Shown: in pieces, positions 1 to 64,000 of the stretch | Layout: each line of letters begins with the position of its first letter | Position numbering within the stretch: position 1 is the first letter of the stretch | Assembly: GCA_020349965.1 (NCBI GenBank) | Contig: CP070705.1 | Span: 2,134,905-2,198,904 of the forward strand | Source: Caldifarciminota bacterium | GTDB lineage: Bacteria; Hydrothermota; Tepidihabitantia; SM23-42 | Direction of reading: 5' to 3' | Length of the DNA stretch: 64,000 bases | The notes under the pieces: generated by a model | Databases searched by the model: none | What the model saw: the letters and a program-made list of their open reading frames with translations, nothing else | Told to the model about the DNA's origin: nothing | Made by a program: the position numbers and the translations under genes

Positions 1-1364
1 ACGCTCACGCCGTATTTTCTTTTGAGCCGGGCTAGAATGATATCGAGATGTAATTCTCCGATGCCCGAGATTATCAATTGCTTGATCTCCGGGTCGAAGG
101 CGAACGAAAAGGTTGGATCCTCATCGCGAAGACGGGCGAGTCCGTTCGAAATCTTCTCTTCATCGCCTTTCTCCTTAGGAACGATCGCCATGGATATGGA
201 CGGAGTCGGAAACACGATGGGCGGGAGGGAACCGTCTATTCCCTTAGTTAGAGTATCACCCGTATTCGTTTTCTTCAGTTTTACGAGACCGATTATCATA
301 CCGCTGGTCAGCTTTTCGATCTCAGTCTTTTCTTTGCCCTTGATCAAGAACATCTGATTGATCTTCTCTTCGGTCGACTTCGTAGTATTATCGACCACGT
401 CGCCGCTCTTTGCTGAACCACTGAAGATTCGTACGTAGCATACCTCGCCGAGGTGGGGTTCGACTACTGTCTTGAACACGTAACCGAGAAAAGGCGAGGT
501 ATCCTCGCGCTTGATCTTCTTGCCGCCGACCTCGATCTCCGGCATCATCTCAGATGAAGGGACGAACTCGGCGATCGCGTCTAGTAAATTCTTGACGCCG
601 ATTAATTCAAGTGCATCGCCTGCAAGACAGGGCGCGACTTTCCCGGCGATGATGCCTTTCTTAATCGGCTCTATGCATTCGCTCAGCTCCACTTTCTCGC
701 CTTCGATGTACTTGTTCATTAAAGCCTCTTCGAGATCAGCTGCAGCCTCAATGAATTTCTCTTGGTGTTTCTTTATGGCTTCATGCATACCATCGGGAAC
801 TGCACTTTCGTTACCCTTTGCATCATAGCCTTTGCCGCTCAGGACGTCGGCGACACCTTTAACCTTGTTACCATCGACCACCGGAATGGTGAGTGCGACG
901 AGGTTGTTCTTGTATGTCTCTTTTATTGCGGCCATCGTTTTTTCAAAGTCGGTATTCTCTTTGGCCAGTTTATTGATGAAGAATAAAACCGGTATGTTCC
1001 GGTTTGTGATTTCACCCAACAACCGCTCGGTACCGACTTCAATGCCGCTGAAGGCGTCGACGACGATGAGCGCGCAGTCGATCGCCTCGATCCCACTTAT
1101 TGCCTCACCGATGAAATCGGCGTAACCAGGAGTGTCGACGAGATTGATCGTGACATCACCGTGCTTGAAAGAAGCTAGCCCGAGGTTCAAACTGCATAGT
1201 TTGTCCTGTTCTTCGGGTTCGGTATCGAAAACCGACGTTTGCTCGCTTACTTTACCGAATCTCGTATTTGCACCAGTAAGATAGAGAAGGCCATCTGCGA
1301 TAGTCGTCTTGCCGCTTCCGGCATGACCGAATAGCCCTATATTCCTGTTACCCTTATGACCCAT
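1..1364 (-). CDS. EF-G-like translational GTPase (EF-G-2 type), C-terminus off the window
   Basis: About 454 codons read from an ATG at 1364 with AGGAGG upstream; the gene continues past base 1. The P-loop GHAGSGKT (residues 13-20) and DTPG (77-80) are clear, and the region after the G domain (VKTVVEPHLGEV and onward) matches the EF-G domain II type. The opening resembles Thermus EF-G-2 (GHAGSGKTT, FGKVSEQTSVFDTEPEEQ) rather than canonical EF-G (AHIDAGKTT), so this is probably a paralogue and not the main translocase. The guanine-specificity motif NKxD reads NKLA (131-134), so its Asp is missing. It lies 128 bp downstream of the V-ATPase E gene on the same strand. The family is secure; its cellular role is not known to me. 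Confidence 0.9.
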   Translation of the reverse strand, partial: MGHKGNRNIGLFGHAGSGKTTIADGLLYLTGANTRFGKVSEQTSVFDTEPEEQDKLCSLNLGLASFKHGDVTINLVDTPGYADFIGEAISGIEAIDCALIVVDAFSGIEVGTERLLGEITNRNIPVLFFINKLAKENTDFEKTMAAIKETYKNNLVALTIPVVDGNKVKGVADVLSGKGYDAKGNESAVPDGMHEAIKKHQEKFIEAAADLEEALMNKYIEGEKVELSECIEPIKKGIIAGKVAPCLAGDALELIGVKNLLDAIAEFVPSSEMMPEIEVGGKKIKREDTSPFLGYVFKTVVEPHLGEVCYVRIFSGSAKSGDVVDNTTKSTEEKINQMFLIKGKEKTEIEKLTSGMIIGLVKLKKTNTGDTLTKGIDGSLPPIVFPTPSISMAIVPKEKGDEEKISNGLARLRDEDPTFSFAFDPEIKQLIISGIGELHLDIILARLKRKYGVS

Positions 1365-1492
1365 GCAAGCCTCCTAAGAAGAAGGTTCGACAGGACCGAT
1401 TAAAGGCTGGTATTCTGCCATAATGGACAATCGAAAAAGCCTCTCGTTGCCATGTATGAACCTTCCTATACAATTCTGTACTTTTTTCATGT

Positions 1493-2056
1493 CTAACTCA
1501 GTGTTTTTGAAATCGTAATTGCAATTTCATCGCTCAGCAATTCTAGAATGATGTCGAGTGAACCGATGTAGTTTGTAGTTCCGCGTTTTATTATCAATCC
1601 TGCCGTTATATCGGAATCTTCATTTACCTTCAGGTTGATCTTTTCACTACGCAGAAATTTCTCCAGATCGTTGCGATAGTGGCCGAAGTCGTGTTTGCTT
1701 AGCAATAACTCTCCTTCTCTTTCGCCGCTTTTCTTGATTAAATTCTTCAGAAACATCAGGTAGTCAGTGTGCTCAGGCAGTTTTGCGACAGCCTCATCGA
1801 TAATCTTCTTGATTAAGTTCCACCTGTGCTCAGTCTGTTTCATATTAAGTCTGAGTCTTTGCTGAGAGATCGTTCGCATTATGTGCGTTTCTCGCTGTTC
1901 CTCAATTTCCTTCTTGATCTGCCGCTTCTTTTGCGCTATTTTCTCGTCGAATTCCTCGGCAATGCTCGATGCTTCTTTCTTGTGTTTTGCAGTGATTTCT
2001 TCAGCATCCTTCTTCGCATCCTCGAGTATCTTGTCAATGACTTTTTGAGTAGACAT
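1493..2056 (-). CDS. ntpE: V/A-type ATPase subunit E (peripheral stalk)
   Basis: 187 aa. The N-terminal two thirds is a charged, heptad-like coiled coil (KILEDAKKDAEEITAKHKKE) followed by a globular C-terminal part, the usual design of the E stalk subunit that joins the catalytic head to the membrane sector. The start at 2056 lies one base from the subunit K stop, so translation is probably coupled. In many bacteria the order H-I-K-E is followed by C, F, A, B and D. Here an EF-G-like gene comes next and the head subunits are absent from the window. Confidence 0.85.
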   Translation of the reverse strand: MSTQKVIDKILEDAKKDAEEITAKHKKEASSIAEEFDEKIAQKKRQIKKEIEEQRETHIMRTISQQRLRLNMKQTEHRWNLIKKIIDEAVAKLPEHTDYLMFLKNLIKKSGEREGELLLSKHDFGHYRNDLEKFLRSEKINLKVNEDSDITAGLIIKRGTTNYIGSLDIILELLSDEIAITISKTLS

Positions 2057-2057
2057 A

Positions 2058-2570
<513 letters not shown>

Positions 2571-2597
2571 CTAAATGTCAAAATACCTGAACTGGAA

Positions 2598-4685
2598 TTA
2601 CTGCTTGATATCGACATAATTGGTTTCCAGCCGGAAAGGCTTGAAAGGCTTGCTTCCGCCACTATAGAATCTGCCGAAGAATTCGATATACTGAAGCCGC
2701 ATGGTATGGATGAATCCACCGAGGGTATTTATGATCAGATTGAAGAGGTGGCTCGGAATTAGAATGATGACGACCAGGACTACGCCAATGACCGGGATTC
2801 CGGTAATCATCCAGGCGATTTTATTGATGGCGATGGCAATGACGCCCGTCACCATGCCAAGTGCCATCAGCCGGACATAGGAGAGGAGTACACCGAGATA
2901 GTTGGAAATGCCGTAAAGATTATAGAACCCCCACGCTATCTTGCCCAGGACCTTTTTCATCTCTTTGGGGCGTGTAAATTCAAAGACCATTAAGGGGATG
3001 GCTGCCAAGTAAAGATAAACTGGGATCTGAATTACATATCTTATGTTCAAGAAACCGAAGGCGAAGCTCGAAATCCCATACCATGTGAAGAAAACAACCG
3101 GAGCCCAAGCGAGCTGATCAACTGCTTTGGGCTTGCCCTCGGGATGTGAAGCAATGATGACACCGACAATACAGATCCATAAGATCAACTCAAAGATGGC
3201 TTTGCCCAAGAGCGATTTGCTGAAGACAACTGCATATAGCAGGATACTGGGTATGATTATAAACCACGTCAGGTTGGCGAAAATAGCCTGGCCATACTCG
3301 CCGTTCTTGAAGTTGTCCACAACTTCAATGGCGATGCCCAGCATCATGTGGACAAAACCCAGACCCAATGCGAGACCGATGAAGATCATTGGGTCCTTGA
3401 CCGGGTCGAATAGCATTACCGAATTCTTGAACCGAATGAGCGGCTCGAAGCCTATGTATTCGAAGATGTCACCGGCCCAGCCGCCCACCATGGCGCCTGC
3501 GAATATTGTCAATATTCCGCCGACCAGGAGGATCTTGAACAGACTTTTATCGCCGGTGACGCGCTTCATCAGGTAAAGGGAGATGATTATTAGTAATACA
3601 CCGTATAGGGCATCAGTGATGCAGAGTCCGAACATGACCGGGAAGAAGAATGCGAGAAAAGGCGTCGGGTCGTATTCTCGGGGGTCAGGCATGCTGTATA
3701 GTTTAACGAGCATTTCATACGGTTTGCTCAATGTGGCATTCTGCAGCGCGACCGGAGGACGTTCATCCGGGTCTCTTTCAACCTTATCGTAGAAAGCATA
3801 CCCGAACTTATTGATGAGCTTGTCAAGCCGCTTCAGGTTGCGTTTCAAGATCCAGCCGATGATATTTGTGGTACGTACCGTTTCCGGCAAAGAGTTAGTT
3901 ATGCCCTCCTTCTTCTGCAGAACAGAAAGCAGGTCAGAAGATGCCTCAAGGTTGAGGACCTCCTCTGCCAGATCCTCTTCGTGTTCGTTCAACTCATCTA
4001 ACCTGGTGCGGATGCGGCGCAATTCCTGCTCGAACCGATCGACCAACATCGCCGGTTTACCGGCATGAGAACGAAAATCCACTATTTCGCAGCCTAACTC
4101 GGTCAACCTAGTACGGAGCGTAGTACTCTGTTCTTTCTTCACAAAGAACAGGCAATAAAGTAGGGTTCCGGCGGAATTTACCTGTTCGAAGGAATGTGGA
4201 ATCTCTGAGATTGTAGCAATCAATTGAAGAATGTCCGGCCCCGGGATGGCGACCGGAAGAACTTCGGTTTGCCGGAATTCGCGTAGAGATTCCAGATCTG
4301 TATCAAGAGGCTGCCAGGGCGATAGGAGAGCAATATCGTCTTCGAGTTGTCGGGCTCGCGTCGATAGTGCTTCGCGTTCGGCCTTGATGCCTTCGAGTGT
4401 TGCTGCGGTTTTCGTGTGATCATAAGACTCGGCCAAATCGACAAAACTATCGTAAGACATCGAACGCTTCATATTGAAGAACATTGAAAGGGGATGGCGT
4501 TTCTTGTAAGCGCCTATTTGATTAAGAGCATCGGCGATACGGTTAAGTTCTTCGGATGTCTGGAGTGTCGTCTCTTGGAGTTCGCTAATGTGGACGATCC
4601 CCTCCCGCTGCAATTCTTTGACGAACTCTTCCTTTATGCTCTTATGAACGACAATTTGGATCTTTTCTACCGGGAGGACGGCCAT
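2598..4685 (-). CDS. ntpI: V/A-type ATPase subunit I (membrane stator)
   Basis: 695 aa, close to the family's usual 650-700. The N-terminal half (about residues 1-330) is soluble with long coiled coils (RIRTRLDELNEHEEDLAEEV). The C-terminal half (about 340-690) carries seven to eight membrane spans that form the ion half-channels and bear the peripheral stalks. The start MAVLPVEKIQ lies inside the 3' end of the subunit H gene (19-bp overlap), consistent with one operon and translational coupling. Confidence 0.93.
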   Translation of the reverse strand: MAVLPVEKIQIVVHKSIKEEFVKELQREGIVHISELQETTLQTSEELNRIADALNQIGAYKKRHPLSMFFNMKRSMSYDSFVDLAESYDHTKTAATLEGIKAEREALSTRARQLEDDIALLSPWQPLDTDLESLREFRQTEVLPVAIPGPDILQLIATISEIPHSFEQVNSAGTLLYCLFFVKKEQSTTLRTRLTELGCEIVDFRSHAGKPAMLVDRFEQELRRIRTRLDELNEHEEDLAEEVLNLEASSDLLSVLQKKEGITNSLPETVRTTNIIGWILKRNLKRLDKLINKFGYAFYDKVERDPDERPPVALQNATLSKPYEMLVKLYSMPDPREYDPTPFLAFFFPVMFGLCITDALYGVLLIIISLYLMKRVTGDKSLFKILLVGGILTIFAGAMVGGWAGDIFEYIGFEPLIRFKNSVMLFDPVKDPMIFIGLALGLGFVHMMLGIAIEVVDNFKNGEYGQAIFANLTWFIIIPSILLYAVVFSKSLLGKAIFELILWICIVGVIIASHPEGKPKAVDQLAWAPVVFFTWYGISSFAFGFLNIRYVIQIPVYLYLAAIPLMVFEFTRPKEMKKVLGKIAWGFYNLYGISNYLGVLLSYVRLMALGMVTGVIAIAINKIAWMITGIPVIGVVLVVIILIPSHLFNLIINTLGGFIHTMRLQYIEFFGRFYSGGSKPFKPFRLETNYVDIKQ

Positions 4686-4987
4686 TTGAGAATGATATCC
4701 TGGGTCTTTTTAATGCTTTTTTCTCTATTCTTCTTATAAGATTCGTCCATTTTCTCCACGCTCTGCTTATATCGGGTTGTCAGAGCGGCGATCTCCTTGT
4801 CGATAGTTTTCTTCGCAATTTCGAGCTCTTTTTCCAACTCCTTGTCTCTCACCGCGTCAAGTGTCCCAAGTTTTTCTTCGTGTTCTGCGCGCGTTCTCTG
4901 GATCAGTTGTTGGCCGTTAGATTCGGCATTTTTCTTCAATATTTCGCCCTGTTCTTCGGCTTTCTTGATTTCCTCGATCAATTTCAT
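4667..4987 (-). CDS. V/A-type ATPase subunit H/G-like stalk protein
   Basis: 106 aa, almost entirely charged coiled coil (KKAEEQGEILKKNAES, then ELEKELEIAKKTIDKEIAAL), the size and character of AhaH/G peripheral-stalk proteins that pair with subunit E. It is the first gene of the H-I-K-E operon, which agrees with the assignment even though such coiled coils carry few diagnostic residues. The start codon is 5 nt downstream of a TACAAT -10 box, so the operon mRNA should be leaderless. Confidence 0.75.
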   Translation of the reverse strand: MKLIEEIKKAEEQGEILKKNAESNGQQLIQRTRAEHEEKLGTLDAVRDKELEKELEIAKKTIDKEIAALTTRYKQSVEKMDESYKKNREKSIKKTQDIILKWPSSR

Positions 4988-4992
4988 ACCCT

Positions 4993-5020
4993 ATTGTAGC
5001 TAATAATAAGACAAAGTCAA
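4993..5020 (-). promoter_or_regulatory. Promoter of the V-ATPase operon (leaderless type)
   Basis: On the minus strand TTGACT (5020-5015), a 16-nt spacer and TACAAT (4998-4993), then AGGGT and the ATG at 4987. Transcription should start at or within a base or two of the start codon. Confidence 0.75.
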
Positions 5021-5098
5021 GACAGACTGAATTTTAAGGGCAATCGTGGGGCCTCGAAGGGTCAAACAAGAATAAGGGCGCAGAAAAGGTCGCTACTG

Positions 5099-6373
5099 CT
5101 ACTGACTATTGAGGGCGCGTTTCTTCATACGATCGGTAATGAAGAGTATTACCAATCCGATTACGACGAGTGATGCCGAAATAGCAAATGAAACCCGGTA
5201 GGCGAAGACCTCGGAGGTGCCGCTTCTTATCAGGAGATCGATGATCGGACCTGAGATAAATGTCGCTGCCATACCCCAGCTGAGAAAGAAGGTGGCGTTG
5301 AACCAGGCAAACTGCTTGCCTCGGCGTTCTGGAGGGATCAATTGCGAAGCGTAAGAATACGAGGATGATAGAATGACGACCATAGATACCCCAAAGAAGA
5401 AGTTGCACACGTAGATCAGAGGTAGTGCAGAGGCGAGCGCAAAACCGATAAGGCTGAGTATTGCGATTAACGCGCCTGCGTACAGAAGCGTAACGTCCTT
5501 GTACAATTTTGACAAACGCGATATGAATAATCCGACAATGAAGATGGCGATAGACTGCATATTGACGATATAGCTGAGGGTCTGGCTCGATACATTGAAT
5601 CCGGTGTCGAGTGAAAGAAATTGTGTCTTCACCGTGGCTATTGAATTACGTCCGAAATTGATGAAAATCATTGCCAGCATGAAAACAGAGAAGACCCGCG
5701 AGAGTGTAGTGGCATGATTGCTCCTGCGCACGGTCTTGGCCTGTACAACGGTGACACCGCCCTCGGGTATGAAGAACATGGGAATCGTTGACGCGAGCAT
5801 TATCCCGGATGCAACGAAGAACAGAAATCCACTATCAAACCCCCAGCCTTCGTAATATCGGGCAAGCCCATCATATGCCAGTCCGCCTATGAGTACGCCT
5901 ACGATTCTTCCGAGGGCGCCGAGACTGGAGAGTTTGCCCTGGATACCGGTGCGCTCTTCTTCTGGATAGAGGTCAGAGATGATAGCACTCCATCCGATAT
6001 TGGACATAGACCAGAATATCTCGACGACTGAAAGTCCGATGATGATAATATAACCTGCCATGGCCTTAGATGCCGGTATCTTGTGGAGATACCAGACAAG
6101 GAGGGTGCCGGCTGCGGCCAATGCCTCACCTAGTATGATATAGGTTCTTCGCTTCTGGTACTTGTCCGAAAGCGCTCCCCAGACGAATCTCTGGAAGACC
6201 ACATTTAGCACCATGGGGAGGGTGGCAAAGAGTGTCGTTTCGGTTACGCTGAGGCCAAGAAAGAAACGGAGATAGATGGAAAGGTAGCTGTAGAAGAGCC
6301 CCCTTCTGAACATGGTAAGGATCTCAAATGATGAAAGATTGAAGAGGGTCCTTTTGGCTCGTTGAACTGTCAT
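5099..6373 (-). CDS. MFS transporter
   Basis: 424 aa with about 12 hydrophobic spans. The MFS motif A is visible between spans 2 and 3 (GALSDKYQKRRTY), and a longer loop separates the two six-helix halves (near VTVVQAKTVRRSNHAT). The substrate cannot be read from the sequence, and neighbours give no clue. It starts 51 bp after the TPR-protein gene stop on the same strand, with no clear Shine-Dalgarno, so it is probably read as part of that unit. Confidence 0.85.
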   Translation of the reverse strand: MTVQRAKRTLFNLSSFEILTMFRRGLFYSYLSIYLRFFLGLSVTETTLFATLPMVLNVVFQRFVWGALSDKYQKRRTYIILGEALAAAGTLLVWYLHKIPASKAMAGYIIIIGLSVVEIFWSMSNIGWSAIISDLYPEEERTGIQGKLSSLGALGRIVGVLIGGLAYDGLARYYEGWGFDSGFLFFVASGIMLASTIPMFFIPEGGVTVVQAKTVRRSNHATTLSRVFSVFMLAMIFINFGRNSIATVKTQFLSLDTGFNVSSQTLSYIVNMQSIAIFIVGLFISRLSKLYKDVTLLYAGALIAILSLIGFALASALPLIYVCNFFFGVSMVVILSSSYSYASQLIPPERRGKQFAWFNATFFLSWGMAATFISGPIIDLLIRSGTSEVFAYRVSFAISASLVVIGLVILFITDRMKKRALNSQ

Positions 6374-6424
6374 CTTGTATTGATGTCGGACAGGTGTGTG
6401 GGTCGGACTACAATGATCGAGGAG

Positions 6425-6988
6425 CTATTCGATACCGAACCACGGGCCTTTTTCGAGGTCTGAGAAAAATATCTTGCGGTCTTCTTCCCGTTTGATCGAC
6501 TCTCCGGCTTTTCGTGCGAGATCCAGGTACTTCTTCGCTTCGGTAGTACTGTGTGCTGCAGCATAGGCGCGAGCCATTGCCTCGTAAGCATAAGCGAGAT
6601 CGAAGTCCATGAACTTATGTGCCTCAGTCAATGTCAGGCATTTAACGGCATGGTGAAGTGCCTGTTCACTCCGCTCAAGAACTGCGTAGACATGGGAGAT
6701 CAGCCATTCGCCACGTTGGAAATTCACCGGTTCGCCGATTTTGCTCCAGTGATAATACGAAGCATGGGCTGCGTGTACCATTTCTTCGCTCTCTTCGTCG
6801 GAGCGAGTTTCTTTGGCTAAGAGACTCCACACCCGATTGTTACATCCGACGGCGAATCTCTTGTGCCATTCGAGAGTTTCTTTGTCTGCATCCTTCATTA
6901 CATTCTCCTCGGCCCGTACAAATGAGTGGACCATGATCATAGATGCGAGGATGAGTACAAGAAAATCGGTGATTTTCCTCGTCCGCAT
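6425..6988 (-). CDS. Exported TPR-like protein of unknown function
   Basis: 187 aa from the ATG at 6988, chosen because AAAGGAG stands just upstream; an in-frame ATG 18 bp earlier lacks such a site. Residues 1-25 form a signal peptide (ILASMIMVHSFVRA). The rest is helical and TPR-like (AYAYEAMARAYAAAHSTTEAKKYLDLA). Features worth noting are WHKRFAVGCNNRVW near the N-terminus and a closing GPWFGIE. I do not recognise a specific function. It ends up next to archease (14 bp) and the MFS gene. Confidence 0.65.
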   Translation of the reverse strand: MRTRKITDFLVLILASMIMVHSFVRAEENVMKDADKETLEWHKRFAVGCNNRVWSLLAKETRSDEESEEMVHAAHASYYHWSKIGEPVNFQRGEWLISHVYAVLERSEQALHHAVKCLTLTEAHKFMDFDLAYAYEAMARAYAAAHSTTEAKKYLDLARKAGESIKREEDRKIFFSDLEKGPWFGIE

Positions 6989-7002
6989 TTTTTCTCCTTT
7001 CT

Positions 7003-7416
7003 TCATACATCGAAGATTATCTTAGCACGGAATTCATGCTTTTCTTTTACAATGGATAGATCGTGGTAAGTTGGATTCTTTATCTCAAGTTTCACCCGGT
7101 GGCGGGTCGGGTCAAACTTATCGCCGCGAAGCACTGCCTGCAGCGAGGTTTCTCGTACCGATATTGTATATTCGGATGGTATGAAACCGTGGACCGAGAA
7201 ATTGTATAACAATTCGCGGCACCAGTCGATGAAGAGATCTTCGAGCGACTCACTCCGCAAGTCGATGGATTTCTCCTTATCGGCATTGACTGAACCTGTT
7301 AGCTGTGTTTCGAAGATTGCCCGTCCGATATTGGCAAACAACTCATCGAGCGACCTGCCCCATGTTTCAATGCCAAGATCTGCCGTATGATCTGTGTACT
7401 GGTAGAGTACTGTCAT
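7003..7416 (-). CDS. Archease (RtcB RNA-ligase cofactor family)
   Basis: 137 aa. Opens with YQYTDHTADLGIETWG, the archease signature, and keeps DLFIDWCRELLY and the KxE/KIIFDV ending. Archease helps RtcB ligase guanylylation during tRNA splicing or RNA repair. The ATG at 7416 is preferred over an upstream in-frame start at 7578, which would run into the transketolase gene; GGGGG precedes 7416. No rtcB lies in this window, so the partner is elsewhere or the protein works alone. Confidence 0.88.
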   Translation of the reverse strand: MTVLYQYTDHTADLGIETWGRSLDELFANIGRAIFETQLTGSVNADKEKSIDLRSESLEDLFIDWCRELLYNFSVHGFIPSEYTISVRETSLQAVLRGDKFDPTRHRVKLEIKNPTYHDLSIVKEKHEFRAKIIFDV

Positions 7417-7501
7417 TGGTAGCCCCCGTATGAGTTTAGTCAGAATTGCACAGAGGTCAACAAAGGCATCTGGCCTTTGGATCGAGCATTCAGCATGAGG
7501 G

Positions 7502-9397
7502 CTAAAGATTCGCCGTGATTTTTTGCACCAGAGATTCGGCATCCAGGCCGCATTTCTTGTAGAGGACCTGGGGGTCATCCGATCTTCCGTAGTGTTCTAT
7601 GCCGATTGTGACTAAAGGCGTCTTAAGTTTTTCGCGGATCAGTTTCTGCGCGACGGTACTACCCAACCCCGTATCGACGACATGGTCTTCATACGTGAAT
7701 ATGCACTTTGTTCTTGCTGCCTCGTGTATTATTCGCGTATCGATACTCAGCGGAGATGAGACATTATAGATGCGGGGGATTATCCCGGTCGCCTTCAGTT
7801 TCTCATGGGCTTCGATCGCCATTGGAAGCATTGCACCGAAGGTCAATATCGCGCAGTCATCTCCTTTGCGGACAAGATCGGTCCTTCCGTACTCGTATCT
7901 ATAGTCGCCATCGAAGAATATGTTTCCCGCAGTATTCCTGACCACCGGGAGTTTCGTACGGCCGAGGCCGATCACGTAGTTGCCTTTCTGCTGCAAGACA
8001 TAGCGGACCGCGTGATCGGTCTGGTTCGGATCACCGGGGAGGATGAGCCTGAAGCCAAAGAGATTTTTCAAGAGACCGATGTAATCGATGCAGTGATGTG
8101 TTTTGCCATCCGGGCCCACGTTGTAGCCGAGGTGAGTCGCACAGATCTTTACGTTAGTGCAATTGATATCGTTCAGCCGCAGTTGGTTATAAACTTCATC
8201 GATCGCAAAGACTCCGAAATCTGCCCACAGGGTGACGATGCCGTTTATCGAAAGAGCACCGGCAATGGTGGCCGTCGTGTGCTCACTCACTCCGGCCTGA
8301 AAGAAGCCGTCCGGGCGGACCTTCCCGAATTCGGTCGTTTTCACCGATTCGGCAAGGTCACAATCGAGTACGGCAATGGGTAACTTCGGGTTGCGTTCGG
8401 CGATCTCGGCGAGTACGCTGCCAAAGACTGCCCGCGGATGGGTATCCTTCTCGTACGTCTTTGGTCTACCGGTGTCGATTGGTATGAATGCGATATCGTC
8501 AGTCCTAGGTAGCGGATGCCGGCAAGCGGCACGCGACCGGGTGATTGTCCCGATGCCGTCGGAAATCCCGAGTTCACCGAGTGCTCTTATGCATTCCTCT
8601 TCGGTCAATGCACGGCCGTGGTATTCACGTCGATTCTCCATGAATGAGACACCCTTGCCGATGATGGTTTCCGCGATGATTGCGTAGGGGTGGTCCTTGT
8701 CGCCGAGAGCCTGCCGTATTACGTTGTAGAGCTCCTTGAAATCGTGGCCAGAGGTTACCAGGACGCGCCAGCCATCGGCCAGGTAATTTTCCTCAATGTT
8801 CACCGGCATGACATCTTCGGTCCGCCCCGAGATCTGGATGTGGTTATGGTCGATGATAACGGTCAAGTCGTTCAGGTCGTATTTGCGGGCGAATCTGCGC
8901 GCCTCGGCGACCTGCCCTTTGGCCTGCTCGCCATCACTCATGGCAACGAAGGTGTTATACCGTAGCCCATTGAGGCGACCGGCGAGGGCGAAGCCGCAGC
9001 CGGCTGATAATCCCTGCCCCAGATTGCCCGTGGTCCATTCAATGCCCGGTACGTCCCGTTCGATGTGTCCTTCATACGGGCTGTTCGCATTGCGAAAACA
9101 AGCGAGCAGGCCTTCCCGGTCTATGAATCCAAGATGAGCCAGGCATGCATAGAGACCGGGCGCCGTATGTCCGTGGCTGACAATGATACGGTCGCGATCG
9201 CGCTCACAGGTTGTCTTGGCTGAAATTCGGGCATGGCTGAACAATGTCAGAAAGATGTCGATCGATGACATCGATCCGCCCGGATGACCCGAGCCGGCCA
9301 CAGTCGTCATCTTGATAATGTCCCCGCGGCAAAGCCGCGCCTTCTCCTTCAATTGGGCGATCCGATCCTCGGTGATATCGTCGGTGAATCCTGTCAT
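7502..9397 (-). CDS. tkt: Transketolase
   Basis: 631 aa single-chain enzyme. The N-terminal half binds thiamine diphosphate (SHGHTAPGLYACLAHLG; MSDGEQAKGQVAEARRFARK with IIDHNHIQ), where the usual GDG reads SDG. The middle pyrimidine domain holds GVSEHTTATIAGALS, and the C-terminal domain follows (YEDHVVDTGLGSTVA). The style resembles archaeal split transketolases joined into one protein. Transfers two-carbon units in the pentose-phosphate pathway. It is followed by archease and preceded by RNase G on the same strand. Confidence 0.92.
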   Translation of the reverse strand: MTGFTDDITEDRIAQLKEKARLCRGDIIKMTTVAGSGHPGGSMSSIDIFLTLFSHARISAKTTCERDRDRIIVSHGHTAPGLYACLAHLGFIDREGLLACFRNANSPYEGHIERDVPGIEWTTGNLGQGLSAGCGFALAGRLNGLRYNTFVAMSDGEQAKGQVAEARRFARKYDLNDLTVIIDHNHIQISGRTEDVMPVNIEENYLADGWRVLVTSGHDFKELYNVIRQALGDKDHPYAIIAETIIGKGVSFMENRREYHGRALTEEECIRALGELGISDGIGTITRSRAACRHPLPRTDDIAFIPIDTGRPKTYEKDTHPRAVFGSVLAEIAERNPKLPIAVLDCDLAESVKTTEFGKVRPDGFFQAGVSEHTTATIAGALSINGIVTLWADFGVFAIDEVYNQLRLNDINCTNVKICATHLGYNVGPDGKTHHCIDYIGLLKNLFGFRLILPGDPNQTDHAVRYVLQQKGNYVIGLGRTKLPVVRNTAGNIFFDGDYRYEYGRTDLVRKGDDCAILTFGAMLPMAIEAHEKLKATGIIPRIYNVSSPLSIDTRIIHEAARTKCIFTYEDHVVDTGLGSTVAQKLIREKLKTPLVTIGIEHYGRSDDPQVLYKKCGLDAESLVQKITANL

Positions 9398-9419
9398 GTT
9401 TCGATTGCTCCTCTGTCCA

Positions 9420-10895
9420 TCACATTACTACAACTTTGTAATCACCTTCGTTGAACGCATAATCGGCTTTGATTCGCAGGATGAGATTGTGAGTCCTGGC
9501 GATCTTGGCGATCGTATCTGCATGTCGAAGGCTCAGGTAATCAGCAAGACGCGGGGATGCTTGTAGTTCAACCATCTTGCCTTTGATGTTGGCCCCATTT
9601 GCCATGAACCATCGCTCGATATAACCAACTGCGCTCAGGCGCGAGATCGTTCTGCCCCGGCCTTTGCATATCGGGCATGTTTCACTGAGACTCGAAGTAA
9701 TACTCGTCCTCGATCTTTCGCGTGTGAATTCCAGAAGGCCGAACTCACTGATTCCACCAATACGGTAGCGGGCTTTGTCTTCGCGGATCATCGATTTGAA
9801 TTCCCTCAACATGCGGTCGGTGTTCTCCCTCTTTGTGAGATCGATGAGATCGACGATGACAAGTCCTCCGATATCCCGCAGGCGCAATTGCCGAACGATT
9901 TCTTTGAGCGCTTCGAGGTTAGTCGACAAGGCAAGCTTCTCTGCCTGTTTTTCTTTGGACGACTTACCAGTATTGACGTCGATTGTTACGAGCGCTTCCG
10001 TCTGATCGATAACGATATATCCGCCGCTGGGCAGCCACATCTTTCTTTCGAGGATGCTCTTTAACTTCTCCTCGACGCCGTAGCGTTCGAAAATCGGTTG
10101 AGAATCCCTGTAGAGTTTCACACGCGAACGCATGCGTGGTGACACTTTACCGAGGTAGGCGATGATTTTGCTGTATGCGGGAGGTGAATCAACGACCAGG
10201 TTTCTCACTTCGTTGTTGAAGATATCGCGCACGGTCTGGATGAGTGCATCTGGCTCCTGGTACACGAGGACCGGCGCGGGGTTCTTCGTCTTCTCGAGGT
10301 TCCTGTTCCATTCACGCTTGAGAACCTCGACTTCCCTTCTGATCTCTTCGGGTTTTGCACGGGCGGCGGCTGTTCTGATGATCAACCCCATGCCGACCGG
10401 CTTGGCGTGTTTGCCGGTTCTGAAAAGCATTTCGCGGACGCGTCGCTGTCGGACCTTACGGGAGATCCCGATGTTCTTTGCATTAATGAGCAGTACTACA
10501 TAGCGTCCAGGAATGGATATGTATGAAGTGATGCGTGGCCCCTTGATCCCGTATGAATCCTTGGTTACCTGGACGATTATTTCCTGGTTCTCTTTGAGCT
10601 TTATTTCTTCAGGGCGGTATTCGTGCTCCATTTCAATTTCGCTTTCGAAGAGTTCGGAAAATTCCTCGAAGGGTATTTCGTTGAGGGGAAGGAATCCATT
10701 CTTCTCGATGCCGATGTTTACAAACGCGGCCTTCAGTCCTGAAATAAGGTTAAGGACTTTGCCTTTGTAGATGTTGCCGACAAGGCTTGTCTGTTCGGCC
10801 CGTTCGAGGAAGAACTCGACGAAATTGCCATTTTCCATCACTGCAATTCTGGTCTCATTATCTGAAACGTTTACGATGATATCTTTTCTTCTCAC
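9420..10895 (-). CDS. rng: Ribonuclease G/E family endoribonuclease
   Basis: 491 aa, RNase G length. N-terminal S1-like domain (NIYKGKVLNLISGLKAAFVNIG), then the catalytic core with VTIDVNTGK and GLVIVDLIDL, whose aspartates bind the magnesium used for cleavage. CPICKGRGRT is the zinc-link pair that joins subunits. It processes 16S rRNA and turns over mRNA. The start overlaps the radical SAM gene stop by 4 bp, an arrangement often seen for this pair in other bacteria. Confidence 0.94.
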   Translation of the reverse strand: MRRKDIIVNVSDNETRIAVMENGNFVEFFLERAEQTSLVGNIYKGKVLNLISGLKAAFVNIGIEKNGFLPLNEIPFEEFSELFESEIEMEHEYRPEEIKLKENQEIIVQVTKDSYGIKGPRITSYISIPGRYVVLLINAKNIGISRKVRQRRVREMLFRTGKHAKPVGMGLIIRTAAARAKPEEIRREVEVLKREWNRNLEKTKNPAPVLVYQEPDALIQTVRDIFNNEVRNLVVDSPPAYSKIIAYLGKVSPRMRSRVKLYRDSQPIFERYGVEEKLKSILERKMWLPSGGYIVIDQTEALVTIDVNTGKSSKEKQAEKLALSTNLEALKEIVRQLRLRDIGGLVIVDLIDLTKRENTDRMLREFKSMIREDKARYRIGGISEFGLLEFTRERSRTSITSSLSETCPICKGRGRTISRLSAVGYIERWFMANGANIKGKMVELQASPRLADYLSLRHADTIAKIARTHNLILRIKADYAFNEGDYKVVVM

Positions 10896-13318
10896 TTGAC
10901 CTCCATTGGAGAAAGTAATTGACCTTCTTTCTCTATGAACATTGTTGTTCTCGTTACTTTGAATCTTTTTGCCTGCGCCATTGGCAGGTCAGTCAGGTAG
11001 GCAAGGAGATCGTAGATGCCGATCTGCCCCTTGCCGTAGTAGAGCCCGCAGGTAAAGACGCCATTGTATGTCATTGATTCGATTCCGTTCACAATATTCT
11101 TCTTTCCGGTCCGGGTATCGACATAGATCGGATCCCGGGATGTCGGGTCGATCTCTTGTCGTATGTCGCCGCTCTGGACGTTGACCTCGTAATATATCAA
11201 GTTTATCGAAACCGATAGTGATGGTGTCTTAGGATCGATGGCGCGTATGTCGAGTACCCTTATACCGGATGGCAGACGGGTGTTCAATTCTCTTGAGATA
11301 TTACCGAAATACTCGGTTCTCAGGTAGAGATCGAAGAAATCACCCTTTGATATCTGCCCGACACTCTTCGGCGGGCAGAAAGAGACTTTAGGAATCGGTG
11401 AGAATCCCTGAGAATATTTGATTGGCAGGGCTGATCGGCGTAAGGCACGATAGATAGTTCTGGTTATGTCCAGGTGTGATGCATAGCGGAAGGTTTCGCC
11501 GACCGAATATTTCACACGGTATGCCCCGTGCTGGTCGCGTGCTGTCCGATCGGGGGTGTTATTCTGATATTTCTCCGGGCTCTCTTTATGAATCGGCCGA
11601 TTTCCATCACACGCCCCGCACTTCACACACTTTCTGTAATAGCAGTTATCCGTCGTCACAGCGAGACGTGCTCTCTGGAATTCTTTATCCAGGAAGGTCT
11701 TATCGACTCCTACCTTAACAATGTCCCAGGGGTACTTCTCCTTGGACGACAAATATTCCTGCGGGTCTATCCCATGTTCGCTGAGGGCTTCTTGCCAGCG
11801 CGTGAAGTTGAAACCCTCGCGCCATTCCTCGAATTTGCCGCCGGATTTGTAAACTGTCTCTATGACGTCGAATATTCTTTCGTCCGCTCTCGAAAGAATC
11901 GCTTCAATGCGCGAGGCCTCAGGGGACTGGTACTTTATTTCCCGGCGGCGCGTCTTTGCGTTTTTGATCTTTTCGATCTTAGCATGAAGCTCTGCGAGGG
12001 GCGCGAACTCGACCGATTCGAATGGGGTGTGGGGTTTTGGTACAAAAGCATTTAGTGACAATTTGATGCTTCCCTTGGGGCATGCTTTCAATATCGCATC
12101 GCTCAGCCGGTTTATTTCGTCGATGTCGCTGTCGGTTTCAAATGGCAAGCCGATCATGAAGTACAGTTTTACCTGCCTCCAGCCTAAACGATATGCCGTG
12201 CTGATCGACGAAATGAGGCGTTCGTTTGAGAAAGATTTGTTTAATCTGCGCCGGAGTTCGTCATTCGCTGTCTCGGGAGCAAAAGTCAAACCACTCTTCT
12301 TAATCTCCTTCATTAACATTGCGAGGTCTTCGGTGAAGAGTTCGCCACGCATTGCCGGAAGTGATATGCTGACGACCTTCTTTCTGAGTATATCGTTGAG
12401 TTTGCGGATAAGATTGAGCAGGTCGGGGTAGTCAAGGATGGAGAAGGATAGAAGCGAGACTTCCTCCCACCCGGTTTGTCGTATGCCTTTTTCCACAGCC
12501 TTTAATATTTCCGATTCATGCCTTATGCGTAGCGGACGATTAACGTACCCCGCTTGGCAGAAACGACAACCCCACGTGCAACCGCGCATCGCCTCAATCA
12601 CGTAGCGGTCATGTGTGATGTCGCATATCGGCAGAATAGGCGGGAGTGGTAGGGAATTTTCATCGAGTTCGCTTGCCGTTAGCCTTTGTATTCTTGTATC
12701 GTAACCGTGGATCTGCGGCACCCAGACGCCACATACCTTCGACATAGCGCTGAGGCGATCGTCTTTTCGATCGATCGGTATATCTTTGAGGATCCTGGTA
12801 ATTTCCCCGACAACTGGTTCGCCATCACCTATGACAAATGCATCGAAGACCAGAGACATCGGTCTGGGATTCACTGTTGCGGGTCCGCCGGCAATGACAA
12901 TCGGATGGTGAGATTTACGATCGGCGGCACGGAAAGGTATTCTTGCCAGATCGAGAACGTACAATACCGTAGTGTAGCATAATTCGTTCTGCAGAGAGAA
13001 TCCCAGTATGTCAAAATCATTTAGCGATCGTTTTGTCTCGAGGCCATAGGGGGCGATGTCGTATTCTCTCAGTCTGTCTCCATAGTCTGTCCAGGGAGCG
13101 AAGATCCTTTCGCATTGTACGTCTCGTTCGCGGTTGAACAGGTGGTATATGATCTTGAGCCCGAGGTTGGACATTCCCAATTCATAGATCTCCGGGAATA
13201 TGAGGCCGACGTGTATCTTAGGATTCTTCTTAAGTGTGATATTATATTCGCCGCCGGTATAGCGAACGGGCTTCCTTACCAGCGGCAGGATGTCATCGAG
13301 AATTGCTGGAGCGTTCAA
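10892..13318 (-). CDS. B12-binding-type radical SAM protein fused to DUF2344 domain (TIGR03960-TIGR03936)
   Basis: 808 aa. Residues 35-240 resemble a cobalamin-binding fold. The radical SAM cluster is C247-x3-C251-x2-C254 (GCTWGCRFCQAGY). About residues 590-800 form the C-terminal DUF2344 domain (YRVKYSVGETFRYASHLDI). A CVKCGACDG cysteine patch lies between them. The family is typically encoded beside RNase G and is suspected to act in RNA or ribosome modification; the reaction is not known to me. The ORF opens with TTG at 13318 and lacks a clear Shine-Dalgarno, so the start is uncertain. Confidence 0.88.
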   Translation of the reverse strand: MNAPAILDDILPLVRKPVRYTGGEYNITLKKNPKIHVGLIFPEIYELGMSNLGLKIIYHLFNRERDVQCERIFAPWTDYGDRLREYDIAPYGLETKRSLNDFDILGFSLQNELCYTTVLYVLDLARIPFRAADRKSHHPIVIAGGPATVNPRPMSLVFDAFVIGDGEPVVGEITRILKDIPIDRKDDRLSAMSKVCGVWVPQIHGYDTRIQRLTASELDENSLPLPPILPICDITHDRYVIEAMRGCTWGCRFCQAGYVNRPLRIRHESEILKAVEKGIRQTGWEEVSLLSFSILDYPDLLNLIRKLNDILRKKVVSISLPAMRGELFTEDLAMLMKEIKKSGLTFAPETANDELRRRLNKSFSNERLISSISTAYRLGWRQVKLYFMIGLPFETDSDIDEINRLSDAILKACPKGSIKLSLNAFVPKPHTPFESVEFAPLAELHAKIEKIKNAKTRRREIKYQSPEASRIEAILSRADERIFDVIETVYKSGGKFEEWREGFNFTRWQEALSEHGIDPQEYLSSKEKYPWDIVKVGVDKTFLDKEFQRARLAVTTDNCYYRKCVKCGACDGNRPIHKESPEKYQNNTPDRTARDQHGAYRVKYSVGETFRYASHLDITRTIYRALRRSALPIKYSQGFSPIPKVSFCPPKSVGQISKGDFFDLYLRTEYFGNISRELNTRLPSGIRVLDIRAIDPKTPSLSVSINLIYYEVNVQSGDIRQEIDPTSRDPIYVDTRTGKKNIVNGIESMTYNGVFTCGLYYGKGQIGIYDLLAYLTDLPMAQAKRFKVTRTTMFIEKEGQLLSPMEVK

Positions 13319-13356
13319 GGAAAGTCACCCGGATCAACTGATCAATCTTTAATCCC

Positions 13357-13890
13357 CTAAAACAATTCGTAACCACGGTCCAGTGCTCTATCATTGAGCG
13401 AAAGCTGATCGTCGCTCGCCCTGCTGAACCTCTTGCGCTGTGCCCTCTTAAGGGTTTCGAGTTTGAGGATGGTCGTCTTCTTTATCATGGCGCCGAGCAT
13501 GACCATATTGGCAATACGGCCCTGGCCGAGTTCTTCAGCGATTGCATTGGCCTCGACGGGGATGATGGTGATTTCTTCTCTTTTCGGGACCGATTTGATC
13601 AGAGTTTTGTTATAAAATAAAAGGCCATTCGGTTTCAGGGTAGGTTCGAAACGCGTCAGAGATGGTTCATTCATGACGATTACGATGTCAGGCGTTGCTA
13701 CAATGGGCGACGCGACGGGTTCTGTCGATATCACCACAGAGCAATTTGCCGTACCGCCGCGCATTTCTGCTCCGTACGAAGGGAAAAAAGTGACGTTTTT
13801 GCTTTCGTATAATCCGGCATGGCTCAGGATAATGCCCGAGGAGACGATCCCCTGTCCGCCGAACCCGGAAATGATGATCTCCGTGGTCAT
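13357..13890 (-). CDS. korC: 2-oxoacid:ferredoxin oxidoreductase gamma subunit
   Basis: 177 aa. GFGGQGIVSSGIILSHA is the family's N-terminal glycine motif, and SYGAEMRGGTANCSVV is typical of the 2-oxoglutarate/2-ketoisovalerate group. The ATG at 13890 has AGGAGG 5 nt upstream and overlaps the beta-subunit stop by 4 bp. It is the last gene of the korDABC unit; the radical SAM gene follows after 38 bp. Together the four proteins oxidise a 2-oxoacid to acyl-CoA, CO2 and reduced ferredoxin. Confidence 0.93.
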   Translation of the reverse strand: MTTEIIISGFGGQGIVSSGIILSHAGLYESKNVTFFPSYGAEMRGGTANCSVVISTEPVASPIVATPDIVIVMNEPSLTRFEPTLKPNGLLFYNKTLIKSVPKREEITIIPVEANAIAEELGQGRIANMVMLGAMIKKTTILKLETLKRAQRKRFSRASDDQLSLNDRALDRGYELF

Positions 13891-14636
13891 TTTTCCTCCT
13901 TTGCGCGATTCCGGTATTCGCCGAGCGGGTAGTACTTGACCATGGTATTCTCGATCCATTTCTTCGACTGTACTGGCGTCATCCCCCAGTTGGTGGGGCA
14001 CATTGACAGTATTTCAACCATGGAGAACCCTTTCTCTTCGATCTGGTACGTAAATGCAGTCTTCAAGGCTTTCTCTGTGTTGATGATATTCTTAGGTGCG
14101 TTTACCGCGGTCCGGGCAAGGTAGTATGGTCCGTCGAGTCCAGAAAGGAGTTCGCATACCTTGATCGGGTATCCTTGCTTCTTTATGTCTCGGCCCTGGA
14201 CCGACGTCGTTGATTTCATTCCAGGAAGGGTGGTCGGTGCCAGTTGGCCGCCTGTCATGCCGAAAATGGCATTGTTGATGAAGATGATGGTAATGTTCTC
14301 GTTGCGTGCCGCCGCGTGGACGACCTCGGCCGTACCGATCGCTGCGAGATCGCCGTCGCCCTGGTAACTGAATACGATACAATCCGGTCGCGAACGCTTT
14401 ATCCCGGTAGAAACCGCCGGACCGCGTCCATGGGGAGGTTGAATCATATCGCAGTTGAAATATTCGTCGGCGAATACGGAACAACCTACTGGTGCGATGC
14501 CGATCGTTCGTTCCCGGATATTCAGTTTAACCAGGAGTTCGCCGATTATCCGGTGGACAACGCCGTGGCCGCATCCGGGGCAGTATCTCTGCAAGATGTC
14601 AGTTAGCCCTGCTGGTCTGCCGAAAAGCTGTTTCAT
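13887..14636 (-). CDS. korB: 2-oxoacid:ferredoxin oxidoreductase beta subunit
   Basis: 249 aa. CPGCGHGVVHRII opens the thiamine-diphosphate subunit, and the cofactor/Mg motif runs from GDGDLAAIGTAEV to NNAIFGMTGGQ. The AEVVHAAARNE region matches 2-oxoglutarate ferredoxin oxidoreductase beta chains. It overlaps both neighbours by 4 bp (ATGA type), so the operon is tightly coupled. Substrate is most likely 2-oxoglutarate, though 2-ketoisovalerate cannot be excluded by reading alone. Confidence 0.94.
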   Translation of the reverse strand: MKQLFGRPAGLTDILQRYCPGCGHGVVHRIIGELLVKLNIRERTIGIAPVGCSVFADEYFNCDMIQPPHGRGPAVSTGIKRSRPDCIVFSYQGDGDLAAIGTAEVVHAAARNENITIIFINNAIFGMTGGQLAPTTLPGMKSTTSVQGRDIKKQGYPIKVCELLSGLDGPYYLARTAVNAPKNIINTEKALKTAFTYQIEEKGFSMVEILSMCPTNWGMTPVQSKKWIENTMVKYYPLGEYRNRAKEEK

Positions 14637-15700
14637 CGTGCACCTCCGAGAATTGTTTCGATCTTGCCAAATACCTCCGGAGGTGTCGGAACACCACCGC
14701 CTGGTCTTCCATGGAAGAATACCTTCTTCTTACATTCAGTGGCCAGCCTAACGTCGTCGACCATTTGCCCCATGTTCATTTCGACGACGAGGAAATGCTC
14801 GGTCTTCTTTGAAAGAGCAGAGAGTATTTTGCTTGGATATGGCCAGAGCGTAATGGGCCGCAATAGCCCGACTCTGTATCCCTTGGTGCGTGCCATCCTC
14901 GCTGCAGCATCGCATACCCGTGCACATGTGCCGTAGGCGACGATGATCAATTCTGCATCATCGCATGCCGTAGCTTCGAATCTCTGCTCGTTGGCGACGA
15001 TCTGCTCGTATTTCTTCTGGCGCTGCCAATTCCACGCCTCGAGTTTGCCAGGTCTAAGATCGTATGAACGTACGATTCGCCTTTCTCTATTCTTACATCC
15101 GCTTAGGGCATATGGCGGTTCTGGCAGGGTTTCAGGATTAATGGGTTTGTACGAGAATTCGACTGGCTCCATCATCTGTCCGAGCAGACCGTCGGCAAGG
15201 ATCAATGCGGGGTTCCGGTATTTCTCGGCCAGTTCGAACGCAATCTTTGGGAATTCATACAATTCTTGTGCCGAATTAGGTGCAAGGGTGATCGTGAAAT
15301 AATCACCGTGTCCACCACCCTTTGTTGCTTGGAAATAATCAGACTGCGCCGGCGCGATATTGCCCAACCCAGGCCCTCCGCGGACGACATTCACGACGAG
15401 GACAGGGATGTCGGCACCGGCAATGTAAGAAATACCTTCCTGCATCAAGCTGATTCCCGGTGACGAAGAAGACGTCATTGCTCGTTTCCCGGCCGCGGCG
15501 GCACCAAAGAGCATGTTTATCGCAGCTATTTCGCTTTCGGTCTGTATGAAAACGCCACCGATTTCATTCATCCGGATCGACATGAATTCAGGTATTTCGT
15601 TCTGCGGCGTGATGGGATACCCGGCAAAAAAGCGGCAGCCGGCCGCCAGTACGCCCTCGACTATTGCATGATTACCGTACATTAGCTTCTTCTCTGCCAT
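14633..15700 (-). CDS. korA: 2-oxoacid:ferredoxin oxidoreductase alpha subunit
   Basis: 355 aa. GYPITPQNEIPEFMS is the alpha-subunit signature, and ASSSPGISLMQEGISY and VVRGGPGLGN follow. A C-terminal domain (residues 245-350) carries the CoA-side part. The start at 15700 has GGAGAT upstream; a longer in-frame ORF from 15769 would overlap the ferredoxin gene and is rejected. Order D-A-B-C is the classical kor arrangement. Confidence 0.94.
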   Translation of the reverse strand: MAEKKLMYGNHAIVEGVLAAGCRFFAGYPITPQNEIPEFMSIRMNEIGGVFIQTESEIAAINMLFGAAAAGKRAMTSSSSPGISLMQEGISYIAGADIPVLVVNVVRGGPGLGNIAPAQSDYFQATKGGGHGDYFTITLAPNSAQELYEFPKIAFELAEKYRNPALILADGLLGQMMEPVEFSYKPINPETLPEPPYALSGCKNRERRIVRSYDLRPGKLEAWNWQRQKKYEQIVANEQRFEATACDDAELIIVAYGTCARVCDAAARMARTKGYRVGLLRPITLWPYPSKILSALSKKTEHFLVVEMNMGQMVDDVRLATECKKKVFFHGRPGGGVPTPPEVFGKIETILGGAR

Positions 15701-15710
15701 CGCATCTCCT

Positions 15711-15923
15711 CTACTTGTATATCTCGATTGCTGGTTCGGGGCAAATCTTGAAGCAGTAGCCGCAACCAATGCATTTGCTGTTATCCGTTACTTCGGCAGG
15801 GTGGTAACCACTGGGATTGATCCTGTCCGGAGAAAGGATCAAGATATTCGCCGGACATACTTCGTCGCAACACAACCCACAACCCTTACAAACTTCCTCT
15901 AAAATCTTGACTTGAGGCATCAA
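15711..15923 (-). CDS. korD: 2x[4Fe-4S] ferredoxin, KorD-type subunit
   Basis: 70 aa with two cluster-binding sets: CKGCGLCCDEVCP near the N-terminus and CIGCGYCFKICP near the C-terminus. It is the electron-accepting delta subunit of the 2-oxoacid oxidoreductase and the first gene of the operon, 10 bp before korA. AGGAGG stands upstream of the ATG, and a leader of about 60 nt follows its promoter, unlike the leaderless units nearby. Confidence 0.93.
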   Translation of the reverse strand: MMPQVKILEEVCKGCGLCCDEVCPANILILSPDRINPSGYHPAEVTDNSKCIGCGYCFKICPEPAIEIYK

Positions 15924-15991
15924 GTCCTCCTTTCTGGCGTTTGATTTGTTGCAATTGACTGCTCATGAAAAGAGATAATTAATCTATGGTA

Positions 15992-16019
15992 ATTATAGTC
16001 AAGAAATGCAATAAGTCAA
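15992..16019 (-). promoter_or_regulatory. Promoter of korDABC
   Basis: Minus strand TTGACT (16019-16014), 16-nt spacer, TATAAT (15997-15992). The start codon is about 69 nt further on, so this unit has a real leader with a Shine-Dalgarno. Confidence 0.75.
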
Positions 16020-16089
16020 GGAAAGGGCTCGAAAAATGGTGTCTATCCATATTTTCGGCAATGGTCTGAACTTAAGTGTCGATTGAGTA

Positions 16090-16117
16090 TTGACAACTAT
16101 TCAATCTCCCCTATAAT
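16090..16117 (+). promoter_or_regulatory. Leaderless promoter of the 16124 gene
   Basis: TTGACA (16090-16095), 16-nt spacer, TATAAT (16112-16117); the ATG at 16124 begins 6 nt after the -10 box. It is divergent from the kor promoter, about 70 bp away. Confidence 0.8.
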
Positions 16118-16123
16118 TCACCA

Positions 16124-17848
16124 ATGCTGGGGGTCATACTTATCCTTGTATGTCAATTCAACGCACACTATCAAGATTTTCTAGAATCAGGAAGGAGCGA
16201 GGAACTTTTCATTGGTCTGACTCAGGGGCGTTACGAAATAGCGGAATTCGCGGGTGACCCGATCGTGCTATGGTTCTGGCGCAACGCTGCGAAAGATCCG
16301 CAGGCCGACTCATTACTCGCGCGTGCCAGCATGAGGCGGAATTTCCATCTATCAGCGGTCTTGAGATGGGAGGCAAGAGATTCTGGCGATTATGATGTCG
16401 CAATGAACAAACTCCATCTCGCCAGCCATTTCGACACATCGGCGATAGAAAATTATGTGTCGTTCATCGCCCTTGCGGTAAAGGAACGGAGGGTCGATCC
16501 CTTGATTGCGGCCCTATCGCTCCCTGTTTTCAGCGATCTCAGAGGACAGCTATTTCTCATTGCGAACGCCATCGTATTGATCTTCCTCGCGATGTTCATG
16601 TGCACACTCGTGTATGTCATAGCCAAGACCGTATACTATCTGCCGCTGTTCAGCCATCGCATCGATCCCCAGGGACACGGTAAGCTTAAGGGGGTCGTCG
16701 GCCTTGCGATAATGATATTGCCGGTACTTGTTTTCCGTAATCTCTTCCCGATTTTAGTCAGCTATGGAGCGCTGCTTATGTTCGTTCTGAGCACGCGGGA
16801 GCGTAACTGGTTAAGGGTCCTGTTTGTGCTGTTAATTCTCGGGTACGTTTTCTCTCTGCCGCTACATAACCTGGTTAATTTCCTTACCAAGAACTCGAGG
16901 ATTCACCAACTCTACGAGATGGTGTACTACGACAACGATGTTACCATCGAAGCTGAGAATGACACCGAGAAAATCTTATCTGCGTATGCCCTAAAGCAAA
17001 AAGGTGAACTCGACAAGGCAATGTCTTTGTATGAGGAAATGTATTATAAAGGGCACCGGGAGATTGCGGTCGTGAACAACCTCGCCAACATCTACATGTT
17101 GTATGGCGAAGAGGCGAGAGCGGAGACACTCTACCACTACGTAATGCGGGCCGCTGACCGTGGTGAACCGTTTTTCAACATGGGCTTGCTTAAATTGAAG
17201 AATCTCGAATATAGCGAATCATCGAGATATATGGCAGAAGCGCGCCGGAAAGGGCTGTCGTCTCCGTCGAATGTACCTTTGGACATTATGCCGTCCATTC
17301 GTGAATACTATGAAATACTGCTATCTGAACGCATAGACATATTCAACAGCGTTAATCCCTTATTTTTCTTCACCTTTGCATTAATGTTTGCACTCACGTT
17401 TCTGCCATTCAGGTTCTCTTCACCTTACTATTGTGGGGCTTGCGGCCGAGCGATTTGTCAAAAATGCAAGGAGGAAAATGATGGTGAGACTATGTGCAAG
17501 GATTGCTTTACTAGATTGAAGTCGACAGAAAATGTGGAGATGGAAGCAATACTTAAGCACTCAGTGAATAAGCGCCGTCACCGCATGCGTTCAGTCATTG
17601 CTTATGTTATAAATATCATCGTGCCTGGGTCCGGATTGATCTACACCAATAGGAATCTTGTCGGGCTTCTGATAGTTTACGTCGTAATGCTCGCCTACAC
17701 TCCGCTGTTGATGTCAGAATTCTTTGTCAAGCCCGCAGGTTGGGTTAGCCTTCCGATGACGCCGATCTTTGTGGCGGTCGCTGTCATAGTTGCAGGGTTT
17801 GCGTATATTTATACCTTCTTGTCACTCAGGGGTTATCATGGCAATTGA
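16124..17848 (+). CDS. Multispan membrane protein with TPR repeats and zinc ribbon, unknown function
   Basis: 574 aa. A short hydrophobic N-terminus and an extracytoplasmic-looking segment (1-145) are followed by membrane spans (about 145-260), a TPR region (about 285-375: ALKQKGELDKAMSLYEEMY and further repeats), another span near 410, a zinc ribbon (CGACGRAICQKC and CKDC), and a C-terminal membrane hairpin with VPGSGLIYTNRNLVGLL. The last motif resembles the PGxGQxY segment of DUF5683/TM2-like proteins, also found in two proteins near 62 kb. I do not recognise a function. It overlaps the PATAN gene by 11 bp. Confidence 0.8.
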   Translation: MLGVILILVCQFNAHYQDFLESGRSEELFIGLTQGRYEIAEFAGDPIVLWFWRNAAKDPQADSLLARASMRRNFHLSAVLRWEARDSGDYDVAMNKLHLASHFDTSAIENYVSFIALAVKERRVDPLIAALSLPVFSDLRGQLFLIANAIVLIFLAMFMCTLVYVIAKTVYYLPLFSHRIDPQGHGKLKGVVGLAIMILPVLVFRNLFPILVSYGALLMFVLSTRERNWLRVLFVLLILGYVFSLPLHNLVNFLTKNSRIHQLYEMVYYDNDVTIEAENDTEKILSAYALKQKGELDKAMSLYEEMYYKGHREIAVVNNLANIYMLYGEEARAETLYHYVMRAADRGEPFFNMGLLKLKNLEYSESSRYMAEARRKGLSSPSNVPLDIMPSIREYYEILLSERIDIFNSVNPLFFFTFALMFALTFLPFRFSSPYYCGACGRAICQKCKEENDGETMCKDCFTRLKSTENVEMEAILKHSVNKRRHRMRSVIAYVINIIVPGSGLIYTNRNLVGLLIVYVVMLAYTPLLMSEFFVKPAGWVSLPMTPIFVAVAVIVAGFAYIYTFLSLRGYHGN

Positions 17849-18797
17849 AGGCGATCTTAAGAGCCTGAATATATCGAGCGTTTTGCAGCTCATTTCGAGC
17901 GAACACCTCACGGGGGTACTCAAGATCAGGAAGCATCCAGAGGTTGCCGATGTCGGCTTTGTGGATGGAGATGTCGCCGGTGCCTTTTTTGAGGTCGGGG
18001 AGCGTGTAGAAAGTCTAGAAACATACTTGGTTAAGTCGGGGATGATCGGCAAGAACCTGTTTGATATGATCGTGGACATTCATCATGAGACGAAAAGACC
18101 GATTATCAGTATCATCATTGAGGATAAATATCTGACGATCGAAGAAATTGAAAGAACGATAAAATTCAAAATACAGGAAGTGATGGATGAACTGTTCACA
18201 TGGAAAGAGGGTGATTTCAAGTTCAATGAGGGTGCACTGATCTACCCTAAGAGTGTTATTAAGGTTAGAATGCATACTGAAGGTCTGATTCTAGAATCGG
18301 CACGACGGCTAGATGAATGGCCGAGGATATCCAAGGCGATATCATCAGGAGATATCGTGTTTAAACGAATCGATCGTCCGGAATTGAAGCTTCAGCTAAA
18401 AGAAGACGAGGCCCGTGTTCTTTCGCTGATCGACGAAAGGCGAAGCGTCGACGACCTCCTACAGATATCTGGACTCGGCAAATTCCATACATACGCTTGT
18501 CTCTACCATTTGCAGTCAACTGGACAGATTGAGGTTGCCTACGCAAAACCGTCGGTGAAGAAAGAGCAAAAGACGGTCGTATCGATGAAATCGTTCAACG
18601 CGAGCATCACCGGTGCCTTGGCCATGGGTATTCTGGTCGCCGGATTCGTGGCCGGCATGTTTGTGTCAAGGCTGCGTGTGTTTTCCGTGGACTGGTGTTG
18701 CGTAGAAGAACATGAAGAAGATGGCGATCATAGTAAGATCTTCTTCTACAAGCATCAACGCCAGCCTTCTTCCCAAGAACTCAATGATTTGTTCTGA
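17838..18797 (+). CDS. PATAN/DUF4388-domain protein with C-terminal membrane anchor
   Basis: 319 aa from the ATG at 17838 (GGGG just upstream). Residues 1-105 match the PATAN/DUF4388 fold (LKSLNISSVLQLISSEHLTGVLKI), found in two-component and gliding/GTPase systems. About 125-250 is winged-helix-like (ARVLSLIDERRSVDDLLQISG). A hydrophobic helix (about 270-290: GALAMGILVAGFVAGMFVS) is followed by a charged tail. Such proteins usually act as signalling adaptors; the partner here is presumably the overlapping TPR/zinc-ribbon protein. The function is inferred from domain type only. Confidence 0.8.
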   Translation: MAIEGDLKSLNISSVLQLISSEHLTGVLKIRKHPEVADVGFVDGDVAGAFFEVGERVESLETYLVKSGMIGKNLFDMIVDIHHETKRPIISIIIEDKYLTIEEIERTIKFKIQEVMDELFTWKEGDFKFNEGALIYPKSVIKVRMHTEGLILESARRLDEWPRISKAISSGDIVFKRIDRPELKLQLKEDEARVLSLIDERRSVDDLLQISGLGKFHTYACLYHLQSTGQIEVAYAKPSVKKEQKTVVSMKSFNASITGALAMGILVAGFVAGMFVSRLRVFSVDWCCVEEHEEDGDHSKIFFYKHQRQPSSQELNDLF

Positions 18798-18822
18798 AGA
18801 TTAACCTAAATAGTACGCGTTA

Positions 18823-19020
18823 TTACGTAGTCGGTTTGTGTTTTGGTTTACCAAGGTCGTAGGTGAACTGACTGAGTGTATACAATTGCATCAATTCTTC
18901 GTAGGAGAAAGTGGTTTTACACTTAGGACAAATATAGAATTCCTCATCGGTAACAATGAGGTTTATATAATTCGAAGTGAACAAACATACCGGACACAAC
19001 ACGTTGTCGATAGTCGCCAT
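18823..19020 (-). CDS. Small zinc-ribbon protein
   Basis: 65 aa. Two CxxC pairs (CPVC near residue 9, CPKC near 32) form a zinc ribbon, with FYICPKCKTTFSYEELMQ typical of small rubredoxin-like or Trm112-like ribbons. The rest is short and polar, ending in GKPKHKPTT. Support for a real gene comes from a perfect promoter placed 5 nt before the ATG. It converges with the PATAN gene with 25 bp between stops. Role unknown. Confidence 0.7.
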   Translation of the reverse strand: MATIDNVLCPVCLFTSNYINLIVTDEEFYICPKCKTTFSYEELMQLYTLSQFTYDLGKPKHKPTT

Positions 19021-19025
19021 TGTGT

Positions 19026-19053
19026 ATTATATATAATGAATGGGGCTTGTCAA
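19026..19053 (-). promoter_or_regulatory. Consensus leaderless promoter of the zinc-ribbon gene
   Basis: Minus strand TTGACA (19053-19048), 16-nt spacer, TATAAT (19031-19026), then 5 nt and ATG at 19020. Both boxes are perfect. It sits in the 40 bp between this gene and the peptidase gene. Confidence 0.85.
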
Positions 19054-19060
19054 CCGCCCC

Positions 19061-19939
19061 TCAGAAAGAACGCATTGTGCCATTTTTTATGTAACACCAA
19101 GACATTGCCTGGGTGTTGCTGACATACAATATCCCTGAATCCTTCTTTATCCCGATCAGACCGCACCTGCATCCTGATTTTGTCGCATGGGCTATCACGT
19201 TCCTGCCGGCCTGCTTGGCCGACATCCTGTTCATCAATGCAACGGCGCGAAATGCCAGGATTTGGCGCATGATCTCTTCACCGTGTCCGGTTGTACTCAC
19301 CCCGGCAGTGGAATTAGCATAGGTGCCTGCGCCGATGATCGGCGTATCGCCAACGCGGCCAGGCAGCCGCAGGTTGATGCCCCCGCTCGATGTCGCGACT
19401 GAAATAATTCCGGATTTGTCGATCGCAACGACGCCGATCGTGCCGTAGTGATTGGTGAAATCGAAGATCTTCTCGAAGTAGTTACTTAGTATTTTTTTCT
19501 TTTTACGTTTCCAGATGATCTCCTTCTCTTTCGTCTTAGGGTTGTGATATCCTGCGCCCATCATGCGGGCGAAGCGTGTAGCATTCTCGCCGCAAAGCAA
19601 GAGGTGGTCCGTTTTTTCCATCACCATCCGTGCGATGCTGATCGGGTTCTTAACGTCTCTGATTACACCGACCGCACCGAACCTCAATTCGCTGGTCATT
19701 ATTGAAGCATCCATCTCCACCTCGCCGGCCAGGTTGAGGTAAGAACCTGTACCGGCGTTGAAGATGCTGGTGTCCTCGAGGATAATGGCTGCTTTCTCGA
19801 CCGCGTCGAGGCTCGAACCACTCTGGCGGAGGATTTCGTATCCGACGCGTACTGCTTCTTTTAACCCGATACGACGCCGGTGAGGGTAGTTTATGCCGCC
19901 TGCTCCACCGTGCGCAATCAAGGTGATCTTGTTTCTCAT
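19061..19939 (-). CDS. Isoaspartyl peptidase/L-asparaginase (Ntn hydrolase)
   Basis: 292 aa, plant-type asparaginase family. HGGAGG near the N-terminus and the nucleophile Thr167 in HYGTIGVVAID, where the precursor cleaves itself, are both present; GVSTTGHGEEIMR carries the substrate loop. The enzyme releases Asp from isoaspartyl dipeptides or hydrolyses asparagine. It overlaps the upstream peptidase gene by 4 bp, so the two may handle successive steps in peptide use, which is inference from context. A basic KRKKKK stretch (about 144-149) precedes the cleavage site. Confidence 0.9.
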   Translation of the reverse strand: MRNKITLIAHGGAGGINYPHRRRIGLKEAVRVGYEILRQSGSSLDAVEKAAIILEDTSIFNAGTGSYLNLAGEVEMDASIMTSELRFGAVGVIRDVKNPISIARMVMEKTDHLLLCGENATRFARMMGAGYHNPKTKEKEIIWKRKKKKILSNYFEKIFDFTNHYGTIGVVAIDKSGIISVATSSGGINLRLPGRVGDTPIIGAGTYANSTAGVSTTGHGEEIMRQILAFRAVALMNRMSAKQAGRNVIAHATKSGCRCGLIGIKKDSGILYVSNTQAMSWCYIKNGTMRSF

Positions 19940-22002
19940 CTCTGCCGGGCTATTTTGCCGACCCTCTTGAATCCTTCATCCTTCAGTACGATAAAATATA
20001 CGCCTGAACCGACTTCCCGTCCGGCAGCATCTCTGCCGTCCCAGTATAACCTCCCGTCGACAATCTGATCATACCTGAATTCCCTCAGTCGTGCGCCGCG
20101 CAGGGAGTAAATTTCAACGGCCGGCGTCAGGGTGTCGGGATAATCCAAAACGATGAAACATGACGTCTGGAAAGGGTTGGGAAGTGAGTAGGGCACTGCG
20201 TAGTCTGTGATCGATATTGTGACCACATTGCTGAGGTTGCTCTTGTTCGCGTACATATCTTCGGCATACGTGGCATAAAGATAATCACCGAGAGATTTGT
20301 TAAAGACGTACAGCATTGTGTCCTGGAGAGAGTGCTGGATGAAGCGTCCTCCGGTCAACTCATATATATTCACATCATCGATATAACAACCACCTTCGTT
20401 GATGACGGTATTCGTACGGTATGTAATACGTATCGGATAGGTACCAGAAGAGAGAATCGACGTGCGCTCGATCCAGCCGCCGGAATAACCGTAATGTACG
20501 TCCCGAAAGGTTCCGTATTCGATGATCAATGAATCGGTCATGTCTTCAGTGCTGTAACGGAGGTAGATGCTCATCAGTCCAAGGTCGTCGATGACAACGT
20601 TGTCTTTCGTCTCTATGTAATTACTAAGATTGCCTGCATTGCCTGAAAAAAAAGAATGGTTACCGGCGTGGGGGTTAACTGTGCTGACGTCGAATCCTGA
20701 GAAAATCCACGAACCCGAATCTTCGCATGGATCGGTGAAGATCGGGTCCATTTCGGTCGCTTGGACAAGGTTGTACGTGACCGGAGCCAGGTCGTAAGAT
20801 CCTGTCCATACAAGACGGAAGTCATTATTACTGCCTGGATCGGTAGCCACCATTGCAGGATCGGTCGGTCTGATATCGTCGCTGTCATAGTACCAGTTGA
20901 GAAAACTCAGCCACCTCGACTGGACCCAGTCGAGGTTCTCGTAGTCGCTCAGGAGTTGTTTGAACTGTCGATACACATCCGGAAACCAGACGGTCAAACC
21001 AGTAGTACTTCCGAACGCGTCGCCCCAGTAGTCATGATGGAGAATCGTTTGAGCATAGGCATTGCTCATGGCGTCGAAATCGATGTGCGCGTATGCATCT
21101 GCCAGTCCTTCGATGAAGTCTCCAAGATCTATGAAATCATCTGTCGTGTCCGGAGTACACCCGATCGTCGGGATCGACTGGACATTCTGTCGTGCAGTGT
21201 AGAGACTTTGATTGGGTGATTCCATCATCATTCGACTTTCGATATTGGAGAGAATCTGCACCAAATCATTGAGTTCTGAAAGGTCGACTGCTGAGAGCGT
21301 AACCGGTTGGATTCCTTCATAGTTGCCGACGGTAGTCTGAACGATATGGTGTGCGAGGGTCGAAGCATTCATGTCAGGATCGGCATGGAGGCGTTCGAGT
21401 ATTGCATCGTACCTGAATCCTGCAAGGGGCATGACAGACTGGGGGGCAAGGAATAGAAGGGCATAATTCCTTGTCTCGAACGCAACCTCGATCTGCTGCA
21501 TCAAACAGGCGTCAAAAGCGAAGAGATCTATACGTCTTCCCGTGTACTCGTACGCTGCACTCAATGCCTTCTGGAAATCTCCGCTCGCGATGCTCAAAAC
21601 ATTGCCGCTCGACCAGTCGGCGCCAAAGGATCGGCTTGGTACCAAAGTCCAACCGCTGCCGTGATCCCATAGAATTACGCAATACCGGCGAGCAGGGAAA
21701 TTTGCTATGCCCCAGTAAATGAAATCGGCAAGGGTTTGCCACGAGCACATGTCAATGATACCCAGATCCTGGATGACAAGAGATGTCCCCTGCCCGACCA
21801 ATAGACGCCTTGCGCCGATGCTCGGCTTGTCGACTTGAACGACAACCGAGATATTCTGATCCGATCCGAAGCGTTCCAACTCGACCAAATCTGAATCGGC
21901 CCATTGAGCGAGGTCGTTGTCTGCAGCCACATATACGAGCATGGTCCATTCTTGCGCAACAACAATGGCGGGCAGCAGTATCAGTAGGGATAGATATCTC
22001 AT
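19936..22002 (-). CDS. Secreted clostripain-family (C11) cysteine peptidase with C-terminal FlgD/T9SS-like module
   Basis: 688 aa. Signal peptide 1-16. The C11 catalytic pair is His114 (LWDHGSGW) and Cys166 (FDACLMQQIEVAFE). A jelly-roll-like segment (about 430-560) may bind substrate or surface. The last 80 residues (YSLPNPFQTSCFIVLDYP, then DGRDAAGREVGSGVYFIVL) match the FlgD-Ig/T9SS type A C-terminal module common in FCB-related bacteria. It probably acts outside the cell on Arg/Lys bonds. It overlaps pgeF and the isoaspartyl peptidase by 4 bp each. Confidence 0.9.
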   Translation of the reverse strand: MRYLSLLILLPAIVVAQEWTMLVYVAADNDLAQWADSDLVELERFGSDQNISVVVQVDKPSIGARRLLVGQGTSLVIQDLGIIDMCSWQTLADFIYWGIANFPARRYCVILWDHGSGWTLVPSRSFGADWSSGNVLSIASGDFQKALSAAYEYTGRRIDLFAFDACLMQQIEVAFETRNYALLFLAPQSVMPLAGFRYDAILERLHADPDMNASTLAHHIVQTTVGNYEGIQPVTLSAVDLSELNDLVQILSNIESRMMMESPNQSLYTARQNVQSIPTIGCTPDTTDDFIDLGDFIEGLADAYAHIDFDAMSNAYAQTILHHDYWGDAFGSTTGLTVWFPDVYRQFKQLLSDYENLDWVQSRWLSFLNWYYDSDDIRPTDPAMVATDPGSNNDFRLVWTGSYDLAPVTYNLVQATEMDPIFTDPCEDSGSWIFSGFDVSTVNPHAGNHSFFSGNAGNLSNYIETKDNVVIDDLGLMSIYLRYSTEDMTDSLIIEYGTFRDVHYGYSGGWIERTSILSSGTYPIRITYRTNTVINEGGCYIDDVNIYELTGGRFIQHSLQDTMLYVFNKSLGDYLYATYAEDMYANKSNLSNVVTISITDYAVPYSLPNPFQTSCFIVLDYPDTLTPAVEIYSLRGARLREFRYDQIVDGRLYWDGRDAAGREVGSGVYFIVLKDEGFKRVGKIARQR

Positions 22003-22655
22003 GGGGTAATCTTATCCTTTAAGACGGGGGCGATCATTGCCGTACTGCCTGAGATGAAAGCATAATTTCTTTGCCCGTCGCCGAGTCGGTGGGAAAAAAA
22101 GGATTCGGGGTGACACTTCGTGCAAAGGTCGAGTGCTCCGATAAGCGACCCGGAGCCAAGGTCATGCATGACGGCTGCCTTAAGGTCCAGGAAATAACCG
22201 TCGTTGTATTGCGTTACTGCATGAGGGTAATCATGCGTGAACAGGTCGGCAACGTCCTGTTGGACCTCATAGCAGCATTTGCCGATCGAAGCGCCCATGA
22301 CATAGGTAAAATTCTTCAGTATCCTCTTCGCTTCCTTGGCGATACCTGCGATAATACCACGCCAACCGCAGTGGATTATACATATTTTGCCCGGCGCGAA
22401 CAGATAAACGGGAAGACAATCCGCGACCTTTACGCCGATGCACTTGTCCACGGAGCTCACGAGGCCATCGCCGACATACTCAGCTGCTGCGTCGACGTCA
22501 ACTATGACCCTTGAGTGAATCTGTTTCAGAAATACCGGATTGGCATCACTGATGAGATTATCCTGCCCGTGCTTTGTCGTGTAGAAGGCAGAATGATCGC
22601 CTTTCTTAAACTCGTAATACCTGCTCTTGCCCGTGTCGACCAATCGCCACTTCAT
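21999..22655 (-). CDS. pgeF: PgeF/YfiH family (multicopper-oxidase-like, peptidoglycan editing)
   Basis: 218 aa. KVADCLPVYLF and IIHCGWRGIIAGI hold the Cys and His of the metal-dependent active site, and KCCYEV and CTKCHPESFFSHR are also family features. In E. coli the protein prevents wrong amino acids in peptidoglycan precursors; other members act on purine nucleosides, so substrate is open. Its start shares one base with the recJ stop. Confidence 0.88.
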   Translation of the reverse strand: MKWRLVDTGKSRYYEFKKGDHSAFYTTKHGQDNLISDANPVFLKQIHSRVIVDVDAAAEYVGDGLVSSVDKCIGVKVADCLPVYLFAPGKICIIHCGWRGIIAGIAKEAKRILKNFTYVMGASIGKCCYEVQQDVADLFTHDYPHAVTQYNDGYFLDLKAAVMHDLGSGSLIGALDLCTKCHPESFFSHRLGDGQRNYAFISGSTAMIAPVLKDKITP

Positions 22656-24352
22656 CAGTTGGCCCTCGTCATCTCTTTGATCTTGAGCGTGGTTTTCCTT
22701 TTGCCCAGAAATGAGTCCTCAGCCACAGAATAGAGACAGTTGATACGAGTCTTGCCTACTTCTATATCGAGGATATCGTCTGCCCTGTCGTAGGCAATTG
22801 CAGGGAATACCCTGCCATGTTGCCTCAAGGAGATCATCAAATGGTTCTGATTGGCACCGACGACCCGCGGCACGCCGACGACTTCGAGGTTTTCACCAAG
22901 AAATGTCGGTTGGGGGTTGGCGATGCCGGTTGGCTCGAAGAATCTCAGGAAATGAACTACATCACTGGTCAGATGGGGAAGATCGAGTTGCATATCATAG
23001 AAACTGCATTTCTCAAATAGCGAGCCCTCGAATCTCTGGGCATATTCATTCACACAGACTTTGAATCGGTCGAGTTTATCAATGTGGAGTTCGACTCCGG
23101 CAGCTTGGGCGTGACCGCCATATTTCTTCAGGATTTCCCCACACGTCCCAATCGCTGCAGTGATGTCAAACCCGGGTATGGAACGTGCCGAGCCTTTGAC
23201 CGTATCGTTTCTGATCGTCATTATGATGACCGGGCGGAAATAATCGGAGGCTATGCGCGAAGCAACGATCCCGAGCACGCCTTCGTGCCAGCCTGTATGG
23301 GCTAGTACAATGACACGGTTTTGTGCAGTCTCTGCTGCTTGTATCATGGATACTGCGGCGCGATATGTCTCGTCCTGTACTTCCTTCCTCGTTTCGTTGT
23401 CCACGGAAAGACTCCGGGCGATTTTGAGGGCACGGGACATATCTTGCGTTAGAAAGAGTTCCAGCGCGTTCTGCGCATCATGCATTCGGCCGCAGGCATT
23501 TATGCGCGGACCAACGATGAAGCCGAGATGGTGCGCGTTGATCTCACCGGACAAACCTGTTTCTTTCAGCAGCGCCTTAATGCCTTTCTTATTGCTCCTT
23601 TGCATGCGATTCATACCGTACTTGATGAGAGTCCGGTTCTCGTCGATGAGCGGCACGATATCAACCACACTTCCGAGAGCGACGAGATCCAGATCTTTAT
23701 GGAGTTCTGCAACCGGTAGATCTAACTTTTTGTAGAGGGCGCTGAGTAATTTGAATGCGACGCCGACCCCGGCAAGTTCCTTGAATGGATAATTGCTGCC
23801 AGGTAATTTTGGGTTAATGAGAGCCAGTGCTGGAGGAAGGTCTTCTCTGGGTACGTGATGGTCGCATACGATGATATCTACGTTACGTTCATGTGCTAGT
23901 GCGATTTCGGTCAGTGCGCTGCTTCCGCAGTCGACTGTAATGACAAGCGTTCGTCGATCTGCGACTGCTTTCTCTATGCCATTGATTGACAGTCCATAAC
24001 CCTCTTCGAGTCGGTGCGGAATGTAGCAGTCAACGTCGAGACCGAAGCGCCTCAGGTTTGTCGTCAATAGGGCCGTCCCGGTGATTCCGTCTGCATCATA
24101 GTCGCCGTGGATCATGATTTTTTCTTTCTTCCTTATGGCGTCGATGATGCGTGCAACGGCTCTGTCCATGTCTTGCAGGAGAAATGGATCATGAAGGTCA
24201 GATAGTGACGGCGCAAAGAACTTCTCTATTGACCGGGGTGTGTAATAACCCCGGTTCTTTAGGATCTGAACTATGGGCGGCGGTATCCGCTTGCCTCTGA
24301 TCATGATGGCGGATGCTGTGCCCTGACTATTTTTAGATTCCCATCTGGTCAT
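22655..24352 (-). CDS. recJ: Single-stranded-DNA exonuclease RecJ
   Basis: 565 aa. DHH-family motifs are all visible: HGDYDADGITG (Asp pair), VITVDCG, CDHHVPRED, then the DHHA1 part with GVLGIVASRI and GGHAQAAGVEL, and a C-terminal OB-like region. Degrades ssDNA 5'-3' in repair. I chose the ATG at 24352; an in-frame TTG at 24364 lies only 2 nt after the -10 box and could hardly be in the transcript. No Shine-Dalgarno; the expected leader is under 10 nt. Confidence 0.92.
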   Translation of the reverse strand: MTRWESKNSQGTASAIMIRGKRIPPPIVQILKNRGYYTPRSIEKFFAPSLSDLHDPFLLQDMDRAVARIIDAIRKKEKIMIHGDYDADGITGTALLTTNLRRFGLDVDCYIPHRLEEGYGLSINGIEKAVADRRTLVITVDCGSSALTEIALAHERNVDIIVCDHHVPREDLPPALALINPKLPGSNYPFKELAGVGVAFKLLSALYKKLDLPVAELHKDLDLVALGSVVDIVPLIDENRTLIKYGMNRMQRSNKKGIKALLKETGLSGEINAHHLGFIVGPRINACGRMHDAQNALELFLTQDMSRALKIARSLSVDNETRKEVQDETYRAAVSMIQAAETAQNRVIVLAHTGWHEGVLGIVASRIASDYFRPVIIMTIRNDTVKGSARSIPGFDITAAIGTCGEILKKYGGHAQAAGVELHIDKLDRFKVCVNEYAQRFEGSLFEKCSFYDMQLDLPHLTSDVVHFLRFFEPTGIANPQPTFLGENLEVVGVPRVVGANQNHLMISLRQHGRVFPAIAYDRADDILDIEVGKTRINCLYSVAEDSFLGKRKTTLKIKEMTRAN

Positions 24353-24366
24353 GAGTGGATGCAATT

Positions 24367-24395
24367 ATGATAGCTAAGTGCATCAATGCTGTCAA
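24367..24395 (-). promoter_or_regulatory. Promoter of recJ-pgeF-peptidase operon
   Basis: Minus strand TTGACA (24395-24390), 17-nt spacer, TATCAT (24372-24367). It lies between the end of the RNase P RNA gene and recJ and decides the recJ start at 24352. Confidence 0.7.
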
Positions 24396-24405
24396 TGAAT
24401 CAGAT

Positions 24406-24966
24406 GTGGGGTAATCTATAAGCCGGGTTCTGTAGTTGATAGCCATTTCTCTTGTTCCGGCATCACTGCCGGATTCTGCGCAACCTACCCGTTCCAGCCC
24501 TGGCCGCTTTTGACGGCAGGAAGAGGCGGGCCACCTCTACTGGAACTGCTTGGTTTTGCTTCGGATGGGGTTTGCCGTACCTCTGATGTCACCATCAGAG
24601 TGGTGAGCTCTTACCTCGCCATTTCACCCTTACCCAGCACCTTTGGTGGCACAACAGGCTTTGCATTGATGCCGTGTTCAATTCAACCCGTCTGACCAAA
24701 GCGCCTGGTCATGGCCTATGGCTGCAGCATTGAGATCGCCTGTAATCTTTGCATCAAGATCACCAACATCTTGTCTCTGAAGGACGCAGAAATTTCCTTC
24801 AAGCGATCGTTCTATCAATCTCATGTGCCACCAAAGGTGCTGGGCGGTATGTTTTCTGTGGCACTTTCCTCCCGCACACAAAGTGCGGGGCTTCCAGTTA
24901 GGAAGCATCCTGCCCTGTGAAGCCCGGACTTTCCTCTCACATGGAGCGGCTATCCGATTACCCCAC
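24406..24966 (-). ncRNA. rnpB: RNase P RNA (rnpB), class A, with large insertion
   Basis: Conserved blocks are unmistakable: GAGGAAAGTCCGGGCT near the 5' end, GGTAAGGGTGAAA and GGTAAGAGC in the middle, ACAGAACCCGGCTTATAGAT at the 3' end. The ends pair perfectly over 11 bp (helix P1, 24966-24956 with 24416-24406), which fixes both termini, and GATAGCC/GGCTATC forms P2. At about 561 nt it is far longer than the usual 350-420, because of an arm at the P8/P9 position (24633-24844). The ribozyme matures tRNA 5' ends. It is preceded by its own promoter. Confidence 0.95.
24633..24844 (-). repeat. Enlarged P8/P9 arm of rnpB with 21-bp perfect inverted repeat
   Basis: Arms 24824-24844 and 24633-24653 are exact reverse complements (21 bp) and enclose 170 nt. 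In E. coli this position, between ACCGCC and GGTAAGGG, holds only about 23 nt. The enclosed segment contains at least two small hairpins (GAAGGA/TCCTTC and GACCA/TGGTC) and no convincing reading frame. Confidence 0.85.
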
Positions 24967-24971
24967 GGGTG

Positions 24972-25000
24972 ATTATAGCTGCACTGCATATTTTTGTCAA
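24972..25000 (-). promoter_or_regulatory. rnpB promoter
   Basis: Minus strand TTGACA (25000-24995), 17-nt spacer, TATAAT (24977-24972). The predicted start about 6 nt later coincides with the first base of P1 at 24966. The 25001-25134 stretch between here and the receptor gene shows nothing further. Confidence 0.85.
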
Positions 25001-25134
25001 TATATCTGCCAGCCTCTCCGAAATTGTTGACTTTTACCAGTGGGATCGTCCGATAGTCCACAAGGATCTCTACTGCTGATCGATGTTCGCACTTACCGTT
25101 AATGTCCTTGGCTATTCAGTCCAAACAGGACGGC

Positions 25135-27144
25135 TTATCGACCATCCGTGCGGTTGTGATTATAAGACAATTGCATGAAGTATGTGCGACGGGGCATGGG
25201 ATAATCGAGGTCAATCAATGTATTGCCGAATTGGAGCGCATAGTCTGTATCGAACAAGTTTTTTATACCGACAGACAATGAGAACGTGTTGAAGAACTTT
25301 CTATTGACAGCAGTGTTGATTACCAGATAATCGTCGAGCACTTTCGTATCCATCGATACAGCTGGATAAGCGTCATAGTTCGCGTAATAATTGAATCGCC
25401 GAGAAGTATACTGTCCGGAAATGTTAAGTCCAAAACCATACGGTAGACTGAAATCGAGCACAGAAGATATGGTGAAATCCGGCGTGAAGGCGGCTGGTCG
25501 CTCTATTTCTTCATAAATTGTCAGAGAAGTATCTGCTATAGCGTCATAATAGTCATAAACGATCTCATCGTTCGTCTGCCGGGCGTTCAGAAAAGTGAGT
25601 TCGATGGCGTGCGCGAGAAAACTGGCTATTTGGTGTTCCAATTCCATGTCCAATCCCTCTATCTTCAAATAGTTGACATTCTGCGGATGCCACAATTTAT
25701 CGTCCCCTGGCAGCCATGCGATCCGATCCTTGACGTTGCGCAGGAAAAACGAGACTGCCGCAAAGAAATTTGGCAGTAGCGAACTCTCGATGCGTATCTC
25801 ATACGCCCAGCCGTGCTCTGGTTTGAGGTCGGGATTACCGGATTGAGGCCAGTAGAGGTCATTGAAGGTTGGTGCACGAAACGTATTTCCGATCGATAAT
25901 TTGAGCCAGATCATTTCAGCAGGCATACAAGAAATACCGATTGCGGGTGAAAGGAAATCGCCGAAGGCTGAATTGCGGTCGTAACGGATGCTTGGCGTTG
26001 CAGATAAAATATCGTGCAGGTTCACTTGCAATTCGGTCCACACGCCGACATTATATGAACTTGCATGCCAGTTCATATCGCCGCTAAGAGTTGAAACAGT
26101 CTTTGTGTGGAGGGTGTCATAGGTTGCGTCGAACCCGAGCGTAAACGCAAGTTTCTCCCAGCGCATGTTCAGCATTGCGTTGAAGCCGAGCATGTGAGTC
26201 AGATAATCATATTCTTCGCTTATTGTATCACCTGACCACCATCCTCCGTAAGTAGTACTGAATATTGTACGCTTCCGGTCAGCAAGAATCTTGCCTTGCC
26301 ACAATGCATCATCCGTAACCTGCAGGTCAACACCAAGATTCACCAGCAGCGAACGATCGATTTGCCGGTCAAAGACCGATGTTGCAGTACTGTCACCGAA
26401 TTGTGGTATTGGATGTAAACTGTCCACGATCGGCGCGGGCCCGGGTATTCCGTATTCCTTCTGGGTGTAGTAGATGAACGAGGAGTATTCTACGCGCTCT
26501 GATTTTTGTACAATTGAGCCACTGACGTTATACCGCGTCAGATCGCTGTTACTTCGTCCACCATCAGAGGTGCCGTAATTAACACCGATATCAAATTGTG
26601 TTTTCTTTACAGGCAGTCCGACTTTGAGAAAGAGATCATTTGTATGCAGCGGATCATCGAGCGCGGGCGTGGAAGGTGCGAATTTCATTGCGATCGTTGG
26701 CATACTCAATTCGCGGCGTGTAATTATATTCACGACGCCGCCGAGCGCATTCGCACCGTAGAGGCTTGAAACCGGTCCTTTGACCACCTCGATTCGCTCG
26801 ATCGTGTTTACATCGATCATACTCAGGTCGGCCATGCCATTGGTGACCGCGTTCAGGTTCTGTCCGTTGACGAGAACGAGGGTACCATTGCTCGGTACCC
26901 CGCGTAATGATATGCCCGTCACCCCGCCTGGCGTGCCGTAGTCTTTGAAATCTATGCCCGCAGCAGCGTTGAGAATTTCACTTAGGCTGATGGGGCTTAG
27001 CTTATCGATATCTTCACGCTCGATGACGATTACCGCAACAGCGGCGTCCTTTAGAAGAGCAGGGTATCGGTTGGCAGTGACTACGACCTCATCCATCTCA
27101 TAGGAGATTTGGTTGAGTAACAGCGACGTTAGTAGAAGTAACAT
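25135..27144 (-). CDS. btuB: TonB-dependent outer-membrane receptor, probably for cobalamin (BtuB-like)
   Basis: 669 aa. Short signal peptide, then EVVVTANRYP (TonB-box-like region), a plug domain (about residues 25-140 with ISLRGVPSNGTLVLVNGQ and VEVVKGP/SSLYGANALGGVVNI) and a 22-strand barrel ending PRRTYFMQLSYN plus seven polar residues. Cobalamin as substrate is inferred from the riboswitch directly upstream. No ExbBD, TonB or BtuCDF genes lie in the window. AGGAGG precedes the ATG and is partly paired in the riboswitch expression platform. Confidence 0.88.
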   Translation of the reverse strand: MLLLLTSLLLNQISYEMDEVVVTANRYPALLKDAAVAVIVIEREDIDKLSPISLSEILNAAAGIDFKDYGTPGGVTGISLRGVPSNGTLVLVNGQNLNAVTNGMADLSMIDVNTIERIEVVKGPVSSLYGANALGGVVNIITRRELSMPTIAMKFAPSTPALDDPLHTNDLFLKVGLPVKKTQFDIGVNYGTSDGGRSNSDLTRYNVSGSIVQKSERVEYSSFIYYTQKEYGIPGPAPIVDSLHPIPQFGDSTATSVFDRQIDRSLLVNLGVDLQVTDDALWQGKILADRKRTIFSTTYGGWWSGDTISEEYDYLTHMLGFNAMLNMRWEKLAFTLGFDATYDTLHTKTVSTLSGDMNWHASSYNVGVWTELQVNLHDILSATPSIRYDRNSAFGDFLSPAIGISCMPAEMIWLKLSIGNTFRAPTFNDLYWPQSGNPDLKPEHGWAYEIRIESSLLPNFFAAVSFFLRNVKDRIAWLPGDDKLWHPQNVNYLKIEGLDMELEHQIASFLAHAIELTFLNARQTNDEIVYDYYDAIADTSLTIYEEIERPAAFTPDFTISSVLDFSLPYGFGLNISGQYTSRRFNYYANYDAYPAVSMDTKVLDDYLVINTAVNRKFFNTFSLSVGIKNLFDTDYALQFGNTLIDLDYPMPRRTYFMQLSYNHNRTDGR

Positions 27145-27159
27145 GTTTCCTCCTTTCGT

Positions 27160-27335
27160 CCGAAGGTTATATGTAGCTGGGGATAGGTCTCCTGGCTTAT
27201 CCTGTTCTGATCAGCCTTCCCGTCCGCAGGCAATAAATAAGCGGTAGCAGTGGCTTTCTTTGATCGGAAATAGATGGAATCACAGTGGCGGCGACCGCGG
27301 CCGATTCTCACGGCGCTTCCCTTGAATCCACCAGC
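27160..27335 (-). promoter_or_regulatory. Cobalamin riboswitch
   Basis: The minus strand carries the B12-box set in order: GATTCAAGGGAAGC, GTGAGAATC, CCGCCACTGTGATTCC, GCCACTG, GGGAAGG-like and the B12 box AGCCAGGAGACCT. After the box, CCTT pairs with AAGG of the receptor Shine-Dalgarno (27150-27165 region), so control is probably translational: bound B12 should keep the site closed. Boundaries are approximate. Confidence 0.93.
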
Positions 27336-27340
27336 CTGTC

Positions 27341-27369
27341 AGTATACCTTATGTATCAAAGGTTGTCAA
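27341..27369 (-). promoter_or_regulatory. Promoter of the riboswitch-receptor transcript
   Basis: Minus strand TTGACA (27369-27364), 17-nt spacer, TATACT (27346-27341); the transcript would begin near 27335, just before the riboswitch. Confidence 0.75.
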
Positions 27370-27401
27370 GGAAGTGGCCGACTACAAGATTGAATGTTGT
27401 G

Positions 27402-28088
27402 CTAAATCAACGTAGCGATGAAGGCCACCAATATGACGATGAGTAAGGAAGGCAATAGGTTGGCGACCTTAATGATTTTTATGTTGAGCAGCTTCAAACC
27501 GATAGCGAAGATCATGATGCCGCCGACACCTGTAAAGTCGTTCAGGTATGCCGGATTCGTGAGGAAACTGAATTGCCGGGCGAGTAGTGTCAGCCCACCC
27601 TGGATGACGAGCACGGTTGCCGCCGAGAAGATGACGCCCATACCCATGGCCGAGGCGAGAATGATCGATGACACGCCGTCCATCAGTGATTTGATAAAAA
27701 GCAGTTCAGGTTTGTTCTGAAGGCCGGCCTGTATCGAACCGAGTATTGTCATTGGTCCGACACAGAAGAGCAGGCTGGCAAAGACGAATCCCTGGGCAAA
27801 GGACGTCTCGCCTTGTCTCTTCACGAGACGCTTTAGTCTCTCGCCGATGGATCCGAGGAATTCTTCGATGTGTAATAGTTCGCCGCATACTCCGCCTAGT
27901 ATCACACTCAAGATGACGACTAGAGGCCTTTCCATCTGGATACCCATTCTTACGCCCAGAACGCAGGTGAATAGGCCAAGGCCGACCATGATCATTTTGC
28001 TGATGTCTTCGGGTATACCTTTTCGCAGAATCAATCCTAGGATGCTGCCGACAGCGACGAGGATAATGTTGACCACCGTGCCAATCAT
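27402..28088 (-). CDS. DUF554 family membrane protein
   Basis: 228 aa, about seven hydrophobic spans with glycine-rich helices (VVNIILVAVGSILGLILRKG at the N-terminus, GVGGIMIFAIGLKLLNIK near the end). Length and pattern fit DUF554 (YdfK/YqgA-like), proposed as small-molecule transporters without proven substrate. The ATG lies 6 nt after a TATAAT box. It is divergent from an ArsR-type regulator gene with a 32-bp palindrome between them, so regulation by that protein is likely. Confidence 0.88.
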   Translation of the reverse strand: MIGTVVNIILVAVGSILGLILRKGIPEDISKMIMVGLGLFTCVLGVRMGIQMERPLVVILSVILGGVCGELLHIEEFLGSIGERLKRLVKRQGETSFAQGFVFASLLFCVGPMTILGSIQAGLQNKPELLFIKSLMDGVSSIILASAMGMGVIFSAATVLVIQGGLTLLARQFSFLTNPAYLNDFTGVGGIMIFAIGLKLLNIKIIKVANLLPSLLIVILVAFIATLI

Positions 28089-28094
28089 GATGTA

Positions 28095-28122
28095 ATTATA
28101 CGCACCGCCATTGGAAATTCAA
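28095..28122 (-). promoter_or_regulatory. Leaderless promoter of the DUF554 gene
   Basis: Minus strand TTGAAT (28122-28117), 16-nt spacer, TATAAT (28100-28095), then TACATC and ATG at 28088. Confidence 0.75.
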
Positions 28123-28133
28123 TGTATACGCTT

Positions 28134-28165
28134 TTCATGAATTCGCTAATTGGCGAATTCATGAA
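28134..28165. promoter_or_regulatory. 32-bp palindromic operator candidate
   Basis: Perfect 13-bp arms TTCATGAATTCGC and GCGAATTCATGAA around a 6-nt centre (TAATTG). It is placed almost symmetrically: 11 bp from the DUF554 -35 box and 10 bp from the likely regulator -35 box. A dyad of this size and place is what a dimeric winged-helix regulator would bind. Confidence 0.8.
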
Positions 28166-28215
28166 TTTATTGTTGTTGAGCGATGGATGGTATTTGTATT
28201 ATATTTATAGGAAAG

Positions 28216-28533
28216 ATGAGAAATGAAAAGAGAAGAGTACCCGAAATCCACTACCGGAGTTCACGGATATGTAGAGTGCTGGGTAATCCAACGGCATACC
28301 AGATAGTCAAGCTTCTGATACGAAACTGTCATACTCCGTCGGCCATTGCTGTGAAGCTGAAGCTTTCAATCACTACGGTCAGCACCATCTTGAGGCACCT
28401 TAGGCAGATCGATGTTGTACGCTACGAGAATCTACGCGAGGGTAAGGTGTATTTCATTAAGGACAATACGATTGTCTCAGCCCTCGACCAGATCGAGGTG
28501 CTGGTCAAGCGTCTAAGGAGCCGCGAATACTGA
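28216..28533 (+). CDS. ArsR-type winged-helix transcriptional regulator
   Basis: 105 aa from the ATG at 28216. The HTH core is typical (CRVLGNPTAYQIVKLLIRN, AVKLKLSITTVSTILRHLRQIDVVRYE) with a wing (REGKVYFIKD) and a C-terminal dimer helix. No metal-binding CxC is present, so the signal is not an ArsR-type metal at the classical site. The start is chosen because AGGAAAG precedes 28216, while the in-frame ATG at 28183 lies inside the probable promoter (TTGAGC 28176-28181, TATATT 28200-28205). It probably controls itself and DUF554. Confidence 0.82.
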   Translation: MRNEKRRVPEIHYRSSRICRVLGNPTAYQIVKLLIRNCHTPSAIAVKLKLSITTVSTILRHLRQIDVVRYENLREGKVYFIKDNTIVSALDQIEVLVKRLRSREY

Positions 28534-28551
28534 GTAATATTCTATAAGTGA

Positions 28552-28902
28552 CTATTTCGCTCCGGCTTTGAAGACGACCGTCGTGAATAGCTCGATGAAG
28601 AAGCCGTAGATGATTCCCATTATGATCGTACCCACGAAGATATACATTTCTTTGCCCGGGACGTAGAAACCCTGTAGAGCCATCGGAATGCTGAAGATGA
28701 AGCCCATCATGATACCGTGCAGCCACCATTTGATCTTTAGGACGCTGATGCCGATGGCAAAACCGATGAGGGTGCGGCCCAGAATGGTCGATAAGGCAAA
28801 GAACCAGGGGGTCGGTCCTTCGGACGACGCCAGGATCCAGCATACCACGCCGGAGATAACACCGAATATTGTTGCGATGAGCAGCCTCTTTACGTTCAAC
28901 AT
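28552..28902 (-). CDS. Small four-span membrane protein, unknown
   Basis: 116 aa with four hydrophobic spans: ATIFGVISGVVCWILAS, FFALSTILGRTLIGFAIGI, HGIMMGFIFSIPMALQG and FVGTIIMGIIYGFFIELFT. The glycine-rich helices resemble small integral proteins of unknown role widespread in uncultured bacteria. AAAGGAGG precedes the ATG. It converges with the ArsR gene (18 bp between stops) and diverges from the YIP1 gene. Confidence 0.75.
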   Translation of the reverse strand: MLNVKRLLIATIFGVISGVVCWILASSEGPTPWFFALSTILGRTLIGFAIGISVLKIKWWLHGIMMGFIFSIPMALQGFYVPGKEMYIFVGTIIMGIIYGFFIELFTTVVFKAGAK

Positions 28903-28920
28903 ACGACCTCCTTTGTATCA

Positions 28921-28948
28921 AGGATAACGGATCAGATATCGATGTCAA
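28921..28948 (-). promoter_or_regulatory. Promoter of the 28902 membrane gene
   Basis: Minus strand TTGACA (28948-28943), 16-nt spacer, TATCCT (28926-28921), followed by AAAGGAGG before the ATG. A divergent TTGACA at 28966-28971 with a weak -10 (TAAACT, 28988-28993) may serve the YIP1 gene. Confidence 0.55.
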
Positions 28949-29085
28949 GGCAATTGCATAATGCGTTGACATGTGTCTATTTATGTATAAACTCAGTGTT
29001 AATAAGAATTTGGTAGACTTAGGTTGGGATTGACTGAAACTTATTCCCTGGGTCACACGTATAGATATTGAGGAAAGGAGATGAG

Positions 29086-29760
29086 ATGAGCATCATGGAT
29101 ATATACTTTGCACCAAGTAAGATATTCTCCACCCTGCGAGAAAAACCCCGATGGATCACGCCGCTTATAATCATTGTCGTAGTCATTGCCCTGACAGCGG
29201 GTCTGACCATGACGTTTGCCCGCGAGGCGATATTGAGCCAGCAGGAGGAGGTGCTGAGAAACAGGGGCTTGACCGAAGAGCAGTTGCAACAGGCGATGGA
29301 GTTCACCTCTGGTCCGCTCGCTGCAATCTCGAGCGCAGTCAGCGCCGTGATCTTCACGGTTATCTTGTTGCTGATTTTCGCGCTGGTGGTGAATCTATTC
29401 ATTCCTCTGTTCGGCGGCGAGAGCGGTTTCAAGAAGGTCTTTTCGGTGATATGCCATGCCATGCTTGTGGTTGTACCTGCCGCTGTGTTGAAAGTCATCA
29501 TTGTGGCGCTCAGCAAGTCGCCGTATGTGACAACGTCGTTGGCCCTTCTGGGGCCAAACCTCGACAAGGGGTCGTTCGCATATCAACTATTGGCCGGTTT
29601 TGATGTTTTCACGATCTGGGAAATGATACTTGTCGCCCTGGGCATCAGCATAACGAACAGCTTGGTCAAGAAAAATGCTTACATCCTGGTCTTCTTGGTC
29701 TGGTTTGTATCAATCTTCATTGGTATTGGTCTGGGAAGCATTTTCGGCCGCGGGATGTAG
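29086..29760 (+). CDS. YIP1-family membrane protein
   Basis: 224 aa. The N-terminus SIMDIYFAPSKIFSTLREKPRWITPLI is the typical entry of bacterial YIP1-domain proteins (W-P pattern, then first span). Four to five membrane spans follow, with a helical loop (residues 50-85) between spans 1 and 2. The start at 29086 has AAAGGAG at proper distance. It is encoded 28 bp upstream of the TolC/HlyD/MacB genes and could help that exporter; the role is not established. Confidence 0.82.
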   Translation: MSIMDIYFAPSKIFSTLREKPRWITPLIIIVVVIALTAGLTMTFAREAILSQQEEVLRNRGLTEEQLQQAMEFTSGPLAAISSAVSAVIFTVILLLIFALVVNLFIPLFGGESGFKKVFSVICHAMLVVVPAAVLKVIIVALSKSPYVTTSLALLGPNLDKGSFAYQLLAGFDVFTIWEMILVALGISITNSLVKKNAYILVFLVWFVSIFIGIGLGSIFGRGM

Positions 29761-29788
29761 GCGGTCAATCTTGGCTCAAAATTAGTGT

Positions 29789-31027
29789 ATGGTGTTCTTA
29801 TTCTTGTGTATGCAGATTGATTCGGTATCGATCGACCAGGCGATCGAGATTGCCCTTGAGAATAGCCCAATTTACGGAGAATCCAAGGTGTCATTAGATC
29901 AATCACGTATCCAGTTCTATCAGGTACTCTCCGAACTGTTGCCGACGGTATATGCCACTGGTACTTACACAAAGACCGAGCATGGAGGTTTGACAACCAG
30001 CGGCTATGATGGTTCTCTCCAACTGACCATGCCTCTGTTCGACCTCGACATCATCAGCTCGATCTTTGTGGCGCGGAGGCAGGTGAAAGGCAGTTCGATT
30101 CAGCACCAGGCGGATGTGTCCAACCTCATATTGCGAATCAAAACGGCTTACTATGACTTGATAAATGCGCTCGAACTGACAAAGGCGTCGGAGGTCACGA
30201 TCGAAAGGGCTCGTGAGAATCTGAAACTGGTCGAGGCTAAGTATGAACTGGGTGCTGCATCACGGCTCGAATTATTACAAGGAGAAGTCTTCTATTTGAA
30301 CGCGGAGCAGGACAGGTCAAGAGCCAGGACACTTGAGATATCGGCACAGGAGGAGCTGAAGTCGCTCATGGGTATTTCAGAAGGCATTTATCCGACTGAT
30401 CAGCTCATCGAGCCTCAATTGGATGAAATACCGGATCTCGATACATTAATGCTGCAACTGCATGATGTAAATTATGAAATACTAATTGCGTCGGAGTACA
30501 GAAGTACTGCAAAGGCGAATTACATTGCTTCGTACCTTGCATTCCTTCCTCGTGTTTCGCTTTTTTACGGCTACAACATGAGCAGCGATTCTCTTATCTT
30601 TGATTTTGAATATTATAGAGACAATGCAGTCAAAAGTTACGGCATCAGCGTGAATTTTCCTATCTTCGAGATAAAACAGCTGGTGTTCAAGTGGCTCAAT
30701 GCCAAGAAAGACCTACAGAGGAGCGATCTTGCGCAGCGCCGGGCGGAGTTGGAGGCTGAAAAGATTTTGCGGACAACATACTACTCGCTCCAAGAATCGC
30801 TGGACAAGCTTCTGCTTGCAAACAAGAGTCTGGATGCCGCCAAAGAAGCGGCTGTCATATCGAGGGAGCAGTATGCGTTGGGGGCGACTTCCTTTCTGGA
30901 TTTCTTGACTGCCGAGCAATCTGTTTACGATGCCCTCGTTTCATACACTTCGGCGCTCAGTGACTACTACAAACAGCAGGCTTCTTTCTCCTATGTTTTG
31001 GGTACCTCCGTACTCAGTAAGGAGTAG
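29789..31027 (+). CDS. TolC-family outer-membrane efflux protein
   Basis: 412 aa, two repeats of long alpha-helical hairpins as in TolC. SIDQAIEIALENSPIYGESKVSL is the classical first helix, and LVEAKYELGAASRLELLQGE and REQYALGATSFLDFLTAEQSVYDA are the paired hallmark segments. The signal peptide is very short (MVFLFLC). It forms the outer-membrane tunnel for the HlyD and MacB-type proteins encoded next, the first of which begins 2 bp later. Confidence 0.92.
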   Translation: MVFLFLCMQIDSVSIDQAIEIALENSPIYGESKVSLDQSRIQFYQVLSELLPTVYATGTYTKTEHGGLTTSGYDGSLQLTMPLFDLDIISSIFVARRQVKGSSIQHQADVSNLILRIKTAYYDLINALELTKASEVTIERARENLKLVEAKYELGAASRLELLQGEVFYLNAEQDRSRARTLEISAQEELKSLMGISEGIYPTDQLIEPQLDEIPDLDTLMLQLHDVNYEILIASEYRSTAKANYIASYLAFLPRVSLFYGYNMSSDSLIFDFEYYRDNAVKSYGISVNFPIFEIKQLVFKWLNAKKDLQRSDLAQRRAELEAEKILRTTYYSLQESLDKLLLANKSLDAAKEAAVISREQYALGATSFLDFLTAEQSVYDALVSYTSALSDYYKQQASFSYVLGTSVLSKE

Positions 31028-31029
31028 TA

Positions 31030-32157
31030 ATGAATAAAAAGAGATTGTTGATAATTGTCGGCGCGGTTGTCGTTATCATATTGATCGTAGTATTGAATTT
31101 AAGCCAGGGTGACTCGGGCGAAAAGGTTGAGGTCGAGCTGGTCAAGGTGGGGAATGTGACGTCGGTTGTTACATCTTCTGGTGAACTAAAGGCTGGGTCA
31201 CAGGTTGATATTTCTGCAGAGACGATCGCCCGCGTGCGTAGGATCAACTATCGCGAGGGTCATTATGTTAAAAAGGGTGACCTGCTCATCGAGCTCGATG
31301 ATGTACAGGCCGATGCGACACGGAAACTGGCCCTGGCCAAATTCGAGCAATCAGAACAGGACTTGTTGCGTGCCCAAAAGCTCTTAGAGAAAGAGTTGAT
31401 ATCGCAGGAAAGTTATGAACGTATTGACCTCAGCTACAAGACCGCCACAGCATCGTACGAGCAGGCGCTTGATGCTTATCGCAAGACCAGGGTTTACGCG
31501 CCTATTTCTGGTAAAGTTATGAAGGTGAACGTTGAGGAGGGTGAGACCGCGGTCATGGGTGCATTGAATTATGGTGGTACGGTTATGATGACTATTGCCG
31601 ATATGTCACAGATGATCGCCGTCGTCAAGATCGACGAAACGGATGTGCCCGACGTCAAAGTTGGGCAGCAAGCTGAGGTCATTGCCGACGCGATGCCCGA
31701 CTCGGCATACGGAGGCATGGTCACCAAGGTCGGTCTAATGCCCATTACGAGCGGGCTGGGAACCGATGGTGTTACCGACTTTGAGGTCGAAATAAGAATG
31801 AGTGAATTTTCTCCACTGCTCAGGCCGGGGATGAATGTCAAAGCCGAAATCACAACGGGTGAGAAATCAGGTGTTCTGACGATCCCTATTCAAGCCTCGG
31901 GTAAGAGAGAGCTCGATGATGAGTTGGTGGAGACGGTGTTCGTGGTGATCGGCGGCAAGGCAAAATTGACGAAGATAGTGGCCGGGATCTCCAGTGATAC
32001 GAAAACAGAGGTCATCAGCGGCATAGCAGAGAATGATACGATAATCATTGGTCCTTATCGAGTATTGAGCAAATTGAAGGATGGCCAGAAGGTGAGTTTT
32101 GACGAAGTAGAAGAGGATACGAGCAAGGCTGCGCAGAATAGGGATCTTGAAGAGTGA
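31030..32157 (+). CDS. HlyD/MacA-type periplasmic adaptor
   Basis: 375 aa. N-terminal membrane anchor (LLIIVGAVVVIILIVVLNL), lipoyl halves (INYREGHYVKKGDLLIELDD and VYAPISGKVMKVNVEEGETA) around a helical hairpin (residues 95-155), then the beta-barrel and membrane-proximal domains. AAGGAG precedes the ATG. It links the TolC channel with the inner-membrane MacB-type permease. Confidence 0.93.
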   Translation: MNKKRLLIIVGAVVVIILIVVLNLSQGDSGEKVEVELVKVGNVTSVVTSSGELKAGSQVDISAETIARVRRINYREGHYVKKGDLLIELDDVQADATRKLALAKFEQSEQDLLRAQKLLEKELISQESYERIDLSYKTATASYEQALDAYRKTRVYAPISGKVMKVNVEEGETAVMGALNYGGTVMMTIADMSQMIAVVKIDETDVPDVKVGQQAEVIADAMPDSAYGGMVTKVGLMPITSGLGTDGVTDFEVEIRMSEFSPLLRPGMNVKAEITTGEKSGVLTIPIQASGKRELDDELVETVFVVIGGKAKLTKIVAGISSDTKTEVISGIAENDTIIIGPYRVLSKLKDGQKVSFDEVEEDTSKAAQNRDLEE

Positions 32158-32173
32158 TGAAAGCTGGCAACGG

Positions 32174-32866
32174 ATGATCATGACAAAAGGACGAGAGACA
32201 ATCTGCCGGGCGCTGGACATCCACAAGACTTACTGGCGGGGTAAGGTTGCGGTCCAGGCCTTGCGCGGTGTGACGCTGGAGATAAGGACGAATGACTATG
32301 TATCCATAATGGGTGCTTCGGGATCTGGCAAGTCGACGCTCATTCATATTCTGAGCTGCCTCGATACTCCGACAAAAGGTGAGTACTTTCTCGAGGATAA
32401 GCTCGTATCAAGCTATACCGACGCGGAACTGGCAGGTGCGAGAAACATGTTCTTCGGTTTTGTCTTTCAGAGTTTTAGTCTGCTGCCCAGGCTGACGGCC
32501 ATCGACAACGTCGCTTTGCCGCTCGTATATGCCGGAGTGAAGAAACGCGACAGAAATCAGCGGTCTGCGGAGATACTCAAGAAGATTGGTCTGGGCGATC
32601 GTATTAATCACCGCCCGAACGAAATGTCAGGTGGCGAATGCCAGCGTGTTGCGATCGCCAGGGCGCTTGTCAATACGCCCAAGGTCATCTTCGCCGATGA
32701 ACCGACCGGCAATCTCGATTCGAAGACCGGCAGCGAGATAATGGAGATTTTCGACAGGATCGTTGAGGAAGGTAACACCGTAGTCATGGTGACACATGAT
32801 TCGAATGTTGCATCGCACGCAAAGAAAATCGTAAGTTTGAAGGACGGGTTGATCGATGGTGAATGA
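32174..32866 (+). CDS. ABC transporter ATPase, LolD/MacB type
   Basis: 230 aa. Walker A GASGSGKST, Q-loop VFQSFSLLPRLTA, signature MSGGECQRVAIARALV (Glu where Gln is common), Walker B VIFADEPTGNLDS and VTHD. Powers the exporter with the adjacent permease, which overlaps it by 11 bp. The reading frame is open from an upstream TTG inside the adaptor gene (32147); the ATG at 32174 or 32180 is more plausible. Confidence 0.92.
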   Translation: MIMTKGRETICRALDIHKTYWRGKVAVQALRGVTLEIRTNDYVSIMGASGSGKSTLIHILSCLDTPTKGEYFLEDKLVSSYTDAELAGARNMFFGFVFQSFSLLPRLTAIDNVALPLVYAGVKKRDRNQRSAEILKKIGLGDRINHRPNEMSGGECQRVAIARALVNTPKVIFADEPTGNLDSKTGSEIMEIFDRIVEEGNTVVMVTHDSNVASHAKKIVSLKDGLIDGE

Positions 32867-34106
32867 TGTTCTGAACAAGATTTCGCTCTCCGTGCAAACA
32901 TTCAGGACGCACCGGCTGAGATCCTTCCTTACGGCTCTTGGCATTATCATCGGTGTGAGTACGGTCATAGCGATCCTTTCCCTCATCGAAGGGTTGAACC
33001 GATCAGTGGCCGAACAGATTCAGTCGATCGGCTCGGATCTGGTATTTCTCTCAAAATCACCGATTGTCCTTGCCGGCCCGCAGAACATTGAAGAGATTGC
33101 CAATCGTCCCGATTTGACGCCCGATGATGCATTGGCGATCAGTGAATTACCTTCGGTTGAGATAGCGATCCCGGACATTTCGCAGCGGCTTAACAAATTG
33201 AAGTACCGGGACAAAGAGATTGCCAACGTTCGTATAAGGGGCACGACCGAAAAGTTCTCATCGGTCAACAACCGGTTCATCGAGAGTGGGCGTGATTTTA
33301 CCAAGGATGATGTCACGCACCGCCGGAGCGTGTGTGCGATAGGTTCATATGTAGCCAAGAATCTCTTTCCCGATGAATCACCGGTCGGTAAGGAGCTGAA
33401 CGTGCGCGGACATCGGATCAAGATAATCGGCGTGCACCGAGAAAAAGGAGCATTCTTGGGGCAGAGCATGGATAACATGTTGGTGATCCCCTACACCTTC
33501 TATGAGAAGATTTACCCAAGCCGAGGCGAATCGGTATTTGAACGGGCATTTTTTGGTTACTCGATTGATATAAAACCAAAGAAAGGTCAGGTTGAGAGAG
33601 TGACCGATGAAGTGAGAGAACTGATGCGGCGCAGGCACAGACTTCCTTTCGATAAGAAGGATGATTTCGAACTGGGCACGCAACAGATGTTGATGGAGAT
33701 CTACCAGAACATCACCAGGGTCGGCTTCATTGCGATTGTAGCGATAGCGGCCATCTCCCTTGTCGTGGGCGGCATCGGCATCATGAATATCATGCTGGTT
33801 TCCGTGGCCGAGCGCACGAGAGAAATCGGTATACGAAAGGCCGTTGGTGCTTCGAACCAGAATATTCTTTCCCAATTTCTAGTAGAGTCGGTCTTTCTTG
33901 CCCTAGTTGGCGGTGTCATTGGAATCTTGCTGGGTCTTTTGCTCGCTTGGTTGATCTCCATTGTCTCACCGCTCAAAGCATCGGTATCTTTCTGGATGGT
34001 TCTGCTTGGCTTTGGATTTTCGGCTGCCGTTGGAATATTCTTCGGCATATACCCGGCGCGTCGTGCAGCCGGCCTCAATCCTATAGAGGCACTGCGATAC
34101 GAATAA
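32856..34106 (+). CDS. MacB-type ABC transporter permease
   Basis: 416 aa. First span after TFRTHRLRSFLTALGIIIGVSTVIA, a periplasmic MacB domain of about 230 residues, then three spans with GGIGIMNIMLVSVAERTREIGIRKAVGAS, the mechanotransmission signature of the MacB/FtsX family. With the ATPase, adaptor and TolC protein it forms a tripartite exporter for peptides, macrolide-like compounds or lipoprotein-like cargo. The cargo cannot be told from sequence. Confidence 0.93.
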   Translation: MVNDVLNKISLSVQTFRTHRLRSFLTALGIIIGVSTVIAILSLIEGLNRSVAEQIQSIGSDLVFLSKSPIVLAGPQNIEEIANRPDLTPDDALAISELPSVEIAIPDISQRLNKLKYRDKEIANVRIRGTTEKFSSVNNRFIESGRDFTKDDVTHRRSVCAIGSYVAKNLFPDESPVGKELNVRGHRIKIIGVHREKGAFLGQSMDNMLVIPYTFYEKIYPSRGESVFERAFFGYSIDIKPKKGQVERVTDEVRELMRRRHRLPFDKKDDFELGTQQMLMEIYQNITRVGFIAIVAIAAISLVVGGIGIMNIMLVSVAERTREIGIRKAVGASNQNILSQFLVESVFLALVGGVIGILLGLLLAWLISIVSPLKASVSFWMVLLGFGFSAAVGIFFGIYPARRAAGLNPIEALRYE

Positions 34107-34107
34107 A

Positions 34108-34171
34108 CCCGTGTTGGCACCGGCGAGAGCTTTCAGCCCGTTTTCACGGAACTGAAGATACCCAACACGGG
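34108..34171. repeat. Nested stem-loop downstream of the MacB permease
   Basis: CCCGTGTTGG (34108-34117) pairs with CCAACACGGG (34162-34171). Inside, TTCAG/CTGAA and CCGT/ACGG form a second hairpin. No T tract follows, so it is not a standard intrinsic terminator; it may stabilise the mRNA end or stop transcription with Rho. Confidence 0.6.
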
Positions 34172-34276
34172 AAATACGAAATCCTAAGCACCAAACTCTA
34201 AGCAAATCTCAAATTCAAAATTCCAATGACCGAACCGTTTTGAATTTAGTGTTTCGAATTTCGGATTTGAGATGGA
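34172..34276. repeat. AT-rich imperfect palindromic intergenic element
   Basis: A run rich in AAATTC/GAATTT words whose left arm TCTCAAATTC matches the right arm GAATTTCGGATTTGAGA with a few mismatches. Such word-salad elements recur in many genomes of uncultured bacteria; only this copy is visible here. It lies just upstream of the GGDEF gene promoter. Confidence 0.55.
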
Positions 34277-34329
34277 AAGCGCCGCCGGCCAATGTTTTTT
34301 CCTCGTCGAGTCGGGGTCTGGGCCGTCAG

Positions 34330-34358
34330 TTGACTTCTTTTGGGTCACCGGTTATAAT
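34330..34358 (+). promoter_or_regulatory. Promoter of the GGDEF-ATPase-TPR gene
   Basis: TTGACT (34330-34335), 17-nt spacer, TATAAT (34353-34358). The ATG at 34368 follows after 9 nt, giving a leader of only 2-4 nt. It lies inside a longer open frame from 34272 and so rules out that start. Confidence 0.78.
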
Positions 34359-34367
34359 CAAGTGTAC

Positions 34368-37300
34368 ATGAAGGGAATCTACCGCGATGACATGACCAAT
34401 TGCCACAACCGCAGATACATGTACCATTGGATTGAAAATGAAATCAGACGGGCAAGGCGGTTTGGCACAAAATTCGCTTTGATGCTGATCGACATCGACG
34501 ATTTCCGGGCGATAAATAATACCTACGGCCATCTCGAAGGTGACCGTATTCTGGTGAAGTTCGCGGAGTTCTTACGGAATAACATCCGGGAAGTTGACGG
34601 CATCGTACGTTACGGTGGTGATGAATTCATTGTACTCATGCCGAACAGCACGTCCAACGGTGCGACAGAACTTGGCCGTCGTATCATCGATGCGCTTAGC
34701 CGCACCGAATTGCGAACGCATAGAGTTCAGTGTAGCATAGGATTCTCTGTCTTCCCGGATGATGGGATGAAGGCCGACGGTTTGGTGAGCCATGCGGACA
34801 GCCTTATGCGCCAAGCCAAAGGTGCAGGTAAGAACCGGGTTTGTGCGAAAAGTGAAGCGGTCAAAAAATTCCGAATTCCCTCGCCGGTTTTTGTCGGACG
34901 TGATGATGAGACCAACTGGTGTTTGAGTCAGTTGAAGGATCATGATACGATCTTCGTAGCGGGAGATGTCGGAGTTGGCAAAACACGTCTTGTGATGGAT
35001 ATCAATGAGCGGCTCTATGCCCAGATCTTCCTGCAGGGTAATGCATATGAGGCACTGTCTACTGTAGCGTATCACCCTTTCAAGAATATGTTTGCCGAGT
35101 TGATGCATAAGGATTCGTCTCTTGTCGAGCAGACATTTAAAAGGTTGCCTCCAATCCATCAATCCGAGCTGATGAAATTATTGCCTCCGTCGGCTTTGTT
35201 GCGCGCAGAACATTCCGAGGAGCTCGACAAATTCCGCCTTTTCCATGCGATCAGCGATTTTCTATCGCTACTGGCTGAAAGCGTATATCCAGCGACAACC
35301 ATTATCTTCGTCGACGATTTGCATTGGTCCGACCGTCCGAGTATCGAGCTGCTGGATTTCGCGATGCGCAGTTTGAAGCATAACCTCAAGATCTTCGGCA
35401 CCTACCGGATCGTAGGTAAGAAGAATCTGCCGTTTTCGACTTATTGGAGCGCGTGGACTAAGGAGCGGTTGTGTGCGCAGATTACGCTTTCTCCGCTGAA
35501 TGAAACCCAAACAAACACGCTTCTTCAGGCGATTATGGGCACGGTGCCACCAACCATGGCAAAACAGGTATTTCGTGAGAGCGGCGGCAATCCATACTTC
35601 ATCGAGGAAATCCTGCTCGAATATGAGCGGAGGGGAAGACTTCAATGGGATGGGAGAGAATGGCGTGTTCTCAGGAGGGATACGGGTTCATTTCCTTCTA
35701 CAACCGAGGGGAGGATAAAGGGTAAGTTGAAGTGGTTGGATCCGGAGCTACGGTCTTTTCTGGAGATCGCGGCCGCCTACGGTCAGGAATTCGCTCCAGA
35801 GGTAGTGGCTACTGCCAGCAAGCGCAATGTAGGCCAGATCCTGGAGGCGCTTGATGAACTCTGCAGAGCCGGGTATCTGAAGAACAGGCATACGGGAACC
35901 TACTTCTTCACTGAAGACATCGTGCGTCAAGTCGTACACAGGAATATCATGCGCGCCAACGTGCCGGGTTATCACGAGGCCGTCGGTGAGGCGATAGAGT
36001 CTGTCTTTCATGACGACATCTCAAGCCATTACGAAGAATTGGCCAATCACTTCGCGCTTGCTAAGGATGCGCCGAGAGCTTTGATATATTCGAAGAAAGC
36101 CGCCCAGAAAGCCAGGGACCATTATGCCCACGGGTTGGCAGTGAAGTTCTATGAACGTGCGCTGAAGTACGAGGATGATATCGAACAGGCTTTCGAGATC
36201 GAGTTGGCTCTCGCCGAGATTAACACCACAATTGGTAACTATAAAAAAGCACTGGCGCAATTGAACGCTTGCCTTCGGATTAACCCGTACGCTTACCGCG
36301 TTTATGAACGACTCGGCAGCGTTTACGAAAAAATCGGCCAATATAAGAAAAGTCTCGAACACTACGAAAAGGGTATGAGAATGACTTCCGGCACGAATGC
36401 AGTCTATATATTCCAGGTCGCAATAGCATGGCTCTACACGAGAATGGGGCAATATATACGTGCGAGGGAAGAGTGTACGGTAATTTTGCGGAAGAAGAGA
36501 CAGATGAGCAGGCAAACCTTGGGTGATACATACGTCATACTTGGTGTCGTTCTTCTGAGGTTGGGTAAATTCAGTAGGGCAGAGCAATACTTCAGAAAGA
36601 GTCTGCGGATAAGGAAATCGATCGGCGACAAGAAAAATATTGCTGCATGCTATGTGGATCTGGGGCTGAATTACCAGGGAAAATTCAATATCAAGATGAG
36701 TGAGCGATTCTTTAGACGTGCGCTCGGTATTTACGAGGAAGTAGGTTATGAGGAAGGCATTCTCATCACGCTTAATAATCTTGGGGTGATGTACGCCAAC
36801 TACGATTTACCGAAGGCCGAGGCGTATTGTCTTGAGGCGCTGACCAAGGCAAAATTGATTGGAGCCAGGAGAACCATCGTTCTGCTGTATAACAACCTTG
36901 GCATGATCAACCATAATCGCTTATCGAAAGACCAGGCCGTAGAATACTTCCTGCGTTCACTCAGGCTTGCCAAGGACATTGATTTTTACGAAGGAATCAT
37001 CTTTGCGAGCATAAGTCTGAGCGAGTTCTTCCGTGAAAGAGGAAAGGTGAGGAAAGGAAAATCCTATCTACAGAACGCTTTGCGTGTGGCTGCTGATATA
37101 AACGTGAAATTTCTGAGTATTGATTGTTTGATGGAAGAGATCGAATATTATCTTAGGGCGAAGAATTATGCGGAGGCCCGCAGGCTCGTGCAGAAAATGA
37201 CTCGACAGTTGAAGGCGGAGCACAATGTTCTGTACAAGATTTACAGCGTAATGTATGATGGACGGGTCCTCCTGGCGAGGGGCGAGCATGCACGAGCGAT

Positions 37301-37517
37301 GGTTCGATTCGGGCAAGCCTACCGCTACGTCAGGAACCTACCGGCAAACAAGATATCCGGTGAGATATTCTATCTCAAAGGTAAAGCATTTAAGAATGGC
37401 GGGCGATTGAAGGAAGCTCTGACCATGTTTCTTGAGGCAGCCAGAATCTTCAAGGCTATCGGTAACTTGCGTTACCTGGACAAGGTCGAACAAGAAATCG
37501 CCGGCACAAGTGCATAA
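34368..37517 (+). CDS. Diguanylate cyclase fused to AAA-type ATPase and TPR repeats
   Basis: 1049 aa. Residues 1-160: GGDEF domain with intact active site GGDEF (83-87) and an inhibitory I-site REVD (74-77) five residues before it. Residues 170-560: STAND/MalT-like ATPase with P-loop GDVGVGKT (199-206) and Walker B IIFVDDLHW (312-320), then a winged-helix-like part. Residues 600-1040: TPR repeats (SLEHYEKGMR, RAEQYFRKSLRI, KAEAYCLEALTKA). Predicted to make cyclic di-GMP under control of the ATPase/TPR sensor. No membrane span. Monocistronic. Confidence 0.92.
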   Translation: MKGIYRDDMTNCHNRRYMYHWIENEIRRARRFGTKFALMLIDIDDFRAINNTYGHLEGDRILVKFAEFLRNNIREVDGIVRYGGDEFIVLMPNSTSNGATELGRRIIDALSRTELRTHRVQCSIGFSVFPDDGMKADGLVSHADSLMRQAKGAGKNRVCAKSEAVKKFRIPSPVFVGRDDETNWCLSQLKDHDTIFVAGDVGVGKTRLVMDINERLYAQIFLQGNAYEALSTVAYHPFKNMFAELMHKDSSLVEQTFKRLPPIHQSELMKLLPPSALLRAEHSEELDKFRLFHAISDFLSLLAESVYPATTIIFVDDLHWSDRPSIELLDFAMRSLKHNLKIFGTYRIVGKKNLPFSTYWSAWTKERLCAQITLSPLNETQTNTLLQAIMGTVPPTMAKQVFRESGGNPYFIEEILLEYERRGRLQWDGREWRVLRRDTGSFPSTTEGRIKGKLKWLDPELRSFLEIAAAYGQEFAPEVVATASKRNVGQILEALDELCRAGYLKNRHTGTYFFTEDIVRQVVHRNIMRANVPGYHEAVGEAIESVFHDDISSHYEELANHFALAKDAPRALIYSKKAAQKARDHYAHGLAVKFYERALKYEDDIEQAFEIELALAEINTTIGNYKKALAQLNACLRINPYAYRVYERLGSVYEKIGQYKKSLEHYEKGMRMTSGTNAVYIFQVAIAWLYTRMGQYIRAREECTVILRKKRQMSRQTLGDTYVILGVVLLRLGKFSRAEQYFRKSLRIRKSIGDKKNIAACYVDLGLNYQGKFNIKMSERFFRRALGIYEEVGYEEGILITLNNLGVMYANYDLPKAEAYCLEALTKAKLIGARRTIVLLYNNLGMINHNRLSKDQAVEYFLRSLRLAKDIDFYEGIIFASISLSEFFRERGKVRKGKSYLQNALRVAADINVKFLSIDCLMEEIEYYLRAKNYAEARRLVQKMTRQLKAEHNVLYKIYSVMYDGRVLLARGEHARAMVRFGQAYRYVRNLPANKISGEIFYLKGKAFKNGGRLKEALTMFLEAARIFKAIGNLRYLDKVEQEIAGTSA

Positions 37518-37544
37518 AAAAAGGGGGCCGTAGCCCCCTTTTTT
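37516..37544. terminator. Bidirectional intrinsic terminator
   Basis: A7, GGGGGC, loop CGTA, GCCCCC, T6. It lies between the convergent GGDEF-ATPase and OmpA genes and should work in both directions. Confidence 0.92.
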
Positions 37545-37556
37545 CTGCTCATAATA

Positions 37557-39587
37557 TCACCAACTTAATACCTTGAACTCGATACGCCGGTTCATGTCTC
37601 GGCCAGACCTCGTTCGATTGTCCGCGATCGGTTGTGTTTCACCGTAGCCTACGGCAAGAAGACGGCTGGGATCGATATTGTGATATCGCATGAAATATTC
37701 ACGGACCGAAGTGGCCCTCGCATTCGACAGTTTCATATTGTAGGAATCTGAACCGATGCTGTCGGTGTGCCCGCTGATCTCTACCCTCATCGTCGGCTTT
37801 GATTTCAGTACCCGGGCCGCGTCATCGAGGACGGGGTAAGAGACAGGTTTTATGACGGCAGAATTGAAATCGAACGTTATTCCTTTAAGAACGATTCTCT
37901 CCCCGACCTTGGGGATTGGTTTCAGGACGAAATTCTGAATCTTCGTTTCGTCCTTTGTGAGAACTACAGGGGCACTCTCGGCGATATAGTCTGCCGCTTC
38001 GGCTATGACCGAGTACGTGCCGGGCGGCACCGCTACCTTGTAGATACCCGTCGTCGCATTCGTTGTCACCTTCGGAATGCTCGTACTAACAAAGGCGATC
38101 TGCGCGAGCAGAGGTTTGCCAGTCTCATATTCAGAGACCTTACCGGTCAGTATGCCGCCGCTGTGCATTGCTATGTCCACGACCTTTGTCTCATTATCGC
38201 CCAGATTGAGGACTTTCTCTTCAGGTTGATAGTTCGTGGCTTCGACGCGCATCCTGAATGTTCCTGGCGCTAGGTCAACACTGTAGAAACCGGCAGTGTC
38301 GGAAACGACCTTCGGCAATTCGGTCTGCGGGAAAGTAATCGTGGCAATGACGGGCATGTTTGTTTCACCGTCGTATATCCGGCCCGCGATCTTTGCGATG
38401 GGCTTCCTGTTCAGCTGGAAATCGAGAAGAATCTTGTCGCCGTCCTTGAGGACGAGACCTTGCTCGCGCCATCGGTATTCGGTAGCATCTGCGCGGATCC
38501 GGTAGCTTCCCGGCGCAAGCGACAGTTCATATGTGCCGTCTGCCGACGTCTGCACGGCAGCCTGTTCGGTTTCGGGGAAACTTATCGTCGCGGCCAACGG
38601 TGATCCTGTTTTTGCATCGGTGACCTTGCCAAACACGCGTGCGATCGGGACCTTCGGCTTCACGGCAAGATCATATCCACCTGAAAAATTGAAGAAAGCC
38701 TTCCAATACCAGGTGCCGACAAGACCAAGCTCGCAGCCAACGTCGAAAGCGACGCTCTTGGAACCAAATCGCAGACCCGGTGTGATCCACAGAGATTCAG
38801 AGTCGAAGCTTGTGTTCGTGTATCCGTAGGCCTCAAACAGGAGTCTCAGACCCTCTGAAGGAATCAGCTCGATTCCGATACCATGAGGAATGTAGTTAGG
38901 CCGCTGTAACGGCGCGAAATCGCTGGCGGTAACGTACCCGGGGTTGATATCATCACCAGTAATGAGATAACCAATGTTGAGATGTGTGGCAAAAGGGCCG
39001 ACCCGGAAATCAAAGAGTCCGCTAAAACCGAAATCAGGGTCGTGTGGTATGTACGGAGGCATGCGATATAGAGTATCCTGGTAGAGAAATTGATCTTTGC
39101 TCAGGGCATTACCGAAGAAGTCACGCGAAAGATGCGGTCCGAAATCGACGTGACCGTCGATTCCGAAGGCGTAGATCGTAGGTGTGACCTCATCCACCTT
39201 TATGGGATATCCTACTTTCAAACCGATCTCATAGGTACTGATGCCGATGACCGGATCCGGATCGCCCCGCGACACGGGAAAATCATTCGCTTCGTAATAT
39301 TTCACAAAGGGCGCGGCGTGAAACCGTGTTTCGACGTAGTCATTGATTGCGTACGATATGCCGACCACGGTCTGGAGGAAATGACGGCGGTCGTTCACCG
39401 AATCACCGGATATCTCGACCCGGTTCTTCTGAAACCTTTCCAGTGCAGCCAAATGAAATGACAGCATACCCATTTCATGGGGCTGTGCATATTGCAGCTT
39501 GAACATGCCACGGTTACCGTGGATTGATATTTCCTGTGCCGAGGCGATCATTGCCATGAGGGCAAATACAATTAATGTTTTTTTCAT
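37557..39587 (-). CDS. OmpA-family outer-membrane protein with three carboxypeptidase-regulatory-like domains
   Basis: 676 aa from the ATG at 39587 (AAGGAGAGG upstream; the longer ORF reads through tRNA-Glu). Signal peptide 1-18, a beta-barrel-like part (about 20-310), three CarboxypepD_reg repeats of about 85 residues (GKVTDAKTGSPLAATISF, GRIYDGETNMPVIATITF, GKVSEYETGKPLLAQIAF), and a C-terminal OmpA peptidoglycan-binding domain (ITFDFNSAVIKP, ISGHTDSIGSDSYNMKLSNAR). Probably anchors the outer membrane to the wall and displays a surface barrel. Confidence 0.92.
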   Translation of the reverse strand: MKKTLIVFALMAMIASAQEISIHGNRGMFKLQYAQPHEMGMLSFHLAALERFQKNRVEISGDSVNDRRHFLQTVVGISYAINDYVETRFHAAPFVKYYEANDFPVSRGDPDPVIGISTYEIGLKVGYPIKVDEVTPTIYAFGIDGHVDFGPHLSRDFFGNALSKDQFLYQDTLYRMPPYIPHDPDFGFSGLFDFRVGPFATHLNIGYLITGDDINPGYVTASDFAPLQRPNYIPHGIGIELIPSEGLRLLFEAYGYTNTSFDSESLWITPGLRFGSKSVAFDVGCELGLVGTWYWKAFFNFSGGYDLAVKPKVPIARVFGKVTDAKTGSPLAATISFPETEQAAVQTSADGTYELSLAPGSYRIRADATEYRWREQGLVLKDGDKILLDFQLNRKPIAKIAGRIYDGETNMPVIATITFPQTELPKVVSDTAGFYSVDLAPGTFRMRVEATNYQPEEKVLNLGDNETKVVDIAMHSGGILTGKVSEYETGKPLLAQIAFVSTSIPKVTTNATTGIYKVAVPPGTYSVIAEAADYIAESAPVVLTKDETKIQNFVLKPIPKVGERIVLKGITFDFNSAVIKPVSYPVLDDAARVLKSKPTMRVEISGHTDSIGSDSYNMKLSNARATSVREYFMRYHNIDPSRLLAVGYGETQPIADNRTRSGRDMNRRIEFKVLSW

Positions 39588-39605
39588 AACCTCTCCTTGT
39601 TTATA

Positions 39606-39680
39606 TGGTGGCCCCAACGGGACTCGAACCCGTGTCTCCACCTTGAAAGAGTGATGTCCTAACCACTAGACGATGGGGCC
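39606..39680 (-). tRNA. tRNA-Glu(TTC)
   Basis: Cloverleaf with acceptor GGCCCCA/TGGGGCC, D-loop TAGTGGTTAGGA, anticodon loop CTTTCAA (TTC), T arm CGGGTTCGAGTCCCG. Discriminator A and an encoded CCA (39608-39606), the only one of the four tRNAs here with CCA in the DNA. Its first 22 nt overlap the end of the cyclic-nucleotide-binding gene, and the OmpA ATG is 18 nt downstream. Confidence 0.97.
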
Positions 39681-40174
39681 TTATGGGCAAGGATGTAGAG
39701 ATCCCTGAACGATTTATTGTCGACTATTGCCTGATTTATCAGGAAATAATTCTCGATATTCCTGTTTGTTGCGATGATACTGTTGCACAGATCTTCAACC
39801 ATTGCCCTGAGAAACTTCGCGGCGACCTTCGGATTTTCAGTCATGATATCGGTTAAATCCTTTTTCCTCAAGACGAGCAGTCGCGTATTGGTCTTGGCTT
39901 TTGCCGTGACCGAGCGCGGTTTACTGGTGAGCAATGAAATTTCGCCGAAATAGCTGGATTCTTGGAGCTCGGTCATTAGCAGAACAACATCACCGCGCAT
40001 TAGATAGATTTCGACACGTCCGGTTTCAATGATGAACATCTCATCGCCCGTCGTACCTTCCTTTACGATTTCGGTACCTTCAGACAACTCCCTGGGCTGC
40101 CATCTGGGGAGCATCCAGCTGATTTCCTGGGGCGTCATGTACTTGAAAAGCCAGACTTTCTCGAGATCTTTCAC
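39659..40174 (-). CDS. Cyclic-nucleotide-binding domain protein (Crp-like sensor without HTH)
   Basis: 171 aa, a single cNMP-binding beta-roll (EGTEIVKEGTTGDEMFIIETGRVEIY, then SSYFGEISLLTSKPRSVTAKAKT with the phosphate-binding GEISLL..R.V.A pattern) plus a C-terminal helix. No DNA-binding domain. The GTG start at 40174 is 6 nt after the -10 box. The last six codons (APSSSG) and the TAG stop lie within tRNA-Glu, so excision of the tRNA would leave this mRNA without a stop. Confidence 0.85.
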   Translation of the reverse strand: MKDLEKVWLFKYMTPQEISWMLPRWQPRELSEGTEIVKEGTTGDEMFIIETGRVEIYLMRGDVVLLMTELQESSYFGEISLLTSKPRSVTAKAKTNTRLLVLRKKDLTDIMTENPKVAAKFLRAMVEDLCNSIIATNRNIENYFLINQAIVDNKSFRDLYILAHKAPSSSG

Positions 40175-40180
40175 ACCATG

Positions 40181-40208
40181 ATTTTATGCATTATTTCTTA
40201 AATGTCAA
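40181..40208 (-). promoter_or_regulatory. Leaderless promoter of the cNMP-binding gene, tRNA-Glu and OmpA unit
   Basis: Minus strand TTGACA (40208-40203), 16-nt spacer, TAAAAT (40186-40181), then CATGGT and the GTG at 40174. No other good promoter is visible before tRNA-Glu. Confidence 0.72.
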
Positions 40209-40226
40209 GGTTTCCTGCTTTACCTC

Positions 40227-40254
40227 TTGATTTTTCGCTACACATGAGTATAAT
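40227..40254 (+). promoter_or_regulatory. Promoter of the GGGPS-purD-purE operon
   Basis: TTGATT (40227-40232), 16-nt spacer, TATAAT (40249-40254); ATG at 40263, 8 nt on, so the leader is at most 1-3 nt. Confidence 0.75.
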
Positions 40255-40262
40255 CAGGCAGC

Positions 40263-40991
40263 ATGAAATACCGTTCGGTCTATGAGAAGCTGAATAGTTC
40301 AAGACCAAGCGTGCTGGCTCTCCTCGACCCGGACCGCATATCCGCCGATGAGGTGTCTGATGTCACGAAGTTCGTCTGTGATAACGGTGTCAAGGCTATT
40401 CTCGTCGGCTCTTCCATTCTCGTAACTTCGACTTTCGACAAATTCGTCCAGAGCGTCAAAAAAAGTGCCGTATGTCCCGTGATCCTATTCCCGGGAGGCT
40501 GCCATCAAGTATGTGCGCATGCTGACGCTATATTTTTTCTTTCACTGCTGAGCGGAAGAAATCCAGAATATCTCATCGGCGAGCAGGTGAAGGCTGTTTT
40601 CTCCATCAAGGAATGCGGCATAGAGGTGATCCCGGTTGCTTACATACTTGTCGAGTCAGGAAGCTACACAGCGGTCGAGTACGTATCGAACACTAAACCG
40701 ATCCCGCGCGTGAAACCCGAGATCACGGTTGCACATGCTCTGGCGGGCGAGTATTTCGGCATGAAATACGTTTATCTCGAGGCCGGTAGTGGTGCTTCCA
40801 GTCCCGTACCGGCTGAGACGGTCAAGCAGGTCAGAGAGAATATCAGCATTCCAATGGTCGTAGGCGGCGGTTTAACGGGATACGATGAAGTGAGGAAGAC
40901 GATAGATGCAGGTGCAGATTTTGTGGTATTGGGCAGTATCATTGAGCGATCCAAGAGGGAGTTCGAAGAGATAATGAGGAGATTGCGATGA
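40263..40991 (+). CDS. Geranylgeranylglyceryl-phosphate synthase (GGGPS/PcrB family)
   Basis: 242 aa TIM barrel. LLDPDRIS near the N-terminus, LVGSSILVT, LFPGGCHQVCAHADAIFFLSLLSGRNPEYLIGEQ, YVYLEAGSGAS and the phosphate site VGGGLTGYDEVRK are the family's core. It joins a polyprenyl diphosphate to sn-glycerol-1-phosphate, the first step of archaeal-type ether lipids. Length and the LSGRNPEYLIG region suggest true GGGPS rather than the heptaprenyl PcrB of Firmicutes. First gene of an operon with purD (4-bp overlap). Confidence 0.92.
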   Translation: MKYRSVYEKLNSSRPSVLALLDPDRISADEVSDVTKFVCDNGVKAILVGSSILVTSTFDKFVQSVKKSAVCPVILFPGGCHQVCAHADAIFFLSLLSGRNPEYLIGEQVKAVFSIKECGIEVIPVAYILVESGSYTAVEYVSNTKPIPRVKPEITVAHALAGEYFGMKYVYLEAGSGASSPVPAETVKQVRENISIPMVVGGGLTGYDEVRKTIDAGADFVVLGSIIERSKREFEEIMRRLR

Positions 40992-42274
40992 GATTATTGA
41001 TCGTTGGCGGAGGAGGGCGTGAGCATGTCCTTGCTTGGAAACTGAGCAAGGCAAAGAGGGTCCGGAAGATCTACGTGGCACCGGGGAATCCCGGGATCGC
41101 TTCTGTTGCCACATGTGTCAATATATTGGCTTCTGATATACCAGGGCTCTTGCACTTTGCCGAAGAGAAGAAGATTGATTTTACAATCATCGGTCCCGAA
41201 TTGCCGCTGGCCATGGGAATTGTCGATGAGTTCGAGAACAGCGGGCTTAAAGTGTTCGGGCCGAACAAGAATGCAAGCCGCATTGAAGGGGACAAGTCAT
41301 TTGCGAGGGAGTTCATGGCGAAGTTCGGTATTCCAGCACCTAAATTTGCCGTCTATGAAACCGCATCCGAAGCTCTCAAGTACATGAAGACCACGAACAA
41401 ATTTCCGGTCATTGTCAAGGCATCGGGATTGGCTTCAGGCAAGGGGGTTTTCACTGCCAATAACAAACGCGAATACGAAAAAGTGATCGATCTCCTGCTG
41501 GTACAACACAGACTTGGCGAAGCCGGTAACCGTGTCGTTGTCGAAGAATTCCTTACCGGACAGGAAGCATCTGTCTTCGTGCTGACCGATGGGCTTTCGA
41601 TCAGCTATCTGCCTTCGGCGCAGGACCATAAGAAGTTGTACGATCGCAATCGGGGACCGAATACTGGCGGCATGGGTGCGTATGCCCCTTATCCGGTCAA
41701 CAAACGTATAAGCGACATCATTGAAAATGTAATCATTCAACCAACAGTTCTGTCGATGCGTGACCAGGGACTCGATTACAAAGGTGTGTTGTACGCAGGA
41801 TTGATCCTGACTTCTACAGGCCCTAAGGTGTTGGAATTCAATTGCCGCTTCGGTGACCCGGAGGCTCAGGTGATCTTGCCGTTGGTCGAAAGCGATCTGC
41901 TCAGTTCGATGATCGCCGTTGCAGAGCGAAAACTGTCAGACGAACCTGTTAAGGTCAAGAATCTATGGTCGCTGTGCGTCGTCCTGGCATCTGCCGGTTA
42001 TCCGAATGACTACCGCATCGGAGAAGAGATCGAGTTCAAGCAGAAGCTCGATCCGCGCACTATGATTTTTCATGCCGGTACAAGAATGGATGATTCGAAG
42101 CTGGTCACGTCATCGGGACGGGTTTTGAATGTTGTTAGCGTTCATGAGAATCTGAAGATAGCCAAGCAGCGCGCCTATGACGATGTAAAGAAAATATACT
42201 TTAAGGGCATGTATTACCGGAAAGACATCGGCAACACGGGAATGAAGAAGATGAAAAGGAGAAGACGGAAATGA
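40988..42274 (+). CDS. purD: Phosphoribosylamine-glycine ligase
   Basis: 428 aa. LLIVGGGGREHVLAWKL, the ATP-grasp part with ASGLASGKGVF, GPNTGGMGAYAPYP and CRFGDPEAQVILPL are all diagnostic. Makes glycinamide ribonucleotide, step two of purine synthesis. Overlaps GGGPS and purE by 4 bp on each side. A lysine/arginine tail (KKMKRRRRK) is unusual but short. Confidence 0.95.
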   Translation: MRLLIVGGGGREHVLAWKLSKAKRVRKIYVAPGNPGIASVATCVNILASDIPGLLHFAEEKKIDFTIIGPELPLAMGIVDEFENSGLKVFGPNKNASRIEGDKSFAREFMAKFGIPAPKFAVYETASEALKYMKTTNKFPVIVKASGLASGKGVFTANNKREYEKVIDLLLVQHRLGEAGNRVVVEEFLTGQEASVFVLTDGLSISYLPSAQDHKKLYDRNRGPNTGGMGAYAPYPVNKRISDIIENVIIQPTVLSMRDQGLDYKGVLYAGLILTSTGPKVLEFNCRFGDPEAQVILPLVESDLLSSMIAVAERKLSDEPVKVKNLWSLCVVLASAGYPNDYRIGEEIEFKQKLDPRTMIFHAGTRMDDSKLVTSSGRVLNVVSVHENLKIAKQRAYDDVKKIYFKGMYYRKDIGNTGMKKMKRRRRK

Positions 42275-42684
42275 AAGTGTGGATATTCATGGGTAGCAAG
42301 TCGGACATTGAAACGATGTCTCCAGCCGAAGAACTTCTGAAGAAAGAGTCCGTGCCGCACGAGGTGTTTGTACATTCTGCTCACCGCGAACCTGATAAGA
42401 TAAGAGAATTGATCGCAAAGGCGGGAGCAGAAGAGGTGATCGCGATCATTGCTGGAGCCGGGCTTGCCGCACATCTGCCCGGATTCATTGCTTCGATGAC
42501 CGATATCCCCGTGCTCGGAGTACCCATTCCGGCATCTACGCTGGGCGGCCTCGATTCTCTGCTGTCCATTTCACAGATGCCCTCAGGTGTGCCGGTGGCG
42601 ACTTTCGGTATCGGTAAGTCAGGAGCCAAGAACGCGGCACTGTTCGCAACACGTTTGTACAATCAGTTAAGAATAAAGAAATAG
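42271..42684 (+). CDS. purE: N5-carboxyaminoimidazole ribonucleotide mutase
   Basis: 137 aa, somewhat shorter than typical 160-170. GSKSDIETMSPAEELL, SAHREPDKI and GAGLAAHLPGFIAS (usually GAGGAAHLPG) show class I PurE, which moves the carboxylate from N5-CAIR to CAIR. purK is not adjacent. Followed by the TsaC-fusion gene after 23 bp. Confidence 0.94.
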   Translation: MKVWIFMGSKSDIETMSPAEELLKKESVPHEVFVHSAHREPDKIRELIAKAGAEEVIAIIAGAGLAAHLPGFIASMTDIPVLGVPIPASTLGGLDSLLSISQMPSGVPVATFGIGKSGAKNAALFATRLYNQLRIKK

Positions 42685-42707
42685 TCTAGCCTTTCTTCTA
42701 AGCCTTT

Positions 42708-43793
42708 ATGCTGATCAAATTCCACGAGGCGCTTAAGTCGATTGACCGCATTGCGCAAGTTCTACATAGCAAGGGGATAATCGCCATCCCGACAGATACG
42801 ATATATGGTCTTGCTGTTGACGGTACCGATGTAATGGCCGTGGAGAAACTCGTTAATGTCAAGCGACGGGAGGATAAGCCATTCACATTCTTCATGAAGA
42901 AGAGTGTGATTGAGAAATTCGCGATCGTTACCAAGAAGAAGATAATTGATTTCTTCGTACCCGGACCGCTGACCATCATCCTTAGGCGGCGATCTTCTGT
43001 CGATCTGCCGCTTGTTGCGGAGAAGATCGGTATTCGTATCCCGCACCATGATTTCGTGCTCAAACTGCTCAACGAATATGGTGATCCGCTTGCTGTGACG
43101 AGCGCTAACATTTCGGGGAAGCCACATCTGGCTTCGCCTTACGATATTGTCGAACATTTAACCGGGGTGGATCTGGTTGTTGATGGAGGTGTGCTCTATT
43201 CGGAGCCATCTACGGTTCTCGACCTGACGATGACACCGCCGGTCATTATGCGCAAAGGCGTCGTTCCGATCCTGGCGATCGAGAAGGTGTACGGCCGCAA
43301 GGTGAGATTAGGGACTTTGTTGAAGTTCAATGTCTTATTCGTATGTAGTGGCAATACGTGTCGCAGTCCGATGGCTGAAGGTATATTCCGGACTCTGGTC
43401 AACAGGAAATACTGTGAGGTACAGTCGGCCGGTACGATAGCAATGGGCGGCTTAATGGCCGCGCATTATGCCAAACAGGTCGTCAGTGAGTATGGTGGCT
43501 CGATCGATCACCACAGGACGAAACCGCTCGATCGTGAATTGATCGATTGGGCGGATTTGATCCTGGCCATGGAATACAAGCATTATGAGACCATACTGGA
43601 GATGGACCGGGAGGCGGTAGTGAAGACGTTCTTGCTTATGGAGTACCGGCGTAAGACCAAATACACTGAGGTTCCTGACCCTGTGGGGCGTGACCTCGCT
43701 GCATATCAGAGGGCAGCCGTCAAGATGATGCCGACGCTCAAGAATCTGGCGCGAGACATCGAAGAGAGATTTAAAAGAACGCACCGGCGATGA
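42708..43793 (+). CDS. TsaC/Sua5-like domain fused to low-molecular-weight protein tyrosine phosphatase
   Basis: 361 aa, two enzymes in one chain. Residues 1-200: YrdC/TsaC fold with GIIAIPTDTIYGLAVDG, VPGPLTIIL and TSANISG; it makes threonylcarbamoyl-AMP for the t6A37 base of tRNA. Residues 207-355: LMW phosphatase with the P-loop VCSGNTCRS (Cys213, Arg219) and the general-acid Asp in EVPDPVGRD. The pairing is known in some bacteria; why they are joined is unclear. Overlaps the ThyX gene by 4 bp. Confidence 0.92.
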   Translation: MLIKFHEALKSIDRIAQVLHSKGIIAIPTDTIYGLAVDGTDVMAVEKLVNVKRREDKPFTFFMKKSVIEKFAIVTKKKIIDFFVPGPLTIILRRRSSVDLPLVAEKIGIRIPHHDFVLKLLNEYGDPLAVTSANISGKPHLASPYDIVEHLTGVDLVVDGGVLYSEPSTVLDLTMTPPVIMRKGVVPILAIEKVYGRKVRLGTLLKFNVLFVCSGNTCRSPMAEGIFRTLVNRKYCEVQSAGTIAMGGLMAAHYAKQVVSEYGGSIDHHRTKPLDRELIDWADLILAMEYKHYETILEMDREAVVKTFLLMEYRRKTKYTEVPDPVGRDLAAYQRAAVKMMPTLKNLARDIEERFKRTHRR

Positions 43794-45271
43794 GGATGCG
43801 CGTATTATTATCAGGCCACAACATTGATCTCGATGGTCTACGGGAGATGAAGGGGGGAAAAGGTTTCTTGACACCGGAGTCGATATCCGCTGCCTACGCA
43901 CGCATAAGCCGTAGCCCCAAATCGATCGAGTTACTCAGGGAGAATGCCCGACATGAGGCAGCCAAAGCCAGGGAGTCGAACCGCCGGATCATATTTGAAA
44001 TGGGGCATCATTCAGTTGCCGAACACGCGGTCTTTAATTTCGATATCATCGGCATTTCACGACGGGCGGTTGAGGAATTCGAGAGGTTTCGTCTCTGTTC
44101 GTACACTGAGAAGTCGCAGCGCTACGTCACCTTGAAAGGTGATTACACCGTCCCCAGGGAACTGAAAGATAAGAGACTACGCGCCGAGTTCCGGAGCACT
44201 GTTCGACTGCAGAATGATGCTTATCGCCTCATGTTACGGAAGATCGTTGAATATAATGATGTCCGTTTCCCGCAGTTAACGAGGCGACGAAAAGACAGAC
44301 GTTTTCTGGAGAACCTGGCAAAGGAGGATGCACGGTACATTCTTTCTATGGCAACGCAGACTCAGGTGGGCGCGACCATTAATGCACGCAACCTGGAATT
44401 GATGATACGCCGTTTCGCTTCCCAGGATTTGATCGAGATCAAGGAATTGGGAAACAAACTCTACCGGCTGGTAAAAAGAGTCGCACCGTCGATAATCCTT
44501 TTCTGCGAAGCAAATGACTATGATCGGGAAACATACCGAGAAGTACGGAATCGTGCCCGCAATTTCTTGACCGCACATCCGGGGGCAAATTATCATGACG
44601 TACAACTAATTGATCACACGCGGGGTGGAGATGAACGGATAATCGCCGCGCTCTTATCCGGCAGCACGGGCAGAGAATACCGTTTGTGCTGGAGTATCGT
44701 CAGAAAGATGTCGAGAAGGAAGAAGCTCGGTATTTTCAAAGAGGCGTGCAGCAGGTTGGAGTTGTATGACTCGATGCTCAGAGAATTCGAATTTGCGGAT
44801 CTGTGCTATTCGGTCATAGTATCCGCAGGGTGCTTTGGGCAGCTGAAGCGACATCGCATGGCGTCGATGGTGTGGAGCGATTACGATCCGAACCTGGGCG
44901 TTACGGTTCCGGAGGCGGTCAGGGTGGTTGGTGAAGAGGGGAGATTTCTCGAGATAATAGACAGGACGAACAGAATCTACAGGAAGATAGAGAGAAGCTT
45001 CCCCGGCATCGGGAGTTACATTCTCACCAATGCACACCGCCGGCAGGTAATCATCAAGGTCAATATGCGAGAACTCTACCACATGTCGCGGTTGCGTGAA
45101 GATCCGACCGCGCAGTGGGATATTCGCGGCATAACTCATAAGATGTCAGCCCTGGCACGCAAGGCAATGCCGATAACGACTGCTCTCCTTTGCGGCAAGT
45201 CAGACTATCCTGAGGTATACAGAAAATTGTACGGACGTTACCCCAAGGTTAAACATGTTCCGCTTCCGTAG
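43790..45271 (+). CDS. Tandem ThyX-like protein (FAD-dependent thymidylate synthase family)
   Basis: 493 aa, two ThyX folds. N half: MGHHSVAEHAVFNFDI and RFRLCSYTEKSQRY (99-112), which matches RHRxxSxxExSxRY except His to Phe. C half: RHRMAS (354-359), followed by VWSDYD instead of ExSxRY, then LREDPTAQWDI (435-445), the dUMP-side motif that the N half lacks. Each half therefore keeps a different part of the active-site signature. It may be a working thymidylate synthase as a composite, or a divergent paralogue. No other thyX or thyA lies in the window. Confidence 0.85.
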   Translation: MRMRVLLSGHNIDLDGLREMKGGKGFLTPESISAAYARISRSPKSIELLRENARHEAAKARESNRRIIFEMGHHSVAEHAVFNFDIIGISRRAVEEFERFRLCSYTEKSQRYVTLKGDYTVPRELKDKRLRAEFRSTVRLQNDAYRLMLRKIVEYNDVRFPQLTRRRKDRRFLENLAKEDARYILSMATQTQVGATINARNLELMIRRFASQDLIEIKELGNKLYRLVKRVAPSIILFCEANDYDRETYREVRNRARNFLTAHPGANYHDVQLIDHTRGGDERIIAALLSGSTGREYRLCWSIVRKMSRRKKLGIFKEACSRLELYDSMLREFEFADLCYSVIVSAGCFGQLKRHRMASMVWSDYDPNLGVTVPEAVRVVGEEGRFLEIIDRTNRIYRKIERSFPGIGSYILTNAHRRQVIIKVNMRELYHMSRLREDPTAQWDIRGITHKMSALARKAMPITTALLCGKSDYPEVYRKLYGRYPKVKHVPLP

Positions 45272-45297
45272 GTCTCTTCCGGGATAACGTTCTTCCG

Positions 45298-45325
45298 TTG
45301 ACTTACGGTTGTCAGTGGGTATAAT
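45298..45325 (+). promoter_or_regulatory. Promoter of tRNA-Leu
   Basis: TTGACT (45298-45303), 16-nt spacer, TATAAT (45320-45325); the tRNA starts about 50 nt after the predicted start site. Confidence 0.78.
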
Positions 45326-45380
45326 GCAGGCAGATGACCCATTCCCGTTGACTGTGATCTGTTATCAGTCATCGGTCTTG

Positions 45381-45464
45381 GCCGGGATGGCGGAATTGGC
45401 AGACGCACTAGGTTCAGGACCTAGCGCCCGCAAGGGTATAGGGGTTCAAATCCCCTTCCCGGCA
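45381..45464 (+). tRNA. tRNA-Leu(CAG)
   Basis: 84-nt class II tRNA. Acceptor GCCGGGA/TCCCGGC with discriminator A, anticodon loop TTCAGGA (CAG), long variable arm CCCGCAAGGG and T arm GGGGTTCAAATCCCC. CCA is not encoded. The methyltransferase GTG start follows 8 nt after the 3' end. Confidence 0.97.
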
Positions 45465-45472
45465 TCATTCAT

Positions 45473-46006
45473 GTGAGTACGCTCGTCACAATCGGCAATT
45501 ATCTGTTTCGCATCCGGGCGGCCATCGCCGCCGTGGCCTTTGTTCTGATGGTTCTTGTGGCGAAGCCTGTGCACTCGCTGGCGGCACACATGCTCGTTCT
45601 TTGCGGATCAGCAATCAGAATATGGGCCGCTGGTTATGTGGGCATGCACGCACGTAAGCCCGAATTCGTTGGAGAAATTGTCATAAGAAACGGCCCTTAT
45701 CGGCTGTTCAGACACCCTTTATATATCGGTAATTTCTTTCTGGTGCTGGGTGTGATTGTTATGTATAACCCTCCCGCGTGGTTGAGCGCCATCTACCTCA
45801 TCCTATTCGTAATGATGTACGCGACGATCGTTCTCGGTGAGCTGGAGCACCTGAGAGGAAAACCCACGGGCGCAGTATGCTACAAAATAAAAAATCTTAA
45901 CGGTGAAATATCAACCTGGATCGTTATGGCTGCTATCTATTGTCTGTATTTTCTGCTGCTTTTTTGGAGCAACAATCCGGAAAATACTATCAATATCCTT
46001 CGATGA
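45473..46006 (+). CDS. Isoprenylcysteine/phospholipid methyltransferase-like membrane protein
   Basis: 177 aa with four to five spans. NGPYRLFRHPLYIGNFFLVLG is the SAM-binding signature of the ICMT/PEMT superfamily (RHPxYxG), followed by a long hydrophobic pair and E-H near the end (LGELEHLRG). The substrate is unknown; lipid or isoprenoid-related targets are usual. The GTG at 45473 stands 8 nt after tRNA-Leu with no room for a Shine-Dalgarno outside the tRNA; a later ATG (45548) would cut the first span. Overlaps the convergent PBP gene by 17 bp. Confidence 0.82.
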   Translation: MSTLVTIGNYLFRIRAAIAAVAFVLMVLVAKPVHSLAAHMLVLCGSAIRIWAAGYVGMHARKPEFVGEIVIRNGPYRLFRHPLYIGNFFLVLGVIVMYNPPAWLSAIYLILFVMMYATIVLGELEHLRGKPTGAVCYKIKNLNGEISTWIVMAAIYCLYFLLLFWSNNPENTINILR

Positions 46007-48080
46007 TCGACTCGTCGATTTTCTGGAAATCCTCTCCGTAGTCGAACCGATCTCTGAAGACATGAGCGTCGCATGATTCTGTTGGTTCTGTTCCCTCGGC
46101 ATAGACCTGATCGACAACGTTAGGGCAAGTAGGTCTAGCCAGGAGTCCGGTCTGTACGCAGACGCGGGCGTGGGAGAGGCCGGTAGTTGGAATATCGAAT
46201 TCCTCGTTCTGCAAGGTATCGATACGTGCCAGGAAATCGCCCCAGATCGGAGCCGAGACGAAGCCGCCCGTGGCACCTCTGAATATTCTATCGTTATTGT
46301 CATAACCGACCCAGATTCCGCACGCATATCGGGGAGTATAACCGATGAACCAGGCATCGCTGTAGTTATTCGTCGTGCCTGTCTTGCCCGCGGCCGGACC
46401 TTTGTAGTATTCACGAACGCGATAACCGGTCCCGCCATTGACGACCGACTGCATTATATCGGTCATTATGAAACTCGTTTGAGCAGATATCCTTCTTTCA
46501 AGGAGCGGATTGTTTATTTCGATGAGTGTTCCGTCCTTATCTGTGATCTTCCTTATCAATATCGGTGTAGTACCCTCGCCAAGGTCAGCAATGGCGCCAG
46601 CGGCGCTGACCATCTCCAGGAGATTGACCTCGCAGGCACCGAGGGCCAGCGATACGACCGGGAGGAGTGGTGATTCGACGCCGAGGTTGTGCGCGTATCG
46701 TACGACCAGTTCCGGTCCGATGCTTCTGATGAGTCTGATGGCAACGAGGTTTCGTGAATGTTTGAGGGCGTTTTTCACCGTTATCGGCCCCATGAATTTA
46801 CGGTCATAGTTGGACGGCCGGTAGATGCTGTCCATGCCGGGTACTTCGAGAACGATCGGAAGGTCGAGCACGATATCGGTTGGCGTGAAACCGTTATCGA
46901 CGGCCGCCGTGAAGACGAATATCTTGAACGCGCTCCCCGCCTGGCGGTGAGCCTGGGTGGCGCGGTTAAATGGGCTCTGGGAGAAATTTCTTCCGCCGAT
47001 CATGGCTTTGACCTCGCCGGCATGATAATCAATGAGGACGAGGGCGCCTTGAAGATAAGGTATTGCAATGACAGTATCGGCGATCCCGACCGAATCGTAA
47101 TCAGACTTTGGGTGAGGCAGTTTTTGGTCCTTCTCCAATTTGCTAAGATGCTTTTCCAGTACCTCTTCAGCGGCCTTTTGCATGCGCGTGTTCATGGTCG
47201 TATAAATATTGGCACCGCTCCGGTAGAGGAATTCGGGGCCGTATTTTAACTCCAGGTAGCGTCGTATTTCTTCCAGGAAATATTCACCCACACGTCTTTC
47301 CTTTTTCTGTTCGACGACACCGAGCGGTTCGTTCACGGCACGTGTATAGTCTTCCAGGGAGATGACCTCGTTATCGAGCATCGCTTTGAGGACCAAGTTC
47401 CGACGTTGTATTGCGCGTTCAGGCCGCTTATATGGAGAATAGCCTTCTCCTTTGGGTAGGGCAACGAGCAGGGCGCATTCACTGAGCGTCAAGTCCGATA
47501 CATCCTTATCATAGTAGTACGCGGCCGCCGTTGCCACGCCATAGTGTCCCTGCCCGAAGTTGATCTGGTTGAGGTACATTTCAAGTATTTCATCCTTGGT
47601 GAAGGCGCGTTCGATCCTGACTGCCAGCGCCATCTCCTTGAGTTTCCGCATGATTGTCTGTTCCATGGTCAGGAACATGTTACGGGCAAGTTGCATCGTG
47701 ATCGTACTGCCACCCTGGACGATTCTCAGGTTAATAATATTGATCAACATCGATTTGAAGAAACGCAACATATCGACGCCCCAATGGTTGTAGAAACGCC
47801 TGTCCTCGATGCTTATGAATCCGTCCTTCAACCACTGAGGTACACGATCGAGGTTCGTCAATTCTCTGCGCTCGATGAAGAACTGGCTGATGATTTCGCC
47901 CTGATCATCATACACTTTCGTAGATATGGGTGGAGCGAAGAACGTGATCGAGTCCGCCGGCGGCAAGTCGCTGATGACCGCGAAATACGCTCCGATACCA
48001 AGCCCCAATACGAGGGGTATCGCAGTTATCAACGCCAGGCGCCAGATCTTTCTATTAGATTGCTTTTTCCGTCTCTTCAT
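45990..48080 (-). CDS. mrcA: Penicillin-binding protein 1A-type (transglycosylase-transpeptidase)
   Basis: 696 aa. N-terminal anchor (LALITAIPLVLGLGIGAYF), GT51 domain with catalytic Glu92 (SIEDRRFYNHWGVD) and GGSTITMQLARNMFL, then the transpeptidase with SxxK in AGSAFKIF, SRN in KHSRNLVAI and KTG in AGKTGTTNNYSDAW. A short tail with two cysteines (VCVQTGLLARPTCP) ends the protein. Builds peptidoglycan at the inner membrane. The start overlaps the ABC ATPase gene by 26 bp. Confidence 0.94.
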   Translation of the reverse strand: MKRRKKQSNRKIWRLALITAIPLVLGLGIGAYFAVISDLPPADSITFFAPPISTKVYDDQGEIISQFFIERRELTNLDRVPQWLKDGFISIEDRRFYNHWGVDMLRFFKSMLINIINLRIVQGGSTITMQLARNMFLTMEQTIMRKLKEMALAVRIERAFTKDEILEMYLNQINFGQGHYGVATAAAYYYDKDVSDLTLSECALLVALPKGEGYSPYKRPERAIQRRNLVLKAMLDNEVISLEDYTRAVNEPLGVVEQKKERRVGEYFLEEIRRYLELKYGPEFLYRSGANIYTTMNTRMQKAAEEVLEKHLSKLEKDQKLPHPKSDYDSVGIADTVIAIPYLQGALVLIDYHAGEVKAMIGGRNFSQSPFNRATQAHRQAGSAFKIFVFTAAVDNGFTPTDIVLDLPIVLEVPGMDSIYRPSNYDRKFMGPITVKNALKHSRNLVAIRLIRSIGPELVVRYAHNLGVESPLLPVVSLALGACEVNLLEMVSAAGAIADLGEGTTPILIRKITDKDGTLIEINNPLLERRISAQTSFIMTDIMQSVVNGGTGYRVREYYKGPAAGKTGTTNNYSDAWFIGYTPRYACGIWVGYDNNDRIFRGATGGFVSAPIWGDFLARIDTLQNEEFDIPTTGLSHARVCVQTGLLARPTCPNVVDQVYAEGTEPTESCDAHVFRDRFDYGEDFQKIDESIIEGY

Positions 48081-49122
48081 CGAAAATATAAAGTTTTTCG
48101 GGGTTAACCCGCAGGACGTGCATCTGTCCTACCCTGGGTTCAGCTTCCTCAGGCACGCGGGCGACGAGCATGGTGCTGCCACAGCGGCCGTATATATAAA
48201 GTTCATTGCCCATCGGCTCGATTACGTCGACGATTATGGGTATTTGGGTGCCCTCGACAAGGGAGAAATCGGTGGGTCGGATGCCAATGACTACTGAGCG
48301 GCCAACATATCTCTCGAATTCCTTCTTGAGGGTCAACACAAGATCCGTACAGAAACAGGATATGTGGGTAGGGTCCTTCTTTATCGTGCCGCGGATGAAG
48401 TTCATCGGTGGGCTGCCGATAAATCCCGCCACGAACCTGTTTGCAGGTTTCTTGTAAAGAGTGATGGGGTCGGCGATTTGCTGTATCTCCCCGTCTTTCA
48501 GCACAACTATCTTCTGACCCAGGGTCATGGCCTCTACTTGGTCGTGTGTTACGTAGATTATCGTTGCATGTATCTTCTTGTGCAAGCGAGCAAGCTCGGC
48601 CCTCATCTGGACACGCATTTTGGCATCAAGATTAGAGAGTGGTTCGTCGAAGAGGAATAGCTTTGGGTTGCGAACGATCGACCGGCCGAGGGCGACGCGC
48701 TGTCTTTGCCCGCCGGAAAGTTGCCGTGGTTTTCTATCGAGCAATTCGGTAATGTCGAGGGTTTTCGCCGCATCGATGACACTCTCTCTGATCTCGGACT
48801 TGGTGTATTTGCGCATCTGGAGTCCGAAAGCCATATTGTCGTAAACATTCATGTGCGGATATAGTGCATAATTCTGAAAGACCATTGCCACGTCGCGGTC
48901 CTTGGGAGATACATCATTGACCCTGCGGCCGTCTATGTAGATTTCACCCGATGTCAGTTCCTCAAGACCGGCAATAAGCCTCAGAGTCGTCGTTTTGCCG
49001 CAACCAGAGGGGCCGACAAGGACCGTGAACTCCTCGGGATCAACTTCGAAAGAGATATCCTTGGCCGCGAATACATCCCGGCCATATATCTTTGTGACGT
49101 TCTCCAGGAGGAGTCTAGCCAT
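48055..49122 (-). CDS. Sugar-type ABC transporter ATPase (MalK/UgpC family)
   Basis: 355 aa from the ATG at 49122, which overlaps the accD stop (ATGGCTAG). Walker A GPSGCGKTTTLR, signature LSGGQRQRVALGRSIV, Walker B LFLFDEPLSNLD, VTHDQVEAMTLG, then a C-terminal TOBE/MOP regulatory domain (VIGIRPTDFSL, PMGNELYIYG). Such ATPases often serve several sugar permeases; none is encoded nearby, so it is probably a shared subunit. Confidence 0.92.
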   Translation of the reverse strand: MARLLLENVTKIYGRDVFAAKDISFEVDPEEFTVLVGPSGCGKTTTLRLIAGLEELTSGEIYIDGRRVNDVSPKDRDVAMVFQNYALYPHMNVYDNMAFGLQMRKYTKSEIRESVIDAAKTLDITELLDRKPRQLSGGQRQRVALGRSIVRNPKLFLFDEPLSNLDAKMRVQMRAELARLHKKIHATIIYVTHDQVEAMTLGQKIVVLKDGEIQQIADPITLYKKPANRFVAGFIGSPPMNFIRGTIKKDPTHISCFCTDLVLTLKKEFERYVGRSVVIGIRPTDFSLVEGTQIPIIVDVIEPMGNELYIYGRCGSTMLVARVPEEAEPRVGQMHVLRVNPEKLYIFDEETEKAI

Positions 49123-49945
49123 GCTTCCAGACAATATCTAGGATTTTTTTCAGGGTGTTTCGTAATTCTCTTCTCGACACTACGACATCCACCATCCCGT
49201 GGTCAAGCATGAACTCAGAGCGCTGAAATCCCGGAGGAAGCTTGGCGCCGATCGTTTGTTCTATCACACGTGGGCCGGTAAATCCGAGAAGAGCGCCGGG
49301 TTCGGCGATTATGATATCACCGAGGGAGGCATATGAAGCCATTACTCCGGCCGTGGTCGGATGGGTGAGGATCGAAATATAAGGTATTTTTTTCTGGTTG
49401 AGAAGCGCGAGTTCGGCTGATGTTTTAGCCAGTTGCATGAGCGAAAGAATCCCTTCTTGCATGCGTGCTCCGCCGGATGCCGAAAGGATGATGAGTGGAA
49501 TTTCTTTTTCGTGGGCCAGTCTGATCGCACGTGCAACCTTCTCTCCTACCACGGAACCCATGCTGCCGCCCATGAATCCGAAATCCATGGCTACGAAGAC
49601 GATGGGGTGCCCGCCGATCTTGCTCAGGCCGTAAACCACAGCATCCTTCATATGCATCTTCTGCTGCGCTTCTTTCATCTTCTTTTTATAACCGGGGAAT
49701 TCCAGTGGGTCATCTGATTCAAGGTCTGCATCCAATTCATCGAATTGCGAGTCGTCAAGTAAGAGAGTAATGTAGTCGCGGCAACTGATCCGAAAATGGA
49801 ACTGGCATTTCAAACATATCCACAGATTTTTCTCCAGTTCTTTTCGATAGAGAATTTCCCCGCAAGCCTCGCATTTCGCCCAGAGACCGTCGGGCAGCTG
49901 TAGTTTATCCTCGGGTTTGGCTTCGATTTTCTTCTTGAACCACAT
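49115..49945 (-). CDS. accD: Acetyl-CoA carboxylase carboxyltransferase subunit beta
   Basis: 276 aa. N-terminal zinc ribbon (CEACGE and CLKCQ), then the crotonase-like core with GSMGSVVGEKVARA, ILSASGGARMQEG, THPTTAGVMASYA and EPGALLGFTGPRV. It transfers the carboxyl group to acetyl-CoA in fatty-acid synthesis; accA must lie elsewhere. First gene of a unit with the ABC ATPase and the penicillin-binding protein. The ATG is 6 nt after the -10 box. Confidence 0.95.
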   Translation of the reverse strand: MWFKKKIEAKPEDKLQLPDGLWAKCEACGEILYRKELEKNLWICLKCQFHFRISCRDYITLLLDDSQFDELDADLESDDPLEFPGYKKKMKEAQQKMHMKDAVVYGLSKIGGHPIVFVAMDFGFMGGSMGSVVGEKVARAIRLAHEKEIPLIILSASGGARMQEGILSLMQLAKTSAELALLNQKKIPYISILTHPTTAGVMASYASLGDIIIAEPGALLGFTGPRVIEQTIGAKLPPGFQRSEFMLDHGMVDVVVSRRELRNTLKKILDIVWKHG

Positions 49946-49951
49946 TGATGT

Positions 49952-49980
49952 ATTGTAGCCTAATTTCGAATAAATGTCAA
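49952..49980 (-). promoter_or_regulatory. Leaderless promoter of accD
   Basis: Minus strand TTGACA (49980-49975), 17-nt spacer, TACAAT (49957-49952), then ACATCA and ATG at 49945. Confidence 0.78.
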
Positions 49981-50008
49981 CATTTCATTGTTTTGCGCCG
50001 ATCTTCGT

Positions 50009-51088
50009 TTAACGGGGTGCCCGCAGGATTAGTACAATGCCGAAGCCGGCGAATACGATATTGGGCAACCAGGCTGCAAGAACCGGACTGAGAATACCGG
50101 CAACACCATATGCCCGGCTTGATTGAATGAATCCCCAGAATAGAAAGGAGAGGCCGATGCTTATTCCGAGACCGACTGCGATGCCGCCGCGCCGTAGGAC
50201 GACTGAAATGGGCAAGGTTATTAACAAGAGCACCAGCGTGACGATAGGGTAAGAAAATCGGTAGTTCAATTCGACTTTTTCCTTAGATACATCCTGCCCG
50301 GCGCGCTGCCTTTTATTCACGAACGCGGCGATCTGCAGGAAATTCATCTCCTCGGGAGGGTGGATCCTCTTGAGGAAATCAGCTGGTTTTTCACGCAGTT
50401 CGGGCATCTGGAGCATGCCATATTTTGCCACGGTCTCATGTCCAAGAGAATCGAACTGGCGCACGGTCGCGTTCTCGAATACCCAGATGCCATCAAAGCG
50501 TCCGTGAGGTGCATCGACCCGCCGTGTGATCTTATTCTGGGCAGAAGTCTGCCAGAGAACGACGTCGTCCATGGTACTGATCCTGCCGTCGTATTTCTTG
50601 ATTGAATATATCCAGTTGTTCTCGCCGTAATAGAAGAAATTGCGGCGCCATATCTCTTCTCGCCTGGGGCGGCGGTTTATTCTTTCCTGCTCATGTTCGA
50701 TGAGGCGCGTTTGAGCCCATACACCGACCGTTTCCTGAAAGATGAAGGTACCGACCGCGATGACGACGCCGGTCATGAGCAGAAGTTTGAAAAGCCGGTC
50801 AATACTCAATCCACTGGTTTTGAGTACGAGCATTTCGCGATTCTTGGTCATGATTCCAAAGACGAGAAAGACCGCGATCATTGACGCAACAGGAATGAGA
50901 AGGATAGCGTATGAAGGCATTAGGTAGAGGTAGTAGATGGCAATATCCGTTGCAGTCGCGTTCTTCCCAAGGAATGTTCCAAGATTGTCGAAGAGATTGA
51001 TGACAACGTAGATGAAGATCGAGACGCCGAGGCATATGATCGCGTAGCGTAGGAAGTGTTTGAGTACGTAGCGATCGATGATGCTCAT
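50009..51088 (-). CDS. LptF/LptG-family permease (second of pair)
   Basis: 359 aa. IIDRYVLKHFLRYAIICLGVSIFIYV at the N-terminus, three spans, a periplasmic beta-jellyroll (about 130-270) and three C-terminal spans (YPIVTLVLLLITLPISVVLRRGG). With its partner and LptB it extracts lipopolysaccharide-like lipid from the inner membrane. The start at 51088 overlaps the previous gene by 4 bp; a longer ORF from 51178 lies inside that gene and is rejected. Which of the pair is F or G is not decidable here. Confidence 0.9.
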   Translation of the reverse strand: MSIIDRYVLKHFLRYAIICLGVSIFIYVVINLFDNLGTFLGKNATATDIAIYYLYLMPSYAILLIPVASMIAVFLVFGIMTKNREMLVLKTSGLSIDRLFKLLLMTGVVIAVGTFIFQETVGVWAQTRLIEHEQERINRRPRREEIWRRNFFYYGENNWIYSIKKYDGRISTMDDVVLWQTSAQNKITRRVDAPHGRFDGIWVFENATVRQFDSLGHETVAKYGMLQMPELREKPADFLKRIHPPEEMNFLQIAAFVNKRQRAGQDVSKEKVELNYRFSYPIVTLVLLLITLPISVVLRRGGIAVGLGISIGLSFLFWGFIQSSRAYGVAGILSPVLAAWLPNIVFAGFGIVLILRAPR

Positions 51089-52332
51089 TTCAAGATTCTT
51101 CGCAGCGGCGAACGGTCGAATTCGGCTGCAAGGAACATATAGATTCCGGCGCCGAGTAGGATGATATTGGGTAGCCACATGCCCCAGAAGGCGGGAAAGT
51201 TTCTACGGTCGGCGAATTCCTCGCCCGCGATTACCATTACATAATACGAAGAAAAAAGGAAAACGCCGACAAGGATGCCGGCGATGCCGCCTCTTTTGAA
51301 GAGGTAACCCAGCGGTGCTCCGATAATCAAGAAAGCGAGGCATGCAAAAGCGAGGGAGAATTTCTTGTAGAGTGCCACCTGATAACGTGACAACTTGCGT
51401 TGTGTTCCTTCGATTGTCTTGACCCGTCGTTCGATCTCAAAAGTTGCGCGGTCAACGGCAGCGGCGTCGCCGCGGAGATAATCATCGATTGCGGCGATGC
51501 CGATCTCGGAGATCTCCTTGCGCAAGTTTGCGATCTTATTTGTGTTCTCTTCGATCATTTTTCTTAAATCGGGACTGGTCAGCTCGTTTTCGTTTCTATA
51601 TCTGCGTTCTCTTCTTACGAAATCCGTGTTAAGTTTCATGTTGAGAATCTGTTTGTCGAACTGTGTTTTTTGGTATTTCATGCTATCGACCAGTTGATGC
51701 AATTCACCGTCGTACAGAGTGAACCTAATTATATCATCCTCTTCGAAGCTCCTCAGATCTCCGCGCGGCGCAGTGATCAGTATGCCGTCCCGAGCATCAT
51801 AGATGGTGACGTCGCGAATCGTCGAAAGACGTTCGTCCTTCTCACCGATGTATATCGTATAGCCGGGAAATTCGTTTGTGAATATGCCTTCGGTCAATCG
51901 TACTGCCGGCCGTTTGCGTGTCACATCTATCATCAGGTTGCGTACTCGGTGATTGGACTCGGGCAGAAAGTAGTTATTGAAGAAAGCCAAAAAGATCATG
52001 AAGACGAGTGTAATCGCGAAAGGTACGCGCATGATCGATCTGAATGACAGGCCACTTGTTTTTAAAGCCAGAATTTCGTTATCCTGGGCTGCGCGGCCAA
52101 AACTCATTATGACCGCGACAAGTATGGCCATGGGTGCAGTATAGGACAAGATGAGCGGCAGAGTGTAGATGAGGATTTGGCCGACTATCGCTATTGGCAA
52201 TCCTTTTCTGACGAAGAGGTCGATAAGGCGGAAGAGTTCATTCATCAGCAGGATGAAAGTCAGTGCGATCATGGAGAAGAAGAACGGCGGTACGAATTCC
52301 CTGACAAAGTAGCGGTCGATGAGTCTAATCAA
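51085..52332 (-). CDS. LptF/LptG-family permease (first of pair)
   Basis: 415 aa. LIDRYFVREFVPPFFFSMIALTFILLMNELFRL opens the family's first span; MAILVAVIMSFGRAAQDNEILALKTSGLS is its signature loop. The periplasmic insert (about 125-310) includes a charged helical stretch (NTNKIANLRKEI) longer than in its partner. I place the start at the TTG 52332, which overlaps the lipoprotein stop by 8 bp and has AAAGGAA upstream. The next in-frame ATG would cut the first span. Confidence 0.88.
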   Translation of the reverse strand: MIRLIDRYFVREFVPPFFFSMIALTFILLMNELFRLIDLFVRKGLPIAIVGQILIYTLPLILSYTAPMAILVAVIMSFGRAAQDNEILALKTSGLSFRSIMRVPFAITLVFMIFLAFFNNYFLPESNHRVRNLMIDVTRKRPAVRLTEGIFTNEFPGYTIYIGEKDERLSTIRDVTIYDARDGILITAPRGDLRSFEEDDIIRFTLYDGELHQLVDSMKYQKTQFDKQILNMKLNTDFVRRERRYRNENELTSPDLRKMIEENTNKIANLRKEISEIGIAAIDDYLRGDAAAVDRATFEIERRVKTIEGTQRKLSRYQVALYKKFSLAFACLAFLIIGAPLGYLFKRGGIAGILVGVFLFSSYYVMVIAGEEFADRRNFPAFWGMWLPNIILLGAGIYMFLAAEFDRSPLRRILK

Positions 52333-53086
52333 AGCGATTCCTTTTGTCCAATCTGTCGAGCGCGCGGACGGCGGTAATGACGCTCGCAATTTGGTTTGGT
52401 ATGATGTGGGTGTCGAATTCCAATATTTCTTGATCGACGAGTCTCATGTATGGAAGATAGAGGTATGATCTTGTCGGGATCTTCTGCACCCGATGGAGAT
52501 TTCGAGGGTAGACTGGTTCCACCAGGCGGTCGAGCAAAACGATGAGGTTTGCTGTTGTGAGCGTATCGTGTTCATACAGCTGCCCATCCGGAGAAAGGGG
52601 CAAGTAACCCCTTGATATGCAGAATACTATAGGATCGGTTTGCAGGGTCTTCCCGGCAGCACCGCACAGTAGTTCGGCAAGTAATTGGCGAGTCAATATA
52701 ATGTGCATGTCGACTTCTTTGCTCATGGGAGGTTGGAGGCGCGTGAGCATGTTGAAGAGCGCCTCATATTTTTCTTCCTCACGGTATAGGTAAACGAGGT
52801 TCAGATATATATTCTTATCTTTTATGTTCCGAAATGCCATTTTTTCGAGGACCTTAGTTTGGTCCTCTTGTCTATTCAGGTGTCTGTAACAATTGAAAAG
52901 GTAGTAGAGTGTCGAATCGCTGTCCGGAAATTTTCGATGGTGAGTATCGAAATATTCAACGGCTTCGGAATACTGCCTGTTCCTGAACAGTTGCAGGCCG
53001 CGTTCAAAATCGCTCCTGCGGTCGAGAAGAGAAGCACATCCAGCGAATACGACTACTATTGCCCAGAGACAATGGCGACACGACAT
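52325..53086 (-). CDS. Lipoprotein with TPR-like repeats
   Basis: 253 aa. Lipobox VVFAGC at residue 17, so it is probably outer- or inner-membrane anchored. TPR-like helices follow (FERGLQLFRNRQYSEAVEYFDTH, DSTLYYLFNCYRHLN). The second half (about 150-250) has no motif that I know. Encoded between an unknown exported protein and the LptF/G pair, so a role in envelope assembly is reasonable but only inference. The start overlaps the previous gene by 31 bp. Confidence 0.72.
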   Translation of the reverse strand: MSCRHCLWAIVVVFAGCASLLDRRSDFERGLQLFRNRQYSEAVEYFDTHHRKFPDSDSTLYYLFNCYRHLNRQEDQTKVLEKMAFRNIKDKNIYLNLVYLYREEEKYEALFNMLTRLQPPMSKEVDMHIILTRQLLAELLCGAAGKTLQTDPIVFCISRGYLPLSPDGQLYEHDTLTTANLIVLLDRLVEPVYPRNLHRVQKIPTRSYLYLPYMRLVDQEILEFDTHIIPNQIASVITAVRALDRLDKRNRFD

Positions 53087-53838
53087 TCTCTTAACAGGGT
53101 CAAATTATTCTGCGAACCGTGGATGCGCCGTGCTTCGCGCGACAAAATCATGACATCCGTTTTTCCTTCACCCACAACAGCGCTTGCTTTGATCCGTAGG
53201 GGGTTGTTACCGGTTCTTGATGATGCCGCGGAATCTGAATCCGCATAGAGCAAAATGCCTCGTTCGACAGCCTTGTCCAGATCGGTGAAATTCACTGAAA
53301 ATACATCGTGTTCTTCCTCGTCGAAGATGATTGGGAACAGACATGGGTTAAGGTCCATTCCGCGGCAGTCTATGATAATACCTGTGTAGCGTGATTCCTC
53401 GATTGCCTTCGGCTGCAGCTGAAGCCCAGGGGGCGGTTGCTTGCCGCCGGGCCAATCTTGGTTGCAGGTCGGACAAAGCATCGGCACTACGAGCTGGACC
53501 GGCTCTATTGCGGGTAAGAGCAAAGACAGGATAGCTGGAGTCAGAGATAAGTAGAATCCATACTCGACCGTGCCGTCGGTCAGGTAATATTGATCCATTC
53601 TATACCGCGAAATGTAATCGGCCAGCATGTTCTGGCGATCGGGTACCGTGCGCATGAATTCGCCTACTTTCATTGTCGCATCGTACTGGACACTATATAA
53701 TCCTGTTTTGAGCGCGTCAATCGCCATCGCCTGATCGGGCGCCGACTCGACGAGCACGAGATGTTGCCAGTCCATCTCAGCGAAGCATGGATGGATCAGA
53801 GTAGCCAAAGAAGCGAAAAAAACAAGGGAATAGCGCAC
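53056..53838 (-). CDS. Exported protein of unknown function
   Basis: 260 aa from the GTG at 53838, which has AGGAGG at the best distance; the longer ORF from 53925 would translate tRNA-Gly. Signal peptide 1-20 (VRYSLVFFASLATLIHPCFA). The middle has a CPTCNQDWPGG pair of cysteines, and the C-terminus ends with AASSRTGNNPLRIKASAVVGEGKTDVMIL split over a region reminiscent of LPP20-like secreted proteins. I do not recognise a function. It is the first protein gene of the LptF/G unit, 29 nt after tRNA-Gly. Confidence 0.75.
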   Translation of the reverse strand: MRYSLVFFASLATLIHPCFAEMDWQHLVLVESAPDQAMAIDALKTGLYSVQYDATMKVGEFMRTVPDRQNMLADYISRYRMDQYYLTDGTVEYGFYLSLTPAILSLLLPAIEPVQLVVPMLCPTCNQDWPGGKQPPPGLQLQPKAIEESRYTGIIIDCRGMDLNPCLFPIIFDEEEHDVFSVNFTDLDKAVERGILLYADSDSAASSRTGNNPLRIKASAVVGEGKTDVMILSREARRIHGSQNNLTLLRECRVAIVSGQ

Positions 53839-53867
53839 GTTGCCTCCTATTTGCCGCTGAAAAGCAA

Positions 53868-53939
53868 AGCGGGCGACGGGATTCGAACCCGCGACCCTCG
53901 GCTTGGGAAGCCGATGCTCCACCACTGAGCTACACCCGC
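53868..53939 (-). tRNA. tRNA-Gly(CCC)
   Basis: Acceptor GCGGGTG/CGCCCGC with discriminator T, D arm GCTCAGTGGTGGAGC, anticodon loop TTCCCAA (CCC), T arm GCGGGTTCGAATCCCGT. CCA not encoded. Its promoter overlaps the stop codon of the CoA-activase gene. Confidence 0.97.
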
Positions 53940-53950
53940 AGAATCCGAAA

Positions 53951-53978
53951 ATTATATGCTAAATGATATGGTTGTCAA
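53951..53978 (-). promoter_or_regulatory. Promoter of tRNA-Gly and the LptF/G unit
   Basis: Minus strand TTGACA (53978-53973), 16-nt spacer, TATAAT (53956-53951), start near 53945. No separate promoter is seen between the tRNA and the 53838 gene. Confidence 0.8.
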
Positions 53979-56900
53979 GCGCGCCCCATGTGCGTCTTTG
54001 CCTGGGTTACGAATGTCTCCAGGCGCATCGCGTCGACCGCGTGGTCAAGACCATCGACGGACAGATTGAAGAGCGGAAAGTCAGGGAAATCCTCCTTTAT
54101 TTTCTTATATATAGTAGTAACTGTGTTACCGGGCATACAGGTGAACGGCATAACATTGACAACGCCGTCGAACCCTTCTTTTATGAAATCGATGGTCTTA
54201 CCGACCGTTACGACAGCTTCACCTTCCATGGTTGAATGCAGGTAAGGAGCGGCAATGCCGAGCACCCTGTCGATCATTGCGTCAGGGTCCACACGGAGTT
54301 TTCCGAAAACCTTCTTCTGGCGGTATTTCATGTAGGTGTCGAACAGCTTCGTGAATACCGCCCGGCGGTATTCCTTGAACCATCGGCAATTCCTTACCCT
54401 CGTGAAATTCAGATACAGAAACCATTCACCGATTGACGGCAGCGCGACTTCGCACCCCAGATCTTCCAGTTTCCTGATCAAGAAGTTGTTGGTGAATTCT
54501 TGAGAACGCACGTAAATTTCGCCCACGATTCCAATGCGCGGCTTGTCAACGGGATCGATTTCGATCGCGTGGAATTTCTTGTTCGTTTCGTGCAAAAAAT
54601 ATGAAAGCCTCTTGCCGCTCGCGACAAGTCTGCACAGTTCATCGAGGCATTGATTGTACACGGAATCCGTCTGCCCCTTAACCCTTTCGTACGGTCTTAT
54701 CATTCGCGCTCTTGCTTCCAGTGCATCGACCGCACAGATACCGTTCCAGGCAGTGGTCAGGAATTTGATGCCCATGTGCCCGAGGTCATCGAACAGGCTT
54801 GGACCTTGGTTGGGCGCATAGATCGGTATGTCGTGGTGGCCGAGGTCATCGAGTATGATGCGGTGCAACCTGTAATACTGGCCGAAACGGCATGGCCCAG
54901 AACCTTGCGCCATGAAGAATCCGCTCTTTTCGGCGTTGAATCCGGGCGAATTGACCTTCTTCACCATATCGCCGGCGGTGATGATTGCTGGTATGCACTC
55001 GCGCCCCGAAGTATACTTTCGTCCGATATTGATGGACTCTTCATCGGGCGGAGGCAGGACCTCTGTGTCGACACCAGCGAATTTCATTGCACCGGCCAGA
55101 ATCCGCGCACCGTTACACATATATGGTATGAATATCTTTCTTCCTTCTTTGACCTCGCTGCGGGGATTGATCATTCTCGGCTTCCGTGCTTTGCCGTTTC
55201 CGCTGATGCTGTCGAGAAAGGCTTCACTGCGGGTGATGAAACCAGCGTCCCCAGAATGTTCATCGATTTCGATAAGCAGAAAAGGTCGTTCTCCTAGTTT
55301 CTCCTTGAAGAAACGGATGAGAAAAGAATCCGGCCCACAGGCGAAATTGGAGAGGTAAACAGGAAAGAGGCGTTGGTCTCTACTGATCATCTCGGCTGCT
55401 GATATAATGCGTTGTCCGTAGTGCCAGTACATATTCCCGAAATCATCTTCGATGGTTTTATAGTCTAGGTCCAGGAAGTCGATGGGTATTGCGGGTACAC
55501 CCAGCTCGCGAAATTTCTTTGGCAGGTTCAGATTCATCCCCAGATCATAGCCGTTGTAGGGCCTTGAGCAGACCACAAATGCGATACCTTTGACGTTTGT
55601 CATTATGTTTGAACCGAGCTCTCTGATCCGGCGCTGAACATCATGCCAGTGTTCGAAAGCTTTATCAATTGCCGCCTTGACTCTTTTCTTTGATTTTCCG
55701 AATTCGCAACCGAATTGCATGAGGGATTCTTCTATACCAATCCGGCCCCGGTCAAAATGAAGAAAAGGTGCATGGACCTCTATTTCTTTGCCGAAGACGG
55801 CGTTCGCGAAATAAGGTGTTGACTGAACGTAGGGACAAACATAGCTGCGTGGGAATATCTCGTTCTGTAGCGGCATCGTAATGACGCTGGGCAGAAAGAA
55901 CCGTTTTATGTTCCTGTCGATCAGGTTTTGTATTTGACCGAGGGCGACCTTGACCGGCAGGCAAGTATCGGCGGCACTCAGTTCTGCTCCGCGCTCGATG
56001 GTCTTGCGCGTTGTCGGTTCGGAGAGGATCGGCCTGAACCCCAATTGCTTGAGGAATTCATAGAAAAAAGGAAACAGCTCGTACATTATCAGACTGCGCG
56101 GGATACCTATGTCCAAACCTTCTGTGTCGTCGGTCCTGAAAAATATATCATTACGCAGCTTGAATAGGTCGGGGAGGTCGTTGCCAGGCTTTCTCGCTTT
56201 TTCCTCATACTTGCCGCACCTACCGCCATTGCGTATCGGATCATCGCCTTCAATGCTTATTTCGTTAACTTCACATTCGTTACTGCAATCGCGGCAAGTA
56301 AATGCCGTCGTCGAGTAAGATCTGGACAGGAGATCAAAGCCCCTAAAGTGGGTCTTTTCGATGTTGCTGTCACGGATGATGAGCGCCATGCCGATTGCAC
56401 CGGTCACATCATAATCCGGAGGTACGCTCACTTCCTTATCCAACACTTTGTTGAACGCAGAAACGACTGCACGGTTTGCCGCCACGCCTCCCTGAAAATA
56501 GATCCTGTCACCGATCTTCTTGTTGCCGACTACCCGGTTCAGGTAATTGTATACGATTGAATATCCTAACCCCGCCAGAAGATTTTCTCGTTCACCGGTG
56601 TCTTTTTGGTGGTGAATGACTTCGGAATTGATGAAGACGGTGCATCGTTCGCCCAGGTTTAGTGGTGAAGCGGCTTTCAGTGCCAGGTCGCCGAACTCAT
56701 CGAGTTTGACACCGAGAATCTGCGCTTGTTCTTCAAGAAAGGATCCTGTACCTGCGGCGCACACTTTGTTCATCTCAAAATCGACGATCGTGCCGTGCTG
56801 GAGACTTATGAACTTGGAATCCTGGCCGCCGATTTCGAAGATCGTATCGACTTGCGGATCGATCGCTAAGGTCGCGCGTGCCTGGGCGGTTATTTCATTC

Positions 56901-58033
56901 TTGATGATGTCTGCGCCGACGAACTCGCCGATGAGATATCGGCCCGAGCCGGTCGTTCCGGCGCCGGCGATGTCCACGCCTTCGCCGAGTTCAGACTTCA
57001 GTTCATTGAGTCCCTGGAGCACGACTTCGATGGGACGCCCTCTGGTCCAGAGGTATTTGCGTCCGAGTATCCTGCCGCTGCCATCGATTACCACCAGGTT
57101 GGTTGATATTGATCCGACATCAATGCCCAAAAACGCGGTGGTCTTTGTAGCGGCGGAAGCGGTCGTGACCGAAGGGATCCTCATTTCTCTGCCGTCGAGT
57201 GGCGGGAGCCTCTTCACGATCTTTGGTCTGGCAAGCCATTGCGCCAGTTGTTCGTGCCCCCGATAGATCGATTCCGCGTCCATATCTCTGGCGGCGAGCA
57301 CAGCGCCGATTGCCCCCATGCAGTTGTAGTATTTCGGGATGATCATTTGTGCGGGTGAAATCTGGAGGATATCATGAAACGCCTTGACCATCCCTTTGTT
57401 GGCGGCGACGCCGCCAACAAATGCAACAGGTATCTCGATACCCTTGCCTTTGGCAATGACGCTCTTGAAATTGCGCACCAACGCTAAACAAACGCCGGCA
57501 ACGAGATCGTCCGGTTTGGCGCCGATTTGCTGAAGATGAATCATGTCACTCTTGGCAAAGACCGAACAACGTCCGGCAATACGTGCGGGGTTCCTTGCAC
57601 GCAATGCAATGTCACCCATCTCTTCGATGTCGTAGCATAATCTCCGTGCCTGTTGATCCAAGAATATGCCGGTGCCGGCGGCGCAGATGGTATTTGAGGC
57701 AAAATCCCTTATGCCCCGGTCGATATCTATTAATTTCGAATCCTCACCGCCGATCTCAATGATCGATTTTACCTCGGGATGAAAATGCATCACACCGGCC
57801 GCGGTGGCCTGGACCTCATTTACCCTTACTGCGCCGAGAACATCGGTCAGCGGTGCGACCAACCCGCCCGTCAGAAACAGCCGGTCGATTTGGCCGATTC
57901 TCTTCAGGATATCGAGGAGGATGTTATAGGGTTGTCCGTTGTGTTTGATGTAGCGTGTCTGGACAAGTTCGGTTCCGTCAAACTCGGCAAGTTTTATGCT
58001 TACCGAGCCGATATCGATGCCGTATTCGTGCAT
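53975..58033 (-). CDS. Giant 2-hydroxyacyl-CoA dehydratase activase-like protein
   Basis: 1352 aa. Two BcrA/BadF-type ATPase domains in tandem (residues 1-260 and 300-570), each with DIGS/DVGS phosphate loop, EIGGEDSK or EIGGQDSK, and both cysteines that hold the shared [4Fe-4S] cluster (CAAGTG, then RCSVF or RCTVF). Then a cysteine patch (CRDCSNECEV), the DUF2229 domain (LDIGIPRSLIMYELFPFF) and an HgdB-like C-terminal half. The family activates radical dehydratases by ATP-driven electron transfer; this long form occurs in anaerobes, and its target is unknown. Confidence 0.9.
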   Translation of the reverse strand: MHEYGIDIGSVSIKLAEFDGTELVQTRYIKHNGQPYNILLDILKRIGQIDRLFLTGGLVAPLTDVLGAVRVNEVQATAAGVMHFHPEVKSIIEIGGEDSKLIDIDRGIRDFASNTICAAGTGIFLDQQARRLCYDIEEMGDIALRARNPARIAGRCSVFAKSDMIHLQQIGAKPDDLVAGVCLALVRNFKSVIAKGKGIEIPVAFVGGVAANKGMVKAFHDILQISPAQMIIPKYYNCMGAIGAVLAARDMDAESIYRGHEQLAQWLARPKIVKRLPPLDGREMRIPSVTTASAATKTTAFLGIDVGSISTNLVVIDGSGRILGRKYLWTRGRPIEVVLQGLNELKSELGEGVDIAGAGTTGSGRYLIGEFVGADIIKNEITAQARATLAIDPQVDTIFEIGGQDSKFISLQHGTIVDFEMNKVCAAGTGSFLEEQAQILGVKLDEFGDLALKAASPLNLGERCTVFINSEVIHHQKDTGERENLLAGLGYSIVYNYLNRVVGNKKIGDRIYFQGGVAANRAVVSAFNKVLDKEVSVPPDYDVTGAIGMALIIRDSNIEKTHFRGFDLLSRSYSTTAFTCRDCSNECEVNEISIEGDDPIRNGGRCGKYEEKARKPGNDLPDLFKLRNDIFFRTDDTEGLDIGIPRSLIMYELFPFFYEFLKQLGFRPILSEPTTRKTIERGAELSAADTCLPVKVALGQIQNLIDRNIKRFFLPSVITMPLQNEIFPRSYVCPYVQSTPYFANAVFGKEIEVHAPFLHFDRGRIGIEESLMQFGCEFGKSKKRVKAAIDKAFEHWHDVQRRIRELGSNIMTNVKGIAFVVCSRPYNGYDLGMNLNLPKKFRELGVPAIPIDFLDLDYKTIEDDFGNMYWHYGQRIISAAEMISRDQRLFPVYLSNFACGPDSFLIRFFKEKLGERPFLLIEIDEHSGDAGFITRSEAFLDSISGNGKARKPRMINPRSEVKEGRKIFIPYMCNGARILAGAMKFAGVDTEVLPPPDEESINIGRKYTSGRECIPAIITAGDMVKKVNSPGFNAEKSGFFMAQGSGPCRFGQYYRLHRIILDDLGHHDIPIYAPNQGPSLFDDLGHMGIKFLTTAWNGICAVDALEARARMIRPYERVKGQTDSVYNQCLDELCRLVASGKRLSYFLHETNKKFHAIEIDPVDKPRIGIVGEIYVRSQEFTNNFLIRKLEDLGCEVALPSIGEWFLYLNFTRVRNCRWFKEYRRAVFTKLFDTYMKYRQKKVFGKLRVDPDAMIDRVLGIAAPYLHSTMEGEAVVTVGKTIDFIKEGFDGVVNVMPFTCMPGNTVTTIYKKIKEDFPDFPLFNLSVDGLDHAVDAMRLETFVTQAKTHMGRA

Positions 58034-58036
58034 CAG

Positions 58037-58648
58037 TTATGGTGCGTAATAAAGGCCGAGTGAAATATGATAGTCAATGTTCTCTTCGGTTGCTTCAGTT
58101 GCCTCATTATCGGCTTGGGCATTGATGTTCGCGGTGAACTCTGGTGATATCCTCAATTTCAGCAATCTGATCTCGGCGCCGAGTCCAAGAATGAGGAAGG
58201 CATTTGTACTGGAGCCTTCGATCGGTGTCTCCACCGCGATGGCGCCGGATTCAAACCTGTTTATGCCGTTGAACTGAACATTTATGCCAATCCCGGCGCC
58301 GACGTATGGAGATATGAGCGGCAGCATGCCGGCTTTCAATGATAGGAATATCGGGAAATAGAGGTTATCATAAGAAAAGGTGCGCGTGCCGAGAGCTTCT
58401 TCGCGGCTGTATCGGGTAGTCCTGAATTGCGCGCCCATATCGAGGCTGATCAGATTGAGGATATCGGTCCCCATACCAATTCCAAAGTGTACGCCCGTGC
58501 CCTTGAATTCATCTTGGCCGTCATCAAAGTCGTATTTTCCAGGGTTGAAGCCGAATTTCACTCCTACCCTTGTGCTGATGGGGGCGGAGAGACACTGAGC
58601 AGCGCACCATGCGGTCAATAGTACCAAAACGAAAATCAGTTTTTTCAT
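58037..58648 (-). CDS. Outer-membrane beta-barrel protein
   Basis: 203 aa. Signal peptide 1-22, then alternating strands (RVGVKFGFNPGKYDFDD, GTGVHFGIGMGTDILNLI, YVGAGIGINVQFNG) and a last strand ending HISLGLYYAP, typical of small OmpX/OprF-like barrels of the porin-family type. Role unknown. GGAGG precedes the ATG, and the CoA-activase start is 3 nt after its stop. Confidence 0.8.
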   Translation of the reverse strand: MKKLIFVLVLLTAWCAAQCLSAPISTRVGVKFGFNPGKYDFDDGQDEFKGTGVHFGIGMGTDILNLISLDMGAQFRTTRYSREEALGTRTFSYDNLYFPIFLSLKAGMLPLISPYVGAGIGINVQFNGINRFESGAIAVETPIEGSSTNAFLILGLGAEIRLLKLRISPEFTANINAQADNEATEATEENIDYHISLGLYYAP

Positions 58649-58666
58649 TATACCTCCAAGAATTCA

Positions 58667-58694
58667 ATTATACACGCATTATGGTCAAAGTCAA
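58667..58694 (-). promoter_or_regulatory. Promoter of the barrel protein and CoA-activase
   Basis: Minus strand TTGACT (58694-58689), 16-nt spacer, TATAAT (58672-58667), a leader of about 12 nt with GGAGG. Confidence 0.78.
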
Positions 58695-58705
58695 CGCGGC
58701 TACAT

Positions 58706-58835
58706 TGGGGTCAGATCTTGACTATTGACAACTGCTTATGATGGATTCACGGGATCCTTTGGTTCTGGACAATCGTGCGCGGAGCTGTGAATCGGTTTAT
58801 CGTGGGAAGTTGTCAATAGTCAAGATCTGACCCCA
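58706..58835. mobile_element. 130-bp MITE/REP-like element with 28-bp perfect terminal inverted repeats
   Basis: Termini 58706-58733 and 58808-58835 are exact reverse complements (28 bp, outer end TGGGGTCAGATCTTGAC). The 74-bp interior carries a second inverted pair (GATTCAC/GTGAATC). No ORF. Outer ends of this type accompany Y1 (IS200/RAYT-like) transposase elements in other genomes, as I recall. No target duplication is visible. It lies between the barrel gene promoter and a lipoprotein gene. Confidence 0.85.
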
Positions 58836-58904
58836 GGTGACGAATTTAGACTTTCGCCGTTTCTTGTGGGTATCGTTACCGTATAACGATTGACGATCTT
58901 TTGA

Positions 58905-59753
58905 TCAGTGCGTCAGTATCCTCAGGTCGGGGACGGTCTGGAACCACGACTCGACACTGAGCACGCCGGTTGTCGTATCGGCGCCATAGAACTTGACCAG
59001 ACCGTAGTTGTGCTCTGCGCCGAGATACACGCCTATATAGGTTGTATCGACCTCGATCCCCGACATGCATTTGAAGTAGGTCGTCGGCGCGAAGTTGGGC
59101 AGAATTGCATCGGGGTCAAGGAGTGGATCACTGAAGTAATTCACGCGCCACGCAGCCTGCGGAATGGAGGAGCCACCCGGGTCATCGGTTGCGGTGTCCG
59201 GGCTGGCTATACACCATGGACCGGGCCAGGGTCCAGCCGTGGAATCATTGATAAAGTTAGTGATATAGAAATCGATGAGAACGGCATTGGGAACGCTCGT
59301 GAGGGAATAGGTGCTACCCGAGAAGTCGCTGGTCAGGGCCCAGCCATATCCGGACTCCGTGCCTGCGTTGAGTTCGGTACCAAGGAGGGCTCCGGTGTGA
59401 ACCGGTATCGTAGTCAAGGTGTCTGAGCTATGTTCAGTGCTGCCGAAACGGGCGGCGACATAATAGTCGCCGGTCAATCCGTCAGGGTCGTGCGCGTACT
59501 CCAGAGTCTCTGCACTCACTCCTATACCGGTTGCGAAATCACTCTCTCCGAAAGCGCGAAAATAGATTAGGTATGTACTCGGCATGCCGCTGGCCGGCTC
59601 TTCCCAGGTGAGCAGGACGTTTTGGCCGTAGTTTGTTCCAGCGAGGGACAAGTTCTGAGGGGCGCTACCGTCGCCTTCACCCTCGCATCCGGACAGAGCA
59701 GCGAACGCCAAAATTGTTACGCCGATTGTTAATAGTCTGAAAATCTGCTTCAC
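58905..59753 (-). CDS. Lipoprotein, fibronectin-III-like N-terminal part
   Basis: 282 aa from the GTG at 59753 (AAGGAGG upstream). Lipobox LSGC at residue 20. Residues 35-120 look like a fibronectin type III fold (APQNLSLAGTNYGQNVLLTWEEP, TYLIYFRAFGESDF). The remainder is unknown and has no motif that I recognise. Similar in plan to the 60750 lipoprotein (GCEGE start, interrogation of a value with dates and units is not implied). Surface or periplasmic. Confidence 0.75.
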   Translation of the reverse strand: MKQIFRLLTIGVTILAFAALSGCEGEGDGSAPQNLSLAGTNYGQNVLLTWEEPASGMPSTYLIYFRAFGESDFATGIGVSAETLEYAHDPDGLTGDYYVAARFGSTEHSSDTLTTIPVHTGALLGTELNAGTESGYGWALTSDFSGSTYSLTSVPNAVLIDFYITNFINDSTAGPWPGPWCIASPDTATDDPGGSSIPQAAWRVNYFSDPLLDPDAILPNFAPTTYFKCMSGIEVDTTYIGVYLGAEHNYGLVKFYGADTTTGVLSVESWFQTVPDLRILTH

Positions 59754-59781
59754 AATGCCTCCTTGATTTCTCACCGCGGGA

Positions 59782-59810
59782 ATTATACATGCAAATCGGG
59801 GTGAAGTCAA
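59782..59810 (-). promoter_or_regulatory. Promoter of the 59753 lipoprotein
   Basis: Minus strand TTGACT (59810-59805), 17-nt spacer, TATAAT (59787-59782), leader about 25 nt with AAGGAGG. Confidence 0.75.
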
Positions 59811-59862
59811 CGGAGTGAGGGTTCTAATGATCACAATGCAGAAATAACCCAAGTGTATTCAT

Positions 59863-59892
59863 GAGATTGCTTCGCTTTCGTTCGCAATGACA
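59863..59892. repeat. GAGATTGCTTCGC...GCAATGACA repetitive element
   Basis: A 30-bp sequence that opens GAGATTGCTTCGC and closes GTTCGCAATGACA, with ATTGC/GCAAT ends pairing. Sequences of this type recur between genes in many bacterial genomes. Only one copy is in the window. Confidence 0.6.
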
Positions 59893-59923
59893 AAATATCG
59901 GTTCGTGGTCTAATTGTATAAAC

Positions 59924-59953
59924 AAAAAGGGCGGGGTTGTTCCCGCCCTTTTT
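59924..59953 (-). terminator. Intrinsic terminator of the lipoprotein pair
   Basis: GGGCGGG, 6-nt loop, CCCGCCC with A5/T5 on both sides, 14 bp after the 59968 stop. It ends the unit that contains the two lipoproteins and perhaps tRNA-Ile, and may also act on the plus strand. Confidence 0.88.
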
Positions 59954-59967
59954 AATACGAATTCCTT

Positions 59968-60750
59968 CTACTGCGTCACGACCCAGCGCAGACCAGGGAT
60001 TGGCTGATATGCTACGTTCAATACGGCAGTGAACGGTGCCGTCGCGCCACTTACACTGACTACTTTGATCTTGCCAAAGTGGTCCGTGACATTGTTCCAA
60101 CCATCGGCGTCCGGATCGATCCAGAAGGAGAGGACCGCGTTGTTATTCACCGTTCTTTGCGTAATGTAGTTACCGAGAGCCGCGGCAATCTCGAGAGCGG
60201 CGTAATCAGTACCACTTGCGGCAGTTGCATTTTCCTCGTCGTTGTACGGAGGTACATGATCGCCCGGAGACACGATTGTCAGATTCGCGAAGTTGGCGTC
60301 ATCGAAATAGAAATCGATGTCCGGATGATTGGTCGGTTCACTTAAAGCAAGTGTTACGCAGCTACCATCTGCCATAAAGCCGATTCCGCTCGGATGAGCA
60401 GGATCAGGATCGCTATTACCGTAGACCGTGATATTAGCCGTTTCGACCGGCGTGCAGTCAACCTCATCTGCGGCGCTTTCGTCTTCTCCCAGGTAAGCAG
60501 AAACACCGTAGACCATGGCAGGTACAGTTGCATCGTACGTAAGGGCAGTCGTTGAGTCAATCAATACGTCATCCGCATATATGTAGTAACCGTCGACATC
60601 GGGTACTGCATCCCAATCCAGGACAAGAGTTGCGCCGTTGTCAGTTACCTCATATGTCACGTTAGGTGTCTCGAGCGCTTCTTCACCCTCGCAGCCAACG
60701 AGGATGAGCAGGGCTGATAACGCCAGAGTTATTCCTAGCAGTCTGTTCAT
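59968..60750 (-). CDS. Lipoprotein, fibronectin-III-like N-terminal part
   Basis: 260 aa. Lipobox ILVGC at residue 20. Residues 28-100 resemble a fibronectin type III domain (ETPNVTYEVTDNGATLVLDWDAVPDVDGYYIYADD). The C-terminal part is unknown (LRWVVTQ at the end). It shares the GCEGE start and the general plan with the 59753 protein, so the two are likely distant paralogues. It begins 9 bp after the small lipoprotein gene. Confidence 0.78.
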   Translation of the reverse strand: MNRLLGITLALSALLILVGCEGEEALETPNVTYEVTDNGATLVLDWDAVPDVDGYYIYADDVLIDSTTALTYDATVPAMVYGVSAYLGEDESAADEVDCTPVETANITVYGNSDPDPAHPSGIGFMADGSCVTLALSEPTNHPDIDFYFDDANFANLTIVSPGDHVPPYNDEENATAASGTDYAALEIAAALGNYITQRTVNNNAVLSFWIDPDADGWNNVTDHFGKIKVVSVSGATAPFTAVLNVAYQPIPGLRWVVTQ

Positions 60751-60759
60751 CTTTCCTCC

Positions 60760-61032
60760 TTATTTCTGAGTTGGGGGTTTCACACCGCCGGTTGTGGGGG
60801 TCTTGGGAACGACCGTGCCACCCTTATGGTATTTCTCTACGTGCTTGTTGTACTCTTCGACGAAAGAATCCATCGCCATATTCATGGCCTCAACGTCGGC
60901 TTGCAGAGTCTCGACCTGGGCTTTGAGCGCGTCGAATTCTTCTTGTGTCGGACCGGCCATGCCCTCCGGGGGCTGACAGCCGATGATCGTCAGGCAGGCA
61001 ACTAATGCCAGTAGTGTTGCGATCTTAATCAT
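60760..61032 (-). CDS. Small coiled-coil lipoprotein
   Basis: 90 aa from the ATG at 61032 (AGGAGG upstream). Lipobox IIGC at residue 19, then a coiled coil (EEFDALKAQVETLQADVEAMN) and a Pro/Thr/Lys-rich tail ending PPTQK. Size and plan resemble Lpp-like or periplasmic spacer lipoproteins. Might link envelope layers; not proven. It is the first protein gene after tRNA-Ile (125 nt). Confidence 0.75.
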   Translation of the reverse strand: MIKIATLLALVACLTIIGCQPPEGMAGPTQEEFDALKAQVETLQADVEAMNMAMDSFVEEYNKHVEKYHKGGTVVPKTPTTGGVKPPTQK

Positions 61033-61096
61033 TTTTCCTCCTTTTCCTTTCACACTACCATGGGCAAATTACAGATGCCCCTACTTTTCCCCTCTT

Positions 61097-61118
61097 GCCG
61101 CACCTAAACCGGTGCGGC
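61097..61118. repeat. Stem-loop between tRNA-Ile and the small lipoprotein gene
   Basis: GCCGCACC, loop TAAACC, GGTGCGGC. There is no T tract on the minus strand, so it is not a convincing terminator for the tRNA; it may be a processing or stability hairpin. Confidence 0.55.
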
Positions 61119-61157
61119 TTATTTGTGCCGGATGAATGCTGCATACTCTGTCCGGCA

Positions 61158-61231
<74 letters not shown>

Positions 61232-61283
61232 TTTTCGCAAATGAATCAAATGCAGCGGCAACATAGATGTTACTATTAGAGCA

Positions 61284-61311
61284 ATTATACACAATGCTCA
61301 GTTTTTGTCAA
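61284..61311 (-). promoter_or_regulatory. Promoter of tRNA-Ile and probably the lipoprotein pair
   Basis: Minus strand TTGACA (61311-61306), 16-nt spacer, TATAAT (61289-61284). I see no other clear promoter before the lipoprotein at 61032. Confidence 0.78.
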
Positions 61312-61399
61312 GGCTGCAGCTCCATTGTCGATTACCGTGATGGACGGACCCGAAGCGTTGATGGTGCATGCAGGAAAATTACAGAATTACTGCGGATTT

Positions 61400-62155
61400 T
61401 CAGCGAACCTTGAGGTTGAGGCTATCGAAATGGCTGTTCAGGAAATGATTGAGCCATTCTCTGCGCCGGCTTTCGTTGTATTCATTGGCAGCTTTCTGGG
61501 CATTGTGCAGCGAGCCCAGATAGAATCGGTTGATCAAGAAGAAGAAGACGAGGCTGGCGTCGATGTACTTTTGCTGTTTGAACGCGTTGAATAGCAGGTA
61601 TGCCGAACCGATATTGATCAGGAAATCCGCCAACCCCTGGCGAACGTCTGATGCGTATACCTGCCCAGCTCCAGGTAAGAAGAGCGAAAGGAGGAGCGCC
61701 GTCTTCTCCGATTTCGCAGGGAAATGCATGAAGGTATCGATCGCCGCGGCGATTGCGTAATCTTCATTCCGGATAAAGGTGTTGCGCGCCTCGATCAGCT
61801 GATCATCGAGCAGAAGGGCGAGACCAAGCATCTTTCTGTCACTCCCGGTACTCAACAGGTTGATCGCCAGATAATACCTGCCGGCGCGTATGTATTCGAC
61901 GGCGATGCGGTTGACTATGGCCGGTGGGAGTTCGGGGAAACTGTCGACTATGCCGGTCAATTCCGCAATACCCCTGGGTTCATCTGCCGATAGGACGGTG
62001 ATGGCATAGTTCAATCTGAGCTCGATCGTTCTCTTCAGTTCTGGATGGAAGAAGAAACCTCTCAGATACTCGACGCGCGCTGCCTCAAGGTATCCATGTG
62101 CAAATAGTGAATCGGCAAGGGGTAATTGGGCGCATAATGCGAGCAAGATAGCCAT
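61400..62155 (-). CDS. TPR-membrane protein with PGxGQxY motif (DUF5683-like)
   Basis: 251 aa. Signal peptide or first span at the N-terminus, TPR-like helices (about 15-140: SLFAHGYLEAARVEYLRGFF), then a membrane region with LFLPGAGQVYASDVRQGLADFLIN, two or more spans, and a charged tail. Similar in plan to the next gene upstream, which suggests ancient duplication. Function unknown. Last gene of the yidD unit (16 bp after the 62171 gene). Confidence 0.75.
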   Translation of the reverse strand: MAILLALCAQLPLADSLFAHGYLEAARVEYLRGFFFHPELKRTIELRLNYAITVLSADEPRGIAELTGIVDSFPELPPAIVNRIAVEYIRAGRYYLAINLLSTGSDRKMLGLALLLDDQLIEARNTFIRNEDYAIAAAIDTFMHFPAKSEKTALLLSLFLPGAGQVYASDVRQGLADFLINIGSAYLLFNAFKQQKYIDASLVFFFLINRFYLGSLHNAQKAANEYNESRRREWLNHFLNSHFDSLNLKVR

Positions 62156-62170
62156 TTCTTAAGATAATTG

Positions 62171-62890
62171 CTAATTTCCCCTCAGAATTCGCTGGAGAAA
62201 GGTTTCATCTGAATATAGGTTGTAGTTGCGTACAGCATTGATGCCGCCATAGATGTTCCCGGCATATAACAATATTGCGGCTGTGAGGCTAATGCCGAAC
62301 TTAACATTCTCATCTCGTTCATAATAATAGTATGAAAGCAATGCCGCGGTTCCGAAAACGAGGAAAGAGTATATACCGTCGCCGATTCTGCCTGCGTAGA
62401 TTTGGCCTCCGCCGGGGACCACGGAGAAGAGGGCGCCTAATCCCGGCGACCTATGGGCAGGGATGGGCGACGGGACTCTTATGTATTCAGCAGCTTTGTC
62501 GAATTCGTACTCATATGCGTGACCCAGACCGAGCAGCCTCCGTGAATCTGATACATACGGAACATCGACCGATTGAAGGTACGCGCGCGACGAATCGAAG
62601 TCGCCCGCCGAGAAATATATTAAACCTTTGGTGAAATTACGCTTGTTCAGGTCATCGATATTCTCAGACTCAAGGATCGCTTCTTCATTCCTTCCGAGGC
62701 GAATAAGACAATCGACGATCCTGTCGCGCGGTTTCTCGGTTATGGAATCGGAAACAAAAAGAAACCGCCGGTACTCATTCAAAGCGGCAGCATAGTCTCC
62801 TGTATTATAAAGGTGGTCGGCGAACTCGCCGATTTTTGCCGGCTCGAAAAGCTCGGTCTGGCACAACAGGCAGAGTATGAGTAGATTCAT
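62171..62890 (-). CDS. TPR-membrane protein with PGxGQxY motif (DUF5683-like)
   Basis: 239 aa. Signal peptide 1-16, TPR-like helices (FADHLYNTGDYAAALNEYRRFL), then FSVVPGGGQIYAGRIGDGIYSFLVF and two membrane spans. Domain plan matches the 61400 protein. The PGxGQxY loop joins two hydrophobic helices and is the core of the DUF5683/TM2-like families. Encoded directly after yidD (15 bp), which suggests an envelope-related task. Confidence 0.78.
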   Translation of the reverse strand: MNLLILCLLCQTELFEPAKIGEFADHLYNTGDYAAALNEYRRFLFVSDSITEKPRDRIVDCLIRLGRNEEAILESENIDDLNKRNFTKGLIYFSAGDFDSSRAYLQSVDVPYVSDSRRLLGLGHAYEYEFDKAAEYIRVPSPIPAHRSPGLGALFSVVPGGGQIYAGRIGDGIYSFLVFGTAALLSYYYYERDENVKFGISLTAAILLYAGNIYGGINAVRNYNLYSDETFLQRILRGN

Positions 62891-62905
62891 AATTGGTGGG
62901 GTGGC

Positions 62906-63274
62906 TCAGTTGCCACCGAGAAGTTCTTCGCTGTCGCGGTGGTGCTCAGGTGCTCTCAATACGTAGTTATTTTCAGGGGGATCGTATAACTTTTGATCTC
63001 TTATTTCGGTGTAATACTCGTCGAAGTACTGGTATGCCCAAGGATTACAGCGCATCAACCGGTCTGATGCCATGAGCGAACCACAGATGATACCGTATTT
63101 CTCGATAGCCTGCCGCGTGAAGTGTGAACACGACGGTGAAAAGTTGCAGACATCGCCCTGAGAGGGAGAGATGAGAGTCTTGTACAGCTTGATACAGGTG
63201 CTGGACACGATCTTCACGGGGTCTGTCTCGTGCGGCGGTTGGAGCAAAATCAGTAATACAAGTAAGGACTGCAT
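62906..63274 (-). CDS. yidD: Membrane protein insertion efficiency factor YidD
   Basis: 122 aa from the ATG at 63274, 5 nt after the -10 box. N-terminal hydrophobic helix, then YKTLISPSQGDVCNFSPSCSHFTRQAIEKYG and LMRCNPW, the three YidD signature blocks with all cysteines. It is longer than the usual 70-90 aa because of a polar C-terminal tail (residues 85-122). It aids YidC insertion; rpmH, rnpA and yidC, its normal neighbours, are not here. Confidence 0.9.
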   Translation of the reverse strand: MQSLLVLLILLQPPHETDPVKIVSSTCIKLYKTLISPSQGDVCNFSPSCSHFTRQAIEKYGIICGSLMASDRLMRCNPWAYQYFDEYYTEIRDQKLYDPPENNYVLRAPEHHRDSEELLGGN

Positions 63275-63279
63275 GGGAT

Positions 63280-63307
63280 ATTGTAGACAACTAAAGGAAA
63301 AAAGCAA
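63280..63307 (-). promoter_or_regulatory. Leaderless promoter of yidD
   Basis: Minus strand TTGCTT (63307-63302), 16-nt spacer, TACAAT (63285-63280), then ATCCC and ATG at 63274. Confidence 0.7.
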
Positions 63308-63382
63308 GATATATGCTCTTTTCAGTTTGTTGGTGGACGTCCCACGGTTACGTGTTGCTAATGGGCGTAGCACCGATTGCTC

Positions 63383-63410
63383 TTGAAGGCTGCCACATAT
63401 TGGTTATACT
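63383..63410 (+). promoter_or_regulatory. Leaderless promoter of the CPBP protease gene
   Basis: TTGAAG (63383-63388), 16-nt spacer, TATACT (63405-63410), then GAAAA and ATG at 63416. Confidence 0.7.
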
Positions 63411-63415
63411 GAAAA

Positions 63416-64000
63416 ATGCTGAAAGTTTTGAAGGCGTACTTGGACGAGATGGCGAAGATCGACCGCGAAAGTGCTCTCATTATTATATATTCAACATCGG
63501 TCCTGCTGTTTGCGATGTTCATGAAACGCACGCACTTCTTCATGCCGCGAGAGATCTTTCTGGAACGTTTGCTCGTTGTCGGGACATTGTACGGTCTTAC
63601 GCCGTTTGTCCTCTTCCTGGCGTTCAAACGTGCGCCGAAGGACTACGGCATCGTTACCGGCGACCCGAGGTCCTGGTTGAAGGACGTTCTCTTCTTGTAT
63701 CTCCTGTTCTTGGTGGTACTGGTCATTGCTTTCAAGTTCACCGGGCTCAAGCAAGTGTACCCGTTGTCCCGCAGGGCTGGCCAAAGTATTGGATATTTTG
63801 CCATATACCAGGCCGTGCAGTTGTGGTACATGGTCGGTTGGGAGTTCTTCTTCCGCGGCTTCATGCTTTTTGGACTCGAACGGAAATTCGGCAGGTTTAG
63901 CATTCTAATCCAGGCGATGGCCTTTGGCCTCGCACATTTCAAAAAGCCGCAGATCGAGGCCTATGGTGCGGTCATTGCAGGATTATTCCTTGGCATGCTT
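63416..64000 (+). CDS. CPBP-family intramembrane metalloprotease, truncated by window end
   Basis: 195 codons visible. Five hydrophobic spans (ALIIIYSTSVLLFAMF, LLVVGTLYGLTPFVLFL and others), then GWEFFFRGFMLFGLERKFG and FGLAHFKKPQIEAYG. These match motif 1 (EExxxR, here WExxxR) and motif 2 (FxxxH) of the CAAX-protease/bacteriocin-processing family; only the second Glu, Arg and His are kept. The third motif would lie beyond the window. Role unknown; such proteins cut prenylated or membrane peptides. Confidence 0.88.
   Translation, partial: MLKVLKAYLDEMAKIDRESALIIIYSTSVLLFAMFMKRTHFFMPREIFLERLLVVGTLYGLTPFVLFLAFKRAPKDYGIVTGDPRSWLKDVLFLYLLFLVVLVIAFKFTGLKQVYPLSRRAGQSIGYFAIYQAVQLWYMVGWEFFFRGFMLFGLERKFGRFSILIQAMAFGLAHFKKPQIEAYGAVIAGLFLGML

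Follow-up and report, generated by a model that had tools for sequence, protein, structure and literature searches.

The P12 hairpin of the RNase P RNA encoded in the window (the whole stretch of 64,000 nucleotides that was analysed) ends in a 208-nt arm which is, with a probability of roughly 85 %, a small palindromic GIY-YIG mobile element in decayed, non-coding form, tolerated at the tip of this hairpin. As judged from its sequence, the arm is homologous to elements encoding a GIY-YIG nuclease, and members of at least two phyla have elements of this kind within hairpins of their RNase P RNA. Furthermore, the occupancy of the P9, P12 and P17-side hairpins differs among the species of one genus.

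The RNase P RNA of the window and its P12 arm

The RNase P RNA gene (rnpB) of the window belongs to class A and is encoded on the minus strand (24965-24403), with a score against RF00010 of 255.0 bits (gathering score 100) over the full model (1-367). This copy (24403-24966) is the sole RF00010 match in the whole 2.3-Mb genome, and is therefore presumably the working copy. The genome, designated G000, falls in family f1 of the WOR-3 group. The gene is flanked by a TonB-dependent receptor gene (25135-27144), which it directly follows, and by recJ (22655-24364), all three being encoded on the same strand; a cobalamin riboswitch (27165-27366, minus strand) lies upstream of the receptor gene. The features referred to below are as follows.

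24403..24966, minus strand: rnpB, class A RNase P RNA with intact core (RF00010, 255 bits, model 1-367)
24956..24966, minus strand: 5' strand of P1, 11 bp, perfect with 24406-24416 (from the sequence)
24406..24416, minus strand: 3' strand of P1 (from the sequence)
24871..24890, minus strand: P9 hairpin, CCCCGCAC..GTGCGGG, short in this RNA
24635..24842, minus strand: P12 insert, probable non-coding element copy, 208 nt (Rfam alignment, rnpB segments, HMM and covariance models)
24824..24844, minus strand: left terminal inverted repeat, the 5' strand of the 21-bp arm base, CCCAGCACCTTTGGTGGCACA (sequence, covariation)
24633..24653, minus strand: right terminal inverted repeat, the 3' strand of the 21-bp arm base (sequence, covariation)
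24816..24823, minus strand: 5' strand of the inner helix, TGAGATTG, running straight on from the terminal repeat (alignment A2, pair counts)
24731..24738, minus strand: 3' strand of the inner helix, CGATCTCA (alignment A2, pair counts)

An earlier, sequence-only reading of this locus had described an RNase P RNA with an intact core, a P1 helix of 11 bp and an arm closed by a perfect 21-bp helix, and these descriptions agree with the RF00010 match and with the pairing of 24956-24966 with 24406-24416 and of 24824-24844 with 24633-24653. Its assignment of the arm to P8/P9 was mistaken, as the covariance-model alignment with bacterial class A RNAs that it had proposed gives a full-length match and places the arm in P12, the outer hairpin (tip) of the specificity domain, with P8 and P9 short and elsewhere (P9 at 24871-24890). 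The length of 212 nt is likewise revised, with 208 nt (24635-24842) separating the anchors ACCGCC and GGTAAGGG; the counterpart stretch in E. coli is about 23 nt.

The arm folds at -95.5 kcal/mol, as compared with -64.4 +/- 4.7 for shuffled sequences (z = -6.7; 0/200 shuffles as good). It ends in GCACCTTTGG…CCAAAGGTGC, with terminal inverted repeats of the CC.GCACC type at the ends of the insert, and in the window the arm-end motif occurs at just these two sites (0.01 expected). No GIY-YIG nuclease gene was found in the arm or in genome G000 (0 tblastn matches), and the open reading frame overlapping the arm has no Pfam match. The arm can thus be at most a non-autonomous or decayed copy of a coding element. 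A group I or II intron was considered and rejected, with no Rfam intron match in the window at the gathering threshold. A repeat family dispersed in this genome was also rejected: the search for the arm elsewhere in the genome, proposed in the earlier reading, recovered the arm itself alone at meaningful blastn scores, and the covariance model described below gave the rnpB locus as its single match in G000.

Conservation of the arm structure was assessed in an alignment (A2) of seven arms from five species, comparing 19 bp of the terminal helix and the 8-bp inner helix. Across both helices 95.8 % of the cells are paired, and fourteen cells are changed on both sides, as compared with 4.7 in shuffles (0/500 reach this value). 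All fourteen belong to the terminal helix. Hardly any variation is seen in the inner helix, whose 3' strand (GATCTCA) corresponds to a block (GATCTC or AATCTC) that forms part of the GIY-YIG gene in coding copies. As pairing is kept with compensatory changes, the arm has held its fold while most of the remaining sequence drifted. The perfect stem had previously been ascribed to either selection or recent insertion. The terminal inverted repeats account for the stem, although its pairing is also kept as the sequence changes.

Arms and GIY-YIG genes in the rnpB of relatives

A survey of the phylum gave an RNase P match in 121/147 genomes. The rnpB exceeds 500 nt in eight by match coordinates, and additionally in G009 and G022 when these were scanned as whole loci; eight of these ten belong to the family of the window. 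The segmented rnpB genes carry their extra length at the tips of P3, P9 and P12 and of the hairpin just 3' of P17. In family f1, fourteen such arms occur in eight genomes (segment table and L085), the rnpB of G022 and G002 having been read by eye outside the scripted segmentation. They are distributed as follows.

P12 arms: G000, G004, G006, G007, G009, G011, G012
P9 arms: G006, G007, G009, G022
P3 arm: G011
Arms beside P17: G004, G006

Three arms are thus present in the rnpB of G006, and two each in those of G004, G007, G009 and G011. The three arms of G006 are 82-84 % identical to one another, which is suggestive of intragenic copying or gene conversion.

Several of these inserts are coding. 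The P12 insert of G011 contains an open frame of 84 codons with a GIY-YIG domain (PF01541, E 2.2e-11) and ends in CCCCGCACCT…AGGTGCGGGG, which are of the same kind as the arm ends in the window. The P9 insert of G022 likewise holds an open GIY-YIG gene (PF01541, E 4e-18), and broken GIY-YIG genes are found in P9 of G009 and P12 of G012. Elements of this kind, with ends of the same type, also occur outside rnpB. That of G009 lies behind a tRNA-Ser; those of G007 and G004 lie near gltX, the former being intact and the latter broken and, like the G009 element, located behind a tRNA-Ser. Between tRNA-Ser(GCT) and gltX of G000 (contig C1, near 1,310,700; L219), the right end of a decayed GIY-YIG element seems to be left; this end was identified by eye, and the R1 model gave no match there.

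Homology between the arm and these elements was evaluated with models built from each side. An HMM of seven coding copies matches the arm of the window at both ends and in order (10.1 and 5.5 bits), with 3.1 bits as the best score among 700 dinucleotide shuffles of the arms. Once the terminal repeats are stripped, it still matches five of nine non-coding arms at 1.5 to 14.8 bits (best of 702 background pieces, -1.6 bits). The stripped interior of the window's own arm has no match to this HMM, and it is therefore linked to the element via the 69 % identical P12 arm of G007. A covariance model (R1) of five non-coding arms only was run on 27 whole genomes. At E < 1e-3 it matched rnpB arms, one of which is a truncated GIY-YIG copy (P12 of G012), and two gltX-side elements; the latter, the GIY-YIG elements of G007 and G004, are its sole confident matches outside rnpB in the 27 genomes (E 7e-6 to 8e-6). 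The coding copy in P12 of G011 was matched in its interior only (E 0.05), and the 208-nt non-coding form was found in rnpB alone, in G000, G004 and G007. Part of each covariance-model score derives from the stem, since the element is a palindrome and its ends also score on the wrong strand (27-37 bits).

Occupancy of the arm sites was compared with a RecJ+TonB tree, in which G002 is the sister of G000, and G003 is the sister of, or falls within, G004/G007; the node within the G003/G004/G007 trio has just 45 % support. The P12 arm is present in G000, G004 and G007 and absent from G002 and G003, a distribution that requires two or more gains, or else a single gain with no fewer than two losses. 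Two arms, the 208-nt one in P9 of G007 and the P17-side one of G004, are matched by no arm of that type at the corresponding site elsewhere in the genus. A copy tree of the arms was too weakly supported to order the jumps. Three origins had been put forward for the arm, namely a species-level expansion, an inserted element or a platform for a protein. The first is not supported, since P12 of two further species in the genus holds a related insert (69 % and 61 % identity to the copy in the window) whereas the two nearest sisters have none, and nothing was found in favour of the last. It is the inserted element which is supported, both by homology to GIY-YIG elements and by patchy occupancy. The comparison with close relatives proposed at that time returned arm sites that differ among species and compensatory changes in the terminal helix.

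Shorter traces of the element may also be present. In several species the short P9 and P12 hairpins read CCCGCACC-NNN-GGTGCGGG, or nearly so, and resemble the element reduced to its ends, and may represent its footprints. The short P9 hairpin of the window (24871-24890) is possibly such a solo-repeat footprint, at a site where G007, G006, G009 and G022 have a full element. Solo palindromes as simple targets genome-wide were not retained: CCCGCACC(N2-30)GGTGCGGG occurs in 7/31 genomes at one to four copies each, with none in G000, and is suggestive only. A second rnpB-like sequence in G009 (L094, contig C16) has a GIY-YIG element joining the P2/P3 side to the 3' side of P12, with P3-P12 missing; it looks like a recombinant of two copies of the element, a pseudogene or a misassembly, the G009 genome having 7 % contamination. 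In the P13/P14 segment, different small double-hairpin inserts of the CCCG..CGGGATTCTCGTCC..GGACGGAA type are found (two in L039 of G010 and one in L033 of G007), possibly representing another repeat family of rnpB.

The nuclease and its family at large

Among six nuclease sequences, Y3, Y5, Y16, G18, H30 and E55 are invariant; the central Arg lies in a K/R-rich block and is not strictly invariant. Each of the GIY-YIG residues (Y, G, R, H, E) presumably has its usual catalytic role. The protein comprises a single domain of ~80 residues, for which Pfam scans match just overlapping GIY-YIG-type families and no added DNA-binding domain. Its closest solved relatives are the UPF0213 proteins 1zg2 and 1ywl, followed by SLX1 and an intron-associated endonuclease. 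Third codon positions are the most divergent in 21/21 pairs of seven coding copies, the gene thus being conserved as a protein, and no other gene lies between the repeats of the coding copies that were read.

With one genome scanned per species, at least 505 nuclease relatives were recovered; the 80 best of these were analysed, and derive mostly from Patescibacteria, Omnitrophota and WOR-3. An inverted-repeat score of at least 11 was obtained around the gene in 62 of these best 80 of at least 505 loci, as compared with 5/567 offset controls, the 18 loci scoring below 11 being counted as misses; the repeat ends mostly resemble ACCCC[GC]CACC. Among the 53 loci of the best 80 that combine a score of at least 11, an arm with CCC and flanks present, 20 have the element bracketed by direct repeats of 6 nt or longer, as compared with 7.6 % of mismatched pairs. 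The clearest of these duplicate the 5' end of a tRNA gene. No clear target duplication was seen at the rnpB copies, with just GAAAA for L116.

Association with RNA genes is seen for 26 of the best 80 of at least 505 genes of this family, which lie inside, or at most 60 nt from, a tRNA, rRNA or RNase P RNA gene (Rfam, ARAGORN). Nine are inside the RNA gene (four rnpB, three 23S and two 16S), and a further 17 lie within 60 nt of one (15 tRNA and two 16S). One tRNA call is from ARAGORN, visual inspection served to place the rnpB boundaries of L157 and L177, and the 16S-side case L184 is doubtful because its contig is cut at that point. The corresponding figure for offset-position controls is 52/701, most of them in the same RNA-rich loci, and 5/462 in loci without a match. 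Two of the four rnpB insertions lie, going by the titles of their records, outside WOR-3, both in P3: L157, and L177 of Candidatus Azambacteria, in which the element is on the opposite strand and the rnpB scores 78.5 bits, under the gathering score (E 8.5e-24). The P19 hairpin of L157 (~3540-3580), CCCGCACATAAAT..TTTATGTGTGGG, has arms like the ends of the P3 GIY-YIG element in the same gene, and is a possible solo-repeat footprint. The rRNA insertions of this family counted above are those in 23S (L126, L160 and L176) and 16S (L173 and L178), with L143 at the 16S 3' end; L176 is from Lagierella massiliensis, which we take to lie outside the CPR. A phage origin was rejected, as just five weak relatives occur in viral contigs.

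Twenty unusually long rnpB genes were examined further, seven of which contain CC.CAC-type repeats of at least 13 bp. These include six from the CPR class around L177 (G200, G143, G188, G110, G099 and G189) and one from WOR-3 (G263), with up to three arms per gene and no GIY-YIG match in any of the seven. The rnpB of G120 has other CC-rich repeats, and the other twelve lack this repeat type at 13 bp or above. The survey of rnpB arm ends comprised 105 entries, with 96 rnpB regions located and some genomes entered twice (L041 and L099, L266 and L291); its figure of 19/34 counts loci, not independent events.

Origin of the arm, alternatives and significance

An intact element spans ~250-350 bp, with terminal inverted repeats beginning CCCNGCACC or similar around one gene for the ~80-residue, single-domain GIY-YIG nuclease. 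The nuclease may open DNA that is G-rich or able to form hairpins, frequently within RNA genes; repair or copying would then place the element at the opened site, possibly with short G-rich duplications. When inserted at an rnpB hairpin tip, it would fold on itself into one long helix and leave the ribozyme core unchanged. We propose that insertions at hairpin tips are tolerated, and accumulate in rnpB, because the terminal repeats form a single helix that spares the core. Subsequently the nuclease gene would decay, with the stem and inner helix persisting as an arm. With no matching nuclease gene in the species of the window, the arm is probably a passenger today. Movement by the nuclease, tolerance by the ribozyme and the fate of the arm in the RNA are the parts of this account that we infer.

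Ordinary expansion of P12 by drift, with the likeness to element ends due to chance or to convergence of G+C-rich hairpins, is very improbable. P12 is indeed a peripheral helix known to vary in length, and GC-rich P12 hairpins occur in some class-level outgroups; however, other species have the same ends and inner block in arms at P9 and beside P17, arms of the same kind contain open nuclease genes, and R1 confidently finds GIY-YIG elements alone outside rnpB, so that drift is already largely refuted. That the arm is a MITE-like repeat, moved by another transposase with the GIY-YIG gene as a mere passenger, is unlikely. Transposase-driven elements do typically have inverted repeats at their ends and short direct repeats, but the coding copies read hold no other gene between their repeats, and third codon positions show this gene to be conserved as a protein. 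It is also distinctly unlikely that the element has been domesticated, being kept for a useful role such as protein binding or RNA stabilisation. The conserved stem and inner helix, the covariation of the stem across copies amid drift of the rest, and the restriction of the 208-nt non-coding form to rnpB would fit such a role; yet the sister species G002 and G003 do without the arm, and conserved pairing may just reflect sparing of the ribozyme or recognition by the nuclease.

A further reading, for which the odds are appreciable though below even, is that the arm is an intervening sequence, removed by RNase III cleavage of the 21-bp helix (or by splicing), leaving a working RNase P RNA in two pieces. 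A perfect helix of 21 bp fits a substrate of double-stranded RNases, and related elements lie inside 16S and 23S genes (5/80 loci among the best 80 of at least 505), where such processing is known, although no group I or II intron was found by Rfam in the window. This reading concerns the RNA and not the origin of the arm, and is compatible with a decayed GIY-YIG element whose arm may be cut by RNase III.

Several known systems share features with these elements. The intervening sequences (IVS) of bacterial 23S rRNA are hairpin-tip inserts in a structured RNA closed by a long stem, like the arm described here, but IVS genes encode a different protein. Rickettsia palindromic elements, REP/REPIN-RAYT and cyanobacterial STRR repeats are palindromic or repeated selfish DNA, the last reported inside RNase P RNA; they are set apart in that, to our knowledge, none encodes a GIY-YIG nuclease. 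SLX1 is a structure-specific nuclease, and its motifs in the catalytic domain, like those of UPF0213 nucleases and GIY-YIG homing endonucleases, are shared with the element nuclease, which differs from the homing endonucleases in being a single domain of ~80 residues with no added DNA-binding domain. In archaeal and eukaryotic RNAs the tip of P12 is known to be expanded, according to the available text of PMC12974513.

The presence of GIY-YIG genes within CPR rRNA genes, in inserts that are not introns, has already been published (Tsurumaki et al. 2024, PMC11270868). In the available text of that study most rRNA insertion sequences are located at the top or base of stem-loops, those with GIY-YIG genes are considered to fall outside spread by homing, and cleavage by RNase III with no subsequent ligation is mentioned; the terms 'inverted repeat', 'hairpin', 'tRNA' and 'RNase P' do not occur in its main text. 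The elements described here resemble these insertion sequences in carrying GIY-YIG genes within non-intron inserts of structured RNA genes. The inserts covered there (PMC11270868, available text) are from rRNA genes only, whereas the present description adds terminal repeats and duplications, decayed copies, and sites in or at tRNA and RNase P RNA genes. No description of GIY-YIG elements in bacterial rnpB was found among the listings of the open PMC library.

In a broader sense, the chances seem evenly balanced that one-gene GIY-YIG hairpin elements constitute an unrecognised class of bacterial mobile element, which favours tRNA 5' ends, rRNA and RNase P RNA and repeatedly rebuilds P3, P9, P12, the P17-side hairpin and P19 in Patescibacteria and WOR-3; some RNase P transcripts would then carry a nuclease ORF. 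Few ribozymes are as conserved as RNase P RNA, and differences in the length of its peripheral helices are usually taken as structural drift. The large rnpB arms considered here would instead be sourced from a nuclease-encoding selfish element in at least two phyla, and they come and go among the species of one genus. This offers a testable answer to how structured RNAs acquire expansion segments, and an explanation for the non-intron GIY-YIG inserts in CPR rRNA genes which, in its available text, the 2024 study (PMC11270868) left open.

Follow-up and report, generated by a model that had tools for sequence, protein, structure and literature searches.

A cyclic-nucleotide-binding protein gene that ends inside tRNA-Glu(UUC) as a probable coding leader of the tRNA precursor in candidate division WOR-3

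The window analyzed here, a stretch of 64,000 nucleotides from a genome of candidate division WOR-3 / Stahlbacteria, harbored a gene for a predicted cyclic-nucleotide (cNMP)-binding protein whose reading frame ended inside the downstream gene for tRNA-Glu(UUC). This reading frame probably constitutes the coding 5' leader of pre-tRNA-Glu(UUC), whose message would become non-stop once the tRNA matures. The cNMP-binding coding sequence (40174-39659, minus strand; 171 aa) started with a GTG codon at 40174 and terminated with a TAG codon at 39661-39659, and the tRNA, with an encoded CCA, occupied positions 39680-39606 of the same strand (ARAGORN tRNA-Glu(ttc); Rfam tRNA, 67.9 bits). The 22-nt overlap (39680-39659, minus strand) encompassed the acceptor 5' strand, positions 8-9, the 5' strand of the D-stem and the D loop of the tRNA. 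Read as codons, it consisted of the third base of K165 (AAG) followed by APSSSG and the stop codon located in the D loop, the junction being CAT AA/G GCC CCA TCG TCT AGT GGT TAG (the slash precedes tRNA position 1). A preliminary description of this DNA had read the frame as running 22 nt into the tRNA with the same six residues and stop, and the open reading frame and ARAGORN coordinates, together with the Rfam match, confirmed it. No other glutamate tRNA with a UUC anticodon, which reads GAA, was found in the genome. Downstream, an OmpA-family / CarboxypepD_reg gene (39587-37557, minus strand; Shine-Dalgarno AAGGAGAGG) had its start codon 18 nt 3' of tRNA-Glu(UUC), and no terminator was found between the two.

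The overlap was conserved throughout the order. Among the 61 relatives searched, 27 represented all genomes of the same order, and a full-length cNMP orthologue was present in each of them (27/27; protein identity 63-98%). The same frame, the 22-nt overlap and the same UAG in tRNA-Glu(UUC) were found in all 26 orthologues whose contig reached the gene end. In the remaining genome (G017), the gene was split over two contigs and its terminal piece (C75:3-134; tRNA start at C75:116) fitted the same geometry; the count of 27/27 for the overlap takes in this genome. In a class-level relative from another family (L028, family f3; 43% identity), three additional codons preceded the tRNA, with frame and TAG unchanged. 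The comparison of orthologous loci called for by the preliminary description thus came out in favor of a conserved overlap, frame and stop being shared by the 27 order genomes and by L028. The OmpA-like gene also followed tRNA-Glu in orthologues whose contigs extended that far. The genomes compared were metagenome-assembled genomes (MAGs), several of them in one contig, and the evidence presented here is entirely sequence-based; it indicates that the overlap is evolutionarily fixed in the order, beyond chance.

A single promoter appeared to serve both genes. Upstream of the cNMP gene, a -35 hexamer TTGACA (40208-40203, minus strand) and a -10 hexamer TAAAAT (40186-40181, minus strand) were separated by N16 and gave 11/12 consensus matches; they lay where the preliminary description had placed a leaderless promoter. 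In the promoter set of 27 sequences (26 order orthologues and that of f3), TTGACA was present in 27/27, and the form TTGACA-N16-TANAAT occurred in 26/26 order orthologues with 11/12 matches, the f3 promoter reaching 12/12. The -10 hexamer ended 6 nt before the start codon in the window and in most orthologues, and 7-10 nt before it in a few, while in f3 (L028) an in-frame ATG lay 6 nt beyond the -10. From this spacing we infer leaderless initiation of the cNMP message, with +1 predicted at 40174 in the window. As a genome-wide baseline, 22 of the 46 tRNA regions of the same genome carried a promoter of at least 10/12 within 80 nt, of the same type as the cNMP promoter; tRNA-Glu(UUC) had none at this threshold and distance. 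The best promoter-like site in the 150 nt before tRNA-Glu averaged 7.7 matches over the 27 sequences, vs 7.8 in shuffles; in the window genome the best score over the 150 nt was 7/12, with no site in the last 60 nt. The CUC isoacceptor of tRNA-Glu had its own consensus promoter in 13/13 relatives examined. The separate tRNA promoter that the preliminary description had named as counter-evidence was not found, no site near the tRNA rising above chance in the 27 sequences. Since no recognizable promoter of its own precedes it, tRNA-Glu(UUC) most likely depends on the cNMP gene promoter 500 nt upstream, and one transcript covering the cNMP gene and tRNA-Glu is well supported by sequence comparison.

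RNase P cleaves at tRNA position 1, and tmRNA rescues ribosomes stuck on stop-less RNA. The genome encoded RNase P protein and, outside the locus, a class A RNase P RNA (24403-24965, minus strand), the ribozyme expected to cut pre-tRNA-Glu, as well as tmRNA and SmpB. The cut is expected between 39681 and 39680 (minus strand), as deduced from tRNA position 1, and is predicted to remove the stop, in agreement with the earlier claim that RNase P cleavage leaves a message lacking a stop codon. A competing RNA structure with the upstream sequence was considered and rejected: the cloverleaf arms formed in the upstream context in the minimum free energy (MFE) fold (z = -0.6).

We propose that transcription from the single tRNA-type promoter, with +1 at or a few nt from the start codon, would yield an RNA carrying the leaderless cNMP reading frame, tRNA-Glu and the OmpA-like gene. 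Ribosomes following RNA polymerase would traverse the acceptor 5' strand and then the D loop until they meet the UAG, the first translations taking place before or during tRNA folding. Once the tRNA is folded, RNase P would cut at G1 and the tRNA would mature, leaving an upstream message ending in ...CAU AA, its stop codon gone. Later ribosomes would stall on the cut message, with rescue by tmRNA-SmpB expected, and protein output would be capped at the rounds completed before the cut; we expect this output to be low, with the tRNA as the main product. Given an RNase P cut at position 1 and tmRNA rescue, mature tRNA and complete message would be mutually exclusive end products. The earlier claim that each precursor gives either the tRNA or an intact message, never both, would hold for the final RNA species but not for the products, because translation of a nascent leaderless mRNA can run ahead of the RNase P cut, and one transcript could give protein and then tRNA.

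The 171-aa protein contained a single Pfam domain (PF00027, 3.3e-19), and its AlphaFold model displayed a confident CNBD fold (pLDDT 84.6) whose best structural matches were CRP-family cNMP domains (CRP/CNBD); profile and fold both placed it in the CNBD class. The Gly-Glu and Arg of the phosphate-binding cassette were present, G77, E78 and R87 being invariant in 16 aligned orthologues. Class III cyclases were encoded in the same genome. Assignment to the CRP/FNR transcription factors was rejected: their C-terminal DNA-binding helix-turn-helix (HTH) was absent from the 171 aa (PF00027 was the only Pfam domain, and no CRP-type NCBIfam model reached its cut-off). Instead, the model displayed two C-terminal helices (115-152 and 154-164) followed by a tail, of which residues 168-171 were predicted disordered (pLDDT <50), and the orthologue alignment was near-invariant to residue 164. 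Loss of the stop may therefore cost the protein little beyond tagging, as the tail is predicted disordered. A function for APSSSG as a tail was also rejected, its conservation being inseparable from the constraint on the tRNA. About 2 kb from the cNMP gene, a 1081-aa reading frame (34272-37517), in which the sequence suggests a GGDEF-like domain ahead of an ATPase and TPR-like repeats, is a possible nucleotide-signalling regulator.

Substitution patterns suggested selection at the boundary. Codon 165, which has only its third base within the tRNA, was AAG (23) or AGG (3) in 26/26 sequences and never a stop, though a single step separates AAG from TAG, whereas none of the 24 fourfold-degenerate columns was invariant. 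This comparison indicates that a sense codon is maintained by selection where the frame crosses into the tRNA; alternatively, bases -2 and -1 could be conserved because of RNase P and not because of K/R165. In the overlap clade, D-loop nucleotides 15, 16 and 19 underwent at least 11 changes on the coding-sequence tree, against none in loop length or in the TAG, which was invariant in 27 sequences. WOR-3 families without the overlap showed at least 8 stop-breaking D-loop changes vs 11 others, against 0 vs 11 in the overlap clade, a difference (Fisher p ~0.014) that is based on small and partly minimum counts and is not fully corrected for phylogeny. In these non-overlapping families, only 28 of 75 tRNAs carried TAG at the in-frame codon, and the CUC isoacceptor of the overlap clade underwent at least 4 changes in D-loop length. 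These patterns suggest that the D loop of tRNA-Glu is under constraint from the coding sequence; the constraint on the stop could simply reflect avoidance of readthrough across the tRNA.

The association of the cNMP gene with tRNA genes extended across the phylum (147 genomes searched, 25 loci fetched). In families f11, f15, f16, f20 and f21, the cNMP gene lay between tRNA-Lys(UUU) or tRNA-Val(GAC) and tRNA-Glu, the upstream tRNA being mostly 11-21 nt away with no room for a promoter between them; in f11 a tRNA-Val also followed tRNA-Glu. Such tRNA-cNMP gene-tRNA loci (L147, L150, L153, L155-L157, L160 and L162, from f15, f16, f20 and f11) were mostly without internal promoters. The gene ended 44-49 nt before tRNA-Glu in three f21 genomes, where the tRNA had its own promoter (11/12 in two of the three), 4 nt before it in f20 and 0-6 nt before it in f11, and its overlap with the tRNA measured 1 nt in f16, 10 nt in f15 and 22 nt in f1, f2 and f3. 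The f21 genome G088 had no tRNA-Glu after the cNMP gene, f30 displayed a tRNA-Lys 5' of the gene and no tRNA-Glu 3' of it, and in f12 the gene had no tRNA nearby. The preliminary description had counted relatives whose gene stops before the tRNA as evidence against it: these do exist in f11, f20 and f21, but not in the order, and the gene still abuts the tRNA in f11 and f20, while the tRNA of f21 has its own promoter. Its presence in a tRNA operon across families makes the cNMP gene an old member of that operon, and the overlap appears to be the extreme form of an old mRNA-tRNA arrangement. The ancestral phylum-wide operon would have comprised a promoter, tRNA-Lys or tRNA-Val, the cNMP gene and tRNA-Glu; in the order, the upstream tRNA would have been lost and the end of the cNMP gene would have run into tRNA-Glu, the leaderless promoter probably descending from the tRNA promoter. 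Some members of the class, from f4 and f8 (L104 15-1490; L122-L126), lacked the cNMP gene; there, the gene ending 5-15 nt before tRNA-Glu encoded a PpiC-type peptidyl-prolyl isomerase, an assignment checked by Pfam in L104.

What purpose the overlap serves, if any, can be read in two ways. We rather favor a frozen by-product: in an ancestor, the end of the gene would have drifted into the tRNA, and the protein completed ahead of cleavage would suffice, with no regulation involved. This is fully compatible with the coding-leader explanation, only the purpose differing, and accounts for the data almost as well as a control purpose would. The overlap would be hard to lose because the protein needs its residues to K165 and the tRNA cannot change, which agrees with the near-invariance to residue 164, the retention of K/R165, a tRNA constrained for itself and a tail predicted disordered; the junctions of the other families also form a continuum from -49 to +10. 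However, tRNA function by itself does not seem to demand so strong a constraint on the D-loop stop, and the unchanged overlap and in-frame stop of the clade, set against the neighboring D-loop changes and the loop-length changes of the CUC isoacceptor, speak instead for a regulated switch, which we hold to be rather unlikely. The overlap would then link the capacity of RNase P or of tmRNA to a cyclic-nucleotide sensor: whenever RNase P or trans-translation is limiting, intact or untagged cNMP protein would accumulate, and the message would otherwise be destroyed, as for arfA (PMC3989581) with RNase P in the place of RNase III. The tmRNA and SmpB genes fit such a switch, but no regulatory sequence beyond the overlap was found, and the non-stop logic appears dispensable for the function of the gene, since sister lineages lack the overlap (f11 and f20, where the gene abuts the tRNA, and f21, where it is separated). 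In this rather unlikely reading, a conserved switch, the only GAA-reading tRNA would, as it matures, erase the stop codon from the leaderless message of a sensor; the amount of sensor would serve as a readout of RNase P or trans-translation capacity, and its frame would constrain the D loop.

Two further alternatives bear on the coding-leader explanation itself. If tRNA-Glu had its own promoter in the 3' end of the cNMP gene, most tRNA would come from a short transcript and the mRNA would rarely be cut; a few orthologues (L013, L014 and L024) carried ATAACG-N17-TATATT ending 11 nt before the tRNA (8/12), and the tRNA-Glu of f21 has a promoter of its own. Against this improbable reading stand the low score in the window, the mean equal to that of shuffles, and synonymous variation that was normal (observed/expected ~1.0) to codon 164 and fell only in the tRNA part, which argues against a conserved promoter embedded in the gene end. 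A hidden promoter was rejected on these two negative scans, which a sigma-70-unlike promoter, or one fully spelled by conserved residues (LYI = TNTAYATH), would evade. That the reading frame is an annotation artefact, not real or ending earlier, is scarcely credible: short reading frames do frequently extend into a tRNA, since the D arm supplies a TAG, and several spurious cases occurred in this genome, but amino-acid conservation was strong with synonymous change free in 26 species, none had an upstream in-frame stop, and the PF00027 match and confident fold argue for a genuine protein.

In Escherichia coli, the thrU-tyrU-glyT-thrT-tufB operon and secG-leuU give mixed mRNA-tRNA transcripts, in which the reading frame ends outside the tRNA and processing leaves the message intact. 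The present locus is alike in that one RNA would carry both a protein gene and a tRNA, to be parted by RNase P and 3' processing, as is the order tRNA-Lys/Val, cNMP gene, tRNA-Glu of other WOR-3 families; it likewise appears to have a shared promoter and no separate tRNA promoter. Unlike in those operons, the reading frame would not stay intact after tRNA processing here, the 22-nt overlap placing the stop codon beyond the cut. Polyadenylation completes partial stop codons in animal mitochondria; in the window, A residues added to ...CAU AA cannot make a stop, and among the junctions of the clade and the other families only that of f16 would leave ...UA. Excision of mitochondrial tRNAs that adjoin protein genes sets mRNA ends (Ojala et al. 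1981, as cited in PMC5474008), and the f16 junction (TA/G) is alike in that tRNA G1 is the last stop base. In f16 (L150, L154), where tRNA-Glu position 1 doubles as the final base of the TAG stop, one A added after the RNase P cut would give UAA, as in animal mitochondria. The arfA message of E. coli is made non-stop by RNase III at an mRNA hairpin and policed by tmRNA (PMC3989581); here too, a housekeeping endonuclease would make the message non-stop, followed by tmRNA, but the predicted cut is by RNase P on an overlapping functional tRNA and the protein is unrelated. Overlapping mitochondrial tRNA genes are resolved by 3' editing (PMC4284800), and cleavage alone cannot give both products intact from one precursor in either case, although these are two tRNAs there and an mRNA and a tRNA here. 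A bacterial coding sequence overlapping the 5' end of a tRNA was not found in the literature searched, whose incomplete coverage makes this weak evidence of absence. To our knowledge, no bacterial gene has been described with its stop inside a downstream functional tRNA, order-wide and with one promoter for both. The locus offers a natural test of three points: how cells order translation and RNase P cleavage of the same RNA, whether the maturation of an essential tRNA can generate non-stop messages at a high rate, and whether the sequence of a tRNA can come under constraint from a reading frame. It also reveals a phylum-wide link between a cNMP-binding gene and tRNA genes.

A few minor observations were also made. 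A 254-aa reading frame without Pfam match (L055) ended 10 nt inside tRNA-Met in the same genome and could be a second such overlap; most other long reading frames entering tRNAs in this genome look spurious, and several contain a tRNA promoter. Genome G002 carried a second, divergent UUC tRNA-Glu-like gene beside the overlapping one (L225, G002:C1 ~1814049). The RNase P RNA of the window measured 563 nt vs the 367 positions of the model, implying large insertions, and a cobalamin riboswitch (62.6 bits) was located at 27165-27366 on the minus strand.
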